Positions 1-64,000 of a stretch of 64,000 nt of DNA are shown one piece after another. A program made the translations under genes and the position numbers. The stretch is from Acidimicrobiales bacterium. GTDB taxonomy: Bacteria; Actinomycetota; Acidimicrobiia; Acidimicrobiales; SHLQ01. Where the stretch lies: NCBI GenBank assembly GCA_020629635.1, contig JAHDCX010000002.1, forward strand, positions 345,726 through 409,725, written 5' to 3'. The notes beneath the pieces were generated by a model. That model was given only the letters and a program-made list of their open reading frames with translations, was not told the origin of the DNA and did no database searches. Each line of letters starts with the position of its first letter. Position 1 is the stretch's first letter.

Positions 1-1431
1 GTCGCGGCAGGGTTCAATTCGATCGGCATCCAGTCGGCGGGCGGCGTCGGCCTGGCCATGGCGCAGTGGATCACCGAGGGGGGACCCGAGCTCGACCTCT
101 CCGACGTCGACATTCGTCGCTTCGAGTCGTTCGCCTCGACCGAGGGATTTCTGCGGGATCGCACGGTGGAGGGACTTGGCCTGCTCTATGCGCCGCACTG
201 GCCCCATCGCCAGTACGAGACCGGTCGCGACCTCCGGCGCTCGCCGCTGCATCAGCGCATGGAAGAGCACGGCGCCTGCTTCGGCTCGACGATGGGGTGG
301 GAACGCCCGATGTTCTTCGCCCGTCCCGAGCTTGGCATCGAGCCGGTGTTCGAATACTCATGGGGTCGTCAGAACTGGCACGAGGCCAACAAGATCGAAC
401 ACGACGCCGTGCGCAACACCGTCGGCATCTTCGACCTGACGTCGTTCGCGAAGTTCCACGTGCAAGGACGCGACGCCGCGGCGGTGCTCGACCGGATGTC
501 GGCTGGCGCCGTTGCCGGCGAGGTCGGCGAGTCGGTGTACACGCAGTGGTGCAACGAGAAGGGCGGCATCGAAGCCGACCTGACCGTGAGCCGTCGTGGC
601 GAGCGCGATTTCTGGGTGATCGGCGGTGCTGGTACCCGGGCCCGCGATCTGCACTCGATCCAACAAGCGATCCTGAACCATCCCGGCGGCGAGGCCAACG
701 CAACCGTCACCGACGTGACCGGCGGCTATGCGGTCATCGCGGTGATGGGGCCGAACGCCCGCGACCTGCTCCAGCCGCTCACGACCGCCGATCTGTCCGA
801 CGAGGCGTTCCCGTTCGCCACCAACCAGATGATCGACATCGGATCGTCGTGGGTGTGGGCCAACCGGATGAGCTACGTCGGCGAGCTGGGGTGGGAGCTC
901 TACGTCGAGGCGAACTTCGCCGTGCACGTGTTCGACACCATCTGGGCTGCCGGTCGGGCGCATGGCGCGGAGTTGTGCGGCTATCACACGCTCAACTCGC
1001 TGCGTTTCGAGAAGGGCTATCGGCACTGGGGCCACGAGGTCACCCCAGATGACTCGCCCGTCCAAGCCGGGCTGTCGTTTGCCGTCGCGTGGGACAAAGA
1101 AGCCGACTTCATCGGTCGTGCTGCGCTCGAGAAGCAGAAGGCCGAAGGCGTCACGCGTCGGCTCGTGCAAGTCGCCGTCAGCGACGAGTCGGTGCTGTTG
1201 CATCACCACGAGCCGCTCTATCGCGACGGCGTCCGGGTCGGCTACGTCACCGACGGCATGTGGGGCCACACGGTCGACGCCGCAGTCGGCATGGCATGGG
1301 CGTACCTACCCCAAGACCAGGTCGACGCAGGCGAGACGGTGAAAGCCGCCTGGATCAACGAAGGCACCTGGCAGGTCGAACTCCCCGGCCGCATGGTCGA
1401 CGCCGACGTCCAGCTCCGCCCCTTCTGCTAA
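1..1431 (+). CDS. Sarcosine/dimethylglycine dehydrogenase-like protein, C-terminal part (5' end outside window)
   Basis: The reading frame is open from base 1, so the gene is cut by the window edge. The first residues (AGFNSIGIQSAGG at about 3-15) match the end of the FAD-binding oxidoreductase domain of dimethylglycine/sarcosine dehydrogenases. The remainder is a GcvT-like aminomethyltransferase domain, with FDLTSFAKF in the middle and NSLRFEKGYRHWGHE near the folate-binding C-terminal half. Such enzymes oxidatively demethylate N-methylated glycines and pass the one-carbon unit to tetrahydrofolate. The first ATG (base 58) lies inside the conserved domain and is not the true start. The exact substrate (sarcosine, dimethylglycine or a related N-methyl amino acid) cannot be decided. 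Confidence 0.88.
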   Translation, partial: VAAGFNSIGIQSAGGVGLAMAQWITEGGPELDLSDVDIRRFESFASTEGFLRDRTVEGLGLLYAPHWPHRQYETGRDLRRSPLHQRMEEHGACFGSTMGWERPMFFARPELGIEPVFEYSWGRQNWHEANKIEHDAVRNTVGIFDLTSFAKFHVQGRDAAAVLDRMSAGAVAGEVGESVYTQWCNEKGGIEADLTVSRRGERDFWVIGGAGTRARDLHSIQQAILNHPGGEANATVTDVTGGYAVIAVMGPNARDLLQPLTTADLSDEAFPFATNQMIDIGSSWVWANRMSYVGELGWELYVEANFAVHVFDTIWAAGRAHGAELCGYHTLNSLRFEKGYRHWGHEVTPDDSPVQAGLSFAVAWDKEADFIGRAALEKQKAEGVTRRLVQVAVSDESVLLHHHEPLYRDGVRVGYVTDGMWGHTVDAAVGMAWAYLPQDQVDAGETVKAAWINEGTWQVELPGRMVDADVQLRPFC

Positions 1432-1435
1432 CCAA

Positions 1436-1522
1436 AATGGGGTCAGGTCTGACATAGCAAGAGGTTGGTCAGACCAACGGCGCGAAGCGACGACCTCTTG
1501 CTATGTCAGACTTGACCCCATT
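1436..1522. repeat. 30-bp inverted repeat between convergent genes
   Basis: Bases 1436-1465 and 1493-1522 are reverse complements over 30 positions with a single mismatch, separated by 27 bases. The loop contains a smaller palindrome (TTGGTC/GACCAA around 1465-1477). The right arm reaches into the TAA stop codon of the exporter gene on the minus strand. There is no T-tract, so it is not a classic intrinsic terminator. It could act as a bidirectional terminator or be a small palindromic mobile element (REP/MITE-like). Confidence 0.8.
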
Positions 1523-2240
1523 AGGCGAGGAAGATGCCGAGGCGGACGGTGTAGCCGGCCATGACGGTCCAGAAGAGCACGGCGAAGCTGCGTTCGCCGG
1601 CCTTTTCGTTGACGGTCGAGCCGGTCCACGTGCCGAGCGCCATGAGGGGCAACGCGGCGCCCGAGACGAGGAGGCTCGTGCCGCTCAACAGTTGAGCTTC
1701 GGCGAAGATCGCCGTCTTCGTGGCGTCGCCGGCGAATGACGCCAACGATGCGGCACCGACGAAGTGGCGTCGGTCGAGGTCAAGGTTGCGGATCGCGACG
1801 CCCTTGAGCGGCCCCGAGGTCCCGGAGAATCCGCTCGACGCTCCCGAGACGAACGCCAGCAGCGGTGCGAAACCCGCACGCAGCTTCGACAGATCGAATC
1901 GTTCGGCGATCACCGACGCGACAAACATCGAGATGACCCCGACGGTCACCACGACTTCGGGCGCGCGCACGAGGATCGTCGACCCCAACGCCGCTCCTGC
2001 CATGATCAACACGATGATGGGAATCGCTTTGCGGAACGGCAAGGTCTGTCGATAAGCGCCGATCTTGAAGACGTTGTTGGCGGCGAGCAACAGCGCGGCC
2101 AACGCAACGCCCTCCTTCGATCCGAGGAAGAGCGCGAGCGTCGGCACCATCACCAGCGACCCGCCGAGCCCGGCCGAAGCCGACACGGTGAACGCGACGT
2201 AGACGAGTACGAGGACGCCGAGCGCCGCCAGGATGTCCAC
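1521..2240 (-). CDS. TauE/SafE-family sulfite/anion exporter
   Basis: A 239-residue integral membrane protein, mostly hydrophobic, with about seven or eight predicted membrane segments. The N-terminal ASAGLGGSLVMVPTL stretch and a second glycine-rich ASSGFSGTSGPLKG stretch near residue 125 are the two internally repeated motifs of the TauE/SafE (DUF81) family. Members export sulfite, sulfoacetate or other organic anions, but the substrate here is unknown. A GTG start at 2240 is chosen because the longer open frame upstream is a shadow of the neighbouring gene. This start sits two bases after the stop of the large BNR gene, so the two are probably co-transcribed. Confidence 0.82.
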   Translation of the reverse strand: MDILAALGVLVLVYVAFTVSASAGLGGSLVMVPTLALFLGSKEGVALAALLLAANNVFKIGAYRQTLPFRKAIPIIVLIMAGAALGSTILVRAPEVVVTVGVISMFVASVIAERFDLSKLRAGFAPLLAFVSGASSGFSGTSGPLKGVAIRNLDLDRRHFVGAASLASFAGDATKTAIFAEAQLLSGTSLLVSGAALPLMALGTWTGSTVNEKAGERSFAVLFWTVMAGYTVRLGIFLA

Positions 2241-2242
2241 GC

Positions 2243-5200
2243 TCAGATGCCGATGATGTCGACGCCGGCGGCGGTCAACTTCGCATTCACCTCGGCCACG
2301 GCACCGGCGCGAACGTCGGCCAGCGCGGCCAGTTCGGTGTCGATCTCGGCCTTGAGCTTGGCGAACACGGCATGCGACTGCGCCGTTGGTGCGGCATCGG
2401 CGCTCGACACGACCGGCTCGAGGCCGCTCAACTTCTCGAACAACATCTCGCGGTAGTTGAGCGAATCGCCGGGCGACGTCAGCTCCGCCTGGATCAGGCG
2501 ACCCTCGACCTCGAGCAACGCATCGGCGGCTGTCGCCATCTCGGCCGACAGCGCTTCGTCGTCGGTCCTGCCCATCCACGCACACAGCTGCGTGCGGATC
2601 GATCGGCTCTCGTTGACTGCCGTGGCGATGGCCGACAGCGTCGACTGGATCTCCATCAACAGGTCGAACTGCTCCTGCAGCGCGCCATCTGCGACGTCGA
2701 CCCGGGGGTCCATGACGAGCTCGAACGTCTGCGAGTGTTCCGTGCCGTCTGCGGTCAGCGTCGCCGTGTAGGTGCCCGGCAGCGCCAGCGGACCCTTCGG
2801 CCGCCCGTGGTACTCCGAGCCGGACACCTTCACGCCGTCGGGGTGCATCATCGGCCACTGGAATGCGTTCATGCCCTCGGTGGCGGTGAGATACAGGCCG
2901 ACACGGTCGTCCTTGTCTGCCGGGATGTCGGAGGTGAACGTGTCGACCTCGGCGCCGTCGGGTCCGGTGATCGTCAGCGTCACGGGAGCGTCTGGCACGG
3001 TCGCCAGCTGGTACGTGAAACGCACGCCGGGTTCGATGTCGGTGCCCGCGTCCAGCAGGCGCTTGGTCTTGTGGCCGGTCTCTGCCACGTTGAGCTCGAA
3101 CGTGGCGTTCTGGCCAAGGGTGACGTGATAGTTCTTGCCGGCGTCGCTACCCCAGAATCCGGCGAAGATGTGGGGTGGGGTGCGCACCGTGGGGCACGGT
3201 GCGAACAACGACGTCTCGGTCGCCGACGCGTCGGCGAGCTGATGGAGCTGGGTGACGTCGTCGAGGATCCAGAACGAACGGCCGTGTGTGGCCACGACGA
3301 GATCGCCGTGCTTCACCACGAGGTCGTAGACCGGCGATACCGGAAGGTTGGACTGCAGTGGCTGCCACGATCCTCCGTCGTCGAACGACACGTGCACGCC
3401 CTGTTCGGTGCCGACGTAGAGCAGCCCCTCACGATCGGGATCCTCACGAACGACTCGGCAGAACTCGCCGTCGGGCAGGCCGTCGTCGATGCGGCGCCAC
3501 GTGTCCCCGAAGTCGTCCGTGACGTACACGTAGGGTGCGCCGTCGCCCATCTTGTGGCGGGCAACGGTCATGAACACGACGCCGTCTCGGTGCGGTGACT
3601 CCTCGAGCATCGTGACCTGGCTGTTGGGTGGCAGGTCGCCGGGCGTCACGTCGGTCCAGGTCTCGCCGTCGTCGTGGCTCACGTGCACGAGCCCGTCGTC
3701 AGAGCCCGCCATGAGCGTGCCCTTTCGGTGCGCGGACGCGATGAACGAGAAGATCGTGGCGTACATCTCGGCGCCAGCTGTGTCCATCGTGAGCGGGCCC
3801 GACACGCCCATGGTGTCGGGGTCGGCGCGGGTGAGGTCGGGACTGATCGGATCCCACGCCATGCCCTCGTTCGAGGTCTTGAACACCTTGTTGCCGCAGG
3901 CGTAGATGACGTCGGGATCGTGTGGGCTGAACACGATCGGGTACGTCCACTGGAAGCGGACTTCGGACGAATTGCCGTCGTGGTAGGCCTCGGGCCAGAC
4001 GGACACGAGCTGGATCTGTTTGGTCTTGTGGTCGTACCGCTGGAGCGCGTCGCCAGCGCCGGGTGACGACCCGATCGAGCCGACGAAGACGATGTCGGGG
4101 TCGCCGGGCTTGGGCGCGATGTATCCGCTCTCGGCGGTGCCGGGCGGGTAGCAGTCCGCCCAACTGATCGCGCCGGTGTAGGTGCGGCTCGGCACGGCGA
4201 TCGAGCTGTTGTCCTGCTGCGATCCGTAGACGAGATAGGGGAACTGGTCATCGACGGCCAGGTGGTAGAACTGCGCGGTCAGCTGGTTGTAGATCGACGA
4301 CCACGATCGGCCACCGTTGAGGGACACGAACGCGCCGCCGTCGTCGGCGCCGATCATCCGCTCCGGGTCGGCCGGATCGATCCACAGGTCGTGGGTGTCG
4401 CCGTGGGGCGTGGTGAACTCGCCGAACGTCGCGCCGCCGTCGATCGACCGCCACGCCTTCATGTTCATCACGAAGACCTGCTCGGGATCGGTCGGGTGCG
4501 CGATGACGTGCATGTAGTACCAGGGTCGCCACGCGAGCTCGGGCTTGGCGGTGAGGTGCGTCCAGCTTTCGCCCCGATCGTCCGACCGGTAGAGGCCGCG
4601 GTTCCGGCCGCCAGCTTCGACCATCGCCCAGACGCGTTCGGGTCGGGCCGGGGAGATGGAGACACCGATCTTGCCCAACGGTCCGTCGGGCATGCCCGGC
4701 TGTTCGCTGAGGTCGGTCCAGGTGTCGCCGCCGTCCATGCTCCGCCAGAGCCCGGAGTGCGGGCCGCCCGAATCCATCGACCAGAAGGTGCGTCGGGCCT
4801 GCCAGATGGTGGCGAAGAGAATGCGCGGGTTGGTCGGGTCGAGCGACAGGTCGACCGCCCCGGCCGAGTCGTCGACGTGCAGGATCAGGTCCCAGGTCGC
4901 TCCGCCGTCGGTGCTCTTGTACACGCCGCGTTCGGGGTTTGGCACCGACGCGTGGCCGAGTGCGGCCACCCACACGGTGTCGGGATCGTCAGGGTGAACG
5001 ACGACCGCGCCGATGTGACGAGTCGCCTCGAGGCCGCAATGCGTCCAGGTGCCGCCGCCGTCGGTCGTCTTGTACACACCGTCGCCGTGCGTCACGTCGA
5101 TTCGGATGGTCGACTCGCCCATACCGGCGTAGATGACGTTGGGATCAGACGGCGCGACGGCCAGAGCGCCGACCGACGAGGTCGCCATCTGTCCGTCGGA

Positions 5201-5374
5201 GATGCACTCCCAATAGAGCCCGGCGTCGTCGGTCTTCCAGACCCCACCGGCGACGCCGCCGAAGTAGTGCACGTTGCGATCGGTTGGGTGGCCCGCCACC
5301 GCAACCACTCGCCCACCACGGGTCGGACCGATGCAGCGGTACCGGACCTGTTCGAGAAGTTTCGGATCGATCAT
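2243..5374 (-). CDS. Large BNR/VPS10-like beta-propeller protein
   Basis: A 1043-residue protein. The first two thirds are tandem BNR/Asp-box repeats: many copies of the type DGGxTW, for example TDDAGLYW, TTDGGGTW, STDGGATW, SDDRGESW and DDGETWTD. These resemble the VPS10/sortilin-type ten-bladed propeller found in bacterial proteins annotated as glycosyl hydrolase or sialidase-like. The last third (about 720-1043) has a beta-rich FlgD/Ig-like part followed by helical sequence. No signal peptide is visible after the ATG at 5374, so export is unproven. No catalytic residues of a true sialidase were recognised, and enzymatic function is not claimed. It is transcribed divergently from the peptide transporter and is followed immediately by the TauE-type exporter. 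Confidence 0.8.
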   Translation of the reverse strand: MIDPKLLEQVRYRCIGPTRGGRVVAVAGHPTDRNVHYFGGVAGGVWKTDDAGLYWECISDGQMATSSVGALAVAPSDPNVIYAGMGESTIRIDVTHGDGVYKTTDGGGTWTHCGLEATRHIGAVVVHPDDPDTVWVAALGHASVPNPERGVYKSTDGGATWDLILHVDDSAGAVDLSLDPTNPRILFATIWQARRTFWSMDSGGPHSGLWRSMDGGDTWTDLSEQPGMPDGPLGKIGVSISPARPERVWAMVEAGGRNRGLYRSDDRGESWTHLTAKPELAWRPWYYMHVIAHPTDPEQVFVMNMKAWRSIDGGATFGEFTTPHGDTHDLWIDPADPERMIGADDGGAFVSLNGGRSWSSIYNQLTAQFYHLAVDDQFPYLVYGSQQDNSSIAVPSRTYTGAISWADCYPPGTAESGYIAPKPGDPDIVFVGSIGSSPGAGDALQRYDHKTKQIQLVSVWPEAYHDGNSSEVRFQWTYPIVFSPHDPDVIYACGNKVFKTSNEGMAWDPISPDLTRADPDTMGVSGPLTMDTAGAEMYATIFSFIASAHRKGTLMAGSDDGLVHVSHDDGETWTDVTPGDLPPNSQVTMLEESPHRDGVVFMTVARHKMGDGAPYVYVTDDFGDTWRRIDDGLPDGEFCRVVREDPDREGLLYVGTEQGVHVSFDDGGSWQPLQSNLPVSPVYDLVVKHGDLVVATHGRSFWILDDVTQLHQLADASATETSLFAPCPTVRTPPHIFAGFWGSDAGKNYHVTLGQNATFELNVAETGHKTKRLLDAGTDIEPGVRFTYQLATVPDAPVTLTITGPDGAEVDTFTSDIPADKDDRVGLYLTATEGMNAFQWPMMHPDGVKVSGSEYHGRPKGPLALPGTYTATLTADGTEHSQTFELVMDPRVDVADGALQEQFDLLMEIQSTLSAIATAVNESRSIRTQLCAWMGRTDDEALSAEMATAADALLEVEGRLIQAELTSPGDSLNYREMLFEKLSGLEPVVSSADAAPTAQSHAVFAKLKAEIDTELAALADVRAGAVAEVNAKLTAAGVDIIGI

Positions 5375-5423
5375 CTGGCGAGTCTGTCACTACTCGGGCG
5401 ACAGGATTCAATGGGAGAAAGCT

Positions 5424-5528
5424 GTGTTAAGGACGCGTTACCGCTTGGTAGCCGCGCTTTTTGCATCTGGGTGCGGTCGTGATAAGCCTTCGCAGATGAC
5501 GGCGGCACCGTACGGAGCGGTCACCTGA
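5424..5528 (+). CDS. Possible 34-residue lipoprotein-like leader ORF
   Basis: A GTG at 5424 is preceded by GGGAG (5413-5417) at good spacing and opens 34 codons. The peptide has an N-terminal Arg-rich part, a short hydrophobic segment and a lipobox-like FASGC. It ends in TGA whose last base is the A of the ATG of the following ATP-binding gene, so the two would be translationally coupled. It could be a real small lipoprotein, a remnant of a solute-binding protein, or chance. Confidence 0.3.
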   Translation: MLRTRYRLVAALFASGCGRDKPSQMTAAPYGAVT

Positions 5529-6517
5529 TGACAGCACCAGTTCTCGACGTTCGCGACCTCTGGACGCGCTTCAAAACCCCGGACGGCATCGTGCATGCGG
5601 TCAACGGTGTGAGCTTTTCGCTCGAGCCGGGTCAGTTCGTGGGAGTGGTCGGCGAATCGGGCTCGGGCAAGAGCGTGACGATGATGTCGCTGCTCCAGCT
5701 CATTCCGATGCCGCCCGGGTATATCGAGAACGGTGAGGCAATCTTCGACGGTCAGAACCTGATCGAGATGGACGCTGACGATCTTCGTAACGTTCGAGGA
5801 GGGCGGATCGGCTTCATCTTCCAGGATCCGATGACTTCGCTTAATCCGGTCATCACCGTCGGCAAGCAGATCGTCGAGAGCCTTCGCCGTCACACCACGA
5901 TGTCGAAGAAGGAAGCCACGGCCCGCGCCGAAGAACTGATCGAGATCGTCGGCATTCCCGAACCGTCGGTGCGGATGAAGAACTATCCACACGAACTGTC
6001 GGGCGGTATGCGCCAGCGCGTGATGATCGCCATCGCGCTTGCCTGCAACCCCGAAGTCATCATCGCCGACGAGCCGACGACCGCACTCGACGTCACGGTG
6101 CAGGCGCAGATCATCGACCAGTTCCAGAAACTGCGCGAAGACTTCGGCACCGCGGTCGTGTGGATCACCCACGATCTCGCCGTCGTCGCCGGCCTCGTCG
6201 ACAAAGTGATCGTCATGTACGGCGGACGCATCGTCGAAGAGTCGCCAGTCAACGATCTCTACGCCCGGCCCTTGCACCCATACACGATCGGCCTGCTCAA
6301 GTCGCTGCCCCGTCTCGACCAAAAGGGTCACGAGCTCTACTCGATCGACGGCCAACCACCCAACATGCTCAAGGAGCCGACTGGGTGCTCCTTCGCTCCG
6401 CGTTGCGAGCATGCGTTCGACCGGTGCTGGGGCGAAATCCCCGAACCCGTCGAGGTATCGGTCGGCCACCGTGTGGCCTGCCATTGGGATCTCGAAGCGG
6501 GAGCTCCTCGTGACTGA
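5528..6517 (+). CDS. Peptide/nickel ABC transporter ATP-binding protein (OppD/DppD type)
   Basis: A 329-residue cytoplasmic ATPase of a peptide-family importer. The Walker A motif GESGSGKS lies at 42-49, the signature LSGGMRQR near 156 and Walker [12 protein letters not shown] near 177. The C-terminal oligopeptide-transporter tail carries four cysteines (in [15 protein letters not shown] and VACHW), typical of DppD/OppD, and in some homologues they hold an iron-sulfur cluster. It is the first confident gene of a five-gene importer operon (two ATPases, binding protein, two permeases). The next ATPase starts inside its last codons. Confidence 0.95.
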
Positions 6518-7565
6518 CACGATGCCGGCGTCGGCTGCCGACGGAACTGGCGAGGCCGAAGTCCTGGTCGAGGTCCGTGGCCTCGCACGCCATTTCCCGA
6601 TCAAAAAGGGCATCGTCAAACGCACCGTCGGACACGTCCAAGCCGTCGACGACGTGAGCTTCGAGATCCACCGTGGCGAAACCCTTGGGCTCGTCGGCGA
6701 ATCTGGATCCGGCAAGACCACGACCGGCCGGGTCGTGCTGCGACTCGACGATCCGACCGCTGGCTCGATCATGTACGACGGCCAAGATCTGGCGCAGATG
6801 TCCCAAGGCCAGCTCCGCGGGCTTCGGCCTCGGATGCAAACGATCTTCCAGGATCCGCATGCCTCGCTCAACCCCCGGATGACCGTCGGCTCGATCATCG
6901 GCGAGCCGCTCGTCGAGCACACGAAGATGAACAAGGCGCAGCGCCAGGAACGCATCGACGAGCTCCTGCTGCTCGTCGGCATGCATCCGACGCACGCCAA
7001 CCGGTACCCCCACGAGTTCTCCGGTGGTCAGCGCCAGCGCATCGGTATCGCTCGCGCGATCGCCCTCAATCCCGAGTTCATCGTGTGCGACGAACCCATC
7101 GCCGCACTCGATGTGTCGATTCAGGCTCAGGTCGTCAACCTTCTCGAAGAGCTCCAGGACGAACTCGGCCTGACGTACCTGTTCATCTCCCACGACCTGT
7201 CGATGGTTCGCCACATCTCCGACCGGGTGGCGGTCATGTATTTGGGCCGGATTGTCGAGCTCGGTCCGGTCGACGACCTTTACGAACGTCCCCTGCACCC
7301 CTACACGCAGGCGTTGCATTCGGCCGTGCCCGTACCCGACCCGGTGATCGAGTCGATCCGCGAACGGGTGATCCTCGAAGGCGACGTGCCAAGTCCTGCG
7401 AATCCGCCCAGCGGGTGCCGTTTTCGCACGCGATGCCCATTGGCGGAACACCGGTGCGAAGCTGAGCAGCCCGAATGGCGAGAGGCGGCACCCGGACACT
7501 GGGTGGCGTGTCATTTCGCTGAAGCGGGACAACACCAGATCGGCACCGGAGAACCCGGTGACTGA
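6510..7565 (+). CDS. Peptide/nickel ABC transporter ATP-binding protein (OppF/DppF type)
   Basis: The second ATPase of the importer, 351 residues. The GTG at 6510 is preferred because GGGAG lies eight bases upstream and the gene then overlaps the preceding stop by eight bases (GTGACTGA). An in-frame ATG further upstream would overlap by over 100 bases. Walker A GESGSGKT, signature [10 protein letters not shown], Walker [13 protein letters not shown] and the H-loop in FISHDLSM are intact. The C-terminal tail [15 protein letters not shown] plus WVACHF again supplies four cysteines. It pairs with the upstream ATPase to drive the two permeases downstream. Confidence 0.94.
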
Positions 7566-7638
7566 CAACCAAACACCGGCGGATGTCGGTGCCGAACAGA
7601 AATGACCACCGGCGAGGCCGGTAGGAGGGAAACATCCA

Positions 7639-9477
7639 ATGAGTAAGTGGAAGAGGTTGCTCGCCGTGATGGCGATCCTCGCAATGGTTGCCGCAGCATG
7701 CGGTAGCGATGGTGAGGACACCACCACGGACGATGGTGCCACCGAGACCGATGACACGGGCACGGAGGACACCACCGAAGACGACGCCATGGAAGAAGAA
7801 GATGACGCCATGGAAGAAGAAGATGACGCCATGGAAGAGGAGGCCGAAGAGCCTGCCGCTTCCGGTGGTGGCGGAAACCTGACCATGCTCCAGTGGCAGG
7901 CACCGTCGCAGGTCAACTCACTCCTCTCGAGTGGTACCAAGGATCTCCTCGCCGGTTCGCTCGTGCTCGAGCCGCTCGCAGAGATCAACCCGGCTGGTGA
8001 GATCGTCCCGGCACTCGCCGCCGAGATCCCGACCGCCGGCAACGGTGGCATCTCCGAGGATCAGACGCAGATCACCTGGACCCTGCGCGACGACGTGATG
8101 TGGTCGGACGGCACGCCGTTCACCGCGGCCGACGTCGTGTTCACGTACGAGTACTGCACCAACGAAGAGACCGGTTGCTCGAACGAGACCTTCACCGACG
8201 TGACCAGCGTGGTCGCCGACGGTGACTTCTCGGTGACCCTCACCTTCGAAGCCGCCAAGCCGTACCCGTTCGAGCCGTTCGTCTCGTACTCCAGCCCGAT
8301 CCTCCAGGCCGCCCAGTTCGCGGACTGCGTGGGTGCTGCGGCCAAGTCCTGCTCGGATGAGAACTTCGCTCCGGTCGGCACCGGCCCGTACATGGTCACC
8401 GACTTCCGTCCGGAAGACACCGCCGTGTACGCCGCCAACCCGAACTACCGCGGGTCGGTCTTCTTCGACACCGTCGAGATCAAGGGCGGCGGCGACGCCG
8501 AGTCGGCCGCACGTTCGGTCCTCGAGGTCGGCGAAGCCGACTACGCCTGGAACCTCCAGGTCGCCCCGGAGATCCTCGCCGGCATGGAAGCCGCCGGCAA
8601 CGGTCGTCTCGCCTCGGCCTTCACGGCCAACGTCGAGCACATCTCCCTCAACCAGACGGACCCGTTCGCGGATCCCCCGTCTGAGGGCACGCCAAACCCG
8701 CTGTTCGTCGACAACCCCGACCTCAACCGGGCACTCTCGATCGCGATCAACCGTGACGAGCTGGTTGCTGTCGGTTACGGCCCCTCGGGTCGCCCGACCT
8801 GCAACATCTGGCCGGTGGGCGTGCAGTCGAGCACCAACCTCGACTACTGCCTCACGCAGGACATCGACGGCGCCAACGCCATCCTCGATGAGCTCGGCTA
8901 CCTCGACACCGACGGCGACGGCATCCGTGAAGCCGACGGCTACGGTCCGCTCGAGTTCGACTACGTCACGTCGACCAACGCGGTGCGTCAGTCCAACCAG
9001 GAGCTGATCGCCAGCTACTGGGAGCAGATCGGCGTCAAGGCCAACATGAAGAACGAAGACGCTTCGCTCTTCTTCGACGGAACGTGCGCCAGCGACGTCT
9101 GCATCTGGAAGTTCTTCACCCCGATGCAGATGTACACCAACGGTGCATCCAACCCGTACGCCGGTGCGTACCTCAACGGCTTCGACAGCGAGAAGATCCC
9201 GACCTCCGGCACCAGCTGGGGCGGCGACAACATCTATCGCATCAACTCCGCTGAGGTCGACGGCCTCATCGACGAGCTGCTCTCCACGGCGCTCGACGAT
9301 CCCCGCCTGAACGAGCTCGCCATCGAAATCAACGATGCGGTCTCCACGACGGCCATCATCCCGCTCATCCACCGTGCAAACGCCTCCGCTTTCGGTATCA
9401 ACATCGAAAACACCGGCGAGCTCAACGGTTGGGACAGCGAGTACTGGAACATCGAAGAGTGGACCCGCGCGGGCTGA
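7639..9477 (+). CDS. ABC transporter substrate-binding lipoprotein, family 5 (peptide type)
   Basis: A 612-residue extracytoplasmic solute-binding protein. The signal peptide ends in a lipobox (MVAAAC, lipidated Cys21). It is followed by a Thr/Asp/Glu-rich linker containing three copies of DDAMEEE (about 47-68) before the SBP_bac_5 domain begins near residue 80. The domain shows the typical WTLRDDVMWSDGTPFTAADVVFT signature region. AGGAGGGA stands about eight bases before the ATG. The coding DNA of the linker is a 21-bp tandem repeat. It binds peptides or a related solute and delivers it to the permeases encoded after the hairpin at 9515. Confidence 0.94.
   Translation: MSKWKRLLAVMAILAMVAAACGSDGEDTTTDDGATETDDTGTEDTTEDDAMEEEDDAMEEEDDAMEEEAEEPAASGGGGNLTMLQWQAPSQVNSLLSSGTKDLLAGSLVLEPLAEINPAGEIVPALAAEIPTAGNGGISEDQTQITWTLRDDVMWSDGTPFTAADVVFTYEYCTNEETGCSNETFTDVTSVVADGDFSVTLTFEAAKPYPFEPFVSYSSPILQAAQFADCVGAAAKSCSDENFAPVGTGPYMVTDFRPEDTAVYAANPNYRGSVFFDTVEIKGGGDAESAARSVLEVGEADYAWNLQVAPEILAGMEAAGNGRLASAFTANVEHISLNQTDPFADPPSEGTPNPLFVDNPDLNRALSIAINRDELVAVGYGPSGRPTCNIWPVGVQSSTNLDYCLTQDIDGANAILDELGYLDTDGDGIREADGYGPLEFDYVTSTNAVRQSNQELIASYWEQIGVKANMKNEDASLFFDGTCASDVCIWKFFTPMQMYTNGASNPYAGAYLNGFDSEKIPTSGTSWGGDNIYRINSAEVDGLIDELLSTALDDPRLNELAIEINDAVSTTAIIPLIHRANASAFGINIENTGELNGWDSEYWNIEEWTRAG
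7780..7842 (+). repeat. Three 21-bp tandem repeats in the linker of the binding protein
   Basis: Three consecutive 21-base units (7780-7800, 7801-7821, 7822-7842) encode DDAMEEE each time. They differ only at a few third positions. A related 18-bp repeat occurs in the branched-chain binding protein at 44232-44285. Confidence 0.9.
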
Positions 9478-9514
9478 TCCAGCCCCGCTGATTCACCCTC
9501 GATGAGGTAATTCC

Positions 9515-9539
9515 GGGTGGGGGCCTTCGGCCCCCACCC
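9515..9539 (+). terminator. Strong intercistronic hairpin after the binding-protein gene
   Basis: GGGTGGGGGCC and GGCCCCCACCC pair perfectly over 11 bp around a TTC loop. No T-run follows. The position, between an abundant binding protein and its permease inside one operon, suggests mRNA 3'-end protection or partial attenuation, not full termination. Confidence 0.7.
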
Positions 9540-9578
9540 ATCCACCTCGACCGGTCGCAAGGCAGGGGGGCCGACCGC

Positions 9579-10598
9579 ATGCTTCGTTTCGTCATTCGCC
9601 GACTGATGTTGTCGGTACTTTCGCTCTTTGCGATCTCCGTGATCGTGTTCTTGCTCCTGGACCTGGCGCCCGGTGACCCGACGAGTCAGATCCCCCTGAC
9701 GGTGCCAGCCGAGATTCGGGAGCAGATCCGCGAGTCGCTCGGGTTCAACGATCCGGTTTGGCAGCAATACCTCAACTGGGCTCGCCAGCTCATCATCAAC
9801 GAGCCCATTCATCTGTTCGAGCAAGCCACTGGGACGTGTTTCGGCGACTGCGAATCACGAGATCGAATCATCTCGTGGAGCTCCCGCTCGCCCGCGATGG
9901 ACACCGTGTATCAGCGGCTCCCACAGACGCTGTGGGTCATGGGCCTCGGCCTGATCTTCGGTTTCATGCTCGCCGTGCCGATCGGCACGCTGCAGGCGTA
10001 CCGGCAATACTCGATATTCGACAATCTCGGCACCATCGTCACGCTGCTCGGCTACTCGGTGCCGGTGTTCGTGATCGGGCCGCTCCTGATCTGGCTCTTC
10101 TCGGTGAAGCTCGGCTGGCTCCCGACCTTCTACAAGACCACCCACGACGTCGTCTTCTTCGACTGGGAATCGATCTGGTTCCAGATCAAGCAGCTGATCA
10201 TGCCGGTCACGGTCCTCACGCTGTTCAACGCCGCGACCTTCGGGCGGTTCACTCGCGGCTCGGTGCTGGAGAACCTCAACGAGTCCTACGTCCGAACTGC
10301 ACGGTCGAAGGGCTTGAGCGAAGGCTCCGTCCTGCGCCGCCACGTTGTTCGCAACAGTGTGATCCCGGTGGTCACGCTCCTGGCGTTGCAGATCCCCGGC
10401 ATCTTCAGCGGAGCGATCATCACCGAGAACATCTTCCGCATCAACGGCCTCGGCGAGCTGCTTCTCGGCTCGATCCAGCGCACCGACATTCCAATGGTCC
10501 AGTCGCTCGTGTTCATCTTCGCCGTGCTCGTGGTGTTGTTCAACATCATCGCCGATGTCCTGTACGGCATCCTCGATCCCAGGATCCGCTATGACTGA
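9579..10598 (+). CDS. Peptide/nickel ABC transporter permease (DppB type)
   Basis: A 339-residue inner-membrane permease with about six membrane segments. It has the EAA-loop typical of BPD_transp_1 proteins (YVRTARSKGLSEGSVLRRH near residue 235). The N-terminal MLRFVIRRLMLSVLSLFAISVIVFLLLDLAPGDP-like start is characteristic of DppB/OppB. A G-run (GGGGGG) lies eight to thirteen bases before the ATG. The stop overlaps the start of the partner permease by eight bases. It forms the translocation channel with the DppC-type protein. Confidence 0.93.
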   Translation: MLRFVIRRLMLSVLSLFAISVIVFLLLDLAPGDPTSQIPLTVPAEIREQIRESLGFNDPVWQQYLNWARQLIINEPIHLFEQATGTCFGDCESRDRIISWSSRSPAMDTVYQRLPQTLWVMGLGLIFGFMLAVPIGTLQAYRQYSIFDNLGTIVTLLGYSVPVFVIGPLLIWLFSVKLGWLPTFYKTTHDVVFFDWESIWFQIKQLIMPVTVLTLFNAATFGRFTRGSVLENLNESYVRTARSKGLSEGSVLRRHVVRNSVIPVVTLLALQIPGIFSGAIITENIFRINGLGELLLGSIQRTDIPMVQSLVFIFAVLVVLFNIIADVLYGILDPRIRYD

Positions 10599-11532
10599 CA
10601 CCCACTCCGAGGCCCCCGCCACCGCGCAGACGGCAGCCGACGTCGTCGACGATCTCGGCGAGTTCCGATCGCTGCGCTCCGACGTCTGGCGACAGTTCCG
10701 AAAACACAAAGGCGCGATGGCAGGCGTCGTCATCCTCACGGTCATCACGTTCGGCTGCTTCATCGGACCTCTGCTGCTGCCGTTCAACCTCGACGAGCTC
10801 GACACCGCCAACGCAAACAAGACCGCTGGTTGGCCCAACATCTGGGGCACGGACAATCTCGGCCGCGACGCCTTCACCCGGGCGCTCCTCGGTGGGCGAA
10901 TCTCGCTGCTCGTGGGCTTCGTCGCCATGATCGTCTCGATCGTGATCGGCGTGCTCGTCGGGGTGCTCGCCGGCTACGTCCGCCGACTCGACTTTCTCCT
11001 GGTCTGGCTGACCGACCTGTTCTTGTCGCTTCCGCTCCTTCCGATCCTGCTCGTGACGGTCGTGCTCTTCCGAGACCCGATGCAGGACGCGATCGGTGAC
11101 TCGCTCGGCATCTTCGTGTTGATGGTCGGGATCATCGGCGGAACCAGTTGGATGCAAACCGCCCGGATCGTCCGCGGCGAAGTGTTGTCCGTCCGAGAGC
11201 AGGAGTTCATCCTTGCGAGTCGCAGCATTGGCACTCGTACGTCGCGCATCCTGACTCAGCACATCATTCCGAATGTGTTGAGCCCGGTGATCGTGGCTGC
11301 CTCGCTCGGTATCGCACTGGCGATTCTCACCGAGTCCGCGGTGTCGTTCCTCGGCCTCGGTTTCCCCATCGAGCTCCCGACCTGGGGCCGCCTCCTCAAC
11401 GAGGCGAAGGACCGCATCACCTTGAACTTCTGGCTCGTGGCCGGGCCGGGGCTGTTGCTCTCGCTCACGGTGTTGAGCGTCAATCTGATCGGTGACGGCC
11501 TCCGAGACGCCCTCGATCCCAAGTCCCGCTGA
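10591..11532 (+). CDS. Peptide/nickel ABC transporter permease (DppC type)
   Basis: A 313-residue permease. The ATG at 10591 lies in ATGACTGA, overlapping the previous stop, and is preferred over an in-frame ATG 36 bases upstream inside dppB. It has the N-terminal cytoplasmic segment and first membrane helix of the OppC_N domain, the NIWGTDNLGRDAFTRALLGGRISL motif region typical of DppC, and an EAA-like loop (LASRSIGTRTSRILTQHIIPN). It is the last gene of the importer operon. Confidence 0.93.
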   Translation: MTDTHSEAPATAQTAADVVDDLGEFRSLRSDVWRQFRKHKGAMAGVVILTVITFGCFIGPLLLPFNLDELDTANANKTAGWPNIWGTDNLGRDAFTRALLGGRISLLVGFVAMIVSIVIGVLVGVLAGYVRRLDFLLVWLTDLFLSLPLLPILLVTVVLFRDPMQDAIGDSLGIFVLMVGIIGGTSWMQTARIVRGEVLSVREQEFILASRSIGTRTSRILTQHIIPNVLSPVIVAASLGIALAILTESAVSFLGLGFPIELPTWGRLLNEAKDRITLNFWLVAGPGLLLSLTVLSVNLIGDGLRDALDPKSR

Positions 11533-11617
11533 CGAAGCGACCGCGGTCTCGAGGGTTCATGGATCTTTCGGTCATGCCGACCTACGTCGCATGGATGCGA
11601 GTTCTACCGTTGGGGAC

Positions 11618-12052
11618 ATGACGATTGCGAAGGTGTCTCCGTGGATTGTCGGGTTTGCGGCAGTTCTGTTGATCCCGACCTTCCTCCGAGCGTTCGACAA
11701 CCCCACTCCGTTGTCGATCGCCTGGGTCCTCATCGGCATCTGTCTGGTCTCGCGCGTCGCGATGATGCAACTTCGGGTTGATCGAGAGCACGTCGTGATT
11801 CGCAACTATTTCCGGACGACGAGAGTTCCGATCTGGGAGGCCGAAGTCGAGGTCGTTCAGGAGGAAGGCGCGAACCCGTTCCTGAGCGATGCCGGGGGCA
11901 AGGTGGATCAAGGTGGTCGCTCGCTGTGCGTCGTGCGTATGTGGAATGACCACGAGAAGGTGGGAGTGACGGTTGCTCCCCGTTATGGGCGGGAGCTCGA
12001 TCGGATCCATGACGAGCTGATCGAGCAGATCCGGCATCAGCGCGCCGCCTGA
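11618..12052 (+). CDS. Small membrane protein with PH-like C-terminal domain
   Basis: A 144-residue protein of unknown function. Two hydrophobic segments (about 7-22 and 30-48) are followed by a soluble domain (QLRVDREHVVIRNYFRTTRVPIWEAE...). That pattern is typical of bacterial PH-like domains of small actinobacterial membrane proteins. The start at 11618 is chosen because TACCGT, a good -10 hexamer, lies seven bases upstream, which would give a leaderless transcript. An ATG at 11591 in the same frame lies upstream of this hexamer. No substrate or partner is apparent. Confidence 0.6.
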   Translation: MTIAKVSPWIVGFAAVLLIPTFLRAFDNPTPLSIAWVLIGICLVSRVAMMQLRVDREHVVIRNYFRTTRVPIWEAEVEVVQEEGANPFLSDAGGKVDQGGRSLCVVRMWNDHEKVGVTVAPRYGRELDRIHDELIEQIRHQRAA

Positions 12053-12180
12053 CCTTCGCGGACCGTCGACGAGATGTCGGAGACGGTCTTGGCCAATCTG
12101 CCACTTGCCAACGGTCACTCGAGCGCGACACGTTGGGGGGTGGTGTTCGCCGCTGGGGCGACGCCGACTCAGGGGGAACC

Positions 12181-13926
12181 ATGGCTGAGAACGAATGGTC
12201 ATTCGTCGACTTCGCTTCCGGGGAGACGCCGCTTCCGTCTCCAAACCTTGCCTGGAACACCTACGGCAAGGGGCTCGATGCGATCGGCATCGACGGCGCG
12301 CCGGAGGCTGTCGAGGTGCCATCGCCGGCTGCAGACCAACTGCTGGTCCGCGTCGATGCCGTTGGCCTGTGCTTCTCGGACGTGAAGTTGATCAACCAGG
12401 GTGGCGATCATCCCAAGCTCTATGGCCGTGACCTCAAGACGGAGCCGACCCGACTCGGACATGAGGTGTCGGTGACGGTTGTCGAAGTTGGAGCCGACCT
12501 CTCTGAGGTGTATCACGAAGGCCAGCGTCTCGCGATCCAACCCGACATCTACGTCGATGGTCGGGCAACGGCGTATGGCTACACCATTCCGGGCGGTCTC
12601 ATCCAGTACCACCTCATCGGTCCTGAGGTCCTCGATGCCGACGATGGGGCCTATGTCATCCCGCTCAGCGACGACATCGGGTATGCCGCGGCAGCCCTTT
12701 CGGAACCATGGGCCTGCGTCGAAGCTTCGTACACCCAGCGCCGTCGTCTCGTCCCCGCCGAAGGCGGGGTGCTGTGGCTGCACGGTTCGAGTGCAGGTCG
12801 CGGTTACCACTCGACCCGTGGAATCGGTACGCCAACGACGATCGTCCTCTCCGACGTCGCGCCCGAGGATCGTGCCTTGATCGACGCCAATCTCCCCGAT
12901 GGCGCCGACGTCATTGTTCGCAATGGCATCGGAGCTGCTGACGTTGCGGCGCTCGCCGAAGAGATCACCCAGGGAGCGGGCTTCGACGACATCATTCTGC
13001 TCAGCCCGACAGATCCCGGGCTCGTCGAAGAGGCGGCCAAGACGATTGCGTTCCGTGGAACCATGACGATCGCCTCCACGGTCCCGCTCAGCGACAAGCC
13101 ACTCATCGACGTGGGACGCCTCCACTATCACTACACCGCGTTCATGGGAACCGATTCGCTCGACGTGAGCGAGGCATGGGGCGAGGATCGAAATCGCGCC
13201 GACATGGTGGCTGGCGGCGTGGCCGTCTTCATCGGGGCCGGTGGTCCGATGGGCCAGATGCACATGCAGCGCGCCATCGAGAAGGTCGACGGACCCTCGA
13301 CGATCATTGGCATCGACCTCGACGATGATCGGCTGGCTGCGGCAGGGGAGATGCTTGCCGACTTGGCCGAAGAAAAGGGCCGCACGTTCATCCTGCACAA
13401 TCCCGGCGATGACGCAGACTCGGTTCGGGCCCTCGTGCTCGAACACAGCGATGGGGTTGGGGCAGACGACGTTGTCGTCTCGGTCCCCGTCGGACCGGTG
13501 ATGGCATCGTCCGCCGACCTGCTCGGCCCCGATGGGATGCTCGTGCTTTTCGCGGGAGTACCAAACGGCACGCTGGCACCACTGGACATGAGCAGCGTGT
13601 ATCTCTCGGCTCGGCAGTACACCGGAACGTCGGGTTCGTCTATCGACGACCAGGTTGCTGTTCTGGACAAGGCAAAGGCCGGAACGCTGTCGCCAGGCCG
13701 TGCCCTCGCAGCGGTTGGGGGCATCGAAGCGGGCAAAGAAGGGGTTCGAGCGCTGCTCGAAGGCGACTATGCCGGAAAGGTCGTCATCTTCCCGCAACTG
13801 CAGGGGCTCGAGCTGACGGGCCTCGACGAACTCGCCGCGACTCACCCGGAGATCGGCGACGCGCTGGACAACGGTGTCTGGACCGCCGAAGCAGAACGGC
13901 TCCTCTTCGAGGCCTATCACGCCTGA
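12181..13926 (+). CDS. Zinc-dependent medium-chain dehydrogenase with duplicated Rossmann-like region (putative polyol-phosphate dehydrogenase)
   Basis: A 581-residue MDR-superfamily protein, much longer than the usual 340-410. The N-terminal catalytic domain keeps the sorbitol-dehydrogenase-type zinc ligands: Cys in VGLCFSD, His-Glu in LGHEV, and Glu in LSEPWACVEA. Two successive Rossmann-like segments follow. The first (about 198-350) has a degraded glycine loop (HGSSAGRG). The second (about 358-560) has a proper GAGGPMG loop and an acidic strand end (GIDLDDD). The ATG at 12181 follows GGGGG closely. It heads the mannitol-type PTS operon, so the inferred role is oxidation of the imported polyol phosphate (for example mannitol-1-P to fructose-6-P) in place of a classical MtlD. 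The substrate is an inference from context. Confidence 0.75.
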   Translation: MAENEWSFVDFASGETPLPSPNLAWNTYGKGLDAIGIDGAPEAVEVPSPAADQLLVRVDAVGLCFSDVKLINQGGDHPKLYGRDLKTEPTRLGHEVSVTVVEVGADLSEVYHEGQRLAIQPDIYVDGRATAYGYTIPGGLIQYHLIGPEVLDADDGAYVIPLSDDIGYAAAALSEPWACVEASYTQRRRLVPAEGGVLWLHGSSAGRGYHSTRGIGTPTTIVLSDVAPEDRALIDANLPDGADVIVRNGIGAADVAALAEEITQGAGFDDIILLSPTDPGLVEEAAKTIAFRGTMTIASTVPLSDKPLIDVGRLHYHYTAFMGTDSLDVSEAWGEDRNRADMVAGGVAVFIGAGGPMGQMHMQRAIEKVDGPSTIIGIDLDDDRLAAAGEMLADLAEEKGRTFILHNPGDDADSVRALVLEHSDGVGADDVVVSVPVGPVMASSADLLGPDGMLVLFAGVPNGTLAPLDMSSVYLSARQYTGTSGSSIDDQVAVLDKAKAGTLSPGRALAAVGGIEAGKEGVRALLEGDYAGKVVIFPQLQGLELTGLDELAATHPEIGDALDNGVWTAEAERLLFEAYHA

Positions 13927-13936
13927 GGGGTCCGCT

Positions 13937-14872
13937 GTGCTCACGACCCTGACCTGCAATCCGAGCTTCGATCGAACCGTCGAGGTCGATCTCTTGACGC
14001 GCGGAGAGGTTCATCGTCTCGCTCGCGACACGATCGAAGGCGGCGGCAAGGGCATCAATGTGGCCAAGGCCCTCGTCCGCGGCGGAGTCGCCGCACGGGC
14101 GGTGTTTCCGGCAAACGCGTCGGATGGACTTCGAATGCGGGCGCTCGTGGAGGCCGATGGTGGTCCACCGTGTGTCATCGTCGAAATCGATCAGCCGATT
14201 CGAACGAACGTCACGATCATCGACGGCGAGACGACCACCAAATTGAATGCGGCCGGACCGACGCTCGGCGAGCATGATCTCGACGCCCTGCTCGCGGCGA
14301 CGGTCGATGGGCTCACCGCGGGGGAGTGGGTCGCGATGGCGGGATCGTTTCCGCCCGGAGTCGACGCGTCGTTCGTACAGCGCGTGAACGACGCCGTGTC
14401 CTCCTGTGGGGCGTTGCTGGCGCTCGACACCAGTGGGCCGGCATTGGAGGCGGCGATCGAAGCTCGCGTCGCCTTGATCAAGCCGAATGCCCACGAGCTG
14501 GCTGCCGTCACCGGGACGCCGGTCGACACGCTGGGCGACGTCGTCGACGCAGCAATGCAACTCATCGGCGAGGGGCTCTCCGCGGTTGCGGCGAGCATGG
14601 GCTCAGCCGGAGCGATCCTGGCGACGGCGGATGGGGTGTGGCACGCCTGCGCTGCAGCCGAGGACGTGCGCAACACCGTCGGCGCCGGCGATGCGTTTTT
14701 GTCCGGGGTGTTGTCCGCTGGCATGATCGGTCCGGACGCACTCGCCGAAGGTGTGGCGTGGGGCCGGGCTGCCGTTGCTTCGCCGACGACATCCTTTCCC
14801 CCTGCCGATGCCGCCGATCGAGCTGCTGTCGTCGTGACCGCGGATCTCGACCGCGGACTGGGGGTGGACTGA
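13937..14872 (+). CDS. PfkB-family sugar-phosphate kinase (1-phosphofructokinase-like)
   Basis: A 311-residue ribokinase-fold kinase. PfkB signature 1 is seen in GGGKGINVAKAL (about 36-47). Signature 2 is seen in NTVGAGDAFLSG (about 251-262), with the catalytic Asp in GAGD. The start TLTCNPSFDRTVEV is characteristic of 1-phosphofructokinase and tagatose-6-phosphate kinase. A GTG at 13937 with GAGGGG six bases upstream is chosen. In this operon it would phosphorylate the fructose phosphate made by the upstream dehydrogenase to fructose-1,6-bisphosphate. Whether it prefers F6P, F1P or tagatose-6-P is open. Confidence 0.85.
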   Translation: MLTTLTCNPSFDRTVEVDLLTRGEVHRLARDTIEGGGKGINVAKALVRGGVAARAVFPANASDGLRMRALVEADGGPPCVIVEIDQPIRTNVTIIDGETTTKLNAAGPTLGEHDLDALLAATVDGLTAGEWVAMAGSFPPGVDASFVQRVNDAVSSCGALLALDTSGPALEAAIEARVALIKPNAHELAAVTGTPVDTLGDVVDAAMQLIGEGLSAVAASMGSAGAILATADGVWHACAAAEDVRNTVGAGDAFLSGVLSAGMIGPDALAEGVAWGRAAVASPTTSFPPADAADRAAVVVTADLDRGLGVD

Positions 14873-15594
14873 TGGCCGTCAAACCGTTCGGGATCAACCC
14901 ACGGGAGATTTTTGCCAGCGGCGTGTCGGGCTATTTCCGCAATCTCGTTCCGCTCACGCTCGGGGCCTTGGCCACGCTTGGCGTGTACGGGGCATTTCGA
15001 CTTCCGGCGCAGGGCTTGCTCGATGACGATCGGGTGTGGGCGGGATTTGCGGTCGAACTCGTCGGACTCCTGATCGCGGCGACGATCGCGTATCCCTGGT
15101 ACTCGTGGGCGCTCGCGGCGGCCGATGGCGAGAAGGCCGATCTTCGTGCCCCGTTCCAGCGACTCGACCTCTTCGGTCAACAGGCGATTGCATCAGTCTT
15201 CTTCTGGGCGGGTGTGCTGCTCGGGGTGCGCTACCGGATCTTCGGGTTGCCACTGCTGTTGATCTTGATCGTCCTGTTGTATTCGTTCTACGGCTATGTG
15301 ATCGCCGACGGTGCCTCGAAGAAGGGCATGCTCGCGTTGGGGACGTCGGTGCGCCTCACGGAGGGGCGCCGCTTCGGCCTGTTCGCCCTTGCGTCGATTT
15401 TTGCGATTTTCAATCTGTTCGGGGCGAGCTTCGGCGCCGCCCTCGGAAACTTCGGCTCGGAGGAGCTCGAATTCACGGCGGGAACGATCGCCGGCGCCGT
15501 CGTCGGTCTCAGCGTCACGACGAGCATCACGCTCGTCGGAGGCGCAGCCATCTACCGAACCCTCAAGGAGGACCTCAATGTCTCCGACCGCTGA
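14872..15594 (+). CDS. Unknown polytopic membrane protein in PTS operon
   Basis: A 240-residue protein with about six hydrophobic helices. Its start ATG shares one base with the preceding stop (TGATG). The region VIADGASKKGMLALGTSVRLTEGRRFG loosely resembles DUF975/YciC-type membrane proteins, but the match is weak. No transport or enzyme motif was recognised. Its place between the kinase and Enzyme I, with overlaps on both sides, makes a role in the same polyol pathway or its regulation likely. Confidence 0.7.
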   Translation: MAVKPFGINPREIFASGVSGYFRNLVPLTLGALATLGVYGAFRLPAQGLLDDDRVWAGFAVELVGLLIAATIAYPWYSWALAAADGEKADLRAPFQRLDLFGQQAIASVFFWAGVLLGVRYRIFGLPLLLILIVLLYSFYGYVIADGASKKGMLALGTSVRLTEGRRFGLFALASIFAIFNLFGASFGAALGNFGSEELEFTAGTIAGAVVGLSVTTSITLVGGAAIYRTLKEDLNVSDR

Positions 15595-17269
15595 GCTCTC
15601 CGGAGTTGCCGCCAGTCCCGGGATCGCCATCGGCCCGGTGGTCATGCTTCGACACGTCGACCCCGACATTCCCGACGTCGACGATCCGATCGGCGCAGTG
15701 AACGCCGCCGCGGCCACGGTCAGCGCGGAGCTCATGGAAACCAGTGCGCGAGTTCGGGCAGGCGGACGCGATGAAGCGGCTGACGTGCTCCAGGCACAGA
15801 GTCTCATCGCTGGCGACGAGATGATCGCCGACGCTGTCGCCGAAGAGTTGGAGTCTGGGGCCACCTTGCACGACGCCTTCGCGCGTGCCACCGAGGCCCT
15901 GCGGAATCTTCTCGCCTCGCTGCCGGATCCGTACTTGGCTCAGCGGGCCGCCGACGTCGGCGAAGTCATGCACGCCATCGGGTGCACGATGGCAGGGGTC
16001 GAGCGTCCGTCGATGGCGTTCGTCGAACCAAGCGTCCTGGTGGCTCACGAGGTGTCTGCCGCCGAGACCTCCGAACTCGACCCTTCGCTCGTCCTCGGGC
16101 TCGTCACCGAGACGGGAGGCGCAACGAGTCACGTCGCGATCATCGCTCGCTCGCTTGGAGTCCCCTGCGTGACCGGCGTCCGCGGACTGATGGAAACCGA
16201 TCCGTCCTCGATCGCCATCGACGGCAGTACCGGTGACCTTCAGCTCGACCCCGACGACTCGATTCGAGCGGACTTTGAAGCCCGCGCAGCGGCGGCAGCG
16301 AAGCTCCGGGCGCGGGTGGACGAAGTGCAGGGCCAAGCCGTGCGCTACGGCGAGCACGCGATGTCGATCGCGGCGAACGTCGCCGGTCCTGACGACGTCG
16401 ACGCGGCCGCCCGCGTCGAATCGGATGGTGTCGGGCTCTATCGCACCGAATTCCTGTTCCTCGATCGTCCGGCAGCACCGACCGAGGACGAGCAGTACGA
16501 GCAGTACCGCCACGCAGTCGAGAGCTTTGACAACGAAGTGGTGATCCGCTCCTTCGACATTGGCGGCGACAAGCCCGCCGACTATCTGGGTATGCCGTCC
16601 GAAGAGAACCCCTTTCTCGGTGTCCGTGGTGTCCGTCTCTACGAAGCCCACCAGGATCTGATCGACGGACAGCTCCGAGCGGTCCTTCGGGCTGCGGTCC
16701 ACGGTTCGATGGCGCTGATGGTGCCGATGGTCGCCGACGTTGCGGAACTGCGCTGGGTACGAGGCCGCCTGGACGCGTGCCGAGCGGCGTTGTCCGAAGC
16801 CAACGTGGCGGTCGGAGACGTGAAGGTCGGCGTGATGGTCGAAGTCCCGTCGGTGGCGCTCACCACAGCGGCATACGCCGGCGAAGCCGACTTTTTCTCG
16901 ATCGGTACCAACGATCTGACCCAGTACACGATGGCCGCCGATCGGATGGACGGTCGCCTCGTCGATCTGCACGATGCGATGCACCCGGCGGTGGCGCGGC
17001 TCTGTGCGATGGTGGCTGATGGTGCTCACGCCAACGGTGCATCGTCGTCGGTGTGCGGTTTGGCAGCAGCCGATCCCGTCTCGGCGGTGGTCTTCGCTGC
17101 GCTCGGCATCGACAAGCTTTCGGTGTCGACGGGTTCGGTCAACCTGATTCGGGCGACGGTGCTTGCGCAGGATCCGGCGAACCGCGAAGCGATCACGGAG
17201 GCGGTGTGGACGGCGGCGACGGCCGCCGAGCTGCGTGAGCGGGTCGGGGCGCTCATGGTCGACCCGTGA
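15578..17269 (+). CDS. ptsI: PTS Enzyme I (phosphoenolpyruvate-protein phosphotransferase)
   Basis: A 563-residue cytoplasmic enzyme that transfers phosphate from PEP to HPr. The N-terminal half carries the active-site histidine (His185 in GGATSHVAIIAR). The PEP-binding TIM-barrel half has LYRTEFLFLDR, FDIGGDKPADYL, EENPFLGVRGVR and FFSIGTNDLTQYTM. The ATG at 15578 has a near-perfect AAGGAGG six bases upstream and overlaps the membrane-protein gene by 17 bases. Its partner HPr is fused to EIIA further down the operon (20564-21304), so the operon encodes its own general PTS proteins. Confidence 0.95.
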   Translation: MSPTAELSGVAASPGIAIGPVVMLRHVDPDIPDVDDPIGAVNAAAATVSAELMETSARVRAGGRDEAADVLQAQSLIAGDEMIADAVAEELESGATLHDAFARATEALRNLLASLPDPYLAQRAADVGEVMHAIGCTMAGVERPSMAFVEPSVLVAHEVSAAETSELDPSLVLGLVTETGGATSHVAIIARSLGVPCVTGVRGLMETDPSSIAIDGSTGDLQLDPDDSIRADFEARAAAAAKLRARVDEVQGQAVRYGEHAMSIAANVAGPDDVDAAARVESDGVGLYRTEFLFLDRPAAPTEDEQYEQYRHAVESFDNEVVIRSFDIGGDKPADYLGMPSEENPFLGVRGVRLYEAHQDLIDGQLRAVLRAAVHGSMALMVPMVADVAELRWVRGRLDACRAALSEANVAVGDVKVGVMVEVPSVALTTAAYAGEADFFSIGTNDLTQYTMAADRMDGRLVDLHDAMHPAVARLCAMVADGAHANGASSSVCGLAAADPVSAVVFAALGIDKLSVSTGSVNLIRATVLAQDPANREAITEAVWTAATAAELRERVGALMVDP

Positions 17270-18771
17270 GTGCGCCGCTCGACAGTCGCGTCATCCGCAT
17301 TGTCCGGTGGTTGATGTCGCAGGACCGCCCGCGGTCGACACTCGACCTTGCATCCGACCTCGGGTTGAGCGAACGTGTCGTGCGTTACCGGCTCTCCGCA
17401 GTCCAGAACTACTTCCGCACCCACGGTGTCGAACTCGTCCGGCAACGCGGCAGCGGGCTTTCCGTCATCGCCGACGACACCCAACGAGCGGCCATCGACC
17501 TCGATCTCGACGATCGGACGCAGGCCCCTCGAGTCTACGCGCCCGATGAACGCGAGCACCTCCTGCTCGACGCCTTGCTCTGGGCCCACCCGTCAACGAT
17601 CTCGCTCGACCGGCTGAACGAGGATCTCGAAGTCTCGAAGACGTCGGCACGCCGCGACCTCCGCAGATGCGAACCCTGGCTCGAGCGCATGGGAATTCCT
17701 GTGCTTCGCAAACCCGGGAAGGGCATCGCCCTCGTCGCCTCCGAGCAGCGCATCCGACGGGCGATCGTCCAGCTGCTCCTGGAGGCGGTGCCGCCTGACG
17801 TCATTGCCGAGCTGGCGAATACCGACTTCTCCGATGCGCATCTGGTGCACGTCCGAGTGCCTGCCGGGCTCCGCGATCGCTTCGAGCGGCTTCCGTTTCG
17901 TTCGGCATCGACGGCGCTTGCCGAGAGCGGTCTGCACGAGCGGTTGGCTGCTGGCAACGGCGAGCTCGTGTATGCGTTGTATGTCGCCATCACCCAGGCC
18001 CGGATCGAGCAGGGCTGTCGGATCGAACTCGAGCCGGGGCAGTTCCTGTCCTCGATCGACCACCCTGCCTCCGAGGTGGTCCGGACGGTGATCGAACCGC
18101 TGTCGACAAATGACCCCGGTCTGTGGAGCGACGAGGAAGTCGCCGGCCTCACGGAGTACTTCCTGGGTTTCGAGGCGTTGAGCAGCATCACTCCCGGTTC
18201 GCAGGAGATCGATGTCTTGGTGAGTCATGTGCTCGACCTCGCTACCGAGCGCCTGCACGCGAGCCTTGCGGACGATGACGAACTTCGCCGCAGTCTGACG
18301 CTGCATCTCAACCGATTGTCCGTGCGCTTGCGCTACGGCCTCCCTGTGCACAATCCGCTTCGAGCGGAAGTCGCGGAGCGGTATCCCGACGTTCAGGTGG
18401 TCGCCGACGAAGCGGCGGCGCTGCTGTCGGAGCACTTCGGATCGGTCGTGCACGACGACGAGGTCGGTTTCATCACGATGTATCTCTCCGGCGCGATGGA
18501 ACGGGCCCACCTCCGCCCACGCAAACGCGCACTCGTCGTGTGCCCGAGCGGCATGGCGACGGCGTGGGTCCTCGTTTCGCGGCTGCAGGCGGAGTTCCCG
18601 GAGTTGTCGCTCGTCGAAGTGCTGTCCGAGTCCGTGTATGAGCGGCGCACGTCAAGCGAATTCGACGTTGTCATTTCGACGGTGCCACTCACGGAGTTCG
18701 GTGCGCCGGTCTTTGTCGTGAGTCCGCTGCTCTCGGCGCAGGACGTTCGGAACCTCAACGAGATTCTCTGA
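17266..18771 (+). CDS. PRD-containing transcriptional activator (MtlR/LicR type)
   Basis: A 501-residue regulator. The N-terminal HTH (about 10-60, STLDLASDLGLSERVVRYRLSAVQ) and a second winged helix (about 100-160) are followed by two PTS regulation domains (roughly 175-280 and 285-395). The C-terminal EIIB-like domain has a phosphorylatable cysteine (Cys426 in VVCPSGMATAW). This is the architecture of MtlR/ManR-type DNA-binding activators, not RNA-binding BglG antiterminators. The GTG at 17266 overlaps the Enzyme I stop by four bases. It is expected to sense PTS phosphorylation and act on the intergenic region before the EIIC gene and/or the operon promoter. Confidence 0.88.
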   Translation: MSAPLDSRVIRIVRWLMSQDRPRSTLDLASDLGLSERVVRYRLSAVQNYFRTHGVELVRQRGSGLSVIADDTQRAAIDLDLDDRTQAPRVYAPDEREHLLLDALLWAHPSTISLDRLNEDLEVSKTSARRDLRRCEPWLERMGIPVLRKPGKGIALVASEQRIRRAIVQLLLEAVPPDVIAELANTDFSDAHLVHVRVPAGLRDRFERLPFRSASTALAESGLHERLAAGNGELVYALYVAITQARIEQGCRIELEPGQFLSSIDHPASEVVRTVIEPLSTNDPGLWSDEEVAGLTEYFLGFEALSSITPGSQEIDVLVSHVLDLATERLHASLADDDELRRSLTLHLNRLSVRLRYGLPVHNPLRAEVAERYPDVQVVADEAAALLSEHFGSVVHDDEVGFITMYLSGAMERAHLRPRKRALVVCPSGMATAWVLVSRLQAEFPELSLVEVLSESVYERRTSSEFDVVISTVPLTEFGAPVFVVSPLLSAQDVRNLNEIL

Positions 18772-18799
18772 TTTTCCAACGTTCTTCGAACGTCGACGT

Positions 18800-18850
18800 C
18801 ACCTCCACACTCGCGACCACAGACGTGGCGAGATTGCAAAGCGCGAGGTG
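18800..18850 (+). promoter_or_regulatory. Nested inverted repeat upstream of EIIC
   Basis: In the 182-base gap between the regulator and EIIC, CACCTC (18800-18805) pairs with GAGGTG (18845-18850). Within it lies a hairpin, CTCG-CGA-CCAC-AGAC-GTGG-CGAG (18810-18832). A smaller ACGTTC/GAACGT palindrome sits at 18779-18793. These are candidates for a regulator-binding site or an RNA control element. No promoter hexamers were confidently assigned. Confidence 0.35.
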
Positions 18851-18953
18851 ACCGGGTTGACGGAAACCCGAACCGACCATTTGGAAGTGGCGGACGTCAC
18901 ACGCGTTACGGGAGTATTTCGTGACCCAAAACGAACGAGGGGGAGAAACGTAC

Positions 18954-20135
18954 ATGCAAGCAATTCAACGCTTCGGTGGTTGGCTTGCCGCGATGGTGAT
19001 TCCGAATATCGGAGCATTCATCGCGTGGGGCTTGATCACCGCATTGGTCATTCCAACGGGATGGCTCGCAAAGCTGGGAGTCGCCGGAGGTGAGGACGCC
19101 GAAATCTGGGGAGAGCTCACGGAGCCGCTCGTCGGACGGACGATCGTCTACCTGCTGCCGATTCTGGTCGCCTACACCGGCGGCAAGCTGGTCCATGGTC
19201 ACCGTGGGGGCGTGCTCGCCGCCATCGCCGTCATGGGTGTGATTGGTTCGCAGGGCGAACTGACGGCCGACGACGGTGAAGTTCTGACCATCCAGCCGCC
19301 GCAGTTCCTCGGCGCCATGGTGATCGGCCCGCTCGCCGGCTTCGTCATGAAGAAGGTTGACGAGTTCCTCGAGGACCGCACACCCGCTGGCTTCGAGATG
19401 TTGTTCAACAACTTCTCGCAGGGAATCATCGGCGTGATCCTGACCTTCATCGCCTACTACGTCGTCGGTCCGATCATGGCTTGGTTTGCGAACGTCTTCG
19501 GAAATGCGGTCGACGGCCTTGCCGACGCTGGTCTGCTTCCGCTCGCGGACATCCCGATCGAAGTGGCCAAGGTGCTGTTCCTGAACAACGCGATCAATCA
19601 CGGTGTGCTGGTGCCGCTGGGTACCGAGCAGGTGGCCGTAGAAGGCCGGTCGATCTATTACCTGCTCGAGACCAATCCCGGACCGGGACTCGGTCTCCTC
19701 GGGGCGTACTTCTTCGCCGGCAAGGGCCTGGCCAAGCTGTCCGCACCGGGCGCGATCATCATCCACTTCTTCGGTGGCATCCACGAGGTGTACTTCCCGT
19801 ACGTGCTGATGAACCCGGTCATGATCGTGGCGATGTGGGCCGGTGGCATCACCGCCGACCTCGTCTTCGTCGCGACGGACGCAGGGTTGACGTCCGTGCC
19901 ATCCCCGGGTTCGATCTTCGCCTACATCGCCGGTACACCAACGGACGGTGGAGCGGCGTTCGGTGTCTATGCCGGCGTGGCCGTTGGAGCGATCATGTCC
20001 TTCGTGGTCGGCTCTGCGCTGCTGCGACTGTTCCCGGTGAAGGAGATGACCGACACCGAGATCGACGAAGTCGCCGACATCGGTGGCGGAGTTCCGAACG
20101 TGCCGGGTGTGGACATCCCGGGCGCGACCGCCTGA
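18954..20135 (+). CDS. PTS mannitol-type EIIC membrane component
   Basis: A 393-residue membrane transporter of the fructose-mannitol PTS group. It has the start RFGGWLAAMVIPNIGAFIAWG and the hallmark MtlA motifs NNAINHGVLVPLGTEQ and FFGGIHEVYFPYVLMNP. It forms the channel that phosphorylates the polyol on entry. The ATG at 18954 is preferred over an in-frame GTG at 18921 because GAGGGGGAG lies at proper distance before it. EIIB and EIIA, fused to EIIC in E. coli MtlA, are separate genes here. Mannitol is the most likely substrate, though related hexitols cannot be excluded. Confidence 0.92.
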   Translation: MQAIQRFGGWLAAMVIPNIGAFIAWGLITALVIPTGWLAKLGVAGGEDAEIWGELTEPLVGRTIVYLLPILVAYTGGKLVHGHRGGVLAAIAVMGVIGSQGELTADDGEVLTIQPPQFLGAMVIGPLAGFVMKKVDEFLEDRTPAGFEMLFNNFSQGIIGVILTFIAYYVVGPIMAWFANVFGNAVDGLADAGLLPLADIPIEVAKVLFLNNAINHGVLVPLGTEQVAVEGRSIYYLLETNPGPGLGLLGAYFFAGKGLAKLSAPGAIIIHFFGGIHEVYFPYVLMNPVMIVAMWAGGITADLVFVATDAGLTSVPSPGSIFAYIAGTPTDGGAAFGVYAGVAVGAIMSFVVGSALLRLFPVKEMTDTEIDEVADIGGGVPNVPGVDIPGATA

Positions 20136-20234
20136 TTCAACTCGGAAATACGCGATGCACGCTCGGGGTTCGGTTGGGCCCCGGGCGTCGTCGCCTCTCA
20201 GGCGGAGCAAGTCCCAGATCTACGTGGAGGAACG

Positions 20235-20564
20235 ATGAGCGAGAAAGTGACCAAGGCGGCAGGCGACGTGAAGTTGATCGTCTTCGCCTGTGAAGCCGGT
20301 ATGGGAAGCAGTCTGATGGGTGCCAACCAGCTGAAGAAGATGGTGAAGAAGGCGAAGCTCGACATCGAGGTGATCCACGCACCGGTGACCCAGGTCCCTG
20401 GCCACGCCGACGTGATCGTCACGCATCAATCGCTCGCCAAGCAGGCACGACAGAACTTCCCGGAGGCAGCGATCGTGCCCTTCATGATGTTCTTCGGCGA
20501 CCCTGCCGTGAAAGGCCTCGTCGAGACCCTGAAGAAGGGCGAAGCCGTGGAGTCGGCACTCTGA
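20235..20564 (+). CDS. PTS mannitol-type EIIB component
   Basis: A 109-residue cytoplasmic protein with the phosphocysteine loop FACEAGMGSS (Cys19), typical of the mannitol-specific EIIB domain. It accepts phosphate from EIIA and gives it to the sugar bound at EIIC. The start has GGAGGAAC directly upstream. Its stop TGA shares one base with the ATG of the EIIA-HPr gene. Confidence 0.93.
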   Translation: MSEKVTKAAGDVKLIVFACEAGMGSSLMGANQLKKMVKKAKLDIEVIHAPVTQVPGHADVIVTHQSLAKQARQNFPEAAIVPFMMFFGDPAVKGLVETLKKGEAVESAL

Positions 20565-21304
20565 TGAGCACGATCGACGGAGAGGCCGCCATCTTCACCC
20601 GAGACGCGGTGCACCTCGGACGCGAATCGACCACCCGAGACGAGGCGATCCGGTTTGTGGGCGCGGAGCTCGCCGCCCGCGGTCACATCGATGTTGCATA
20701 CGTCGACGGCATGCTCGAGCGCGAGCAGAACGTGTCGACCTATCTCGGCAATGGCGTCGCCATGCCGCACGGAACGTTCGAGAGCCGTGACGCTGTCCGG
20801 AGCACGGGCATCGTCGTGGCGCAGTATCCCGAAGGCGTCGACTGGGGTCCCGGTACGGCACATCTCATCATCGGGCTCGCCGCCACCGGTGACGACCACG
20901 TCACTGTGCTGAGCCACATCGCCGAGGTCCTCCAGGACGAGGAGACCGCAGAGGCGCTGTGGACGACCACCGATGGCGATCGATTGTTCGAGACCTTGAA
21001 CGCCTTCGCAGAGGACGAGGATGAGGCTGCTGCGTCTCGTTCGGTCACAATCTCCGGGGAGGGCGGACTGCATGCACGTCCCGCCACCCTCATCGTCGAG
21101 TTCGCCAAAGGCTTCGACGGCACGATCGAGATCAGCAAAGACGGCAAGTCGGCCAGTGCGACGAGCATCATGAAGCTGCTTGCGCTCGGCGCGTCCGCGA
21201 ATGACACCGTCGAGATCACCGTGGACGGAGCCGACTCTGGAGCTGCCACGGGAGCGCTCGCAGAGATCGAACGAATTCTGACGACACCGGAGGCAGAGCT
21301 GTGA
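20564..21304 (+). CDS. EIIA(mannitol/fructose)-HPr fusion phosphocarrier
   Basis: A 246-residue fusion. Residues 1-150 form a PTS EIIA type 2 domain with the active histidine (His69 in GVAMPHGTF). After an acidic linker (DEDEAAAS), residues 158-246 form an HPr domain with His170 in GLHARPA. A serine at 201 (TSIMKLL) corresponds to the regulatory Ser46 of classical HPr. The fusion lets Enzyme I phosphorylate HPr and pass phosphate to the tethered EIIA, as in FPr-type proteins. HPr kinase is not common in Actinobacteria, so regulation at Ser201 is uncertain. Confidence 0.93.
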   Translation: MSTIDGEAAIFTRDAVHLGRESTTRDEAIRFVGAELAARGHIDVAYVDGMLEREQNVSTYLGNGVAMPHGTFESRDAVRSTGIVVAQYPEGVDWGPGTAHLIIGLAATGDDHVTVLSHIAEVLQDEETAEALWTTTDGDRLFETLNAFAEDEDEAAASRSVTISGEGGLHARPATLIVEFAKGFDGTIEISKDGKSASATSIMKLLALGASANDTVEITVDGADSGAATGALAEIERILTTPEAEL

Positions 21305-21600
21305 GATTGGATCATGACGGAATGCGCGCCGCTGCTGAGGCGAATCTTGGCGCCACCGCCGATGAGTCGGGTGCGACCGATCTCGTCTTCGACAAGGGAT
21401 CGATGGTGCTGGCCGCCGCTCCCGAGGACATGAAGGCAGCGTTCAAGCGAGTCAAGAAGGTCGACGGCTACCGCTGGGTGATGATCAACGAAGCGGATCT
21501 CTTCGCCGCAAACACGTTGTCGCTCGGTTCGAAGGCCGGACTGATCACCCCGGACGGGAAGGTCCTGAAGGCAGCGAACCTGCCGCGCCGTTCCGTCTGA
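21301..21600 (+). CDS. Hypothetical protein at the end of the PTS operon
   Basis: A 99-residue soluble protein. A GTG at 21301 overlaps the preceding stop by four bases (GTGA), so it is translationally coupled to EIIA-HPr. The sequence has a helical N-terminus (MRAAAEANLG), an acidic/hydrophobic middle and a basic C-terminus, with no cysteine, signal peptide or membrane segment. No family was recognised. Placement suggests a small accessory or regulatory protein of the mannitol-type PTS. Confidence 0.65.
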   Translation: MRLDHDGMRAAAEANLGATADESGATDLVFDKGSMVLAAAPEDMKAAFKRVKKVDGYRWVMINEADLFAANTLSLGSKAGLITPDGKVLKAANLPRRSV

Positions 21601-21667
21601 CACCAACAACCCACGAACTTCACCGCTCGGAGACGCTCCCCCCACACGATGTCGGCTCCGGGCGAAC

Positions 21668-21706
21668 GGCGGATCCGTCGCGTCCACACGGCGCGACGGA
21701 TCCGTT
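21668..21706 (+). terminator. Hairpin terminator of the PTS operon
   Basis: CGGATCCGTCGCG (21670-21682) and CGCGACGGATCCG (21692-21704) form a perfect 13-bp stem with a 9-base loop, extendable by two G-U pairs. A moderately T-rich TTCGTT follows. It lies about 70 bases after the last PTS-operon gene and just before the leaderless promoter of the ABC exporter. Confidence 0.75.
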
Positions 21707-21718
21707 CGTTCAGGCCTC

Positions 21719-21724
21719 TAGCGT
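21719..21724 (+). promoter_or_regulatory. Candidate -10 element (TAGCGT) for the ABC exporter
   Basis: TAGCGT fits TANNNT and ends seven bases before the ATG at 21732. This predicts a leaderless transcript and argues for that ATG over the GTG at 21723. Confidence 0.45.
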
Positions 21725-21731
21725 GACGAGG

Positions 21732-23537
21732 ATGGTGACGGGGGCGGACGGTAGCGAGGGCGAACGCCCCACGACGCGCGCCGGACTCCGGCTCGTACGC
21801 CGCTTGGTCGCGCCCAATCACGGGCCGTTCTTCGCGTCGATCACCGGTTCTGCCGTGTTCGCTGGCTGCACGGTCTTGGCGGCCTGGGTGCTCGGGTGGG
21901 TCGCCGACGAGGTCGTGATTGCGGTCGAGGACCCCGATCGCCTCGATCCCCCCAGGTCTGCCGTGCTTGGCGCGTCAGCAATTCTGGCGGTTGCGGTGCT
22001 TCGGGCGGTTGGGGTGGTGAGTCGCCGCTGGTTTGCCGGCATGACATCGGAACGGGCCGAGATGCAGGCCAGGGCCGGGCTGACCCGCCAATACCTGGGG
22101 CAGCCGATGTCCTGGCTGCGAGGGTTTCCGACAGGTCGACTGATCGCCCATGTGGACGCGGACGTGACCGTCCTGACGCAGTCGCTGCACCCGCTCCCGT
22201 TCTCGATCGGCGTGATCGTCCTGGCGGTCACGTCGGCGATCAGCCTGCTGCTGATCGACGTCTGGGTGGCGTTGGTCGCCCTCGTGCTCTTTCCGCTCAT
22301 GTTCGTTGTGAACACGGCGTACAGCCGGGCGGTCGAGCGGCCGCTCGCAGAGATGCAAGAAGAGGTCGCCCGGGTCGCGGGCATCGCGCACGAGAGCTTT
22401 GAGGGCGCCCTCATCGTGAAGACGCTGGGTCGTCGCGACGCCGAGATGGCGAGGTTCGGCGATGCGGCACATGCCTTGCGGGAACGCCGGGAGCGAGTCG
22501 CCCTGATCCGCATCGTGATGGACGCCTTCTTGACGACCCTGCCGACGATCGGGATCCTGTCCGTCGTCATCATCGGCGCATACCGGGTCGACGCCGGATC
22601 GATGACGCCGGGGGCGCTCGTACAGGTGGCCGCGCTGTTCAACGCGCTCGCCATCCCGATGCTGGTGTTCGGCTTTCTCCTCGAAGAGCTGATCCCCTCC
22701 GTCGTCGCCTGGAATCGGCTCTCACCGGTGATCGAGGCCGAGCTTCCGACGCAGCCAGCCGAGCCGTGGACTGGCACCACGGTGGGGCCGGCCGCACTCG
22801 CCGCGAAAGGGCTCGTCCATTCATGGCCCGAGACCCCGGGCGAGCTGGCTCTCGACATCCCGGACCTGTCCGTCGCACCCGGTGAGATGTTGGCGATCGT
22901 CGGCCCAACCGGGAGCGGCAAGAGCACGTTGTGCGCTGCGTTGACCGGCGTCCTCGACGATACCCGATCGCTGATCTCGATCGACGGCGTTCCGCTCGAC
23001 CGTTGGAGTGACCGTGACCGAGCGGACCGGATCACCTTGGTGTTCCAAGAGGCGTTTCTCTTCGCCGAGAGCATTCGGGCGAACATCGACCCGGATGCCG
23101 GTGCGCAACTCGACACGATTCGTGTCGCCGCTCGTGCGGCGGCCATCGATGAGTGGGTGATCGGGCTTGACGCGCAGTACGACACGCAGATCGGAGAGCG
23201 GGGCGTCACGGTCTCGGGCGGTCAGCGACAACGGATCGCTCTGGCCCGCGCCCTGGTCCGCCCCGCCGGCCTCGTCGTGCTCGACGACGCGACCAGCGCC
23301 GTCGACACCGCAACCGAGCAGCGAATCCTCGCGGCGCTGCGCGACCAGGTGGACGCGACCTTGGTCGTGGTCGCAAATCGACTTGCGACGATCGAACGCG
23401 CGGACCGCGTCGTCCACCTCGTCGACGGACGCATCGCTGCGGAGGGCACGCACACCGAGCTGCTCGAGAACGACGAGTATCGATCGCTCGTCCTCGCCTA
23501 CGCCGAGGCGGCCGATGCAAGCGAGCACGGATCATGA
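21732..23537 (+). CDS. ABC exporter half-transporter with degenerate ATP site (subunit A)
   Basis: A 601-residue protein with six membrane helices (ABC_membrane, about 20-320) and an ATPase domain (about 355-590). Walker A GPTGSGKST and signature [11 protein letters not shown] are canonical. Walker B reads VVLDDATSAVD, with Asp in place of the catalytic Glu, and the H-loop reads VVVANRLATI, with Asn in place of the switch His. It overlaps the second half-transporter by four bases. Together they match heterodimeric exporters (BmrCD, TM287/288 type) with one inactive ATP site. The exported substrate, a lipid, drug or peptide, is unknown. Confidence 0.9.
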   Translation: MVTGADGSEGERPTTRAGLRLVRRLVAPNHGPFFASITGSAVFAGCTVLAAWVLGWVADEVVIAVEDPDRLDPPRSAVLGASAILAVAVLRAVGVVSRRWFAGMTSERAEMQARAGLTRQYLGQPMSWLRGFPTGRLIAHVDADVTVLTQSLHPLPFSIGVIVLAVTSAISLLLIDVWVALVALVLFPLMFVVNTAYSRAVERPLAEMQEEVARVAGIAHESFEGALIVKTLGRRDAEMARFGDAAHALRERRERVALIRIVMDAFLTTLPTIGILSVVIIGAYRVDAGSMTPGALVQVAALFNALAIPMLVFGFLLEELIPSVVAWNRLSPVIEAELPTQPAEPWTGTTVGPAALAAKGLVHSWPETPGELALDIPDLSVAPGEMLAIVGPTGSGKSTLCAALTGVLDDTRSLISIDGVPLDRWSDRDRADRITLVFQEAFLFAESIRANIDPDAGAQLDTIRVAARAAAIDEWVIGLDAQYDTQIGERGVTVSGGQRQRIALARALVRPAGLVVLDDATSAVDTATEQRILAALRDQVDATLVVVANRLATIERADRVVHLVDGRIAAEGTHTELLENDEYRSLVLAYAEAADASEHGS

Positions 23538-25309
23538 CGCCGATCGACCAGGCGACGACGATCGAGGTCATCCGACGCGGCTTGCGCACGACGCCGCAGC
23601 TCCTGGAGGGCGCGCGCACAACACTGTTCATGGGTGCCCTCGTGGCCGCTGGCCAGGTCACGACGCCCATCGTCATCCAGCAGGCCATCGATCGGGGTGG
23701 GCTGGCGAGCGGCCAGGTCGACTTCGGCGTGGTGTGGCGACTCGCGATCACCGGAATCATCGTCTTCCTTTGCACCGTGGCGCTCTCGTCGTTCGCACGG
23801 ATGCGACTGGTCCGCCGAGCCGAAGCGTCGCTCGAGTCGCTACGCAATCAGGCGTTCGGCCACGTTCATCGGATGTCTCACGCCGATCACACCGAACAGT
23901 CGACCGGCGTCCTCATCGGACGGGTCACGAGCGACGTCGATGCGCTGTCACGCTTCATCGATTGGGGGTTCTTCGTCTGGGCGGTGGAACCGATCGTCGT
24001 CGTCGGAGTGTTCATCGCGATGGCGTGGTATTCGTGGCCCCTCGCGCTGTTGGCGATCGTGCTGTTCTTGCCCGTTGCCAGGTTGTTGCGCTGGATGCAG
24101 ACGCGGATGGCCCAAGCACACGACCTTCGACGGACCGCGATCGGCGAGCTGCTCGGTGCCTACAACGAAGCGCTCATCGGTGCGGAGGTCGTCCGTGCCT
24201 ATGCGCTCGAAGAACGAACCGCGGACCGCATCGATGCCGCATCGCAGAATCGGTATCGGGCGGGACTTCGAGCCAACTGGTACATGTCCAGTGTCTTCGT
24301 GATCGGCGACCTCATCGCCGCAGTGATGATGGCGGTTCTGGTCCTGGTCGGCTGGACCTCTCGTGAGGCGCTCGGTCTGTCGGCTGGCGAGATGGTGGGA
24401 TTGCTCGTCTTGACGACGATCCTGCAATCGCCGATCGCAGAGTTGGGCGAGACGCTGAACAACGCCCAGCAAGCCGTCGCCGGGTGGCGAAAGGTGCTCG
24501 GCCTGCTCGAAACGCCAGTCGAGGACCTCGAACCCGAGTCGGGAGTGGACCTGCCCTCCGGGCCGCTGGGAATCGTCGCCGAGTCCGTCAGCTTCGCCTA
24601 TCGAGACGGCGTACCCGTGCTCGAATCCGTCGACGTCGAGATCGCCGCGGGCTCGCGAGTGGCGATCGTCGGCGCGACCGGATCCGGCAAGAGCACCTTT
24701 GCGCGACTCCTCGCGCGACTCGCCGACCCCACCGCAGGCACGGTGCACCTGGGGGGACACGACCTCCGGGCCGTGAGCGCAGACACCCGTCGGGCCGGGG
24801 TGCGCTTCGTGCCCCAGGACGGATTCCTCTTCGATGCGACCATTCGAGACAACATTGCGTTTGGCCGTGTCGGGGCGACCGACGAGGACATCGACCGGGC
24901 GATCGAGGTACTCGGACTGCGGCCATGGATCGCTCGGCTGAGCGCAGGTCTGGCGACGCCGGTCGGGGAGCGAGGCTCGGCGCTGTCGGTGGGAGAGCGC
25001 CAGCTGGTGTCGTTTGCGCGAGCTGCAGTGGCCGATCCGGGACTGCTGATCCTCGACGAGGCGACCTCGTCGGTCGACCCGCAGACCGATCTCATCCTCA
25101 CCCGCGCCCTCGACCGGCTCTCCGAAGGGCGAACGGTCATCTCGATCGCCCACCGTTTGTCGACTGCCGAGGCCGCCGATCAGATCCTGGTTTTCGACGA
25201 AGGACGGATCGTCGAGGACGGGACGCACGAAGAACTTCTTGCGTCGTCGGACGGCGTCTACGCCGAACTCCATGAGCATTGGGTCCGCGCCACGGACGAG
25301 GTGGGTTGA
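23534..25309 (+). CDS. ABC exporter half-transporter with canonical ATP residues (subunit B)
   Basis: A 591-residue partner of the preceding protein, with six membrane helices followed by an ATPase domain. Walker A GATGSGKST, Walker B LLILDEATSSVD and the H-loop SIAHRLST are intact. Its own signature is altered (LSVGERQL instead of LSGGQ). Because ATP sites are shared between subunits, the altered signature faces the degenerate Walker B/H-loop of subunit A, leaving one consensus and one degenerate site. The stop lies only eight bases from the convergent cytochrome gene. Confidence 0.92.
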   Translation: MTPIDQATTIEVIRRGLRTTPQLLEGARTTLFMGALVAAGQVTTPIVIQQAIDRGGLASGQVDFGVVWRLAITGIIVFLCTVALSSFARMRLVRRAEASLESLRNQAFGHVHRMSHADHTEQSTGVLIGRVTSDVDALSRFIDWGFFVWAVEPIVVVGVFIAMAWYSWPLALLAIVLFLPVARLLRWMQTRMAQAHDLRRTAIGELLGAYNEALIGAEVVRAYALEERTADRIDAASQNRYRAGLRANWYMSSVFVIGDLIAAVMMAVLVLVGWTSREALGLSAGEMVGLLVLTTILQSPIAELGETLNNAQQAVAGWRKVLGLLETPVEDLEPESGVDLPSGPLGIVAESVSFAYRDGVPVLESVDVEIAAGSRVAIVGATGSGKSTFARLLARLADPTAGTVHLGGHDLRAVSADTRRAGVRFVPQDGFLFDATIRDNIAFGRVGATDEDIDRAIEVLGLRPWIARLSAGLATPVGERGSALSVGERQLVSFARAAVADPGLLILDEATSSVDPQTDLILTRALDRLSEGRTVISIAHRLSTAEAADQILVFDEGRIVEDGTHEELLASSDGVYAELHEHWVRATDEVG

Positions 25310-25316
25310 GCGTCGG

Positions 25317-25865
25317 TCAGAACGTCGTGGAGATGTAGACGACGACGGCGTCGATCTCCGTGGGCGACAGGCGGTTGCCAAACGCCGGCATCGCCCCGGG
25401 TCCGTTGATGATCGTCTCACGGATGACGTCGTCGCCGATCGCTGCGATTCCGACGAGCGAGGGTCCTCGTCCTCCTCCTCCGCTGGCTCCATGGCAGTTT
25501 GCGCAGTTCGCTGCGTAGAGGGCGCCACCATCAGGACTGTCCACGGTCGTCGTGGTGAGCGGAACAGTCGTCGTGGTCTCGGCTTCGGTGGTCGTGGTCG
25601 TTTCGGCCACGGTCGTCGTGGTCTCGGCCGCGGTGGTGGTGGTTTCGGCTTCGGTGGTGGTGGTTTCGGCCTCGGTGGTGGTCGTTTCGGCGGTGGTCGT
25701 CGTGGTGTCGGGCGCGTCGGTCGTGGCTACCGAAGACGTTGTCGTCACCTCCGCATCGGTCGACGACGTCGCCTCGGTGTCACCGCTTCCGCACGCCCAC
25801 AGGACGAGCGACAACGCAAGCACGCCCGCGAAACGGGAGATGGACAGGATTCGCTTGGGGTGCAT
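25317..25865 (-). CDS. Cytochrome c lipoprotein with Thr/Glu-repeat stalk
   Basis: A 182-residue exported protein. A lipobox-like LVLWAC (Cys25) ends the signal peptide. A long low-complexity stalk rich in TTTTEAE repeats (about 40-105) leads to a small class I cytochrome c domain. Heme attachment is at Cys121-Ala-Asn-Cys124-His125, and the likely axial Met is 159 in GAMPAFG. It would be anchored outside the membrane as an electron carrier. A -10-like TAGGGT (25900-25905 on the minus strand) and GGAGGA before the ATG support the start. No oxidase or dehydrogenase partner is adjacent. Confidence 0.9.
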   Translation of the reverse strand: MHPKRILSISRFAGVLALSLVLWACGSGDTEATSSTDAEVTTTSSVATTDAPDTTTTTAETTTTEAETTTTEAETTTTAAETTTTVAETTTTTEAETTTTVPLTTTTVDSPDGGALYAANCANCHGASGGGGRGPSLVGIAAIGDDVIRETIINGPGAMPAFGNRLSPTEIDAVVVYISTTF

Positions 25866-25926
25866 TCGTTCCTCCGGAGGCAGGGGTCGGGGAACCCTGA
25901 CCCTACGATGCCAAATTCCAACGCCA

Positions 25927-25978
25927 GCCTCGGCTACCCGATCCCGACTCGTGCCTCGGCTACCCGATCCCGACTCGT
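25927..25978. repeat. 26-bp tandem duplication at the 3' end of the FrhB-like gene
   Basis: Two identical 26-base units (25927-25952, 25953-25978) are followed by the first six bases of a third. The second unit contains the TAG stop of the FrhB-like gene, so the unit after the stop repeats its last codons. Confidence 0.85.
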
Positions 25979-27120
25979 GCCTCGTCGGTTGCCCAATCTG
26001 GCCAGCGTTTGCGGCTGTTCGTCGCCAAACGGTGCATCAACGCAACCGCCGCCGGATCGTCGTCTCCGGGGCGAGTCTCGATCACGCCATCCTCGATCAT
26101 CCCCGCGATCACCGCCCTGCCGATCTCGGTCCGGACGATCGTCAACGTCCAATCGGTGAGATTGCCGATGCCCCCGGTCGAGATGTCTGCGTGCTCAGCC
26201 GCGAAATCCGGACAGTGATTGCAGCCCGTCCGGGTCCAGGCGTGGCACTCCTTGAGATTGATCTCGTGGTAGTCGCCGTTCTTCATCCAGATCTGGAAGA
26301 CGCCCTTGATGTTCATCTTCGCGATGTCCTCTTTGCGAAGCCCGTACTTCACCCCGAACAACTCGTCGAACATCGAGTCGTCGAAGCTCTTCGAACACAA
26401 CAATCCGATGTTCAGCTTGAACGGCTTCGACACCTTGCCGACCCGGCGGTGCCACATGACCGGAGCGATCGACGTCTGGCAGGACATCCCCACCAGAGCG
26501 AGGCGATCGAGCCCGCGCTCCTTCGCCTCGTCGAACGCAATGGTGTTCGCTGAGTACGTGTACCGGCTCCCCGCGCCCCGCAAAACCTCTGCGGCATTGG
26601 TGGCCACCATCGGCACCGCCTTCCAGCCCGGGCTTCCGTCTGGGAGCGACTCGACGCCGCTCGTCAGTGCGGCATCGATCACGTCGTTCTCCAACAACCA
26701 GATCAACATCGCCGAGACCAACCCGCCATCCTGTCCGGTCTCGTAGACGTGATCATCGCTCGCACGGACCAACAAGATGTCCGAGTAGATGCCCGACATC
26801 TCCTCGTCGTCCCGGGTCCTCCCATGCAGATGCATGTCCGCCTCGGTTTCCCAATTCCGAAAACGAGGACAGGCACGCGTGCACGACGTACAGCCCTTCT
26901 CACCGTGGAGGCAGTTCTCGGCACCAAGCTCGTCTTCGAGGTGGAACGGCGTGTACGCACCCGGCTCATGCCGGTAGCCGATCACGTCATGTGGACACGC
27001 GATCACGCAGCCCGCGCACCCCGTGCACAGGCCGGACTGAATCACCTCGTCGTACAGCTCCTTCCACTGGAAGGTCCATCGAGGCTTCTTGGCAGCGGGC
27101 GCCGGAGCGGTGTCGGTCAT
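25960..27120 (-). CDS. Coenzyme F420 hydrogenase/dehydrogenase beta-subunit family protein (FrhB-like)
   Basis: A 386-residue protein. The N-terminus carries a ferredoxin-type [4Fe-4S] motif (Cys32, 35, 38, 42 in CTGCAGCVIACP). A second cysteine set (Cys70, 77, 80, 84) follows. The FrhB N- and C-terminal domains come next, with GGLVSAMLIWLL, LVGMSCQTSIAP and a late GCNHCPDFAAEHADISTGGIG. Family members use FAD and iron-sulfur clusters to move electrons between F420 or another deazaflavin/flavin carrier and a partner enzyme. Here the partner is unknown. The adjacent upstream gene on the same strand is a dehydrogenase-like protein, which may be its protein or substrate partner. Confidence 0.88.
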   Translation of the reverse strand: MTDTAPAPAAKKPRWTFQWKELYDEVIQSGLCTGCAGCVIACPHDVIGYRHEPGAYTPFHLEDELGAENCLHGEKGCTSCTRACPRFRNWETEADMHLHGRTRDDEEMSGIYSDILLVRASDDHVYETGQDGGLVSAMLIWLLENDVIDAALTSGVESLPDGSPGWKAVPMVATNAAEVLRGAGSRYTYSANTIAFDEAKERGLDRLALVGMSCQTSIAPVMWHRRVGKVSKPFKLNIGLLCSKSFDDSMFDELFGVKYGLRKEDIAKMNIKGVFQIWMKNGDYHEINLKECHAWTRTGCNHCPDFAAEHADISTGGIGNLTDWTLTIVRTEIGRAVIAGMIEDGVIETRPGDDDPAAVALMHRLATNSRKRWPDWATDEARVGIG

Positions 27121-27144
27121 CGAAGATCCTTGAGGTCGAGGTGA

Positions 27145-28005
27145 TCAGGGCGCCAGTGGGCGGCCGAACGGGAGATCTGCAGTTCGGGTACGAAGATTGG
27201 TTTCGGCGAGCTCGGCGGCGGCAACGAAGCTGTCCACGCCGGAACCTGCGAGCGAACCCGCCAACGCCTCGGCAGTCGCGGCGATGTCATCGGCGTCAGC
27301 GCCGGTTGCGCAGGCGTGGGCCCATCCGCCGGCCGAGATGAAGTCCGGGACCACCACACAGCCAGACCGACGGGCAAAAGCGAGACCGCGGGCCGTCGTC
27401 GCCGACGGCGTCAACGAGACGATTCTCGACGCGGCGATGCCGTCCAGCGATCCGTGGTCGAGGTCGCCCGTGCGGCAGCGGACGAAGACCGTCGCCCCGT
27501 CCATCGCAAGTGCGTCCTCGAGCGAGGCCGTCGAGGACTCGAGCCCGCGAGCCGCGAGGCGAGACTCGACCTCGGGTTCCGGCTGCGGGCTGGCGATGAC
27601 GATCGGTCCATCGGGAGACCCGAGCGCGCCGACCGCGGAAGCAGCAGTCGCCTCACTCACCGTCACCGGCGGTGTGGTCAACAGCGGATCGATGAGGGAA
27701 GCGTCGAGGCCCATGCCGTGCGTCGCGCGGAAACCGGTGGTGGTCGACCACTCGACGGAGGCCGCCACGAACTGCTCCACGACCCGGTCGCGATCGTCAG
27801 CCATTGGATCGCCATTGAGGCAGACCGCCGCTCCCGTTCCGTCGATCGCCCGAACCGCCAGCGCATACGTGACGTGACGCGCCAGATCCGTCGTCGTGCG
27901 CTCGAGCACCTTCTTGGCCGCACGGACCGGCCCGACCGCCACAGCCGAGCCCGGGACGTCCACGAGTCCGTAGGCATCCATGTCCGGGAAACGATCGACC
28001 GTCAT
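27145..28005 (-). CDS. Degenerate Glu/Leu/Phe/Val dehydrogenase-like protein
   Basis: A 286-residue protein with the two-domain layout of amino acid dehydrogenases but shorter than the usual 350-365. ARHVTYALAVRAIDGTGAAV (42-61) aligns without gaps to the catalytic block of leucine dehydrogenase. Both catalytic lysines fall on alanines (Ala48 and Ala60). The usual TAEDV aspartate is also absent. The C-terminal part (ARGLAFARRSGCVVVPDFISAGGWAHA) still resembles the NAD-binding domain end of the family. An ATG at 28005 is chosen, and one at 28032 is possible. It is likely a non-dehydrogenase relative, perhaps acting with the FrhB-like protein 24 bases downstream. Family assignment is moderate. 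Confidence 0.6.
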   Translation of the reverse strand: MTVDRFPDMDAYGLVDVPGSAVAVGPVRAAKKVLERTTTDLARHVTYALAVRAIDGTGAAVCLNGDPMADDRDRVVEQFVAASVEWSTTTGFRATHGMGLDASLIDPLLTTPPVTVSEATAASAVGALGSPDGPIVIASPQPEPEVESRLAARGLESSTASLEDALAMDGATVFVRCRTGDLDHGSLDGIAASRIVSLTPSATTARGLAFARRSGCVVVPDFISAGGWAHACATGADADDIAATAEALAGSLAGSGVDSFVAAAELAETNLRTRTADLPFGRPLAP

Positions 28006-28035
28006 CGCCCCATCATTGCGCACCTCGGCCATGGC

Positions 28036-28041
28036 TAGCAT
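28036..28041 (+). promoter_or_regulatory. Candidate -10 element (TAGCAT) of the nitroreductase operon
   Basis: TAGCAT ends six bases before the ATG at 28048, which would place the transcription start at or next to the A of the start codon. The same hexamer and spacing occur before the gene at 51418. Confidence 0.55.
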
Positions 28042-28047
28042 CGCCGG

Positions 28048-28782
28048 ATGGACGTCATTGATCTGCTCATGGCTCATCGTTCGATTCGCAAGTTCAGCGA
28101 CGAGCCGATCGACGACGGGACGATCGAGCGGATCATCGCCGCAGGGTTTGCAGCGGCGACCTCGTCCAATCTTCAGGGCACGACCGTGATCCGGGTTCGA
28201 GATGCCGAGACTCGGCGGCGAATCGCCGAGCTCGCCGGCGGCCAAACCTACGTCGAGACAGCCGGGGCATTCTTCGTCTGGTGCGCCGATCTGCATCGCT
28301 CGGCAATGGCCTGCGAGATTGGCGGCGGCGCCTTCGAGCCGGGCGTGACCGAGCACTTCGTGATCGCCACGGTCGACTGTGCGCTCGCCGCGCAGAACGC
28401 CGTCGTCGCCGCCGAATCGCTCGGACTCGGAATCTGTTACATCGGGGGGATCCGCAATGACCCTGCACAGATGACCGAACTGCTCGAGCTCCCCGAGCAG
28501 GTGATGCCGCTCTTCGGGCTCTGCATCGGTCACCCGGCACAGGACCCGCAGCGAAAGCCACGCCTGCCGCTCACAATCACCCTCAAAGAAGAGCGCTACG
28601 ACGACTCCGGCGATCGTGTCGGGATCGGCGAGTACGACGAGACGATGCGCGCGTACTACCGAGAACGGACTGGCGGAAAGGTCGATCGAGCCTGGAGCAC
28701 CGACATGTCAGCACTGCTCGGCAAGGAAAGCCGCCCACACATGCGCGGCTATCTCGATTCTCAGGGGTTCCGCTTTCGATGA
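28048..28782 (+). CDS. NfsA-like NADPH-dependent nitroreductase/flavin reductase
   Basis: A 244-residue FMN-dependent oxidoreductase. LLMAHRSIRKFSDEPID at the N-terminus is the FMN-phosphate contact region of the nitroreductase fold. AAESLGLGICYIGGIRNDP and FGLCIGHPAQDPQRKPRLP are typical of the NfsA/FRP subgroup. It reduces quinones, nitro compounds or flavins with NADPH. No Shine-Dalgarno sequence is seen, matching a leaderless mRNA. It is the first gene of an operon whose second gene is the candidate selenoprotein, so it might supply or accept electrons in the same redox pathway. Confidence 0.9.
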   Translation: MDVIDLLMAHRSIRKFSDEPIDDGTIERIIAAGFAAATSSNLQGTTVIRVRDAETRRRIAELAGGQTYVETAGAFFVWCADLHRSAMACEIGGGAFEPGVTEHFVIATVDCALAAQNAVVAAESLGLGICYIGGIRNDPAQMTELLELPEQVMPLFGLCIGHPAQDPQRKPRLPLTITLKEERYDDSGDRVGIGEYDETMRAYYRERTGGKVDRAWSTDMSALLGKESRPHMRGYLDSQGFRFR

Positions 28783-29351
28783 CCGACGAACGAGCCTGGA
28801 TCCGCGTGATCGCGGAGGAGAACTGGCCGACCACCGATGGTCTCGCCGAGCGATTCGAGGACGTCATCGACCGGGACCACGGGCGGATCGACAACATCAT
28901 GGCGGTGCACTCGCTGAACCCGACCGGCCTGGGTGCACACGACGCCCTCTATCGATCGGCGATGACCGGTACGGCGTCGCTCCGCAAGGTTGAACGCGAA
29001 CTCCTCGCGTTCGTCGTCTCCCTGGAGAACCACTGCCACTATTGAGTCGTGCATCACGGGCGCGGTCTGCGCCGGCTCCTCAAGGACGATGCGCTCTTCG
29101 CGGCGATCCGGGACGACTGGCGCAGCGCACCCGTCGACGCCAAGCGACAGGCGATGCTCGGCTGGGCGGTCAAGCTCACTCACACGCCAGGCGAGATGAC
29201 CGAAACCGACCTCGTGAGCCTGCGGTCGGCAGGCTTCAGTGACCGCGACATTCTCGACATTGCCGAGGTGGTGGGCTACTACGCCTACGTGAACCGCCTG
29301 GCCGACGGACTCGGCGTACGAACCGAGGAGTGGATCCCCGATGACGAGTGA
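28779..29351 (+). CDS. AhpD-like peroxidase-related protein with in-frame TGA (candidate selenoprotein, CxxU)
   Basis: One continuous frame of 190 residues interrupted only by TGA at 29043-29045 (position 89). Upstream, DNIMAVHSLNPTGLGAHDALYRSAM and RELLAFVVSLENHCHY, and downstream, VVHHGRGLRRLLKDDAL, MLGWAVKLT, MTETDL and GFSDRDILDIAEVVGYYAYVNRLADGLGV, together form a complete AhpD-like/carboxymuconolactone-decarboxylase peroxidase-related enzyme. In that family the active site reads CxxCxxHHG. Here it reads Cys86-His-Tyr-[TGA]-Val-Val-His-His-Gly, so the TGA replaces exactly the second redox cysteine. Both halves are full length and neither start nor stop is damaged. Selenocysteine insertion is the favoured reading, and a nonsense mutation or sequencing error (TGC/TGT to TGA) is the alternative. 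The gene overlaps the genes on both sides. Confidence 0.75.
29059..29073 (+). promoter_or_regulatory. Candidate bacterial SECIS hairpin
   Basis: GGCGC (29059-29063) and GCGCC (29069-29073) form a perfect 5-bp stem with the loop GGTCT. Eighteen bases separate the TGA from the loop. Its first two bases are both G. Both features fit the known bacterial SECIS layout: a small loop with an early G, within about 16-37 bases of the UGA. The local DNA is GC-rich, so a chance stem is possible. Confidence 0.5.
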
Positions 29352-30108
29352 CTGGTCCGATTCGGTGGTGGCGGTCACCGGTGCAGCATCGGGCATGGGC
29401 CGTGCCACCGCGCTCGAATTCCTCCGGCTCGGCGCCACGGTCGCCGCGGTCGACCGCGACGCCTCCGGCTTGGACGGACTGCAACACGACGCCGCCACCA
29501 TTGGCGCCCAACGACTCTCGGTGCACGTCGGCGACGTCGCCGACGCCGAGTTCTGTCGGTCTGCGATCGATGGCGTCGCTGCGGAGCAGGGGCGGCTCGA
29601 CGTGCTCGTCAATGCAGCCGGGACGATTCACCGCGCCGACGCACTCGGCACCGAAGACGACGATTGGCGACGCGTCCTGTCGGTGAACGTCGACGGGGTC
29701 TTCTTTCTGAGTCGGGCCGCAATCCCTCATCTGCGACATACGGGCGGCTGCATCGTGAACTTCGGGTCGATCTGGGGTGGGGTCGCGGCGGCTGGGGTCA
29801 CCGCGTACTGCGTGTCGAAAGGTGCCGTCCACCAATTGACGAAGGCCATGGCGCTCGACCACATCGAAGACGGGATCCGGATCAACGCGGTTGCTCCGGG
29901 TGAGGTCAACACGCCGATGCTCGCGAGCCAACGCGAGTCGGTACCGACCGCCGCCGACCTCCAAGCTCTCGCCGATGCGACGATCCCGATGAAGCGACTG
30001 GCCGAACCGATCGAAGTCGCAAGGGTCGTGGTGTTTCTCGCCTCCGACGCCGCCAGCTACATGACCGGCGAGATCGTGCACGTCGACGGTGGGTACACCG
30101 CCCGATGA
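29341..30108 (+). CDS. SDR-family oxidoreductase
   Basis: A 255-residue classical short-chain dehydrogenase. The cofactor loop is TGAASGMGRA (about 12-21), and NAAG is at about 91-94. The catalytic Ser is in NFGSIWGG, with Tyr and Lys in YCVSK. An Asp after strand 2 (AAVDRDASG) suggests NAD(H). The ATG at 29341 overlaps the candidate selenoprotein's stop by 11 bases. The substrate is unknown, and the family acts on alcohols, sugars or hydroxyacyl groups. Confidence 0.9.
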   Translation: MTSDWSDSVVAVTGAASGMGRATALEFLRLGATVAAVDRDASGLDGLQHDAATIGAQRLSVHVGDVADAEFCRSAIDGVAAEQGRLDVLVNAAGTIHRADALGTEDDDWRRVLSVNVDGVFFLSRAAIPHLRHTGGCIVNFGSIWGGVAAAGVTAYCVSKGAVHQLTKAMALDHIEDGIRINAVAPGEVNTPMLASQRESVPTAADLQALADATIPMKRLAEPIEVARVVVFLASDAASYMTGEIVHVDGGYTAR

Positions 30109-31013
30109 GCGATGATGCCGGTCCGAGCCCGGAAGCACTCGCCGAGCTGACCGATGGGTCCCCCGATGATGAGCGGTACTCCCCAGAGCAGCTGATCGAA
30201 CGTCGCCAAGCGACCAACAGGGCTTGGGTCGCCGAGGCGAGCGCCGCAATCGATCGCCACCAGCTGGAGCTCACCGACGACGTGGTCGGCGGTGTCCCGT
30301 GCCTTCGGGTCCGCTCGCAGTTGGCACAGGCGACCGCTGACCGTCTGATGTGGTTCTTCGGTGGCGGCTTCGTCTGGGGCGAGCCGCGAAGCGAGCTGCA
30401 GATCGTCGGTCCGATCGCCGAACGAACCGGCGCAGAAGTCGTTCTTCCGTCCTACCGCCTCGCCCCCGAAGACCCCTGGCCCGCAGCCACGATCGACGCC
30501 TGGTCGGCATGGGAAGGCCTCGCCGACGACGGGCGTCACGGCCGCCTGTGGCTTGGCGGTGAGTCCGCCGGAGGGAACTTGGCGCTCGGCGTCGCCCAAC
30601 GGGCACGCCGCGAGGGGCGGCGGCCTGATCGGCTGGCGCTCCTGTCACCCGCCGTCGACCTTCGAACGTCGCGGAGTGGGTTCGGGCCCAGTTTGCGCAC
30701 CGACCCGACGCTCTCCTATTCGAGATTTCTCGACATCGACGCTGCGTACGTCGCTGGAAGCGATGCAACCGATCCGACCGTGTCGCCTCTGCTCGGAGAC
30801 ATGGACGCCCTCCCGCCCACGATCATCACGACCGGCTCCAACGACCTTCTCCTCGGCGGGTGCCTCCGTCTCGCCCGAAAGCTGCGCCAGGCCGACGTAC
30901 GAGTCGAATGCATGGTCTGGGATCGACTCTGGCACGTGTTCGAGTTCGACTCGCACCTGCCCGAAGCGGTGGAGTCGCTTCGCGAAGTCGCCGACTTTCT
31001 CCGCGAGACGTAG
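30105..31013 (+). CDS. Alpha/beta hydrolase fold-3 protein (HSL-like) with altered oxyanion motif
   Basis: A 302-residue hydrolase of the hormone-sensitive-lipase group. The nucleophile elbow GGESAGGNLAL holds the catalytic Ser. YRLAPEDPWPAA is the usual conserved block. GSNDLLLGG and WHVFEF are in the expected places for Asp and His. The oxyanion motif normally reads HGGG but here is FFGGGF, so the His is replaced by Phe. It starts in an ATGA overlap with the SDR gene. Ester substrate unknown. Confidence 0.85.
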   Translation: MSDDAGPSPEALAELTDGSPDDERYSPEQLIERRQATNRAWVAEASAAIDRHQLELTDDVVGGVPCLRVRSQLAQATADRLMWFFGGGFVWGEPRSELQIVGPIAERTGAEVVLPSYRLAPEDPWPAATIDAWSAWEGLADDGRHGRLWLGGESAGGNLALGVAQRARREGRRPDRLALLSPAVDLRTSRSGFGPSLRTDPTLSYSRFLDIDAAYVAGSDATDPTVSPLLGDMDALPPTIITTGSNDLLLGGCLRLARKLRQADVRVECMVWDRLWHVFEFDSHLPEAVESLREVADFLRET

Positions 31014-31060
31014 TGTTCGCGACACCGGTGCTCGTTGGCCGGCGTGAGGAGCAAACTTTC

Positions 31061-31765
31061 ATGAAGATCGAGAACAGCTTCACCGTGGATGCACCCATCG
31101 ACGAGGCGTGGCACCTGCTCACCGACATCCCGGAGATCGCTCCATGTCTTCCCGGTGCCAAGCTGACCGACGAGACCGACGGTGTGTACTCGGGTGGCGT
31201 GAAGGTGAAGGTTGGGCCGGTCACGGCCGAGTACAAGGGCTCGGCGGAGTTCGTGGAGAAGGACGAAGACGCCCGTCGAGCGGTCATCACCGGAAAGGGT
31301 CGTGACACCCGAGGTGCCGGCAATGCTCAGGCGTTGATCACCGCACAGATGGAAGCCGTGGGCGACCAGACCCGGGTCGACATCATCACGGACCTCAAGG
31401 TGTCCGGAAAGGTTGCCCAGTTCGGGCGAGGCGTGATGCAGGACGTCTCCGAGAAGCTGCTCGGACAATTTGCCGAGTGTCTCGAAAACAAGATCGCCGA
31501 ACCCGCGGCCGTCGAGGCCATCGCCGAGGCGAGCGCTGAAGCCGCAACTCCGGAGCACGAGGAGATTGCGGTGCCGGCGGCGGAGTCTGAGGTTGCCGAT
31601 GACGGGCCGACACCCGCCGTCGACGCTGCTGCATCAACCGATGACGACGATGCGCTCGACCTGCTCGACGTGGCAGGTGACGCGGTCTTCAAAAGATTCC
31701 TCCCGATCGTCGTGGCGCTGGTGGTCGTGCTCGTGGTCGTCATCGTGCTGGTCGCCACGGCCTAG
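31061..31765 (+). CDS. CoxG/SRPBCC-family protein with C-terminal membrane anchor
   Basis: A 234-residue protein. Residues 1-150 form a START-like domain of the CoxG (carbon monoxide dehydrogenase subunit G) family: MKIENSFTVDAPIDEAWHLLTDI at the start and GRGVMQDVSEKLLGQFAECLE at the end. An Ala/Glu/Asp-rich linker follows, then one strong membrane helix at the C-terminus (about 213-232). CoxG proteins help recruit molybdenum hydroxylases to the membrane, but none is encoded nearby. GAGGAG lies nine bases before the ATG. The stop codon overlaps that of the convergent HD-GYP gene (CTAG). Confidence 0.85.
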   Translation: MKIENSFTVDAPIDEAWHLLTDIPEIAPCLPGAKLTDETDGVYSGGVKVKVGPVTAEYKGSAEFVEKDEDARRAVITGKGRDTRGAGNAQALITAQMEAVGDQTRVDIITDLKVSGKVAQFGRGVMQDVSEKLLGQFAECLENKIAEPAAVEAIAEASAEAATPEHEEIAVPAAESEVADDGPTPAVDAAASTDDDDALDLLDVAGDAVFKRFLPIVVALVVVLVVVIVLVATA

Positions 31766-33741
31766 CGATCAACCGGTGGTTCTGCTCCGTTCCCGTGGAC
31801 GACCGCGCCGTCTCCGTCGAGCAGCCACAGCTCGAAACCCTCCTCATTGAGGACGGCGACGCCCGCGAGTGAGGGCACGAACTCGAGTTTGATCGGGAGG
31901 CCGAACTGCGCGTCGAAGAGTTGGGCGACCTGGTCAGGTCCGAGTCCGGCCCCGATCGCCTGTTCAAGCGCTGTGGCGAAATCCTCGGTCGCGAGCGGAG
32001 TGTCCCCGGGGATGAGCTGGTCGATCCAGCCTGTGAACGGATCGCTCTCCCGCAAGAGCGAAAGTGCTTCGTCGAGGTCGCCGACGGTCACGAGAACCCC
32101 CTCCTGGGGGTCGATGGACTGGGTCCGAAGCTCATGATTCAAAAGCGGGTTCTCTCCTGGGAGGCCATTGGAGAGCCGCCAACCCGTCGTGTCGATCGTG
32201 CGAGACGACCAGTTGAAGATCACCACCGCGTCTGCCCCGTCTCCACCGGGCGCAGACCAGCCATAGACGACGACATCGCCGAACGCCTCGCTTTCCTGCA
32301 GGGTCGGGCGAGCTTCGAAAACGGTGGTGGTGGTGGTCGTGCTCGTTGTGGTGGTCGTCGTCGACGTCGGCCGGGTCGTCGTGCTCGTCGTTGATGTCTC
32401 GGGGATCGAGCTGGCGGGTGATTCCGGCTCGTCCTGTCCGAGCTCGGAGGATTCGGCGGCGGAGGTTTGGTCATCCTCGTAGGCAATGATGGCGGGTGGA
32501 TCCGTTGGGCCGGGGTCGACGTCAACGGCGCCGGTGGCGATGATGACGGTCGCGGCGGCGGCTTGGGGCACCGCGGCGAGCGCTGTCGAACCGAGCGAGG
32601 AGACGACCGACGGGAGTCCGCCTCCCGCCGCCCCAGCTGCCGGGCTCGACCCGGCGGCAACGGTTCCGATACCCGAGGTCGAGCCACCGAACGCCGTCCA
32701 GTCGACGCCGGCCAACTGCCCAAGCCAGGCAAGCGGGCTCGCCTTCAACCCGAGTCGTCGCACCCCGACGTTCAGAAATGCCTTGACGACCACCGGATCG
32801 AACTGAGATCCGGCGCACCGCAGGATCTCGGCTCGGGCGTCCTCTGGCGCGAGGGGTTCCTTGTAGGTCCGCTTGCTCGTCATGACGTCGAAGGCGTCGG
32901 CAACGGCCACGATTCGGCCGGCGAGCGAGATCGATCGGCCCTCCGACGATGTCGGATAGCCCGTTCCATCGAATCGGCAGTGGTGTTCGTCTGCGGCGCC
33001 GAGCCATTCGCCCAACCACGGCTCCAGCGGTGCAAGGTACGCACGCGCCGCCGCCGGGTGGGCCTGGATGATCTGCCACTCCGCCGTCGTCGGACGGGTC
33101 GGCTTCTGCAGGATCTCCGCTGGTACATCGAGCTTTCCGACGTCGTGGAGCAACGCCGACCAGTGGAGCTTCCGGCGATCGAGGTCCGAAAGTTCGAGTT
33201 CTTCTGCGATGAGATCCGCATAGGCCCGAACCCGTTCGGAATGGCCTCTGGTCAAGCGGTCGTGTTGGCCGATGGCGTCGGCGAGCGCAAGGAGGTATTG
33301 CGAGTAGGTCGTCTCGTCTGTGAACCTGCCATTCGCCAGGTGATCGTCTCGCAGCTTTGCCAGCTGGGTGACGGTGCCGGATCGCAGCGCGTGCCCGAAC
33401 CGGGAGGGGGCCTCGTCGGGAAAGGTCACCGACAACATCATCAGTGCAGCCACCGGTGTGAACTGGCGGAGCAGCCGTTCGACGGTGACGAGTACGGCGA
33501 TCGACGTTCCGGCCACGAGCAGCCACCAGACGATCGGCGAGATACCGAGGCGCGCTGCCGGCAGCAGCCGAGAGATCGTCATGGTGTAGACGACCGTCAT
33601 GAGGACTGGACCGGCGAGAATGGCGATCTTGAGCAGTCTTCCGGCGACGGGGCGCCGTTTCCAGGCGGATCCCGCGCCGGTTTCTGCTGTTTGTGTCGGG
33701 CCGGACATGTCGGGGTTGTCGACGGGTCGAGGAGCGGACAT
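31762..33741 (-). CDS. Membrane HD-GYP protein with extracytoplasmic lamin-tail-like domain
   Basis: A 659-residue protein. Two N-terminal membrane helices (about 36-58 and 68-90) precede an HD-GYP domain (about 145-345) with metal ligands His199-Asp200 (LLHDVGKLD) and GYP at 261-263 (DGTGYP). The family hydrolyses cyclic-di-GMP. A further hydrophobic helix (about 400-425), a Thr/Ser low-complexity stretch (about 465-490) and a beta domain (FNWSSRTIDTTGWRLSNG) resembling lamin-tail domains follow, placing the C-terminus outside the membrane. It may link an outside signal or surface structure to intracellular second-messenger turnover. No GGDEF domain is present. Confidence 0.85.
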   Translation of the reverse strand: MSAPRPVDNPDMSGPTQTAETGAGSAWKRRPVAGRLLKIAILAGPVLMTVVYTMTISRLLPAARLGISPIVWWLLVAGTSIAVLVTVERLLRQFTPVAALMMLSVTFPDEAPSRFGHALRSGTVTQLAKLRDDHLANGRFTDETTYSQYLLALADAIGQHDRLTRGHSERVRAYADLIAEELELSDLDRRKLHWSALLHDVGKLDVPAEILQKPTRPTTAEWQIIQAHPAAARAYLAPLEPWLGEWLGAADEHHCRFDGTGYPTSSEGRSISLAGRIVAVADAFDVMTSKRTYKEPLAPEDARAEILRCAGSQFDPVVVKAFLNVGVRRLGLKASPLAWLGQLAGVDWTAFGGSTSGIGTVAAGSSPAAGAAGGGLPSVVSSLGSTALAAVPQAAAATVIIATGAVDVDPGPTDPPAIIAYEDDQTSAAESSELGQDEPESPASSIPETSTTSTTTRPTSTTTTTTSTTTTTTVFEARPTLQESEAFGDVVVYGWSAPGGDGADAVVIFNWSSRTIDTTGWRLSNGLPGENPLLNHELRTQSIDPQEGVLVTVGDLDEALSLLRESDPFTGWIDQLIPGDTPLATEDFATALEQAIGAGLGPDQVAQLFDAQFGLPIKLEFVPSLAGVAVLNEEGFELWLLDGDGAVVHGNGAEPPVDR

Positions 33742-33774
33742 GAGCTGCGAATGACCGGTCAGTGCCGTACGGCC

Positions 33775-33816
33775 TAGGGTGCCGAAATGACGATCTCCGA
33801 AGTGTTTCGTCCGTGA
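33775..33816 (+). promoter_or_regulatory. -10 element and leaderless nine-codon ORF before the CoA-transferase
   Basis: TAGGGT (33775-33780) lies six bases before ATG 33787. That ATG opens MTISEVFRP and stops at TGA 33814-33816, which overlaps the GTG start of the CoA-transferase at 33813. Translation of the mini-ORF would couple to the main gene. Confidence 0.35.
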
Positions 33817-35012
33817 TCCCGCCGCTCGACGGGCTCCAGGTGATCGAAGGGTCCGCCTTCGTGGCTGCGCCGAGTGGCGGTATGACGCTCGCCCAGCTGG
33901 GTGCCGACGTGATCCGCTTCGATCAGATCGGCGGCGGGCTCGACCATGGCCGGTGGCCGCTCACCGAGGACGGTGCCTCGCTGTACTGGGCGGGCCTGAA
34001 CAAGAACAAACGATCCTTGGCGATCGATCTGCGGGATGCGGAGATCCAGGAGCTGTTGTCCGCATTGATCGCGAAGGCGGGAACGTTCCTCACCAACTTT
34101 CCGGCTCGAGGCTGGATGTCGTGGGAGTCGCTGGTCGCCCAGCGGCCGGACCTCGTCATGTTGGCAATCACCGGAAACCGGGACGGAACGACCGCGCTGG
34201 ACTACACCGTCAATGCGGCCATCGGATACCCGGCGGTGACCGGACCGGTCGATCACCCCGACCCCGTGAACCACGTCTTTGCCGCGTGGGACGTCATTTG
34301 TGGGCAGACCGCGGCGCTCGGGATCCTGGCCGCCGATCGGCATCGCCTTCGGACCGGCCACGGGGCCAACATGACCCTGGCGTTGTTCGACGTCGCACTC
34401 GCAGCCGTCGCAGCGCTGGGCCACGTCGCAGAGGCACAGAAACTCGGTACCGAGCGCGAACGGTACGGAAACGACCTGTACGGCGCCTTTGGTGCCATGT
34501 TCGGTACCAGCGACGGGCATCACGTCTACGCCGTTGCGATCAGCGGCCGCCAGTGGCGGTCGCTCGTCGACGCGTGTGATGCGTCGACGGCAATCGAGGC
34601 ACTCGCCAAGCGAACCGGACTCGACTTTGCGGTCGAAGGGGATCGCTTCGCTGCCCGAAGCGAGATCGCGGAGGTGCTCGGATCGTGGATCGCCGCCCGG
34701 TCGCTGTCGACGGTGCGTGAGCGTTTCGACCAGCTCGGCGTGTGTTGGGGCCCATACCAGAGCTTTTCCGAGCTCGTCGAGAACGACCCTCGATGCTCGC
34801 TCGACAACGCGATGTTCCGCGCCGTCGACCAACCCGGAATCGGTGAGTATCTGACTCCCGGCTCGCCGATCGCCTTCGACGGAGCGCTCTGCGTCGAGCC
34901 GTCGCCAGCCCCCCGACTCGGTCAACACTCCGAGGAGATCCTCGGCGAACTCGGCCTGTCGACGGTCGAGATCGGTCGGCTCGTCGACGGCGGGTCGGTC
35001 GCCGTCGGGTGA
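33813..35012 (+). CDS. CaiB/BaiF (family III) CoA-transferase or racemase
   Basis: A 399-residue protein of the family III CoA-transferase fold. PPLDGLQVIEGSAFVAAPSGGMTLAQLGADVIRFD at the N-terminus, NKRSLAIDLRD and a mid-protein Asp (TALDYTVNAAIG) at the usual nucleophile position are characteristic. Members move CoA between carboxylic acids or racemise 2-methylacyl-CoAs. The GTG at 33813 is used because the upstream in-frame GTG (33762) lies before the likely promoter hexamer. No dedicated acid pathway is adjacent. Confidence 0.85.
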   Translation: MIPPLDGLQVIEGSAFVAAPSGGMTLAQLGADVIRFDQIGGGLDHGRWPLTEDGASLYWAGLNKNKRSLAIDLRDAEIQELLSALIAKAGTFLTNFPARGWMSWESLVAQRPDLVMLAITGNRDGTTALDYTVNAAIGYPAVTGPVDHPDPVNHVFAAWDVICGQTAALGILAADRHRLRTGHGANMTLALFDVALAAVAALGHVAEAQKLGTERERYGNDLYGAFGAMFGTSDGHHVYAVAISGRQWRSLVDACDASTAIEALAKRTGLDFAVEGDRFAARSEIAEVLGSWIAARSLSTVRERFDQLGVCWGPYQSFSELVENDPRCSLDNAMFRAVDQPGIGEYLTPGSPIAFDGALCVEPSPAPRLGQHSEEILGELGLSTVEIGRLVDGGSVAVG

Positions 35013-35054
35013 CCCACCCATGGCCAAGGCCGTGGGCGCGTGGCACGCTGGAGT

Positions 35055-35477
35055 ATGGCGAATCCACTCACGTCCAACCCGTTGACCTCGATCAAGGGCA
35101 TCGGCCCAGCGCTCGCCGAGCGCATGGCCGCGGCCGGATTCGACACGGTGCCGAAGGTCGCCGACGCAGCGACCGACGCCCTTGCGCAGGTGCAAGGGCT
35201 CAGCGAAGCCACCGCGTCGAAGGTGATCACTGCAGCGCAGTCCGCCGTGCCCGATGGGCTCGCGATGATGGCCGGATCCTCGGGTGGGTCCGCCGCCTCG
35301 CCGGCGCCCGATGACCGGCTCTCCCGTCTCGAGGCACGGGTCGCCGAGCTCGAGTCTGCGGTCGTCAAGGCGCGCAAGGAAGCGAAGAAGGCCGCCGGTC
35401 GCGCCAAGGCCGCCGAGAAGGCGGCGGCCCGCGGCACGAAGTCGAAGAAGAAGAAAAATAGGAAAAAGAAGAAGTAG
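35055..35477 (+). CDS. Helix-hairpin-helix protein with coiled coil and lysine-rich tail
   Basis: A 140-residue protein. Residues 10-55 form a helix-hairpin-helix pair (LTSIKGIGPALAERMAAAGF and VQGLSEATASKVITAA), a non-specific nucleic-acid-binding element. A Gly/Ser linker, a coiled-coil segment (RLSRLEARVAELESAVVKA) and a Lys-rich C-terminus (about 15 lysines in the last 30 residues) follow. This layout suggests a small DNA- or RNA-associated protein. TGGAG lies just before the ATG. Confidence 0.7.
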   Translation: MANPLTSNPLTSIKGIGPALAERMAAAGFDTVPKVADAATDALAQVQGLSEATASKVITAAQSAVPDGLAMMAGSSGGSAASPAPDDRLSRLEARVAELESAVVKARKEAKKAAGRAKAAEKAAARGTKSKKKKNRKKKK

Positions 35478-35494
35478 CTCGTCGGGGGTTCGGG

Positions 35495-36814
35495 TCAGGT
35501 GCAGAAGTGCACCTGATCGAAGCCCGCCCGATAGGTAGTGACGGCTTCGGCGACCGCTTCCGGATCAGTTCCGAGGCCCGCGGCAACGAACTCGGCGACC
35601 TGTGGCATGTCCGCCGGGGTCAGACCCCACCTCGCGAGTTCGGGGGTGCCGAGGCGTAGGCCGTCTCCGTCGGGGAGTCCGATGCCGCACGCCAGCAGGT
35701 TTGCGCGTCGAAGATGGACCGCTGCCGCTTGGCCGGGCCCGTCGGGCCCCTCAAAGCCGGCACGGGTGGCGTCGACGATCAGCTGATGCGACTCGGTGAC
35801 CACGCCACCCTCGGTTGTGTAGAGCGGCACGTCGAGCGAGGCCAATGCTGTGGCGAGCACGTCGGCCGATTCGACCATTGATCCGGCGTAGGCGTGACCG
35901 TGTTCGAGCCAGTCGAGCAGGGTGATCGCGAGTGCCGTCGAGCGTCCAGCGTCGAAGTTCGCCGTGAGTCCCGGAAAGGCGATGGCGTCGAGTCGCGCGG
36001 CGACAGACTCGTCGTTCGTGACAATGAGGCCACCGGCTGGGCCACCGAGCGATTTGTAAGTGCTCATCGTCATGAGGTGGGCGCCCTGGTTGAGCGGGTT
36101 TGGCCATGCGCCTCCCGCAATCGGACCGCACAGGTGGGCGGCGTCGAAGATGAGCGTCGCACCGCACGAGTCGGCGATTTGGCGGAGCGCGACGACGGGA
36201 TGGTGACGCAGATTGCAGCTTGCCCCGACCGTGATGGCCTGGGGTTGGGTCTGCTCGGCGAGCTCGGCCATTGCCTCGACGTCGATCGTGTACCGGGTCG
36301 GGTCGATCGGGGCCTCGACGATCTCGAGGCCGTACAAGCCGGCTGCGCCGGCCCGGTGATGGGTGACGTGGCCGCCGATGGCGGGCGGCGGAACAATGAT
36401 CGTGTCGCCGGGACGGCAGGACGCCATGAAAGCCATGAGGTTGGCCATCGCTCCCGAGCTCACTCGGAACTCTGCGTGGGCCGCGCCGAAGACCGAACAC
36501 GCAAGGTCACCGGTCATGACCTCGAGCTCCTCGATCGCCTCGAGCCCCATCTCGTACTTGTGCCCCGGGTGCCCAAGCGAGGGGCGTGATCCGAGCCCGG
36601 CAGCGAGCGCCGCTTCGGCCCTCGGGTTCATGACGTTGGTCGCCGGATTGAGGTTCAGGCACTCGCGTTCGTGGATCTGGCGATTCCGAGTGATCAGCTC
36701 GTCGATTCGCGCCCGTGTCGCTGCCGTCGAGGCGCCGTGTTGGGATCGGCGTATGGCGGCGACTCGCTCGTTGGCGGCCTCGGACATCCACGCTCGGCTC
36801 GATGCTTCGGTCAT
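35495..36814 (-). CDS. Serine hydroxymethyltransferase-like PLP enzyme
   Basis: A 439-residue fold-type I PLP enzyme. The N-terminal NPATNVMNPRAEAAL and GHPGHKYEMGLEAIEELE correspond to the SHMT active-site entry. The PLP lysine lies in MSTYKSLGGPAGG (THK in true SHMT), and FDAAHLCGPIAGG holds the cofactor Asp. Differences from housekeeping GlyA suggest a relative acting on an alpha-substituted serine, phenylserine or other beta-hydroxy amino acid. TAAGCT nine bases before the ATG may be a -10 element. It is divergent from the second peptide importer. Confidence 0.82.
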   Translation of the reverse strand: MTEASSRAWMSEAANERVAAIRRSQHGASTAATRARIDELITRNRQIHERECLNLNPATNVMNPRAEAALAAGLGSRPSLGHPGHKYEMGLEAIEELEVMTGDLACSVFGAAHAEFRVSSGAMANLMAFMASCRPGDTIIVPPPAIGGHVTHHRAGAAGLYGLEIVEAPIDPTRYTIDVEAMAELAEQTQPQAITVGASCNLRHHPVVALRQIADSCGATLIFDAAHLCGPIAGGAWPNPLNQGAHLMTMSTYKSLGGPAGGLIVTNDESVAARLDAIAFPGLTANFDAGRSTALAITLLDWLEHGHAYAGSMVESADVLATALASLDVPLYTTEGGVVTESHQLIVDATRAGFEGPDGPGQAAAVHLRRANLLACGIGLPDGDGLRLGTPELARWGLTPADMPQVAEFVAAGLGTDPEAVAEAVTTYRAGFDQVHFCT

Positions 36815-36926
36815 CGCTGCGGGAGCTTACGCCGTATGCCTGACCCGACTTGCTACCCGCTGGTAAGTAGTGGACCATGAGAGCCGCTCGCAGATGTGAG
36901 CTGCGTCACACCAGGGGGAGACTTCC

Positions 36927-38681
36927 GTGACACTTTCGAGGCGTGCCCGCCGTTTGTTGGCCATCTTCTTTGCCTTCGCGCTCGTGGCATCGGCGTGCGG
37001 AGGCGAAGGTGACGGAGATTCGACAGCCTCCGATTCGTCGTCGAGCGACACTGGTGACAGCGGTGGTTCCGATGATGTCGAGGCAACCGACACCGGCGCT
37101 GACGCGAGCGCCGACGGTTCGGACCTCCAGACCGACGAGGCCGAAGAGGGCGGCGACTCGTCTGGTCCCGTCAGCGGCGGCATCCTCCGCTACGGATTCG
37201 AGTCCGACCCGGCCGACCTCAACCCGGCGGCCTCACCGTTCGCCCCCGGCGCCGACCTGATGGGCGCCGCGATCTTCGACACGATCACCATCTGGGACGA
37301 GAACGAGCAGTGGGTCAACAACATGTCGGAGAGCTTCACGCCCAACGACGACTTCTCGAGCTGGGACCTCACGCTCCACGCAGGCATCAACTTCCACGAC
37401 GGCACCCCGCTCAACGCCGACGCAGTGATCCGCAACCTGCAGGAGCAGCAGAAGTCTCCGCTGCTTGGATTGTTCTACGGTCCGCTCTTCAACCCGGAGA
37501 CGCCCTTCGAGAAGGTCGATGACCTGACGGTCCGGATCAACGCCAACGGGTCGAATTCGCTCATCCCGGCCTACTTCGCCTCGCAGCTCGGCATGATGGC
37601 GTCGCCCGCATGGTTCGACGCGATCTCCGCAGATCCGAGCCTCCAGCAGATGCCAATCGGCGCCGGCCCGTTCAAGGTCGAGAGCCGGACACAGGACCAG
37701 GTGACGAGCGTGGTCCGCAACGACGACTGGTGGCGCACCGATCAGGAGATCTACCTCGACGGTGTCGACTTTTTCCCGATGCAGCAGCCATCGACCCGAA
37801 CCGACGGTCTGCTCACCGGCGACCTCGATGTCGTGCACGTGACCGACGTGCAGAGCATCGAGACCTTCCGCAACGAAGACTCGATCGGTCGGGTGGAGCG
37901 AGCCGACGAAGACTTCTTCCTCATCTTCAACGCCGGCAAGGCTCCCTTCGACGACCTCCGAGTCCGTCAGGCCGCCACGGCGGCGTTCCCCCGTGCGATC
38001 TACACCGACTTCATCCAGCAGGGCATCGGGGTGCCGTCGGATTCACTGTTCCCGCCGAGCTCGGAATGGCACGACGCATCGATCACCCAGACGACCGATG
38101 ATCCGGCGACCGCCGAGGCGCTCATCGCCGAATACTGCGCCGAGGTGCCCGCCAGCTGCACCGACGGCAAGGTGAACATCGAGTACCAGAACAACGGCCC
38201 AGACCTCGTCCTCGACGAAATCCACGGCGTCATCTCGGATGGCTGGGCGCAGTACTTCAACGTCACGCACCAGGTCATCCCGCAGGACGAGCACATCAAC
38301 GAGGTGCTCTTCGGCCTGTACGACGTGGCGACGTGGCGCTACCACGGCTTCCTCGATCCCGGGCTCGAGGAGTTCTTCTTCAGCTGCTCGACGATCAGCG
38401 CGATTTCGCTGAACTTCGCTCGCAACTGCAGCCCCGAGCGTGACGCCCTGCTCGAGCAGCAGCGGGTCACCGACGACCCGGCAGAACGTCAGGTGATCTG
38501 GCAAGAGATTCAGCAGGACCTGAACGATTCTCGCCAGTACCTCGTGATCTCGCCCACGATCTGGACGACGGGTGCCAACGACAACGTCAACGGTCTCTGC
38601 GATGCCCAGACGATCAACGGTGACACGATCATCTGCGGTCTGCGCGGCGTCAACCACGTCCACTCGACCTGGCTGGGCTGA
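36927..38681 (+). CDS. ABC transporter substrate-binding lipoprotein, family 5 (second peptide-type system)
   Basis: A 584-residue SBP_bac_5 protein. The lipobox is LVASAC (Cys24). An Asp/Ser/Thr/Gly-rich linker (about 25-85) precedes the binding domain, which contains WDLTLHAGINFHDGTPLNADAVI. A GTG start has GGGGGAG at proper spacing. It lacks the DDAMEEE repeat of the first system's binding protein. It leads a five-gene operon in the order binding protein, permease, permease, ATPase, ATPase. Confidence 0.93.
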   Translation: MTLSRRARRLLAIFFAFALVASACGGEGDGDSTASDSSSSDTGDSGGSDDVEATDTGADASADGSDLQTDEAEEGGDSSGPVSGGILRYGFESDPADLNPAASPFAPGADLMGAAIFDTITIWDENEQWVNNMSESFTPNDDFSSWDLTLHAGINFHDGTPLNADAVIRNLQEQQKSPLLGLFYGPLFNPETPFEKVDDLTVRINANGSNSLIPAYFASQLGMMASPAWFDAISADPSLQQMPIGAGPFKVESRTQDQVTSVVRNDDWWRTDQEIYLDGVDFFPMQQPSTRTDGLLTGDLDVVHVTDVQSIETFRNEDSIGRVERADEDFFLIFNAGKAPFDDLRVRQAATAAFPRAIYTDFIQQGIGVPSDSLFPPSSEWHDASITQTTDDPATAEALIAEYCAEVPASCTDGKVNIEYQNNGPDLVLDEIHGVISDGWAQYFNVTHQVIPQDEHINEVLFGLYDVATWRYHGFLDPGLEEFFFSCSTISAISLNFARNCSPERDALLEQQRVTDDPAERQVIWQEIQQDLNDSRQYLVISPTIWTTGANDNVNGLCDAQTINGDTIICGLRGVNHVHSTWLG

Positions 38682-38729
38682 ACAGCGACGACGCTCAGCT
38701 GACAACAGACGACCGCCGAGGGGGACCGG

Positions 38730-39689
38730 TTGTACATTCTCAAGCGACTTGCACAGATGGCGCTGGTGGTGCTCGCCGTGACGTTTCTCGCTTTCGCAGC
38801 GATGAACCTGCTCGGCGACCCACTGACGAACATCCTCGGTCCGATTGCGACGGCGGACCCGGCCGATCTGACCGAGGATCAGCGTGCGGATCTGATCGAA
38901 GCGCGCGAGACGTACTACCTCGATGATCCGTTCCTCGTTCGCTACGGACGCTGGCTCGGCGACATGGTCACCGGCGACTTCGGTCGGAGCTTCAAGAACG
39001 ACATCAAGGTGAGCACCGAACTCGCCAATCGCCTACCCGTCACGGTGTTCTTGATGGTGTACGCCCAGATCATCGCAGTGGTGATCTCGATTCCCTGGGC
39101 GGTGTTCGCGGCGTCGCGGGCGTACCGATTCGTCGACAAGTCGTCGACGGTCGTCTCGTTCGGGATGCTCGGCATTCCGGTTTTCGCGCTCGTCGTGCTG
39201 TTGTTCTGGCTGTTCGTGGTGCGCTTCCAGATCTTCCCGCTGCGTTTCGACGACACGGACCTTGGCTCTCGGCTGTGGTCGCTGTTCATCCCGGCGGTGT
39301 CGCTCGCGATCCCGCTGATCGCGACCTACCAGCGACTGTTGCGGACCGACCTCATCTCGACGCTGCAGGAAGACTTCATCGCCGTTGCTCGGGCCAAGGG
39401 CATGAGCGATCGCCATGTGCTCTTTCGCCATGCCCTGCGACCCTCGCTCTTCTCGATGCTCACCGTCTTCGGCATCAACACCGGGGCGCTGATCGGCGGG
39501 TCGATCGTCGTCGAGCAGTACTTCCAGATCCCGGGTATCGGGCGGGCGGTCATCGAGGCGATCATCCGAGATGACTTCCCCGTCGTGCTCGCGATCGTCG
39601 TGATCGTGTCGGTGATCTTCGTCGTGATCAACGTGCTGGTCGACATCCTCTACACGTACCTCGACCCGAGAGTGAAGCTCGATGGCTGA
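38730..39689 (+). CDS. Peptide-type ABC permease (DppB type), TTG start
   Basis: A 319-residue permease with about six membrane helices. The N-terminus YILKRLAQMALVVLAVTFLAFAAMNLLGDP and the EAA loop FIAVARAKGMSDRHVLFRHALRPS are typical. The start is TTG at 38730, supported by GAGGGGG five bases upstream and by the family's usual N-terminus, and no ATG/GTG fits. The stop overlaps the next gene by eight bases. Confidence 0.92.
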   Translation: MYILKRLAQMALVVLAVTFLAFAAMNLLGDPLTNILGPIATADPADLTEDQRADLIEARETYYLDDPFLVRYGRWLGDMVTGDFGRSFKNDIKVSTELANRLPVTVFLMVYAQIIAVVISIPWAVFAASRAYRFVDKSSTVVSFGMLGIPVFALVVLLFWLFVVRFQIFPLRFDDTDLGSRLWSLFIPAVSLAIPLIATYQRLLRTDLISTLQEDFIAVARAKGMSDRHVLFRHALRPSLFSMLTVFGINTGALIGGSIVVEQYFQIPGIGRAVIEAIIRDDFPVVLAIVVIVSVIFVVINVLVDILYTYLDPRVKLDG

Positions 39690-40662
39690 ACAGATGCAGG
39701 CCGGCGCCAACATCGGCGCCGTCACCACCGATCTCGGATCCAATGCGCTGTCGCCTCCCGACGAGTCGCCGATCCCCGAGGCGAAGTCGGTTGCCCGGCG
39801 ACTCGGACTCGGGTTCTGGCTGAGCGTCGGGTGGCTGGCACTCGTCGTTCTGCTCGCCCTGCTTGCACCGTTGTTCACGCTGGAACGTGGTGAGGCCCGA
39901 GCGAACCCCGACCGGAGCGTGTTCACTCTCGCCCATCCCGAGGACACCGCAGTCGCGGGTCGTCTCGACAGCCCCGAACCTGGCCTCTGGTTCGGTTCGG
40001 ACAACACGGGCCGAGACGTGCTGAGCCTGACGATCTGGGGCTCGCGAATCTCGTTGCTCGTCGGCTTCGTCGCCATCGTCATCGGGTTTGTTGTGGGCGG
40101 GACGCTGGGCATCATCGCGGGCTACTTCAGGGGGTGGTTCGACACCGTGGTGTCCTTCTTGTTCACCATCCTCTTGTCGTTCCCGGCGCTGATTCTGGCG
40201 ATCCTGATCACGACGTTGCTGGGAAGAACGTTCCTGTGGATCTCCGTGTCCTTGGGCATCTTGGCGATCGCTCCGGTGGGGCGACTCGCCCGGGCACAGA
40301 CGCTCGTGTTTGCCGAACGGGACTTCGTGATGGCCGCCCGCATCCTTGGCGCCAAGGACTCGCGCATCGTGCTGCGCGAGCTGCTCCCCAACGTCGTGAT
40401 CCCGATGTCGGCGCTCGCGCTGCTCGGCATGGGTATCGCCATCGTCGCCGAAGGCACCTTGGCGTTCCTGGGTATCTCGACCGCCGACGGGCTGAGTTGG
40501 GGCAAACAGATCTTCGAGAGCGGATCGAGACGAGAACACCTTGAAGCCGGGCCCCACGCGGCACTGTTCCCGATCGGGGTCACCTTCCTCACGGTGCTCG
40601 CACTCAACTTTGCTGGTGACCGGCTCCGTGAGGTCTTCGACGCCAAGGAGCTGGCGTTCTGA
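39682..40662 (+). CDS. Peptide-type ABC permease (DppC type)
   Basis: A 326-residue permease. A cytoplasmic N-terminus of about 40 residues precedes the first helix. [26 protein letters not shown] is the DppC/OppC signature region, and [20 protein letters not shown] is the EAA loop. The ATG lies within the stop region of the DppB-type gene, and its own stop shares one base with the next ATG. Confidence 0.92.
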
Positions 40663-41663
40663 TGGCCCCGCTCCTCGAACTCGACGACGTCTCGGTCACG
40701 TTCAACACCCCCAAGGGCCCCGTCTACGCGGTCAACAACGTCAACCTTTCGGTCGAACGTGGTCAGGCTCTCGGCATCGTGGGGGAGAGCGGCTCCGGCA
40801 AGTCCGTCACGATGAAGACCGTGATGGGGCTCCTGCCCCGCACCGCGACCATCGGCGGATCGGTCACCTATGACGGGCTCGACGTCTTCGATCTTCCGAG
40901 CGATCGGCGCAAGCATTTCTACGGCGTCGACGTGGCGATGATCTTCCAGAACCCAATGACGTCGCTCAACCCCGTCAAGCGAATCTCGGCTCAGCTCACC
41001 GAGGGCATGAAGTACCACGACGGGCTGTCCTCGTCTGCCGCCGACGACAAAGCGCTCGAGCTGCTCGAACTGGTCCGGATCCCAGACCCGAAGAAGCGGA
41101 TGAAGCAGTACCCGCACGAGCTCTCGGGCGGCATGCGCCAACGTGTCGTCATCGCCATGGCGTTGGCGAACGATCCGTCGCTGCTGATCGCCGACGAGCC
41201 GACCACCGCCCTCGACGTGACGGTGCAGCGCGACATTCTCGACCTACTCGATCAGCTGAAGGCTGAGCGGGACATGGCGATGATCCTGATCACCCACGAC
41301 TTGGGCGTGGTCAAGGATCGCACCGATGAGATTGCCGTCATGTATGGCGGCCGGCTGATGGAGGCCGCGACGACGGGCGAGGTGTTTGCGGACACGGCGC
41401 ATCCGTACACCGAGGCGTTGCAACGGTCGATCCCCGACATGACGATGGAGCGTGGGACGCGCCTGACCCCGATCGAAGGGAGCCCGCCGGATCTGTCGAT
41501 CAAGCCGACCGGCTGCCCGTTTGCTCCCCGATGCGGCTATGCAACACCCGAGTGTTCGACGGCGATCCCGGACCGGATGCCCGTCCCCGGATCGACGACG
41601 CACGTGTTTGCCTGCCACCACCCTCGTGGTTCGGCCGGCGCTGTTCAGGAGGTGAACGCCTGA
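40662..41663 (+). CDS. Peptide-type ABC ATP-binding protein (OppD/DppD type)
   Basis: A 333-residue ATPase with Walker A GESGSGKS, signature LSGGMRQR, Walker [12 protein letters not shown] and H-loop ITHDLGV. The C-terminal cysteine tail is [15 protein letters not shown] plus FACHH. It works with the following OppF-type protein. Confidence 0.94.
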
Positions 41664-42649
41664 TGGTCGGTGTCGGTACCGCACCCCTGCGGGGTGACGA
41701 TCTGTTGATCCGTGTCGAGAACATGGTCGTCGAGTTCAACACGAGCGGCGGAACGGTCCAGGCCGTCAGCGACGTGTCATTCGATGTCGCCGAGGGGGAG
41801 ACGCTGGGCATCGTTGGCGAATCCGGATGTGGCAAGTCGACGACGGCCAAGGCGATGATTCAGCTGCCGCCGCCGAAGTCGGGTTCGGTGATGTACGCCG
41901 ATCGGGATCTCACCGAGATCAGCAAGGAAGAACTCCGGCGTTCTCGTGCCGACCTGCAGATGATCTTTCAGGATCCGATCTCGTCGCTCAATCCCCGGCG
42001 CACCGTGTGGGACATCATCCGTGAGGGCGTCGACATCTGGGGAACCGCAGGCGTGTGGAGCGACGCTCGACTCGTCGAACTCATGGAGCAGGTCGGCATC
42101 GACCCGCAGTATCGCGATCGCAAGGCGTACCAATTCTCCGGCGGCCAGTGCCAGCGCATTTCGATCGCTCGGGCCTTGGCGCTCGACCCCAAGGTGCTGA
42201 TCTCCGACGAGCCGGTCTCGGCGCTCGACGTCTCGGTCCAGGCGCAGATCCTCAACCTGCTCGACGACCTGAAGACCCAGCACGCCCTCACGATGCTGTT
42301 CATCAGCCACGACCTCGCCGTCGTGCGCAACGTGTCGGACCGGGTGATGGTGATGTATCTGGGGCGGGTCGCCGAGGTGGGCGACGCCGATGCCTTGTTC
42401 GCCAACCCGGCACACCCCTACACCCAGGCGCTGCTTGCGGCGGTGCCGGGTTCGGGGGTGAACGCGAGCGCACGTCTCGAAGGCGAACTGCCGTCGCCGC
42501 TCGACCCGCCCGAAGGCTGTCGCTTCCACACTCGGTGTCCCCACGTGACCGAGGTGTGCAAGACCACCGTGCCGGAGTTCACCCAGCACGGCCCCGACCA
42601 CTGGGTGGCCTGCCATCACCCCCAATCCACGCCAGTCGAGATTCGCTGA
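41663..42649 (+). CDS. Peptide-type ABC ATP-binding protein (OppF/DppF type)
   Basis: A 328-residue ATPase. The ATG at 41663 shares one base with the preceding stop and has AGGAGGTG nine bases upstream, so the longer in-frame open region is rejected. Walker A GESGCGKS, signature FSGGQCQRIS (Cys where Arg is usual), Walker B LISDEPVSALD and the cysteine tail GCRFHTRCPHVTEVC plus WVACHH are present. Its stop codon lies inside the first copy of the 62-bp repeat. Confidence 0.93.
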   Translation: MVGVGTAPLRGDDLLIRVENMVVEFNTSGGTVQAVSDVSFDVAEGETLGIVGESGCGKSTTAKAMIQLPPPKSGSVMYADRDLTEISKEELRRSRADLQMIFQDPISSLNPRRTVWDIIREGVDIWGTAGVWSDARLVELMEQVGIDPQYRDRKAYQFSGGQCQRISIARALALDPKVLISDEPVSALDVSVQAQILNLLDDLKTQHALTMLFISHDLAVVRNVSDRVMVMYLGRVAEVGDADALFANPAHPYTQALLAAVPGSGVNASARLEGELPSPLDPPEGCRFHTRCPHVTEVCKTTVPEFTQHGPDHWVACHHPQSTPVEIR

Positions 42650-42706
42650 GCTTCCCGGGGCTTCGCCCCTCCACGGCTCGGATCCGTCATCGAACCCTCT
42701 GGGTTC
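42645..42706. repeat. 62-bp direct repeat, copy 1 (two hairpins)
   Basis: Identical to 42727-42788 over 62 bases, separated by 20 bases. Each copy contains GGGGC-TTC-GCCCC and GAACCC-TCT-GGGTTC hairpins and a CGGATCCG palindrome. Copy 1 includes the OppF stop codon. The pair probably serves as a bidirectional termination or mRNA-end element between convergent genes. Confidence 0.9.
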
Positions 42707-42726
42707 TCTTCCTCGACCTCGCTCGT

Positions 42727-42788
42727 GCTGAGCTTCCCGGGGCTTCGCCCCTCCACGGCTCGGATCCGTCATCGAACCCTCTGGGTTC
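42727..42788. repeat. 62-bp direct repeat, copy 2 (two hairpins)
   Basis: Second copy of the element. Its last two bases are part of the stop codon of the FAD oxidoreductase on the minus strand. Confidence 0.9.
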
Positions 42789-43920
42789 AGACACCGTCGT
42801 CACGGCGGGGGGCGAGCATCTCCTTCGTCAGGCCGAGGGCGACGGTCGACTCCGGGAGGTCGCCCGTCTCGAGCAGTGACCTGGTGATCTCTCCCGCGAT
42901 CGGGCTGGTCACGATGCCGCAACCGCCCTGGCCGACGAGCCAGAAGAAGCCGTCGACACGATCATCCCAGCCAAACACCGGGTTGCGGTCGGGGGCGAAG
43001 GTGCGCAGCCCCGCCCAGGTGGTGCGAACGGACCGTATGTCGAGCGTGGTGAGCGCGTTGAGGTTGTCGATCGCTCGGGCGACGTCGATTTCCTCGGCAC
43101 GGGCGTCGCAGGGGTCGGAGTTGGTCTCGTCGGACAACGAGCACAGGAGCTGGCCACCGGACTCAGCCTTGGCGTAGCACTGGAGCTCGGGGATCCCCGA
43201 GTAGATGAACGGCATGCCGTCGATGTCGGCGTTGGTGGGGGCGTGGAACGCCGTGCGCCGCTTCGGCTGTAGGCCCACGGGCTCGACGCCGGCCATCGCC
43301 GCGACCTGATCGCCCCAGGCGCCTGCAGCGTTCACGACAACGCCGGCGGTCCACTCGCCCGCCTCAGAGCCGACATGCCAGCGGTCGGCGTGGCGAGTCA
43401 GCGTCTGAACACGCGCAGAACGGACGATTGCGGCGCCGTGCCGGCGCGCCCGGCGGACGAAGAGTTGATGGAGGCCCATCACGTCGATGGTGCCTGCGGC
43501 GGGTTCGTACATTCCGGCGGCGACGGTGCCGCGTCGCAGTACGGGGCACAGGTCGAACAGCTCGTCGCCCTCGACGAAGCGCAGCGTCGGCGTGATCCGA
43601 CCAGCCTCGGCGGCCTCGTCGCGGAGCGCATCGGCCATCGACTCGTCGCCGATCGACAGCACGGGCATCGGCTCGACGATCGGGTGATCCGCGCCGGGAG
43701 GATCCTCGAAGAAGGGTCGCGAGGCGGTGCTCAGACGGTGAAAGATCGGCCCGCCTTCGTTCTCGATGTAGACGGCTGCCGAACGCGACGTCGTGTGGTG
43801 GGCGAGCTCCTGCTCTTGTTCGAGGAGGGCGACCTCGTGGGTTTCGGCAAGTGACGCAGCGGCGGTCGCCCCGGCGATCCCGCCTCCAATCACCACGACA
43901 TCGACGTGTTTCGGCGTCAT
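42787..43920 (-). CDS. FAD-dependent amino-acid oxidase/dehydrogenase-like protein (DAO family)
   Basis: A 377-residue oxidoreductase. The N-terminal dinucleotide-binding loop VVVIGGGIAGATAAASL is followed by the acidic strand end LLEQE. VVNAAGAWGDQVAAMAG is the second FAD contact, and LRTFAPDRNPVFGWD with GQGGCGIVTSP is the C-terminal FAD region. Relatives oxidise glycine, sarcosine or D-amino acids. A TACGTT -10 six bases before the ATG predicts a leaderless transcript. It is divergent from the branched-chain amino acid binding protein, so a role in amino acid breakdown fits. Confidence 0.87.
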   Translation of the reverse strand: MTPKHVDVVVIGGGIAGATAAASLAETHEVALLEQEQELAHHTTSRSAAVYIENEGGPIFHRLSTASRPFFEDPPGADHPIVEPMPVLSIGDESMADALRDEAAEAGRITPTLRFVEGDELFDLCPVLRRGTVAAGMYEPAAGTIDVMGLHQLFVRRARRHGAAIVRSARVQTLTRHADRWHVGSEAGEWTAGVVVNAAGAWGDQVAAMAGVEPVGLQPKRRTAFHAPTNADIDGMPFIYSGIPELQCYAKAESGGQLLCSLSDETNSDPCDARAEEIDVARAIDNLNALTTLDIRSVRTTWAGLRTFAPDRNPVFGWDDRVDGFFWLVGQGGCGIVTSPIAGEITRSLLETGDLPESTVALGLTKEMLAPRRDDGV

Positions 43921-43926
43921 GTCCGG

Positions 43927-43932
43927 AACGTA
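43927..43932 (-). promoter_or_regulatory. Candidate -10 (TACGTT) for the FAD oxidoreductase
   Basis: On the minus strand TACGTT ends six bases before the ATG at 43920. This spacing is repeated at several other genes in the window. Confidence 0.45.
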
Positions 43933-43972
43933 GCAAAGCCCGCCGCGACTGCACCGGCTCGGAAATGACTGC

Positions 43973-43978
43973 TACCTT
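43973..43978 (+). promoter_or_regulatory. Candidate -10 (TACCTT) for the branched-chain amino acid binding protein
   Basis: TACCTT in the divergent intergenic region would give a 5' leader of about 60 bases, ending in GGAGGGG before the GTG at 44046. Unlike the leaderless genes, this transcript has a clear ribosome-binding site. Confidence 0.35.
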
Positions 43979-44045
43979 GATCGGCTGACCAACGGGGTGG
44001 CCCCTTCGGAGCCGCCGCGGAATCAAATCCCTTGGAGGGGCCAAC

Positions 44046-45485
44046 GTGAAGAAACTCTTCATGATCCTTGGCATGTTCCTGTCGCTCTCGATGGTGGCAG
44101 CAGCATGTGGATCAACCATTGATGAGGTGGCGAGCGACGCCGCGGACGCAGCGGGAGACGCTGCTGATGCTGTCGAAGACGCCGCTGAGGACACCGCCGA
44201 CGCTGTCGAAGACGCGGTGACCGACGACGAAGACGCCATGGAAGAAGAAGACGCCATGGAAGAGGAAGACGCCATGGAGGAAGAGGCCATGGCCGATCAC
44301 CTCGGTGACGGCTCCCTCGGCCAGGTTGTCGTCGAAGCAGGCGCAGAAGTCCAGATCCGTTCGCTCAACGCGATCACCGGCGACGTGGCCTTCCTCGGCC
44401 TCCCGAACCAGCGTGGCGTCGAGCAGGCTGTTGCCGACTACGGCGACATCAAGGGCTTCGGCGTGACGTCGGGCCAGGGTCTCGACGATCTCTGCTCGGC
44501 CGACGGTGGCCAGGCTGCCGCTCAGCAGATCGTTGCCGACGAGCAGATCGTCGGTGTGATCGGTACCTCGTGCTCCGGTGCTGCGACCGCAGCTGCGCCG
44601 CTCATCAGCGCTGCCGGCATGGTCATGATCTCCGGCTCGAACACCTCGCCGGCCCTCACCTCGGACCAGCAGGGCAACGCGGGTCCCGACTACCACGTCG
44701 GTTACTACCGCACCGCGCACAACGACCTGTTCCAGGGTGCCGCCATGGCCGAGTTCGTCTACAACGAGCTGGGCCTGACCTCGGCTGCCGCCATCCACGA
44801 CGGCGACCCCTACACCAACGGTCTGGCTGACGCCTTCGCCAACGCCTTCGAGGCGCTCGGCGGAACCGTCACCACCGTCGTCGGTGTCGCCAAGGAAGAC
44901 ACCGACATGGTGCCGGTCCTCACCGAGGTTGCTGCAGGTTCGCCTGAGGCGCTGTTCTTCCCGATCTTCCAGCCGGCTGGCGACTTCGTTGCCGACCAGG
45001 CTCCCGGCGTCGCCGGTCTCGAGGACACCATCCTGCTTGCCGCAGACGGCCTCCTCACCGACGGCTTCATGGAGCTCGCGCAGTCCGAGGGCATGCACTT
45101 CTCGGGTCCCGACGTCCGCTTCGGTGCGAACACCAACGAGAGCACCGGCGTTTCGGCTGACGAGTTCCTCGCCACCTACGAGGCCAACAACGGTGAAGCA
45201 CCGTCGGCCGCCTTCTGGGGCCACAGCTACGACGCCACGGCGATGCTGCTCGACGCCATCGACGCTGCGTCGTTCGTGGACGGCGACGGCCACCTGGTCA
45301 TCGACCGCCAGGGCGTCCGCGATCACCTGAACTCGATTCAGGGTTACGCCGGCATCATCGGCACGATCAACTGCGACGCCTTTGGCGATTGCGGTTCGCA
45401 GAAGATCACGGTCATCAAGCACGACAGTGCAGCCGACATCGAGGCATCGAAGGCCAACGTGGTCTTCGAGTACGCCCCGAGCTGA
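44046..45485 (+). CDS. Branched-chain amino acid ABC transporter substrate-binding lipoprotein (LivK/J type)
   Basis: A 479-residue Peripla_BP_6 protein. The lipobox is MVAAAC (Cys21). A helical Ala/Asp/Glu linker contains heptad-like DAADAVEDA units and then three copies of DAMEEE. The binding domain begins near residue 98 and shows SGQGLDDLCSADGGQAAAQQI, TSCSGAATAAAPL and ISGSNTSPALT, where the Ser/Thr residues contact the amino acid. A GTG start is preceded by GGAGGGG. It delivers substrate to the LivH/LivM permeases after the terminator at 45534. Confidence 0.93.
   Translation: MKKLFMILGMFLSLSMVAAACGSTIDEVASDAADAAGDAADAVEDAAEDTADAVEDAVTDDEDAMEEEDAMEEEDAMEEEAMADHLGDGSLGQVVVEAGAEVQIRSLNAITGDVAFLGLPNQRGVEQAVADYGDIKGFGVTSGQGLDDLCSADGGQAAAQQIVADEQIVGVIGTSCSGAATAAAPLISAAGMVMISGSNTSPALTSDQQGNAGPDYHVGYYRTAHNDLFQGAAMAEFVYNELGLTSAAAIHDGDPYTNGLADAFANAFEALGGTVTTVVGVAKEDTDMVPVLTEVAAGSPEALFFPIFQPAGDFVADQAPGVAGLEDTILLAADGLLTDGFMELAQSEGMHFSGPDVRFGANTNESTGVSADEFLATYEANNGEAPSAAFWGHSYDATAMLLDAIDAASFVDGDGHLVIDRQGVRDHLNSIQGYAGIIGTINCDAFGDCGSQKITVIKHDSAADIEASKANVVFEYAPS
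44232..44285 (+). repeat. Three 18-bp tandem repeats in the linker of the LivK-type protein
   Basis: Units 44232-44249, 44250-44267 and 44268-44285 each encode DAMEEE. They are closely related to the 21-bp DDAMEEE repeat at 7780-7842, although the two binding proteins belong to different families. Confidence 0.88.
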
Positions 45486-45533
45486 ACCTCGTGATCCGAC
45501 GGGCATACGCCCGCCGATGATCAATTGTTGAGG

Positions 45534-45578
45534 CGGTGGCCTCACTCCGGAATCGGGGTGAGGCCACCGTCGGTTTTT
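45534..45578 (+). terminator. Intrinsic terminator after the LivK-type gene
   Basis: CGGTGGCCTCAC and GTGAGGCCACCG form a perfect 12-bp stem with a 12-base loop, followed by TCGG and five Ts. It separates the abundant binding-protein message from the permease/ATPase genes. Confidence 0.9.
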
Positions 45579-45683
45579 GCCGGGTCGCGATTTGCTCAAG
45601 CGGAGCGTTGACCCCAAGCTCTAAGACGGTCTACGGGGCTGGCTGCAACGGTGCGGGCCCCACATGATGGAGGGAGTGGCCAC

Positions 45684-46811
45684 GTGACGGCTGCTGTACG
45701 TGTGAAGGGAGCGCCGAGAACCGGGGTGGACTGGTTCCTCCTGTTGCTTCGGGTGCTGCTGATCGGGCTGATCGTGATCGGCCTGCTCGCCTTCATCGCT
45801 CAACAAATCGACCCGGGCAACGCGTTTGCGAAATGGACCCACGACGGCGAGGAAGCGTCCCGCCTGACGTGGCCACAGTTTCGGGGCCTGATCGTCACCG
45901 GCCTGAGTCAGGGGGCCATGTACGGACTCATCGCCCTCGGCTACTCGATGGTCTACGGCGTCCTGGGGTTCATCAACTTCGCTCACGGCGAAGTGTTCAT
46001 GGTGGGGGCCTTCACCGGCTTCATCATGTCGACCAAGTTTGACGAGGCCGGCTGGTGGGACGGCTGGATTTTCATCCCGGTCATCCTGTTCACGATCCTG
46101 GTGTGCACGCTTGTCGCCACTGCGACGGCGGTGATCATGGAACGGGTGGCCTACCGCCCGCTGCGAGGCAGCCCGCGCCTGATTCCGCTGATCACGTCGA
46201 TCGGCGTCTCGTTCTTCATCCAGAACGCCGTCATCTTGCTCTTCGGCCCGGGCGCCAAGGGGTATCCGCCGAACCCCGAGTGGCTCGAAGAGACGATCCC
46301 GGGCCTCGGTATCGAGGTCAAGAAGCTGCTCGTGATCATCGTCGCCGCCATCTCGATGGCCGGGCTGTGGTACTTCGTCGAACGGACGAAGACGGGCAAG
46401 GCCATGCGGGCGGTGGCCGAGGACAAAGAGATCGCCTCGCTGATGGGGATCGACGTCAACCGTACGATCGTGACCACCTTCGCCGTCGGTGGTGCCATGG
46501 CCGGCATCGCCGGAATCCTCTGGGGGATCCTCTTCAAGTCGGTCATTGCGACGACCGGATTCCTCCCCGGTATCAAGGCGTTCACCGCTGCCGTCGTTGG
46601 TGGTGTGGGCAACCTCGGCGGCGCGATGGCCGGTGGTGTGTCGCTCGGCGGTGCCGAGGCGTTGGCGCCGCTGATGTTGCTCGAGCCGCTCGGTGTCGAA
46701 GGGCCGTCGCAGCTCCGTGACGCCGTGGTGTTCACCTTGCTGATCCTCGTCCTGCTCGTGAAGCCGACCGGCCTCTTCGGCGAGCGTCTGAGCGCGGAGG
46801 ATCGAGCATGA
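45684..46811 (+). CDS. livH: Branched-chain amino acid ABC permease (LivH type)
   Basis: A 375-residue membrane protein with an extra N-terminal helix and then the LivH core: GLSQGAMYGLIALGYSMVYGVLGFINFAHGE, followed by AYRPLRGSPRLIPLITSIGVSFF. The GTG at 45684 is chosen because GGAGGGAG lies seven bases upstream. The stop overlaps livM by four bases (ATGA). It forms half of the translocation channel. Confidence 0.92.
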   Translation: MTAAVRVKGAPRTGVDWFLLLLRVLLIGLIVIGLLAFIAQQIDPGNAFAKWTHDGEEASRLTWPQFRGLIVTGLSQGAMYGLIALGYSMVYGVLGFINFAHGEVFMVGAFTGFIMSTKFDEAGWWDGWIFIPVILFTILVCTLVATATAVIMERVAYRPLRGSPRLIPLITSIGVSFFIQNAVILLFGPGAKGYPPNPEWLEETIPGLGIEVKKLLVIIVAAISMAGLWYFVERTKTGKAMRAVAEDKEIASLMGIDVNRTIVTTFAVGGAMAGIAGILWGILFKSVIATTGFLPGIKAFTAAVVGGVGNLGGAMAGGVSLGGAEALAPLMLLEPLGVEGPSQLRDAVVFTLLILVLLVKPTGLFGERLSAEDRA

Positions 46812-48883
46812 GCGACATCACCGCAGACGTCGCCATGACCGAACTGGCCGACGGACTCAGCGAGGCGACCGAGGTCGTCAAGGGCGCCTTCGAGATCGAC
46901 CGCAGCAAGGCCGTCCGGTTCGGCGGCCTCCTTGCGCTCGCCCTCGTCTTCATCTCGCTCGTCGGCATGCCCGTCGGCATGGATGGGCGACAGATCCTGT
47001 ACTGGATCAACCCGGACGTGTACGTCAACCACCCCGACGGGCAGGGCCTCTCGCTTGGCTACGTCGCCCTCTTCCTGTGGCCACTGTTGTTGGGCTGGGC
47101 CGTCGGGAGCGAAGTCGTGCTCGAGGGCATGGCGGCCACCAAACGCGGCGCCCACGATCTCGTGACCGGCCTCGTGGTCGGTGTGATCGGCGGGCTCGGC
47201 GTGTCGGTCCTCACGATGCTTCTGGCATGGGATCGCGAGATCAACCCAGAGAACGGCGTGCCGGCGTACGGCATGCGCGACCCGCTCGTGAACTGGAACG
47301 AGGACCTCTACATCCTGCTCACGTTCAACCGAGGTTGGACTTTTGCGCTGTGGGCGTGGCCGCTCCTGGCCGGGCTGCTCGCGATGTTCGGTGCGGGACT
47401 CCGGTTGATGAGCGACCCGATCCGCAAAGCGATCGTGGCAGCGTTGCTCGCCATCGTTGCGGTCTCGATCTTCCAGTTCCTCGTGGACGACCTGCTTGGC
47501 GGCCTCGGTGAAACGATCGCCGATCCCGGGCGACTGTCGAACTTTTTCGGCGACGATCCCGACGCGGGCCGTCCCAACGTCGATTCGGTGTTCGACGGTC
47601 TGCTCGACTTCGTCTACGCAAAGACCGGTGGCCTCCGCCTGCAGGGTGTGATCTTCGTCGGCGTCGTGGCCGCCGGGCTCTCGCTCCTCGGTTCGTATGT
47701 GACCCGAGGACGGGTGAAGGCCGCACGCCAGGCCTACCTTGATCGTCCCGTCGCCGAGCGCACCACGTCGAGCGCAATCGGCATGGTCGTGATCGCGCTG
47801 GCGCTGATCATCCTGCCGTTCTTCACCGGGAAGATCGTCAACGAGTTGTTGGCCAACGTCGGCATCTTCTTGCTGCTGGCGCTCGGCCTCAACATCGTGG
47901 TCGGACTGGCCGGCATCCTCGACCTCGGCTACGTCGCCTTCTTCGCCGTCGGCGGATACACCACGGCCGTCCTGACCTCGGCCGGTCGTGGCGAATCGTG
48001 GCCCAGCTGGGTGCCGCTGTTCGTCACCGACGATGGCGAGGCGGTCGTGGGCGGCTGGATCATCGCCCTCGTCCTGGTCATGATCTTTGCGGCGCTCACC
48101 GGCTTGTTGATCGGCGCACCCGTGATCCGGATGCGCGGCGACTACCTCGCCATCGTGACGCTCGGCTTCGGCGAGATCATTCGCCTCCTGTTCCTCTCGG
48201 ACTGGCTCAAGGGCTACTTCGGTGGCGCACAGGGCATCACCAACATCGAGGGGGCCGACTTCGGGTTCCTCGGAACGGTGACGGGCGTCAATCCACGCTC
48301 GGTGTTCTACCTGGTGCTGTTCTTCTCGGCGATCGCCATCTACGTGTCGTGGCGACTCGAGCGGAGCCGCCTCGGCCGGGCATGGATGGCGATCCGCGAA
48401 GACGAGAGCGTTGCCGAGGCGATGGGCATCAACACGGTCAACATGAAGCTGATGGCGTTCGTGGTCGGCGCAGTGCTCGCGTCGTTCTCGGGAGCGATCT
48501 TCTCGGCGAAGGTCGGCTCGATCTTCCCGACGTCGTTCCTCATCCTCGTGTCGATCATCATCTTGGTGGTCGTGATCGTCGGAGGCATGGGCAACATCAT
48601 GGGCGTCATCGCCGGATCGCTCGTGTTGATCGGCGTGCTCGGCGGACCGAAGCAGCCCGGTCTGCTCCAGGAGTTCAGCGAGTACAAGCTGCTGATCTAT
48701 GGCGCACTGTTGATCTGGATGATGCTCAAACGGCCCGAAGGCCTGGTGCCGAATGCCCGTCGCAGCCGCGAGCTTCACCAAGAAGAGTTCTTGCAGGATG
48801 CTTGGCTCAAGGGCGAAGTCGACACCGGCGACGATGAAGGCGAAGAGGGCGACGCGGTCGCCACGGAGGTGGCACCGGCATGA
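46808..48883 (+). CDS. livM: Branched-chain amino acid ABC permease (LivM type) with long N-terminal extension
   Basis: A 691-residue permease. The C-terminal 380 or so residues hold the LivM core: GLNIVVGLAGILDLGYVAFFAVGGYTTAVL, RGDYLAIVTLGFGEIIRLL and RAWMAIREDESVAEAMGIN. The first 310 residues add several more membrane helices with no recognised function, making it about 1.6 times the usual length. The acidic C-terminal tail (DTGDDEGEEGD) is low-complexity. It overlaps livH and livG by four bases each. Confidence 0.9.
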   Translation: MSDITADVAMTELADGLSEATEVVKGAFEIDRSKAVRFGGLLALALVFISLVGMPVGMDGRQILYWINPDVYVNHPDGQGLSLGYVALFLWPLLLGWAVGSEVVLEGMAATKRGAHDLVTGLVVGVIGGLGVSVLTMLLAWDREINPENGVPAYGMRDPLVNWNEDLYILLTFNRGWTFALWAWPLLAGLLAMFGAGLRLMSDPIRKAIVAALLAIVAVSIFQFLVDDLLGGLGETIADPGRLSNFFGDDPDAGRPNVDSVFDGLLDFVYAKTGGLRLQGVIFVGVVAAGLSLLGSYVTRGRVKAARQAYLDRPVAERTTSSAIGMVVIALALIILPFFTGKIVNELLANVGIFLLLALGLNIVVGLAGILDLGYVAFFAVGGYTTAVLTSAGRGESWPSWVPLFVTDDGEAVVGGWIIALVLVMIFAALTGLLIGAPVIRMRGDYLAIVTLGFGEIIRLLFLSDWLKGYFGGAQGITNIEGADFGFLGTVTGVNPRSVFYLVLFFSAIAIYVSWRLERSRLGRAWMAIREDESVAEAMGINTVNMKLMAFVVGAVLASFSGAIFSAKVGSIFPTSFLILVSIIILVVVIVGGMGNIMGVIAGSLVLIGVLGGPKQPGLLQEFSEYKLLIYGALLIWMMLKRPEGLVPNARRSRELHQEEFLQDAWLKGEVDTGDDEGEEGDAVATEVAPA

Positions 48884-49671
48884 GCGAGCGTCTCCTTGAC
48901 ATCAAGAAACTGAGCGTCACCTTCGGTGGCCTGCATGCGCTGCGTGATCTGGACTTCCATGTCGACGAAGGCGAAATCGTGGGCGTGATCGGGCCGAACG
49001 GCGCCGGCAAGACCACCTTCTTCAACATGATCTCCGGCATGGTCACCCCGACCAGCGGCGACATCTTGTTCGAAGGCGAGTCGTTGATCGGGCTCGACCC
49101 GAACCAGGTGACCCAACGGGGCATTGCTCGCACCTTCCAGAACGTGCGTCTGTTCGCCAACATGACGATCCTCGAGAACGTGATGGTGAGCCAGCACTGT
49201 CGCACCAAGCAGGGCGTGTGGGGTGCGCTGTTCAACACGCCCGGGTTCCGTCGTGAGGAGCGCGAGATCCGCGAGCACGCCGAGAAGGTGCTCGGGTTCT
49301 TCGGCTCACGACTGGTCGGCTACCGACTCGAGCAGCCGGCGTCGGTGCTCAGCTACGCCAACCGTCGTCGCCTCGAGATCGCTCGGGCGATGGCGACCAA
49401 GCCGCGACTGATCCTGCTCGACGAGCCGGTCGCGGGCATGAACCCGAAGGAATCTGCCGAACTCACGGACCTGATCGGCAAGCTGCGCAGCGAGTGGGGC
49501 TTCACGATCGTGATGATCGAACACGACATGAACGTCGTGCGCGACGTGTCCGACCGAGTGGTCTGTCTCGACCACGGCGAAACCCTCGCCCAGGGCAGTT
49601 TCGAAGAAGTGTCGACCAATCCCGAAGTCATCGAGGCATACCTCGGCCGTCCGTTGGAGAAGCAGTCATGA
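48880..49671 (+). CDS. livG: Branched-chain amino acid ABC ATP-binding protein (LivG)
   Basis: A 263-residue ATPase. Walker A GPNGAGKTT is at about 40, with the family signature variant VLSYANRRRLEIARAMA and Walker B LILLDEPVAGMNP. H-loop is MIEHDMNVV. GLDPNQVTQRGIARTFQNVRLFANMTILENVMV is the typical LivG block. It ends in an ATGA overlap with livF. Confidence 0.94.
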   Translation: MSERLLDIKKLSVTFGGLHALRDLDFHVDEGEIVGVIGPNGAGKTTFFNMISGMVTPTSGDILFEGESLIGLDPNQVTQRGIARTFQNVRLFANMTILENVMVSQHCRTKQGVWGALFNTPGFRREEREIREHAEKVLGFFGSRLVGYRLEQPASVLSYANRRRLEIARAMATKPRLILLDEPVAGMNPKESAELTDLIGKLRSEWGFTIVMIEHDMNVVRDVSDRVVCLDHGETLAQGSFEEVSTNPEVIEAYLGRPLEKQS

Positions 49672-50402
49672 GCACCGCCGAAGCGACGAAGCCGATTCTC
49701 GAGTTCCGCAACATCAACACGCACTACGGCGCGGTGCACATCCTGAAGGACGTCAACCTCGCCATCTATCCGGGCGAGCTCGTGTGTCTTCTCGGGGGCA
49801 ACGCGTCGGGCAAGTCCACGACGCTCAAAACACTGCTTGGCATGGTGACGCCGACATCGGGCGAGGTCGTGCTCGACGGCGAGGTCGTCAACGACAAGCC
49901 GACCTCGTATCGCGTGGAGCGCGGCGTCACGATGGTTCCGGAGAACCGACGCCTGTTCAAGCGCCTGTCGGTGCTCGAGAACCTGCAGCTCGGCGCGTAC
50001 CTTCGCAACGACAAAGACGGCATCGCGAACGACCTCGAGCGCATCTACACGATGTTTCCCCGGGTGAAGGAACGCATGCACCAGAAGTCGGGCACGCTCT
50101 CCGGTGGCGAGCAACAGATGGTCGCGATGGGTCGTGCCCTGATGGCGAGCCCTCGGGTGCTGCTCATGGATGAGCCGTCGATGGGTCTCGCTCCGGCGCT
50201 CGTGCAGACGAACTTCGAACTGATTCAGCAGATCCACGAAGAGGGCATCGCGATCTTCATGGTCGAGCAGAACGCCAACATGGCGCTCTCGATCGCGGAC
50301 CGTGGTTGGGTGCTCCAGACCGGCAAGGTCGTGCTCGACGATTCGGCCGACAGCCTGCTCGCCAACCCGGACCTCCGGAAGTCCTACCTCGGCGAGGCCT
50401 GA
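49668..50402 (+). CDS. livF: Branched-chain amino acid ABC ATP-binding protein (LivF)
   Basis: A 244-residue ATPase. The ATG at 49668 lies in the ATGA overlap. Walker A is GGNASGKST (Ala where Gly is common), signature LSGGEQQMVAMGRALM, Walker B VLLMDEPSMGLAP and H-loop MVEQNANMAL, all typical of LivF, where the H-loop position is Gln/Asn-rich. It is the last gene of the importer. Confidence 0.94.
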   Translation: MSTAEATKPILEFRNINTHYGAVHILKDVNLAIYPGELVCLLGGNASGKSTTLKTLLGMVTPTSGEVVLDGEVVNDKPTSYRVERGVTMVPENRRLFKRLSVLENLQLGAYLRNDKDGIANDLERIYTMFPRVKERMHQKSGTLSGGEQQMVAMGRALMASPRVLLMDEPSMGLAPALVQTNFELIQQIHEEGIAIFMVEQNANMALSIADRGWVLQTGKVVLDDSADSLLANPDLRKSYLGEA

Positions 50403-50433
50403 CCCCGGGATCTGTGGACCCGGAGGCGCCGAT

Positions 50434-51357
50434 ATGGGGGCTGAGCGTCCACAGAAGCCGTTGCAGGACGAGATCGATGCGTTGATCGAAGTGGGCTACC
50501 GCCTGCGAATGATCACGCCAGCGGATGCGCCCCGCCGTGCCGAGCTCGAGCGTGACGGCACGGTGATCTCGATTGGCGAGGACGAAGTCGAGTCCGAGGT
50601 CGCCTTCGACGACGACTGGGTGTTCGTGCCGGGAGCGACCGACGGTGGAGCATGGGGCGACGGCCGGGCGGGAATGCAGTACCGAGACCTCATCCCTGAG
50701 CGACATGGCGGGCACGTGATCGCGTCGCATATCCGTATCCCGACGCCGGGTCCGGTGCCCGACTACGTGCATCATCACGACATCGACTTTCAGGTGATCC
50801 ACGTCCGCCGAGGGTCGGTGCAGGTGGTGTACGAGGACCAGGGTGACCCCTTCTGGATGCACGAGGGGGACACGGTGTTGCAGCCGCCCCACATCCGACA
50901 TCGAGTGCTCGCCAGCGACGGTGGCTGCGAGGTGATCGAGGTCGTGTCCCCGGCAGAGCATCCGACTTTCGTCGACCATGACCTCGCGTTGCCGAACGGC
51001 GTCGGCGACCCGAGCCGCAGCTTCGGCGGGCAGCGGTACGCCTTCGCCGATGGCATGAAGGCAGAGTGGGTGGCCGTCGGTGACGGGTGGGAGTGCCAGC
51101 CGACAGGGTTCGCCGAGGCGACCAGCGGAGTGGGCGACGTTCGACAGCTCCGCAGTGGCGAGAGGCGGTCCACCATCACCGAAGCTCACGACGGGACGGT
51201 CTGCCTCTTCGTCTGTCTCGTCGGGACCGCTGATCTGACCGCCGGCGACGACCGGGTCCTCCTCGAGCCCGACGACTCGATCGCCGTGCCGAGCGGCAGC
51301 ACATGGACTCTGGCCGCCGAACACCCCTCCCAGCTGCTTCAGGTCATGATTGCCTGA
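50434..51357 (+). CDS. Cupin-domain (bicupin-like) protein
   Basis: A 307-residue soluble protein. The first cupin (about 95-185) has PDYVHHHDIDFQVIHVRRGSVQVVYEDQG and then EGDTVLQPPHIRHRVL, so the His residues of both cupin motifs are present for metal binding. The second half (about 225-305, LVGTADLTAGDDRVLLEPDDSIAVPSG) is a degraded cupin lacking the His set. CGGAGGC lies seven bases before the ATG. It follows livF by 31 bases and may belong to the same transcript. The function could be dioxygenase or isomerase, but the substrate is unknown. Confidence 0.8.
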   Translation: MGAERPQKPLQDEIDALIEVGYRLRMITPADAPRRAELERDGTVISIGEDEVESEVAFDDDWVFVPGATDGGAWGDGRAGMQYRDLIPERHGGHVIASHIRIPTPGPVPDYVHHHDIDFQVIHVRRGSVQVVYEDQGDPFWMHEGDTVLQPPHIRHRVLASDGGCEVIEVVSPAEHPTFVDHDLALPNGVGDPSRSFGGQRYAFADGMKAEWVAVGDGWECQPTGFAEATSGVGDVRQLRSGERRSTITEAHDGTVCLFVCLVGTADLTAGDDRVLLEPDDSIAVPSGSTWTLAAEHPSQLLQVMIA

Positions 51358-51405
51358 TTGTCGTCATATCGATCGGCCCCATCGGATCCGGCAGCTGGGC
51401 TGTCG

Positions 51406-51411
51406 TAGCAT
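51406..51411 (+). promoter_or_regulatory. Candidate -10 (TAGCAT) of the ornithine-cyclodeaminase-like gene
   Basis: TAGCAT ends six bases before the ATG at 51418, identical in hexamer and spacing to the element at 28036. It predicts a leaderless transcript. Confidence 0.55.
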
Positions 51412-51417
51412 CGCGCC

Positions 51418-52359
51418 ATGACCGAGCTTCGATTCTTCGATGGTGCGGCGGTGGCCGCAGCTCTGCCGTGGGATGCCCTGATCGCCTCGATCGAGGAAGT
51501 CGTGCTCGCCGAGGGCGCGTTCGCTCCGGAGCGAACGGTGCATTCGGTTCCGGTGCCTGGCGGCGACGATGGCGCTCTGCTGTTGAAGCCCGGCTGGGTG
51601 ATTGGCGACGTCATCGCCGTGAAGGTGGTGACCTTCTTTCCGGACAACGGAGCGCTGTCGCTGCCGACGGTGAACGCCGGCGTCGTGCTCTTCGACGGAA
51701 ACACCGGGGTGTTCCTCGGCGCTTGCGATGGCAACGAGTTGACGACTCGGCGGACCGCTGCGGCCTCTGCCGTTGCGGCCAAACGGCTCGCGCGCGCGGA
51801 CGCCCGGCGGCTGCTCGTGGTCGGCACTGGGGCGCTGTCGCCAATGACCGCACGCGCGCATGCCTCGGTCCGCGAGTACGACGAGATCGTGATCTGGGGC
51901 CGAGACGCCAACAAGGCGGTCGCCGTTGCGGGTGAGCTGATGCTCGATGGCATCACCGTCCAGGTCAACGAGGATCTCGACGACGCCGTGGCTCAGGCCG
52001 ACACCATCACCTGCGTCACCGGGTCGACGTCGCCCCTGGTCAAGGGTGCACTGCTTCGACCCGGCACCCATGTCGACCTGATCGGCGCGTTCACGCCACA
52101 GATGCGAGAGACCGACGACGACGTCGTTCGTCGGGCCACCGTGTTCGTCGACACCTACGACGACGGCATCCTCGCGGGCGACCTCGCACAGCCGCTCGAG
52201 TCGGGACTGATCACGACGGATGATCTGGCGTCGGATCTACGAGGACTCGTGGCCGGTGATCATCCGGGGCGGACGAGTGACGAGGAGATCACGATGTTCA
52301 AGTCGGCCGGTTTCGCACTCGAAGACGTCGCCGCAGCCAACCTCGTCTTCGGCACGTGA
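51418..52359 (+). CDS. Ornithine cyclodeaminase/mu-crystallin family protein
   Basis: A 313-residue NAD(P)-binding protein. LKPGWVIGDVIAVKVVTFFPDN contains the family's substrate-binding Lys region. LLVVGTGALSPMTARAHASV is the dinucleotide loop, and VTGSTSPLVKGALLRPGTHVDLIGAF is the conserved later block. Members deaminate ornithine to proline, reduce cyclic imines or make or break opine-type compounds. With proline catabolism (putA) about 3 kb away, ornithine/proline or a ketimine is a reasonable substrate, but this is inference. Confidence 0.88.
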   Translation: MTELRFFDGAAVAAALPWDALIASIEEVVLAEGAFAPERTVHSVPVPGGDDGALLLKPGWVIGDVIAVKVVTFFPDNGALSLPTVNAGVVLFDGNTGVFLGACDGNELTTRRTAAASAVAAKRLARADARRLLVVGTGALSPMTARAHASVREYDEIVIWGRDANKAVAVAGELMLDGITVQVNEDLDDAVAQADTITCVTGSTSPLVKGALLRPGTHVDLIGAFTPQMRETDDDVVRRATVFVDTYDDGILAGDLAQPLESGLITTDDLASDLRGLVAGDHPGRTSDEEITMFKSAGFALEDVAAANLVFGT

Positions 52360-53135
52360 CCGACGACGCCAGCTTCGATCCGGCAGCCGAGCTCGGTCTG
52401 CTCGACGGCCTGGCGACGACGCGGGCGATCCGGCGCCTCCGGCCCGACCCGATCCCCGAAACCGACCTGTCGACCATGCTGTGGCACGCCACCCGAGCAC
52501 CGTCGGGCACGAATCGCCAGCCGACGCGATGGGTCGTGCTCCGCAACACGCCGGAGACGGCGACCGCTCGGGGGATCATCGCCGAAGGATTCGCCGATGG
52601 CTGGGGAACGAAGGCCGACGACGCCAACTATCGATCGGGTTCGGCGCTCGATCCGGAGACTCGGAAAGGTCGCCAGATGGCGGCGATGGAGCACCTCGTC
52701 GCCAACGTCGAACACGCGCCCGTGATCATCATTCCGGTACTGCTACGGCACCGCCCGCCGAACCCGCTCGAAGGCGCCTCGGTCTACCCGGCGGTGCAAA
52801 ACCTGCTCCTCGCGGCTCGGGCGCTCGGCTACGGGGGTGTGCTGACCGGCTGGCACCGCAGCGTCGAGGATCGTCTCGCTGCCGAGCTCGGTCTTCCGGA
52901 CAACGCCGCGATCATGGGCATCGTCCCGCTCGGCCGTCCCGAAGGACAGCACGGTCCGGTCCGTCGGCTCCCACTCGCCGACGTCGTCTTCGACGGCCGC
53001 TGGGACGTGAGCGCCGACTGGGCGACCGATCCCGAAGGCACTCGCTTCGCTGGCCCACCACCCACCACGAGCGCGCCGCGCTCCACCCCGGAGGCCAGGT
53101 CCGAAAAGCGTTCCGGTCGGCCACCATCTGGCTGA
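52356..53135 (+). CDS. Nitroreductase-family protein
   Basis: A 259-residue FMN-dependent protein. ATTRAIRRLRPDPIPETDL and HATRAPSGTNRQPTRWVVL are the N-terminal FMN contacts. NLLLAARALGYGGVLTGWHRSVEDRL and GIVPLGRPEGQHGPVRRLPL are the C-terminal blocks. A GTG start overlaps the preceding stop by four bases. It differs from the NfsA-like protein at 28048 and belongs to a smaller BluB/NfnB-like branch. Physiological substrate unknown. Confidence 0.88.
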   Translation: MTDDASFDPAAELGLLDGLATTRAIRRLRPDPIPETDLSTMLWHATRAPSGTNRQPTRWVVLRNTPETATARGIIAEGFADGWGTKADDANYRSGSALDPETRKGRQMAAMEHLVANVEHAPVIIIPVLLRHRPPNPLEGASVYPAVQNLLLAARALGYGGVLTGWHRSVEDRLAAELGLPDNAAIMGIVPLGRPEGQHGPVRRLPLADVVFDGRWDVSADWATDPEGTRFAGPPPTTSAPRSTPEARSEKRSGRPPSG

Positions 53136-53144
53136 GGAGTCACC

Positions 53145-53163
53145 CTGGTCCCGCGGGACCCGC
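53145..53163. repeat. 19-bp palindromic repeat, copy 1
   Basis: CTGGTCCCGCGGGACCCGC, with the perfect 14-base palindrome GGTCCCGCGGGACC at its core, occurs here and at 53385-53403, exactly 240 bases apart. Confidence 0.85.
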
Positions 53164-53216
53164 AAGTTTGCGGCACCGGAAAGCCAATCTCTGGGTCCTT
53201 GTCACACTCCACCGCT

Positions 53217-53238
53217 ACTCTGTCGTCACCGACAGAGT
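53217..53238. terminator. Hairpin in the gap after the nitroreductase gene
   Basis: ACTCTGTCG and CGACAGAGT pair over 9 bp around TCAC. No T-run follows. It may end the 51418-53135 transcript. The rest of 53164-53384 shows no convincing gene. Confidence 0.45.
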
Positions 53239-53384
53239 CGGCTGGTGGCGACCGGTTCAGTCAGATTGAGAACCGCCTTTCCTCCAAGTGTCCTTGGCTT
53301 CGAGACGCCGAATCAGTCGGGTCGGCAAGGTCCCCATTTCCGTTTCACCACGCGGGCTCGATCCCCCGGAGACGACCACCCGTG

Positions 53385-53403
53385 CTGGTCCCGCGGGACC
53401 CGC
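53385..53403. repeat. 19-bp palindromic repeat, copy 2
   Basis: Second copy of the repeat at 53145. It ends four bases before the -10-like hexamer of the NIPSNAP remnant. Confidence 0.85.
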
Positions 53404-53419
53404 GCATAGATTCGAGGGC

Positions 53420-53580
53420 ATGATCCATCAGCTTCGAACCTATGAGATCTTCGAGCACAACAAGGCGGCGTTCACGCCCGGTTCAGAGATCACGCCTGGC
53501 GGTTGATGAAGCAGTACGGCTTCGAGATTCTCGCGTTCTGGGAAAGCGCGTGGGCACTGCCCATCAACCCGACCAGATGA
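53420..53580 (+). pseudogene. Frameshifted, truncated NIPSNAP-family gene
   Basis: The ATG at 53420 begins MIHQLRTYEIFEHNKAAF, the start of NIPSNAP-type proteins. The frame then runs into TGA at 53504. After KAAF, reading one base shifted continues the family sequence: ARFRDHAWRLMKQYGFEILAFWES, ending at TGA 53578. A single-base deletion near 53474 and loss of the second half explain this. TAGATT lies seven bases before the ATG, so the original leaderless promoter is still recognisable. Its last bases overlap the 3' end of the convergent lipoprotein gene. Confidence 0.7.
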
Positions 53581-54817
53581 GTAGGCGACCGTTTTCGGTT
53601 CCGGCGGCGAACGACGTGGTCCCATCCGGATGGTCGACAGCACCGAGGTTGGTCGACATGCGTCCGTCGAGGTCGACCCGGAATGCGACGGTTGCCCCAT
53701 CGGACTCATCGGAGCGTCGGGTGATCACGCCGAGCTCGCGCAGATTGTCGGCCGGAGCGATCACCTCGAGCAGCCCGTCTCCGTCGGCATCGCCGATCAC
53801 TGCCAGGTCGAGGTTGCGCGAGCCAATCACGTGGTTGGTGAAGCCGTCTTGGCGGGCGACTTGCTGAAGCGAACCGTCGACGAGCCGGAAGAACTGGACG
53901 GTGCCACCGATGTGGGGAGTACGAATGTCGACGAGCTCGATCTCGCCATTCGGACCGAGTGGACCCGCGCCGATCTGGTTGCGCCACCGGTTGCCACGGC
54001 CGATCGGCGCGGACTCGCCGACCACGTCACCATCGAGGTTTCGAGCAACGAGTCTCGCGCCGTCGTCGCCATTGCTTTGGGTCACGACGATTTCCGAAAC
54101 GCCGCCTCCGTCGAGGTCGGCGAGCATCGGGGCGATTCCTTCGATCACGTCATCCTCGAGAACGATGCGGATGGCTCCGTCGCGGAGGATCTCGAGACCG
54201 CTGGCTTCGAGATCGTCGCCCAGGACGCCGTGGGCGTACCGATCGGTCGGGTCGACCAGGGCAACACTCACCCCGGCGTCACGTGATTGCACCACTCGGC
54301 CATCGGGTAGCGGGTTGTCGAACATCGACTGACCCGATGTCGGGGAGAGCACACCAACCCCCTCGGAGAAGGCGAACGGTTCGGACTCCCACCGGTCATT
54401 GATGGTTCGCAGCCCGTCGTCCTCGCTCCACAGGACGATCGATCCTCCCTCCAGGGCGATCACCCACCCATCGCCTCGACCCGGTCCCTTCGGCACGACC
54501 CACCGAGGGGGCGCCGCCAGCTCGACGACGACCGGCGGCTCATCGAGCGTGCCGCGACCGAGCACGATCCGGTTGCCGGTGGCGTTGAGGTCCGCACGAC
54601 CCACGAAGTGGAGTTCGTCGTCTGGTAGCTCCGCAGTGGCCGGGGGCGAAGCGGTCGACGAATCTGGAGCATGGACAGGGACCTCTGAGCTGGTGGTGAC
54701 CGTGGGTGGATCGTCCGCCGGTGAGGTGACCGAGGTCGAAACGGTGTCTGCAACCTCGGCCGACGCGCATCCCGCGAGCCCCACGAGGGCGACAGCGATG
54801 GCAGCGACGCGAAGCAT
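53564..54817 (-). CDS. Secreted FG-GAP/VCBS-like lipoprotein
   Basis: A 417-residue exported protein. The signal peptide ends in a lipobox LVGLAGC (Cys17). A Thr/Ser/Pro-rich stalk (about 20-65) follows. The rest is beta-rich with calcium-binding-like repeats: DLDGGGVSEIVVTQ and IGDADGDGLLEVIAPADN resemble FG-GAP/VCBS blades of an integrin-like propeller. No catalytic motif is seen. It lies 24 bases after the AraC-type regulator on the same strand, so the two are probably co-transcribed. Confidence 0.78.
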   Translation of the reverse strand: MLRVAAIAVALVGLAGCASAEVADTVSTSVTSPADDPPTVTTSSEVPVHAPDSSTASPPATAELPDDELHFVGRADLNATGNRIVLGRGTLDEPPVVVELAAPPRWVVPKGPGRGDGWVIALEGGSIVLWSEDDGLRTINDRWESEPFAFSEGVGVLSPTSGQSMFDNPLPDGRVVQSRDAGVSVALVDPTDRYAHGVLGDDLEASGLEILRDGAIRIVLEDDVIEGIAPMLADLDGGGVSEIVVTQSNGDDGARLVARNLDGDVVGESAPIGRGNRWRNQIGAGPLGPNGEIELVDIRTPHIGGTVQFFRLVDGSLQQVARQDGFTNHVIGSRNLDLAVIGDADGDGLLEVIAPADNLRELGVITRRSDESDGATVAFRVDLDGRMSTNLGAVDHPDGTTSFAAGTENGRLLIWSG

Positions 54818-54841
54818 GTGTCCGTAACCCCGAGGAGGGGG

Positions 54842-55594
54842 TCAGTCATTCGGCCTCGGCGCGAGCCTCGAGCGGAACTGCGCTGGAGTCATGTTGGTGA
54901 GGCGAGCGAATCGGCGGGTGAAGTCGGACTGGTCGTAGAACCCACACGTTGTGGCCACATCGGCGAGTGCCATGTCGGAGTCGGCGAGAAGGCGGGTGGC
55001 GGCCTCGACCCGGACCCGCAGAATGTGCTGGCCCGCGCTCACCCCGAAGACTCGTTTCATGCGTCGTTCGAGCTGGCTCTCGCTGCACCCGGCGATGTCG
55101 GCCAGCTCCGCGATCCGGATCGTCGAACCGAAGCGTTCCTGCACGTACGACACGACTCCCTTGAGGGACTCGAGGGCCACGTTGTCGTCGGATGGCGCGA
55201 CGAGATCTCGGCTCACCGAGACCAGCCCGATGACCGAGCCGTCGCCGTTGCGGACGGGGATCTTGGTGGTCAGATACCAGCCGAGCTCGCCATCGGTCCG
55301 GCGAATCAGTTCGAGCTGGTCATACAGCGGCTCGCCCGACGCGTAGACCTCCCGGTCTTGCTCCTCATACCGTTCGGCGAGCTCAGCGATGAAGTGGTCG
55401 CGAGCTGTGGTGCCGACCACCTCACGCATGGACCGTTTGCCGGTGCGCCGAACGAACGCCGAGTTGACCTCGAGATAGCGACCGTCGAGGTCCTTCGCGC
55501 AGAAGATCACGTTGATGAGCGTCTCGAACAGGCCGAGCAGCTCGGGCTGGCATGCGAACATCGAGCCGTCGGCGTGGGCTGGTACCCCGACCAT
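54842..55594 (-). CDS. PAS-domain AraC-family transcriptional regulator
   Basis: A 250-residue regulator. Residues 15-130 form a PAS fold (LFETLINVIFCAKDLDGRYLEVNSAFVRRTG, then GWYLTTKIPVRNGDGSVIGLVSVSRDL). Residues 145-245 form the AraC double HTH (IRIAELADIAGCSESQLERRMKRVFG and LADVATTCGFYDQSDFTRRFARLTNMTPAQFR). The ATG at 55594 is chosen because longer versions add only Arg-rich sequence, but no good ribosome-binding site decides it. It is divergent from putA across about 136 bases and may control it. The signal bound by the PAS domain is unknown. Confidence 0.85.
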   Translation of the reverse strand: MVGVPAHADGSMFACQPELLGLFETLINVIFCAKDLDGRYLEVNSAFVRRTGKRSMREVVGTTARDHFIAELAERYEEQDREVYASGEPLYDQLELIRRTDGELGWYLTTKIPVRNGDGSVIGLVSVSRDLVAPSDDNVALESLKGVVSYVQERFGSTIRIAELADIAGCSESQLERRMKRVFGVSAGQHILRVRVEAATRLLADSDMALADVATTCGFYDQSDFTRRFARLTNMTPAQFRSRLAPRPND

Positions 55595-55730
55595 GATCAG
55601 TCCGACCCGGCGGTGTGCATCGATTCGACGTCGTCCACGTCGCGAACGTACCAGCACCCGATATGTGGCTCCGGCGCCGCGTGAGCGGATCGTACAAGAC
55701 GGCGAATCGACGCTTCGTCACGATGAGTGG

Positions 55731-58700
55731 ATGGACGCTCCACCATCTCTCGCCGACGCTGCCGTCGATCTCGTTGCCGACTGGGTTCGCCGATCCGAGC
55801 AGTCGGCGACACGAGCGGAACGCCAGGCGGCCGACCGGCTCGAAGGTGTGGTCACCGACGAGGAGTCCGTCGGCTTCGTCATGGCCTTCGTCGACCGAGT
55901 GGTTCGCCCCGACGACGATCGGGTCGCGGCCGACCAGCTGACCTCAGTCGTGTCGACCCGTAGCCGGCCAGCCTTCCTCGGCCGGATCGATGCGGCGCTG
56001 CTCGGCGCAGGACGTCACCTCGCGCCCCACATCCCGGGTGTGGTCATGCCGCTCGCCAGGAGGCGCATGCGACAGATCGTTGGTCACCTCGTGGCACCTG
56101 CCGAGCCAGACCAGCTCGCTGCGCACCTCGCCGCCACACGCGCCGACGGGTTCGCCCTCAACGTCAACCTGCTCGGCGAAGCCGTACTCGGCGAACGCGA
56201 AGCCGAACGCCGCCTCGACGAACTCCTCGCCGTCGTCGATCAACCCGACGTCGACTACGTGTCGGTCAAGGTGTCAGCCGTGGCATCACAGCTCAACCAC
56301 TGGGCCCACGATGACAGCCTCCGGCGAGTCACCGAACGCCTCGCCGTTCTGTTCGACCACGCAGCGGCCGCCGACCCCGTGACGTTCATCAACGTCGACA
56401 TGGAGGAGTACCACGATCTCGACCTGACGCTCGACGCCTTCATGTCCGTGCTCGGAACCGACGAGCGACGCCACATGGATGCCGGGGTCGTGTTGCAGGC
56501 GTACCTCCCCGACGCCCTGCGTGCCCTGCAACGCCTCACCGAATGGGCGAACGAGCGTGCCGCCGCCGGTGGCGGAACGATCAAGGTTCGCCTGGTCAAG
56601 GGAGCCAACCTTGCGATGGAACGAGTCGACGCCGCCATGCACGGATGGGAACAGGCGCCGTACGAGACGAAGGTTGATGTCGACGCCAACTACAAGCGGT
56701 GCGTCGACTGGTTGCTCCACGACGATCGCATGCGCGGAATCCGTCTCGGTCTCGCCAGCCACAACCTCTTCGACGTCGCCTGGACCCACCTCCTGGCCGC
56801 CGAACGACACGTCGCTGACCGCGTGCAGTTCGAGATGCTGCAGGGCATGGCCCCAGCGCAGGCGCGGGTGCTGGCCTGCGAAACCGACCCGGCCAACCCG
56901 CTCCTTCTCTACACCCCGGCCGTGCGTTCGGATGACTTCGATGTGGCGATCAGCTACCTGTTCCGCCGACTCGAGGAGAACGCTGCGGATGAGAATTTCC
57001 TTCGGCATGTGTTCGACCTCTCGCCTGGCAGCGACGGATTCGTGAGCCAAGAAGCGGCGTTCCGGGCCTCGCTCGACCGAATGGACTCGGCGTCGATCGG
57101 TCGGCGTCGCACACAGGACCGAACGCTCGCACCGATCCCGGCGTATGTGATCGGCGAGCCCTTCGTGAACGAGCCCGAGACCGACCCGACCGGACCCGGG
57201 AATCAGGAATGGATCGCGAAGGTCGGCGCCAGCGTGCCCGACCCCGTCCACGCCCCGATCACCACCGCCATCGCCGACATCGATCGGATCTACCAACGCG
57301 CCCGCGCCGCGGCGGGCCTTTGGGCTACCTCGGACCTCACCGAACGACAGCGGCTTCTGCACCGCGTTGGCGACGAGCTCGCCCGACGCCGCGGTGAGCT
57401 CATTACCGCCATGCTCCACGAGGGGCACAAGACCTTTGCCCAAGCCGACAACGAGGTGTGCGAAGCGATCGACTTCGCCCGCTGGTACGGCGACCGAGCG
57501 ATCGAACTCGACCGCGACGGCCTGGCGTTCGCTCCGCTGGGCGTGATCGCCGTCGTCCCACCCTGGAACTTCCCGGTCGCGATCCCGGCTGGAGGCGTGC
57601 TCGCCGCCTTGGCTGCTGGCAACGCCGTCGTGTTCAAGCCCGCACCCGAGACGCCGCGCTGTGCCGAGATCGTCGCCGAAGCGTGCTGGGCGGCCGGAGT
57701 GGACAGAGAGGTGCTCCAGTTCGTCCGCACGCCCGACGACGAAATCGGCCGGCATCTCGTCACGAACGCGGACGCCGTGATCCTGACCGGAGCGAGCGAA
57801 ACGGCAGACCTCTTCCGGTCGTGGCGGCCCGACCTGCCGGTGTTCGCCGAGACCTCAGGCAAGAACGCGCTCATCATCACCCCCAACGCCGACGTCGACC
57901 TCGCCGTGGCCGACCTGGTCGCCAGCGCCTTCGGGCACAGCGGTCAGAAGTGCTCGGCGGCCAGCATTGCCGTGCTCGTTGGAGGAGTTGGGGCGAGCGA
58001 ACGCTTCGTCCGACAGTTGGTCGATGCCGTCGAGTCGATCGAGCTCGGCGCGTCACACGACATCGAGACGAACATGGGACCGCTGATCGGACCGGCGAAC
58101 CGGCGTCTCGAGCGAGCATTCACCGAGCTGGATCCCGGAGAGAGCTGGCTGGTCGAGCCACGACACATCGAGGGCAACCTGTGGAGCCCCGGCGTGCGCG
58201 ACGGCGTGGCTCCCGGATCGTGGTTCCATCGCACCGAGTGCTTCGGACCGGTGCTTGGGCTGATCCACGTCGAGACACTCGACGAGGCCATCGAGTTGGT
58301 GAACGGCGGCGACTTCGGCCTCACATCGGGCATCCACACCCTCGACCCGATCGAGATCGAGCAATGGACCGACACGATCGAGGTCGGCAACGGCTACGTC
58401 AACCGCCCGATCACCGGCGCCATTGTGCAGCGCCAGCCCTTCGGTGGTTGGAAACGATCGTCGATCGGGCCTGGGGCCAAGGCGGGCGGACTCAACTACG
58501 TGGCGCAACTGGGCACGTGGACCTCGACCGATGACGATCGGGCCCACGACTTCGATCACCAGTGGCGGACCCACTTCGCCGTCGAGCACGACCCCACCGG
58601 ACTGTTCTGCGAATCGAACGTCTTCCGCTACCGCCCGCTCGAGAGCGTTGGCGTGTGGTTCGGGGCGGATGCCACCGACCACGAGCGGGATCTCGTCGAG

Positions 58701-58973
58701 GCGGCCGCCAACACCGCGGGTGTCACGCTCGTTCGGCCCGCATCGAGTGAAACCCTCGCCGCGTTCATTCCGCGATGCGGAGCGGCGGGCATTGAACGTG
58801 TGCGCATCGTCGGACAGACACCGATTGCTGAAGATCACGAGGCAGCTGCCGAGGTCGCCGTTTATCTCGCAGCCCAACCAGTGCTCGGGTCTGGACGGGT
58901 CGAGCTCCTCCACTACGTCCAAGAACAAGCAATCTCCACGACCCTCCACCGTTTCGGCAACCTCGTCCGTTGA
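55731..58973 (+). CDS. putA: Bifunctional proline dehydrogenase / glutamate-semialdehyde dehydrogenase
   Basis: A 1080-residue PutA. The FAD proline dehydrogenase domain (about 90-470) shows FALNVNLLGEAVLGEREAERRL, DYVSVKVSAV, VRLVKGANLAMERVDA and LRLGLASHNLFDVA-type blocks. The aldehyde dehydrogenase domain (about 520-970) has the catalytic Glu707 (FAETSGKN) and Cys741 (SGQKCSAAS), plus FGPVLGLIHVE. A C-terminal extension of about 100 residues resembles the ALDH-like capping region of long PutAs. No N-terminal DNA-binding RHH is present, so it should not autoregulate. It converts proline to glutamate. The start at 55731 is uncertain because no clear ribosome-binding site precedes it. Confidence 0.93.
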   Translation: MDAPPSLADAAVDLVADWVRRSEQSATRAERQAADRLEGVVTDEESVGFVMAFVDRVVRPDDDRVAADQLTSVVSTRSRPAFLGRIDAALLGAGRHLAPHIPGVVMPLARRRMRQIVGHLVAPAEPDQLAAHLAATRADGFALNVNLLGEAVLGEREAERRLDELLAVVDQPDVDYVSVKVSAVASQLNHWAHDDSLRRVTERLAVLFDHAAAADPVTFINVDMEEYHDLDLTLDAFMSVLGTDERRHMDAGVVLQAYLPDALRALQRLTEWANERAAAGGGTIKVRLVKGANLAMERVDAAMHGWEQAPYETKVDVDANYKRCVDWLLHDDRMRGIRLGLASHNLFDVAWTHLLAAERHVADRVQFEMLQGMAPAQARVLACETDPANPLLLYTPAVRSDDFDVAISYLFRRLEENAADENFLRHVFDLSPGSDGFVSQEAAFRASLDRMDSASIGRRRTQDRTLAPIPAYVIGEPFVNEPETDPTGPGNQEWIAKVGASVPDPVHAPITTAIADIDRIYQRARAAAGLWATSDLTERQRLLHRVGDELARRRGELITAMLHEGHKTFAQADNEVCEAIDFARWYGDRAIELDRDGLAFAPLGVIAVVPPWNFPVAIPAGGVLAALAAGNAVVFKPAPETPRCAEIVAEACWAAGVDREVLQFVRTPDDEIGRHLVTNADAVILTGASETADLFRSWRPDLPVFAETSGKNALIITPNADVDLAVADLVASAFGHSGQKCSAASIAVLVGGVGASERFVRQLVDAVESIELGASHDIETNMGPLIGPANRRLERAFTELDPGESWLVEPRHIEGNLWSPGVRDGVAPGSWFHRTECFGPVLGLIHVETLDEAIELVNGGDFGLTSGIHTLDPIEIEQWTDTIEVGNGYVNRPITGAIVQRQPFGGWKRSSIGPGAKAGGLNYVAQLGTWTSTDDDRAHDFDHQWRTHFAVEHDPTGLFCESNVFRYRPLESVGVWFGADATDHERDLVEAAANTAGVTLVRPASSETLAAFIPRCGAAGIERVRIVGQTPIAEDHEAAAEVAVYLAAQPVLGSGRVELLHYVQEQAISTTLHRFGNLVR

Positions 58974-58989
58974 CGACCCCCACCATGGG

Positions 58990-59685
58990 TTAGCTGCGAG
59001 CGTTGACGATTAGGTCGAATCGCTCCGGTGGCATCACCTTGGAGAAGTAGTGATTCTCCGAAGCCAACCATCGCTGCTCCCAATCGTCGAGGTAGGCAGT
59101 GCCATCTCGATCAGCGAGTCGCCGCCTGCGCTCGCCGAGATTGACGTCGACGAGCACCTTGAGATCCAGCACATCATGGAGCTCGGGCCGACACGAGTAT
59201 GCGCCCTCGAGGACCGTCAGGTCGCCTTGGCGGATCCGCGTGAGAGGCATCGAGGTGCGGGCCGCAGGGTCCGCCCAGTCGGGATGGCCGAAGTCGAACG
59301 GGTGCCATTCGGCGATGCCCGATTCGCGGAGATCGCTCAGCACGGTCCGCTGCGCCCGCCAATCGATCACCGAGGCGAGCTTCTCATCCACGGTTCGACG
59401 ATCCCACGGCTCGTTCGTTCCGCCCGAATAGAAGTCGTCACCCGTGATGACGGCAACGTCGAGGTCGGAGGTGGCCGCGATCGCACGAGCGATCGTCGAC
59501 TTGCCTGCCCCGCTTCGACCGTCGAGTCCGACGACGAGGCGAGACGAGGCGCGGCCCCACAACTCGGCGATCAGTTGGTCGAGCTCGATTCGATCGGTGG
59601 TGATCTCGACAAAGTACTGCCGATCAGTGTTCCCCGGGTCGCCGGGCTGTCGCTCGAAGACCCGCACCTGCGAGCATGAGGCCAT
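58990..59685 (-). CDS. Uridine-kinase-like P-loop nucleoside/phosphoribulokinase-type protein
   Basis: A 231-residue kinase-like protein. Walker A is GLDGRSGAGKST (about 53-64). DDFYSGGTNEPWDRRTVDEKLASVIDW corresponds to the uridine-kinase substrate region. LTVLEGAYSCRPELHDVLDLKVLVDV is the Walker-B-like strand with its Glu, and RDGTAYLDDWEQRW is the lid. The start is ambiguous: ATG at 59685, whose codon overlaps the ATG of the opposite-strand aminotransferase in CATG, or GTG at 59667. Substrate unproven. Confidence 0.78.
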   Translation of the reverse strand: MASCSQVRVFERQPGDPGNTDRQYFVEITTDRIELDQLIAELWGRASSRLVVGLDGRSGAGKSTIARAIAATSDLDVAVITGDDFYSGGTNEPWDRRTVDEKLASVIDWRAQRTVLSDLRESGIAEWHPFDFGHPDWADPAARTSMPLTRIRQGDLTVLEGAYSCRPELHDVLDLKVLVDVNLGERRRRLADRDGTAYLDDWEQRWLASENHYFSKVMPPERFDLIVNARS

Positions 59686-60619
59686 GACGAAGAGCACACA
59701 CTCTGCGGTGGCCGACGAACGCAACGCCGACGTGCAGATCTGGATCAACGGCGAGTTCTTCCACCGGGACGACGCGAAGGTCTCGGTGTTCGACTCCGGG
59801 TTCCTCGTTGGTGACGGCATCTGGGAGGGGATCCGGCTCCACCACGGCAAATTCGCCTTTCTGGACCGACACCTGGACCGGCTCTTCGCTGGGGCCAAAG
59901 CCATCCACCTCGACATCGGGACCCGCGACGACGTCGTCGCTGCCCTTCGGGCCACCGTCGATCGCAACGACATGGACGATCACGTCCACGTGCGCCTCAT
60001 GATCACCCGCGGCGACAAGAAGACCCCCTCGCAGCATCCGTCCAACGTGATCGGCGGGCCGAACGTCGTGATCATCGCCGAGCACAAGAAAGCGGACCCC
60101 GGTGTGGCAACCGAAGGTATCTCGCTGTTCACCGCCACCGTGCGCCGCCCGCCGCCGGACACGCTCGACCAGAAGCTCAACTGTCACTCCAAGCTTCACG
60201 AGGTGATCGCCCTGATCCAGGCTGTGGGCGCGGGAGCCGACGAAGCCCTGATGCTGGACCCCAACGGCGCCGTGGCCACCTGCAACGCCACGAACTTCTT
60301 CATCGTGCGCAACGGCGAGGTGTGGACGTCGACCGGGTTCTACAACCTCCCGGGTATCACCCGTGCCCTCGTGCTCGAAGTCGCCCGAGAGGCCGGCATC
60401 CCGGCGTACGAGAAAGACTTTTCTCTGACCGAGGTGTACGACGCGGACGAGGTGTTCGTGACCGGAACCTTCGGGGGTCTGACGCCGGTGCGAGAGGTCG
60501 ATGGTCGCACGATCGGCGATGGCACCGGAACCGGTCCGATGACGGCACGGCTCGTCGAGCTCTACCGAGCGGCGATCGCCGCAGATGTGCAGGCCCGAAT
60601 CGACGAGGACCGTGAGTGA
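59684..60619 (+). CDS. Divergent class IV (branched-chain-type) aminotransferase
   Basis: A 311-residue fold-type IV PLP protein. IWINGEFFHRDDAKVSVFDSGFLVGDGIWEGIR, FFIVRNGEVWTSTGFYNLPGITR and DEVFVTGTFGGLTPVREVDGR are clear IlvE/D-AAT-family blocks. In an ungapped comparison of LDQKLNCHSKLHEVIALIQA (161-180) with the usual LDPRIKSLNYLNN block, the PLP lysine position is Asn166, with lysines at 164 and 170. The EG of the usual EGxxEN motif is replaced (VATCNATNF). It may use a shifted lysine or have another activity. It overlaps the sulfotransferase-like gene by four bases. Confidence 0.82.
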   Translation: MTKSTHSAVADERNADVQIWINGEFFHRDDAKVSVFDSGFLVGDGIWEGIRLHHGKFAFLDRHLDRLFAGAKAIHLDIGTRDDVVAALRATVDRNDMDDHVHVRLMITRGDKKTPSQHPSNVIGGPNVVIIAEHKKADPGVATEGISLFTATVRRPPPDTLDQKLNCHSKLHEVIALIQAVGAGADEALMLDPNGAVATCNATNFFIVRNGEVWTSTGFYNLPGITRALVLEVAREAGIPAYEKDFSLTEVYDADEVFVTGTFGGLTPVREVDGRTIGDGTGTGPMTARLVELYRAAIAADVQARIDEDRE

Positions 60620-61329
60620 CCGTCCGCATCAACATGTGGTCGGGGCCGCGCAATCTGTCCACGGCGATGATGTACAGCTGGCGCGAACGGTCGGACACGA
60701 CCGTGGTCGACGAGCCCATCTATGCCCACTATCTGCGGGTCAGCGGGCGGAGGCATCCGGGCGATGCTGACGTACTCGCCTCGCAGGACACAGACGGTGA
60801 GGCCGTGGTTCGCGACGTCATGCTCGGCGACTACGACACGCCGGTCGTGTTCTTCAAGCAGATCGCCAAGCACCTGATCGACCTCGACCGGTCGTTTCTG
60901 CCGGAGTTCCGCAACATCCTGCTGACGCGCGATCCGCTCGACATGTTGACCTCGCTCCAGGTGCAGCTGCCCGACCTCACCCTCGACGACACCGGATTCG
61001 TCGAGCTCGTCGAGATCCTCGAGTCGCTGCACTCGATGGGGGAGGAGCCCATCGTGGTGGAGACCCGTCGCCTGCTCGAAGACCCTGCCGAGGTGCTCGG
61101 GGCGGTGTGCCAGGCGTGCGGCATCGACTTCGATCCGGCGATGCTGACGTGGCCGGCCGGCCCGAAACCCGAAGACGGCATCTGGGCGGAGCACTGGTAC
61201 CACGGCGTGCACCGGTCGACCGGCTGGCAGCCATACGTCGCCAAGGACGTCGAGCTGTTGCCGCATCTACAACCCGTCTTGGAGGCGGCCATGCCACTGC
61301 ATGACCGCCTCCTTCCGTACGTGATCTGA
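60616..61329 (+). CDS. Sulfotransferase-like P-loop protein
   Basis: A 237-residue protein. INMWSGPRNLSTAMMYSW near the N-terminus matches the PAPS 5'-phosphosulfate loop of sulfotransferase-family proteins. FRNILLTRDPLDMLTSL matches the 3'-phosphate binding region (RDP-type motif). A GTG start lies in a GTGA overlap with the aminotransferase gene. Such proteins transfer sulfate to alcohols or amines, but many bacterial members are unassigned. Strict coupling to the aminotransferase suggests both act on one metabolite. Confidence 0.78.
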   Translation: MTVRINMWSGPRNLSTAMMYSWRERSDTTVVDEPIYAHYLRVSGRRHPGDADVLASQDTDGEAVVRDVMLGDYDTPVVFFKQIAKHLIDLDRSFLPEFRNILLTRDPLDMLTSLQVQLPDLTLDDTGFVELVEILESLHSMGEEPIVVETRRLLEDPAEVLGAVCQACGIDFDPAMLTWPAGPKPEDGIWAEHWYHGVHRSTGWQPYVAKDVELLPHLQPVLEAAMPLHDRLLPYVI

Positions 61330-61411
61330 ACGAATCGCCCAGCGTGGTGATCCGTCGCTTATTCGACTGTGCCGCCACCACGCCTGGGCCATATGGCACT
61401 GCGGTCGATGG

Positions 61412-62200
61412 GTGAAACATGCCGAACATCTGGCCATGGATCGCGAACGTGGCGCCACGAGCGTCGAAATGGGTCTGATCATCTCGCTCATCGCCGTGAT
61501 CGCGCTCGGCGCGCTGATGGCGGTCGGCCGCACCATCGGAGGCGATGACTCGTCGTCGACGGTCAATCAGGCACTTGGCTCCGAACCGGTGTCCATCAAC
61601 GGCTCCACCGAAAAGACGGCATCTGCGGCCAACGGTGCGGGTGGAAGCAGTGGTGTACTCGGCAACGCCGCGACCGTTTCGGCCAACAGCGGGAGCGGCA
61701 ACTCGCTCGCCGGCGGATCCGTGACCGGCGAAGCCACCTCCTTCACGATCGACGACGCCGACGACGGCAGTTGGAACACCCACCGAACCGGCGACTCCTT
61801 CGGCGGATGGACCGTCGTCTCCGGCACGATCGACGCCACGGTCAACTACCGCGGCCCCTTCGATCTCGACATCGCCAGCAACTTCATCGACATGAACGGA
61901 TGGGGCGCCGGCAAGATCGAGCGAACCGTCGACATCATCCCGAACCAGACGTACAACCTCAGCATCGACCTCGCCGAGAACGCCTACGGCGGGCCCGATG
62001 TGAAGACCCTCGAGATCCTGTGGAACGGCGAGGTCATCAGCCTCCTCGAGGTCGATCTGCCGCGAGACGAAACCCGGACCTACACGGTCCAGTTGCCGGC
62101 CGTCGCAGCCAACGAGGCCGTGCTCTCGTTCGCGAGCAAGAACGGCAGTGCACACGGCGTCCTCATCGACAACCCCACCCTGACCCTCATCCCAACCTGA
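61412..62200 (+). CDS. Flp-pilin-like prepilin with large C-terminal beta domain
   Basis: A 262-residue protein. The N-terminus has a type IV prepilin signature: basic leader ending RG, then ATSVEMGLIISLIAVIALGALMAVG with Glu at +5, as in Flp/Tad pilins. Flp pilins stop after about 50-60 residues, but here a Ser/Gly/Asn linker (about 55-105) is followed by a beta-rich domain (about 110-262: SFGGWTVVSGTIDATVNYRGPF and PNQTYNLSIDLAENA). That resembles choice-of-anchor/DUF642-type galactose-binding folds. It probably sits on the surface as a pseudopilin-anchored adhesin. GTG 61412 gives the usual leader length, and ATG 61436 is the alternative. No other Tad genes are nearby. Confidence 0.7.
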   Translation: MKHAEHLAMDRERGATSVEMGLIISLIAVIALGALMAVGRTIGGDDSSSTVNQALGSEPVSINGSTEKTASAANGAGGSSGVLGNAATVSANSGSGNSLAGGSVTGEATSFTIDDADDGSWNTHRTGDSFGGWTVVSGTIDATVNYRGPFDLDIASNFIDMNGWGAGKIERTVDIIPNQTYNLSIDLAENAYGGPDVKTLEILWNGEVISLLEVDLPRDETRTYTVQLPAVAANEAVLSFASKNGSAHGVLIDNPTLTLIPT

Positions 62201-63055
62201 TCAGCAACGGGTCTCCCCATCCAGGGTGAGCAACGGGCCATAGAGATCCGGCCGGCGATCGCGGAACACGGCCCACTCGGCCCTGGCCGCCGCGATCTCG
62301 TCGAGATCGAACGTCGCGACAATCGGCCCCTCAGTCGTCTCGTCGGCCTTCTGCACGATGGCACCCGTGTGGTCGGTGATGAACGAACGACCCCAGAACG
62401 TCGTGGAGCCGAGATCGCCGGTCTCGGTGCCGATCCGGTTGGACGCCACCAGCGGCATCAGGTTTGCGCCGGCGTGGCCCTGCATCACCCGCTGCCAATG
62501 GTCGTGGCAGTCCGATCCGATCGCCGTTGGATAGAACAGCACCTCAGCGCCCTTCAAGGCCATGATCCGGGCGGCCTCCGGAAACCACTGGTCCCAACAG
62601 ATGCCGACGCCGATCTTTGCGTACGCCGTATCCCAGACCTGAAACCCGGTGTCGCCGACGTTGGTGTACATCTTCTCGTAGCAGTTGGGCGGGCCGCCCG
62701 GGATGTGGCTCTTGCGGTATCGGCCGAGGATCGACCCGTCGGCGTCAATGCACGCGACCGTGTTGTAGTACGCGTTGTTGACGCGCTCGAAGAAGTCGCA
62801 GGGGATCACGACTTCGAGCTCGGCAGCGAGCGCACGCATTCGACTCACGGTCGGACCCTCGAGATCCTCGGCGAGCGAAAAGTGCTCGCCTTTCATGTCG
62901 CCGAACATGAACATCGGTCGACTGAACAGTTCCTGCAGCAGGATCACCTGCGCGCCAGCTGCGGCCGCCTCACGCACGATCGACTCTGCCTTGTCGAGGG
63001 TCTTGCTCAGATCCCACGAACATGCCATCTGCGTCGCAGCAACCGTCACCTGCAT
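62201..63055 (-). CDS. Carbon-nitrogen hydrolase, N-carbamoylputrescine amidase-like
   Basis: A 284-residue nitrilase-superfamily amidohydrolase. The catalytic triad is visible as Glu42 (LLQELF), Lys115 (RYRKSHIP) and Cys153 (GICWDQWFPE). The motifs SRPMFMFG and AIGSDCHDHWQRVMQGHAGAN closely fit N-carbamoylputrescine amidase (AguB) of the agmatine-to-putrescine route. The ATG at 63055 is preferred because GAGGA lies eight bases upstream. An ATG at 63106 would add 17 residues. Its stop abuts that of the convergent pilin-like gene. Confidence 0.9.
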   Translation of the reverse strand: MQVTVAATQMACSWDLSKTLDKAESIVREAAAAGAQVILLQELFSRPMFMFGDMKGEHFSLAEDLEGPTVSRMRALAAELEVVIPCDFFERVNNAYYNTVACIDADGSILGRYRKSHIPGGPPNCYEKMYTNVGDTGFQVWDTAYAKIGVGICWDQWFPEAARIMALKGAEVLFYPTAIGSDCHDHWQRVMQGHAGANLMPLVASNRIGTETGDLGSTTFWGRSFITDHTGAIVQKADETTEGPIVATFDLDEIAAARAEWAVFRDRRPDLYGPLLTLDGETRC

Positions 63056-63118
63056 CGGAGCGTCCTCGTTGTTCGTTGAAGCGGGGAGGGCGAAAGCTTC
63101 GCGCATACCGTCGAGGAT

Positions 63119-63610
63119 GTGAACAGCCTTCCTCCGCCACGGCGAGATCCCGTCGACCGCCGAACGCTGTTCTCCCGCGCGCTCAGGCTGCGATGCCCCC
63201 GTTGTGGGGAGGGCCAGATGTCGAATCTGTTCCGCACGCCGCGCTATTGCGCCGTGTGCGGGAGCATCCATTCACGCGAAGTCGGGTACTGGTTCAACGC
63301 CGTTGTCCTCAACTACATCGTGTCCGGACTCGCGTCGCTTGGACTCTTCTTCGGCGTACTGATCTGGCTCGATTGGCCGGCCCTCGTCGTCGTCACGATC
63401 TGCGCGGTCGTCGCCGTCGTCGTCTCGATCCTGGCGAATCCGCTGTGCAGAACCCTGTGGCTCGCGTCGGACATCGCCGCGAGCTCCGCGACCGACGACG
63501 ACTTCGTGCAGACCTATTCGGGCGACGATCGGCGACTCCGTCGAATGGCGGCCGAGGCACGAGAACAAATGCTCGCCAACTGGGACCTCGATGGCAGGAG
63601 TGGTTCCTGA
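63119..63610 (+). CDS. DUF983-family membrane protein
   Basis: A 163-residue protein. A four-cysteine zinc-ribbon-like motif (Cys26, 29, 44, 47 in CPRCGEG and YCAVCG) is followed by two membrane helices (about 60-80 and 86-106), the usual DUF983 arrangement. A GTG start at 63119 has TACCGT (63106-63111) seven bases upstream, which suggests a leaderless transcript. Function of the family is not established. Confidence 0.82.
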   Translation: MNSLPPPRRDPVDRRTLFSRALRLRCPRCGEGQMSNLFRTPRYCAVCGSIHSREVGYWFNAVVLNYIVSGLASLGLFFGVLIWLDWPALVVVTICAVVAVVVSILANPLCRTLWLASDIAASSATDDDFVQTYSGDDRRLRRMAAEAREQMLANWDLDGRSGS

Positions 63611-63623
63611 GCTAGACAGCTAG

Positions 63624-64000
63624 CTAGACCATCGCCAGGTCGTCGAGCACCTCTTCGAGAACGTTCATGATCATGTCGATCTCCTCAGGAGTGATGACGA
63701 GCGGCGGACTGATGGCGAGCGTGTCGCCGAGGATCCGGAAGATGACGCCCCTCTGTTCGGCGAGCGTGCCGATACGCCCGCCGACCTCGCCGAGCTCGCC
63801 GACCGTGTCGAACTCGATCGCAGCGAGCAGGCCCACCCGACGAACGTCGAAGACGCCCGAGCGCTGCGCGATCCGATCGAGATGGGTCCCGAGGTGCGTG
63901 CCCAGCTCGGTGACGTGGGTCTCGATGTCCATTTCTTCGTAGATCGTCAGGGCCTCCATCGCCACCGCGGCGCCGACCGGATGGCCGCCGTAGGTGAAGC
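63624..64000 (-). CDS. Class III aminotransferase, C-terminal part (5' end outside window)
   Basis: The minus-strand frame stays open to the window edge. From the edge it reads FTYGGHPVGAAVAMEAL, the conserved block of class III PLP aminotransferases, and ends in the small C-terminal domain (GLLAAIEFD, RGVIFRILGDTLAISPPLVITPEEIDMI). Relatives act on omega-amino acids, polyamines or beta-alanine/pyruvate. A putrescine or N-methyl amino acid role would suit the neighbouring N-carbamoylputrescine-amidase-like gene, but the PLP-binding part is not in view. Confidence 0.88.
   Translation of the reverse strand, partial: FTYGGHPVGAAVAMEALTIYEEMDIETHVTELGTHLGTHLDRIAQRSGVFDVRRVGLLAAIEFDTVGELGEVGGRIGTLAEQRGVIFRILGDTLAISPPLVITPEEIDMIMNVLEEVLDDLAMV

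Follow-up and report, generated by a model that had tools for sequence, protein, structure and literature searches.

Is a stop codon in the middle of a redox enzyme gene a defect, or is it a codon for selenocysteine (Sec)? The question is raised by an AhpD-like gene in the window analysed here, a 64,000-nucleotide stretch of an Acidimicrobiales genome (4.45 Mb in 37 contigs, 96.5% complete). When read through its single internal TGA (29043-29045, codon 89), the frame at 28779-29351 gives 190 residues and ends at a second TGA (29349-29351). The internal codon is flanked by Cys-His-Tyr and Val-Val-His-His-Gly and stands in place of the second redox cysteine, giving the site C86-H-Y-U89-xx-H-H and a CxxUxxHHG motif. 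The AhpD-like protein scored 133.2 bits against the NCBIfam model TIGR01926 "peroxidase-related enzyme" (curated cut-off 81.8) and also matched the Pfam CMD family (PF02627). In the initial annotation the interrupted gene was proposed as a candidate CxxU selenoprotein; its coordinates, C86, the motif and the overlaps with both neighbours were found to be correct on re-reading the frame, and the computational tests it had called for, a search for the Sec genes and a comparison of relatives, were all run and all came out in its favour. We consider it very probable (about 0.94), judging from the sequence comparisons described below, that the gene encodes an AhpD-family selenoprotein in which UGA 29043-29045 is read as Sec with the guidance of a SECIS element. 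The features discussed are collected in Table 1.

Table 1. Features of the AhpD-like locus and its surroundings (window positions, except for selD)
Feature	Position	Strand	Basis
NfsA-type oxygen-insensitive NADPH nitroreductase	28048..28782	+	NF008033 278 bits, cut-off 223; Pfam PF00881
Predicted AhpD-like (TIGR01926) selenoprotein gene	28779..29351	+	190 aa, Sec at codon 89; family score, 91-orthologue alignment
Glu74 codon, predicted proton-relay Glu	28998..29000	+	invariant in orthologue alignment; relay from PMC3141380
Cys86 codon, first residue of CxxU pair	29034..29036	+	invariant in orthologue alignments
TGA predicted to be read as selenocysteine (U89 of CHYU)	29043..29045	+	TGA in 91/91 orthologues; Sec genes in genome
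Candidate bacterial SECIS hairpin	29059..29074	+	GGCGC stem, GGTCT loop 29064-29068, GCGCC-type 3' arm
SDR-family oxidoreductase	29341..30108	+	PF13561/PF00106; synteny within genus
Hormone-sensitive-lipase-like alpha/beta hydrolase	30105..31013	+	PF07859; GTSAG_HSLs 156 bits, under its cut-off
CoxG-like (SRPBCC) protein, start approximate	31010..31765	+	PF06240 80.9 bits
selD, itself a selenoprotein gene	L018:1501-2415 = contig C13:133404-134318	-	TGA in HGAG-U-GCK

A bacterial selenoprotein requires selA, selB, selC and selD, and all four were found in the source genome, where the initial annotation had suggested looking for them. The tRNA-Sec gene scored 65.1 bits, over its cut-off, and was assigned the anticodon tca (UCA) by ARAGORN; selA adjoins selB on one contig, and selD carries a TGA of its own in the HGAG-U-GCK active site, which we take to be the known Sec form of SelD. 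With a complete Sec system in the genome, the objection that selA, selB or selC might be absent is removed. Among 297 genomes of the same order, 180 were SelA-positive over cut-off, and every genome of this sample that carries a TGA-bearing orthologue was also SelA-positive when the two lists were compared by eye, a co-occurrence that is given without a probability since the sampled genomes are related and not independent.

A search of the 297 genomes returned orthologues at 57-73% identity, every one of which has the internal TGA, and in 30 of 30 aligned order-level orthologues it occupies the identical codon, within a conserved block of the form N-x-C-H-Y-U-x-x-H-H-[RG]-R-G-L-R. The strict CHY-codon-xx-HH pattern with TGA was read at 109 of 110 loci; the remaining locus (L093) reads CEY-stop-VTHH, and in the larger orthologue set its stop is TGA as well. 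This larger set comprised 91 non-redundant orthologues from Acidimicrobiales and other Actinomycetota lineages, four of them lying outside the order. All 91 have TGA as codon 89, and TGC or TGT occurs in none, so within this set no recent TGA/TGC exchange was seen, and mean pairwise identity is 67% both before and after the TGA. Frameshifts or unrelated stop codons in relatives had been named as observations that would speak against a selenoprotein; none was seen among the orthologues examined.

Like the codon itself, the sequence that follows it is under constraint. Directly 3' of the TGA, a short hairpin with an apical GGTCT loop is found in all orthologues, the first base of the loop lying 18 nt after the TGA. 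This spacing is within the usual range of bacterial SECIS elements, and the loop resembles that of the E. coli fdhF SECIS. The loop is invariant in 91/91 orthologues and synonymous sites within it are frozen, G96 being GGT and L97 being CTG in 91/91. Among conserved columns with four- or six-fold degeneracy, R95, G96, L97 and R98 are the four of lowest entropy in the 91 orthologues; elsewhere, conserved Gly and Leu columns draw on several codons, with entropies of 1.5-2.3 bits. In the stem, the pair formed by positions 18 and 30, counted from the T of the TGA, is G-C in 72 orthologues, G-T in 12, A-T in 5, C-G in 1 and A-C in 1, and thus changes on both sides; the outer stem pairs are weaker (paired in 82/91 and 70/91). 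When the window sequence was folded alone, the stability of the hairpin did not exceed that of shuffled sequences (z 0.06). A hairpin just 3' of the UGA with a G in its apical loop is therefore present, but its single-sequence stability is unexceptional and the case for a SECIS rests on conservation. On the basis of the frozen synonymous sites and the compensatory pair changes, the GGTCT hairpin is a candidate bacterial SECIS element. When the window was scanned for another TGA followed by a GGTCT hairpin, only one weak match was obtained beyond the AhpD-like gene, at 57205 on the minus strand, which has an upstream frame of 29 codons and is probably due to chance.

At larger distances, both Sec and Cys forms of this position were seen. 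In a phylum search of 396 genomes, further TGA-bearing AhpD clades were found with the sites CHYU, CHCU and CLFU, as well as one AHYU, and Cys clades (CLYC) sharing the column with the Sec forms were found only in more distant clades. The source genome itself has a second TIGR01926-like gene (C33:182585-183046) of the Cys form (CLYC). The exchange that had been suggested as a check takes the shape of TGA in all close orthologues and, in distant homologues, of Cys at that column. In a tree of 51 rows, all sampled Cys sequences form one clade (95/80) and the Sec label needs three changes; in this tree, taken without a root, they may run in either direction between Sec and Cys. The CLFU forms (L144 and L145, of G458 and G518) branch beside the Cys clade and apart from the other Sec forms, which could reflect a separate gain of Sec or a retained ancestral state.

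Several more unusual homologues were encountered. A divergent homologue that carries TGA, the AHYU form (L138; match 25413-25844 of G503:C142), has Ala in place of the first Cys, and Sec would act there without a cysteine partner. In another homologue (L161; G206:C39:103190-103732), the Sec position is taken by Ala (CDYA). Family f17 has a paralogue in tandem with its Sec-AhpD gene (L159:246-695 and L160:835-1275) in which the active site is lost: it reads SGYW, the codon in the Sec column being TGG. This paralogue may be decaying, or may serve as an inactive partner. In the tree it falls within the Sec clade, on a long branch, a position consistent with a former TGA at that codon.

How else might the internal TGA be explained? 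Since a lone TGA breaks an otherwise intact frame, an ordinary CxxC AhpD gene hit by a nonsense mutation, or a sequencing error, could be suspected. The identical TGA in all 91 non-redundant orthologues, drawn from independent assemblies, together with a downstream half as conserved as the upstream half and synonymous constraint past the TGA, cannot be explained by a pseudogene or an error; this reading was already refuted by the orthologue data, and we regard it as exceedingly improbable. Only slightly less remote is a split enzyme, made of an 88-residue peptide ending at the TGA and a 100-residue peptide restarting at GTG 29049, two codons past the TGA, where an open reading frame (29049-29351) does exist. 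Only about half of the orthologues have Val as codon 91, which means that the restart is not kept, and a break after CHY would leave the enzyme with no second redox residue and the SECIS-like constraint without an explanation. An equally slight chance is given to a near-cognate tRNA reading through the TGA, or to its reassignment to another amino acid such as Trp. The degenerate tandem paralogue, in one lineage, does have TGG (Trp) at the same column; however, TGA is an ordinary terminator in this genome, ending among others the AhpD-like gene and the nitroreductase, a dedicated tRNA-Sec is present with SelA, SelB and SelD, and the Cys homologues at the column and the SECIS loop point to Sec.

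If the codon is read as Sec, what might the enzyme do? An AlphaFold model of the AhpD-like protein (mean pLDDT 85.5) adopts an AhpD-like fold, its best matches in the PDB being 2pfx, 3c1l (Mlr4105) and 6k40 (D. radiodurans AhpD), with TM of about 0.74-0.80, which are also the nearest by sequence. These three structures, 2oyo and 2prr share fold, family and the CxxC/U-xxxH block with the window protein, but are CxxC where it is CxxU (the first three as judged from alignments). The proton relay reported for AhpD proteins consists of Glu, Cys, His/Tyr, Cys and His (PMC3141380) and maps to E74, C86, Y88, U89 and H93, all of which are invariant in the orthologues. Glu74 lies 12 residues before C86, as does Glu118 in the AhpD of M. 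tuberculosis, in which the relay residues (E, C, aromatic/His, C/U, H) have equivalent spacing (PMC3141380), although that protein differs in chain topology, has about 10% identity to the window protein, uses Cys and not Sec, and acts as an adaptor for AhpC.

It can be proposed that SelB and Sec-tRNA(UCA) decode the in-frame UGA 29043-29045 as selenocysteine, that the hairpin with its GGUCU loop, starting 18 nt past the UGA, guides the insertion, and that the terminal TGA stops translation. The active site would then be an AhpD proton relay with Sec in place of the second cysteine (E74, C86, Y88, U89, H93). Going by AhpD, the enzyme most probably acts on hydroperoxides, or on some other oxidised compound, reducing them via a C86-U89 selenenylsulfide, which a cellular thiol or dithiol would then reduce. 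As the relay residues are kept and the model is closest to peroxidase-related structures, a CxxU selenol/thiol peroxidase or oxidoreductase is the likeliest function, and such an activity, assigned by homology, is somewhat favoured. AhpD-fold proteins can carry out other reactions, for example that of the debrominase Bmp8, which was a weak structural match to the model; a literature search on the debrominase returned BMP8 cytokine papers only.

Selenoproteins of this kind have been predicted before, as the initial annotation noted. AhpD-like selenoproteins of COG2128 were predicted first in sequence data of the Sargasso Sea (27 sequences; Zhang et al. 2005, PMC1088965) and then, as "AhpD-like 1", in the GOS survey (299 sequences; PMC2398784), and in Table 1 of a 2026 review the entry "AhpD-like protein, TIGR01926, CxxU" stands with the selenoprotein families predicted at high confidence (PMC13188914). 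The TIGR01926 model, over its cut-off here, and Sec at the second redox position are common to these proteins and the window gene, and no difference in kind is known. The gene therefore belongs to an already predicted family and is not a new one. Two other AhpD-domain selenoproteins share CxxU with it: the AhpD_rel_CFYUT (seleno)protein NF041238, a separate family against which the window protein scored 32.8 bits (cut-off 175), and the distant AhpD homologue NF041047, which was absent from the family matches of the AhpD-like protein. A literature search for selenoproteins of Acidimicrobiia found nothing relevant, which is weak evidence since most subscription papers lay outside it.

The gene lies in an operon. 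The nitroreductase ends 4 nt inside it (28782), and the SDR gene begins 11 nt before its end (29341). Further downstream, the CoxG-like ORF 30860-31765 has its listed GTG start (30860) within the hydrolase gene; as the CoxG domain begins at residue 73, the true start is probably after about 31010. The order nitroreductase-AhpD-SDR was found at 7 of 80 loci (L049-L054, L060), most of which also have a divergent FrhB-like gene and some an esterase or CoxG gene. At least one member of the genus (G171) has the nitroreductase and CoxG genes with no AhpD gene between them. In the rest of the order the Sec gene is flanked by different genes; apart from generic SDRs and what may be shadow frames, clustering of neighbour ORFs revealed no gene clearly conserved beside it order-wide. 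The linkage to nitroreductase, SDR, hydrolase and CoxG-like genes, noticed at the outset, is thus real, and the operon is a lineage-specific setting of one genus-level group. Two further genes were observed in the window. An FrhB/FdhB-like F420 oxidoreductase beta subunit with a ferredoxin domain (25960-27120, minus strand) is divergent from the operon and kept with it in the genus, and a CoA-transferase family III gene (33762-35012, plus strand) is closest to 2-methylfumaryl-CoA (mesaconyl-CoA) isomerase, although its 484 bits fall short of the cut-off (725).

This setting could suggest that Sec is real but serves reductive detoxification, such as dehalogenation or nitro/quinone reduction with the NfsA-type nitroreductase, and not peroxide reduction. 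The conservation of the operon with the NfsA nitroreductase, SDR and HSL-type esterase in the genus, and the debrominase Bmp8 among the structural neighbours, are in line with this; yet the match to Bmp8 is distant (14-16% identity), and the Sec-AhpD gene occurs in other contexts outside the genus, so that its neighbours cannot define its core chemistry. We find such a role unlikely, and it is a little more doubtful still that the Sec-AhpD protein, nitroreductase, SDR and esterase form a translationally coupled pathway of reductive xenobiotic detoxification. That the enzyme serves detoxification during catabolism within this operon is a guess. If the pathway did exist, the operon would contain a selenium-dependent step not described for the TIGR01926 AhpD-like family.

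What is new here is the distribution in Actinomycetota, the SECIS evidence and the genus-restricted operon; the available parts of the three sources cited above (PMC1088965, PMC2398784, PMC13188914) make no mention of the NfsA/SDR/esterase setting in Acidimicrobiales. Standard annotation would cut the gene in two or label it a pseudogene. Sec machinery is common in Acidimicrobiales and their kin (180/297 with SelA over cut-off), which are mostly known from uncultured genomes, and one of its uses would be an AhpD-like redox enzyme in which Sec has been kept across several Actinomycetota lineages. Some 90 sequences, together with an operon and a strong SECIS motif, offer material for asking what CxxU buys over CxxC.
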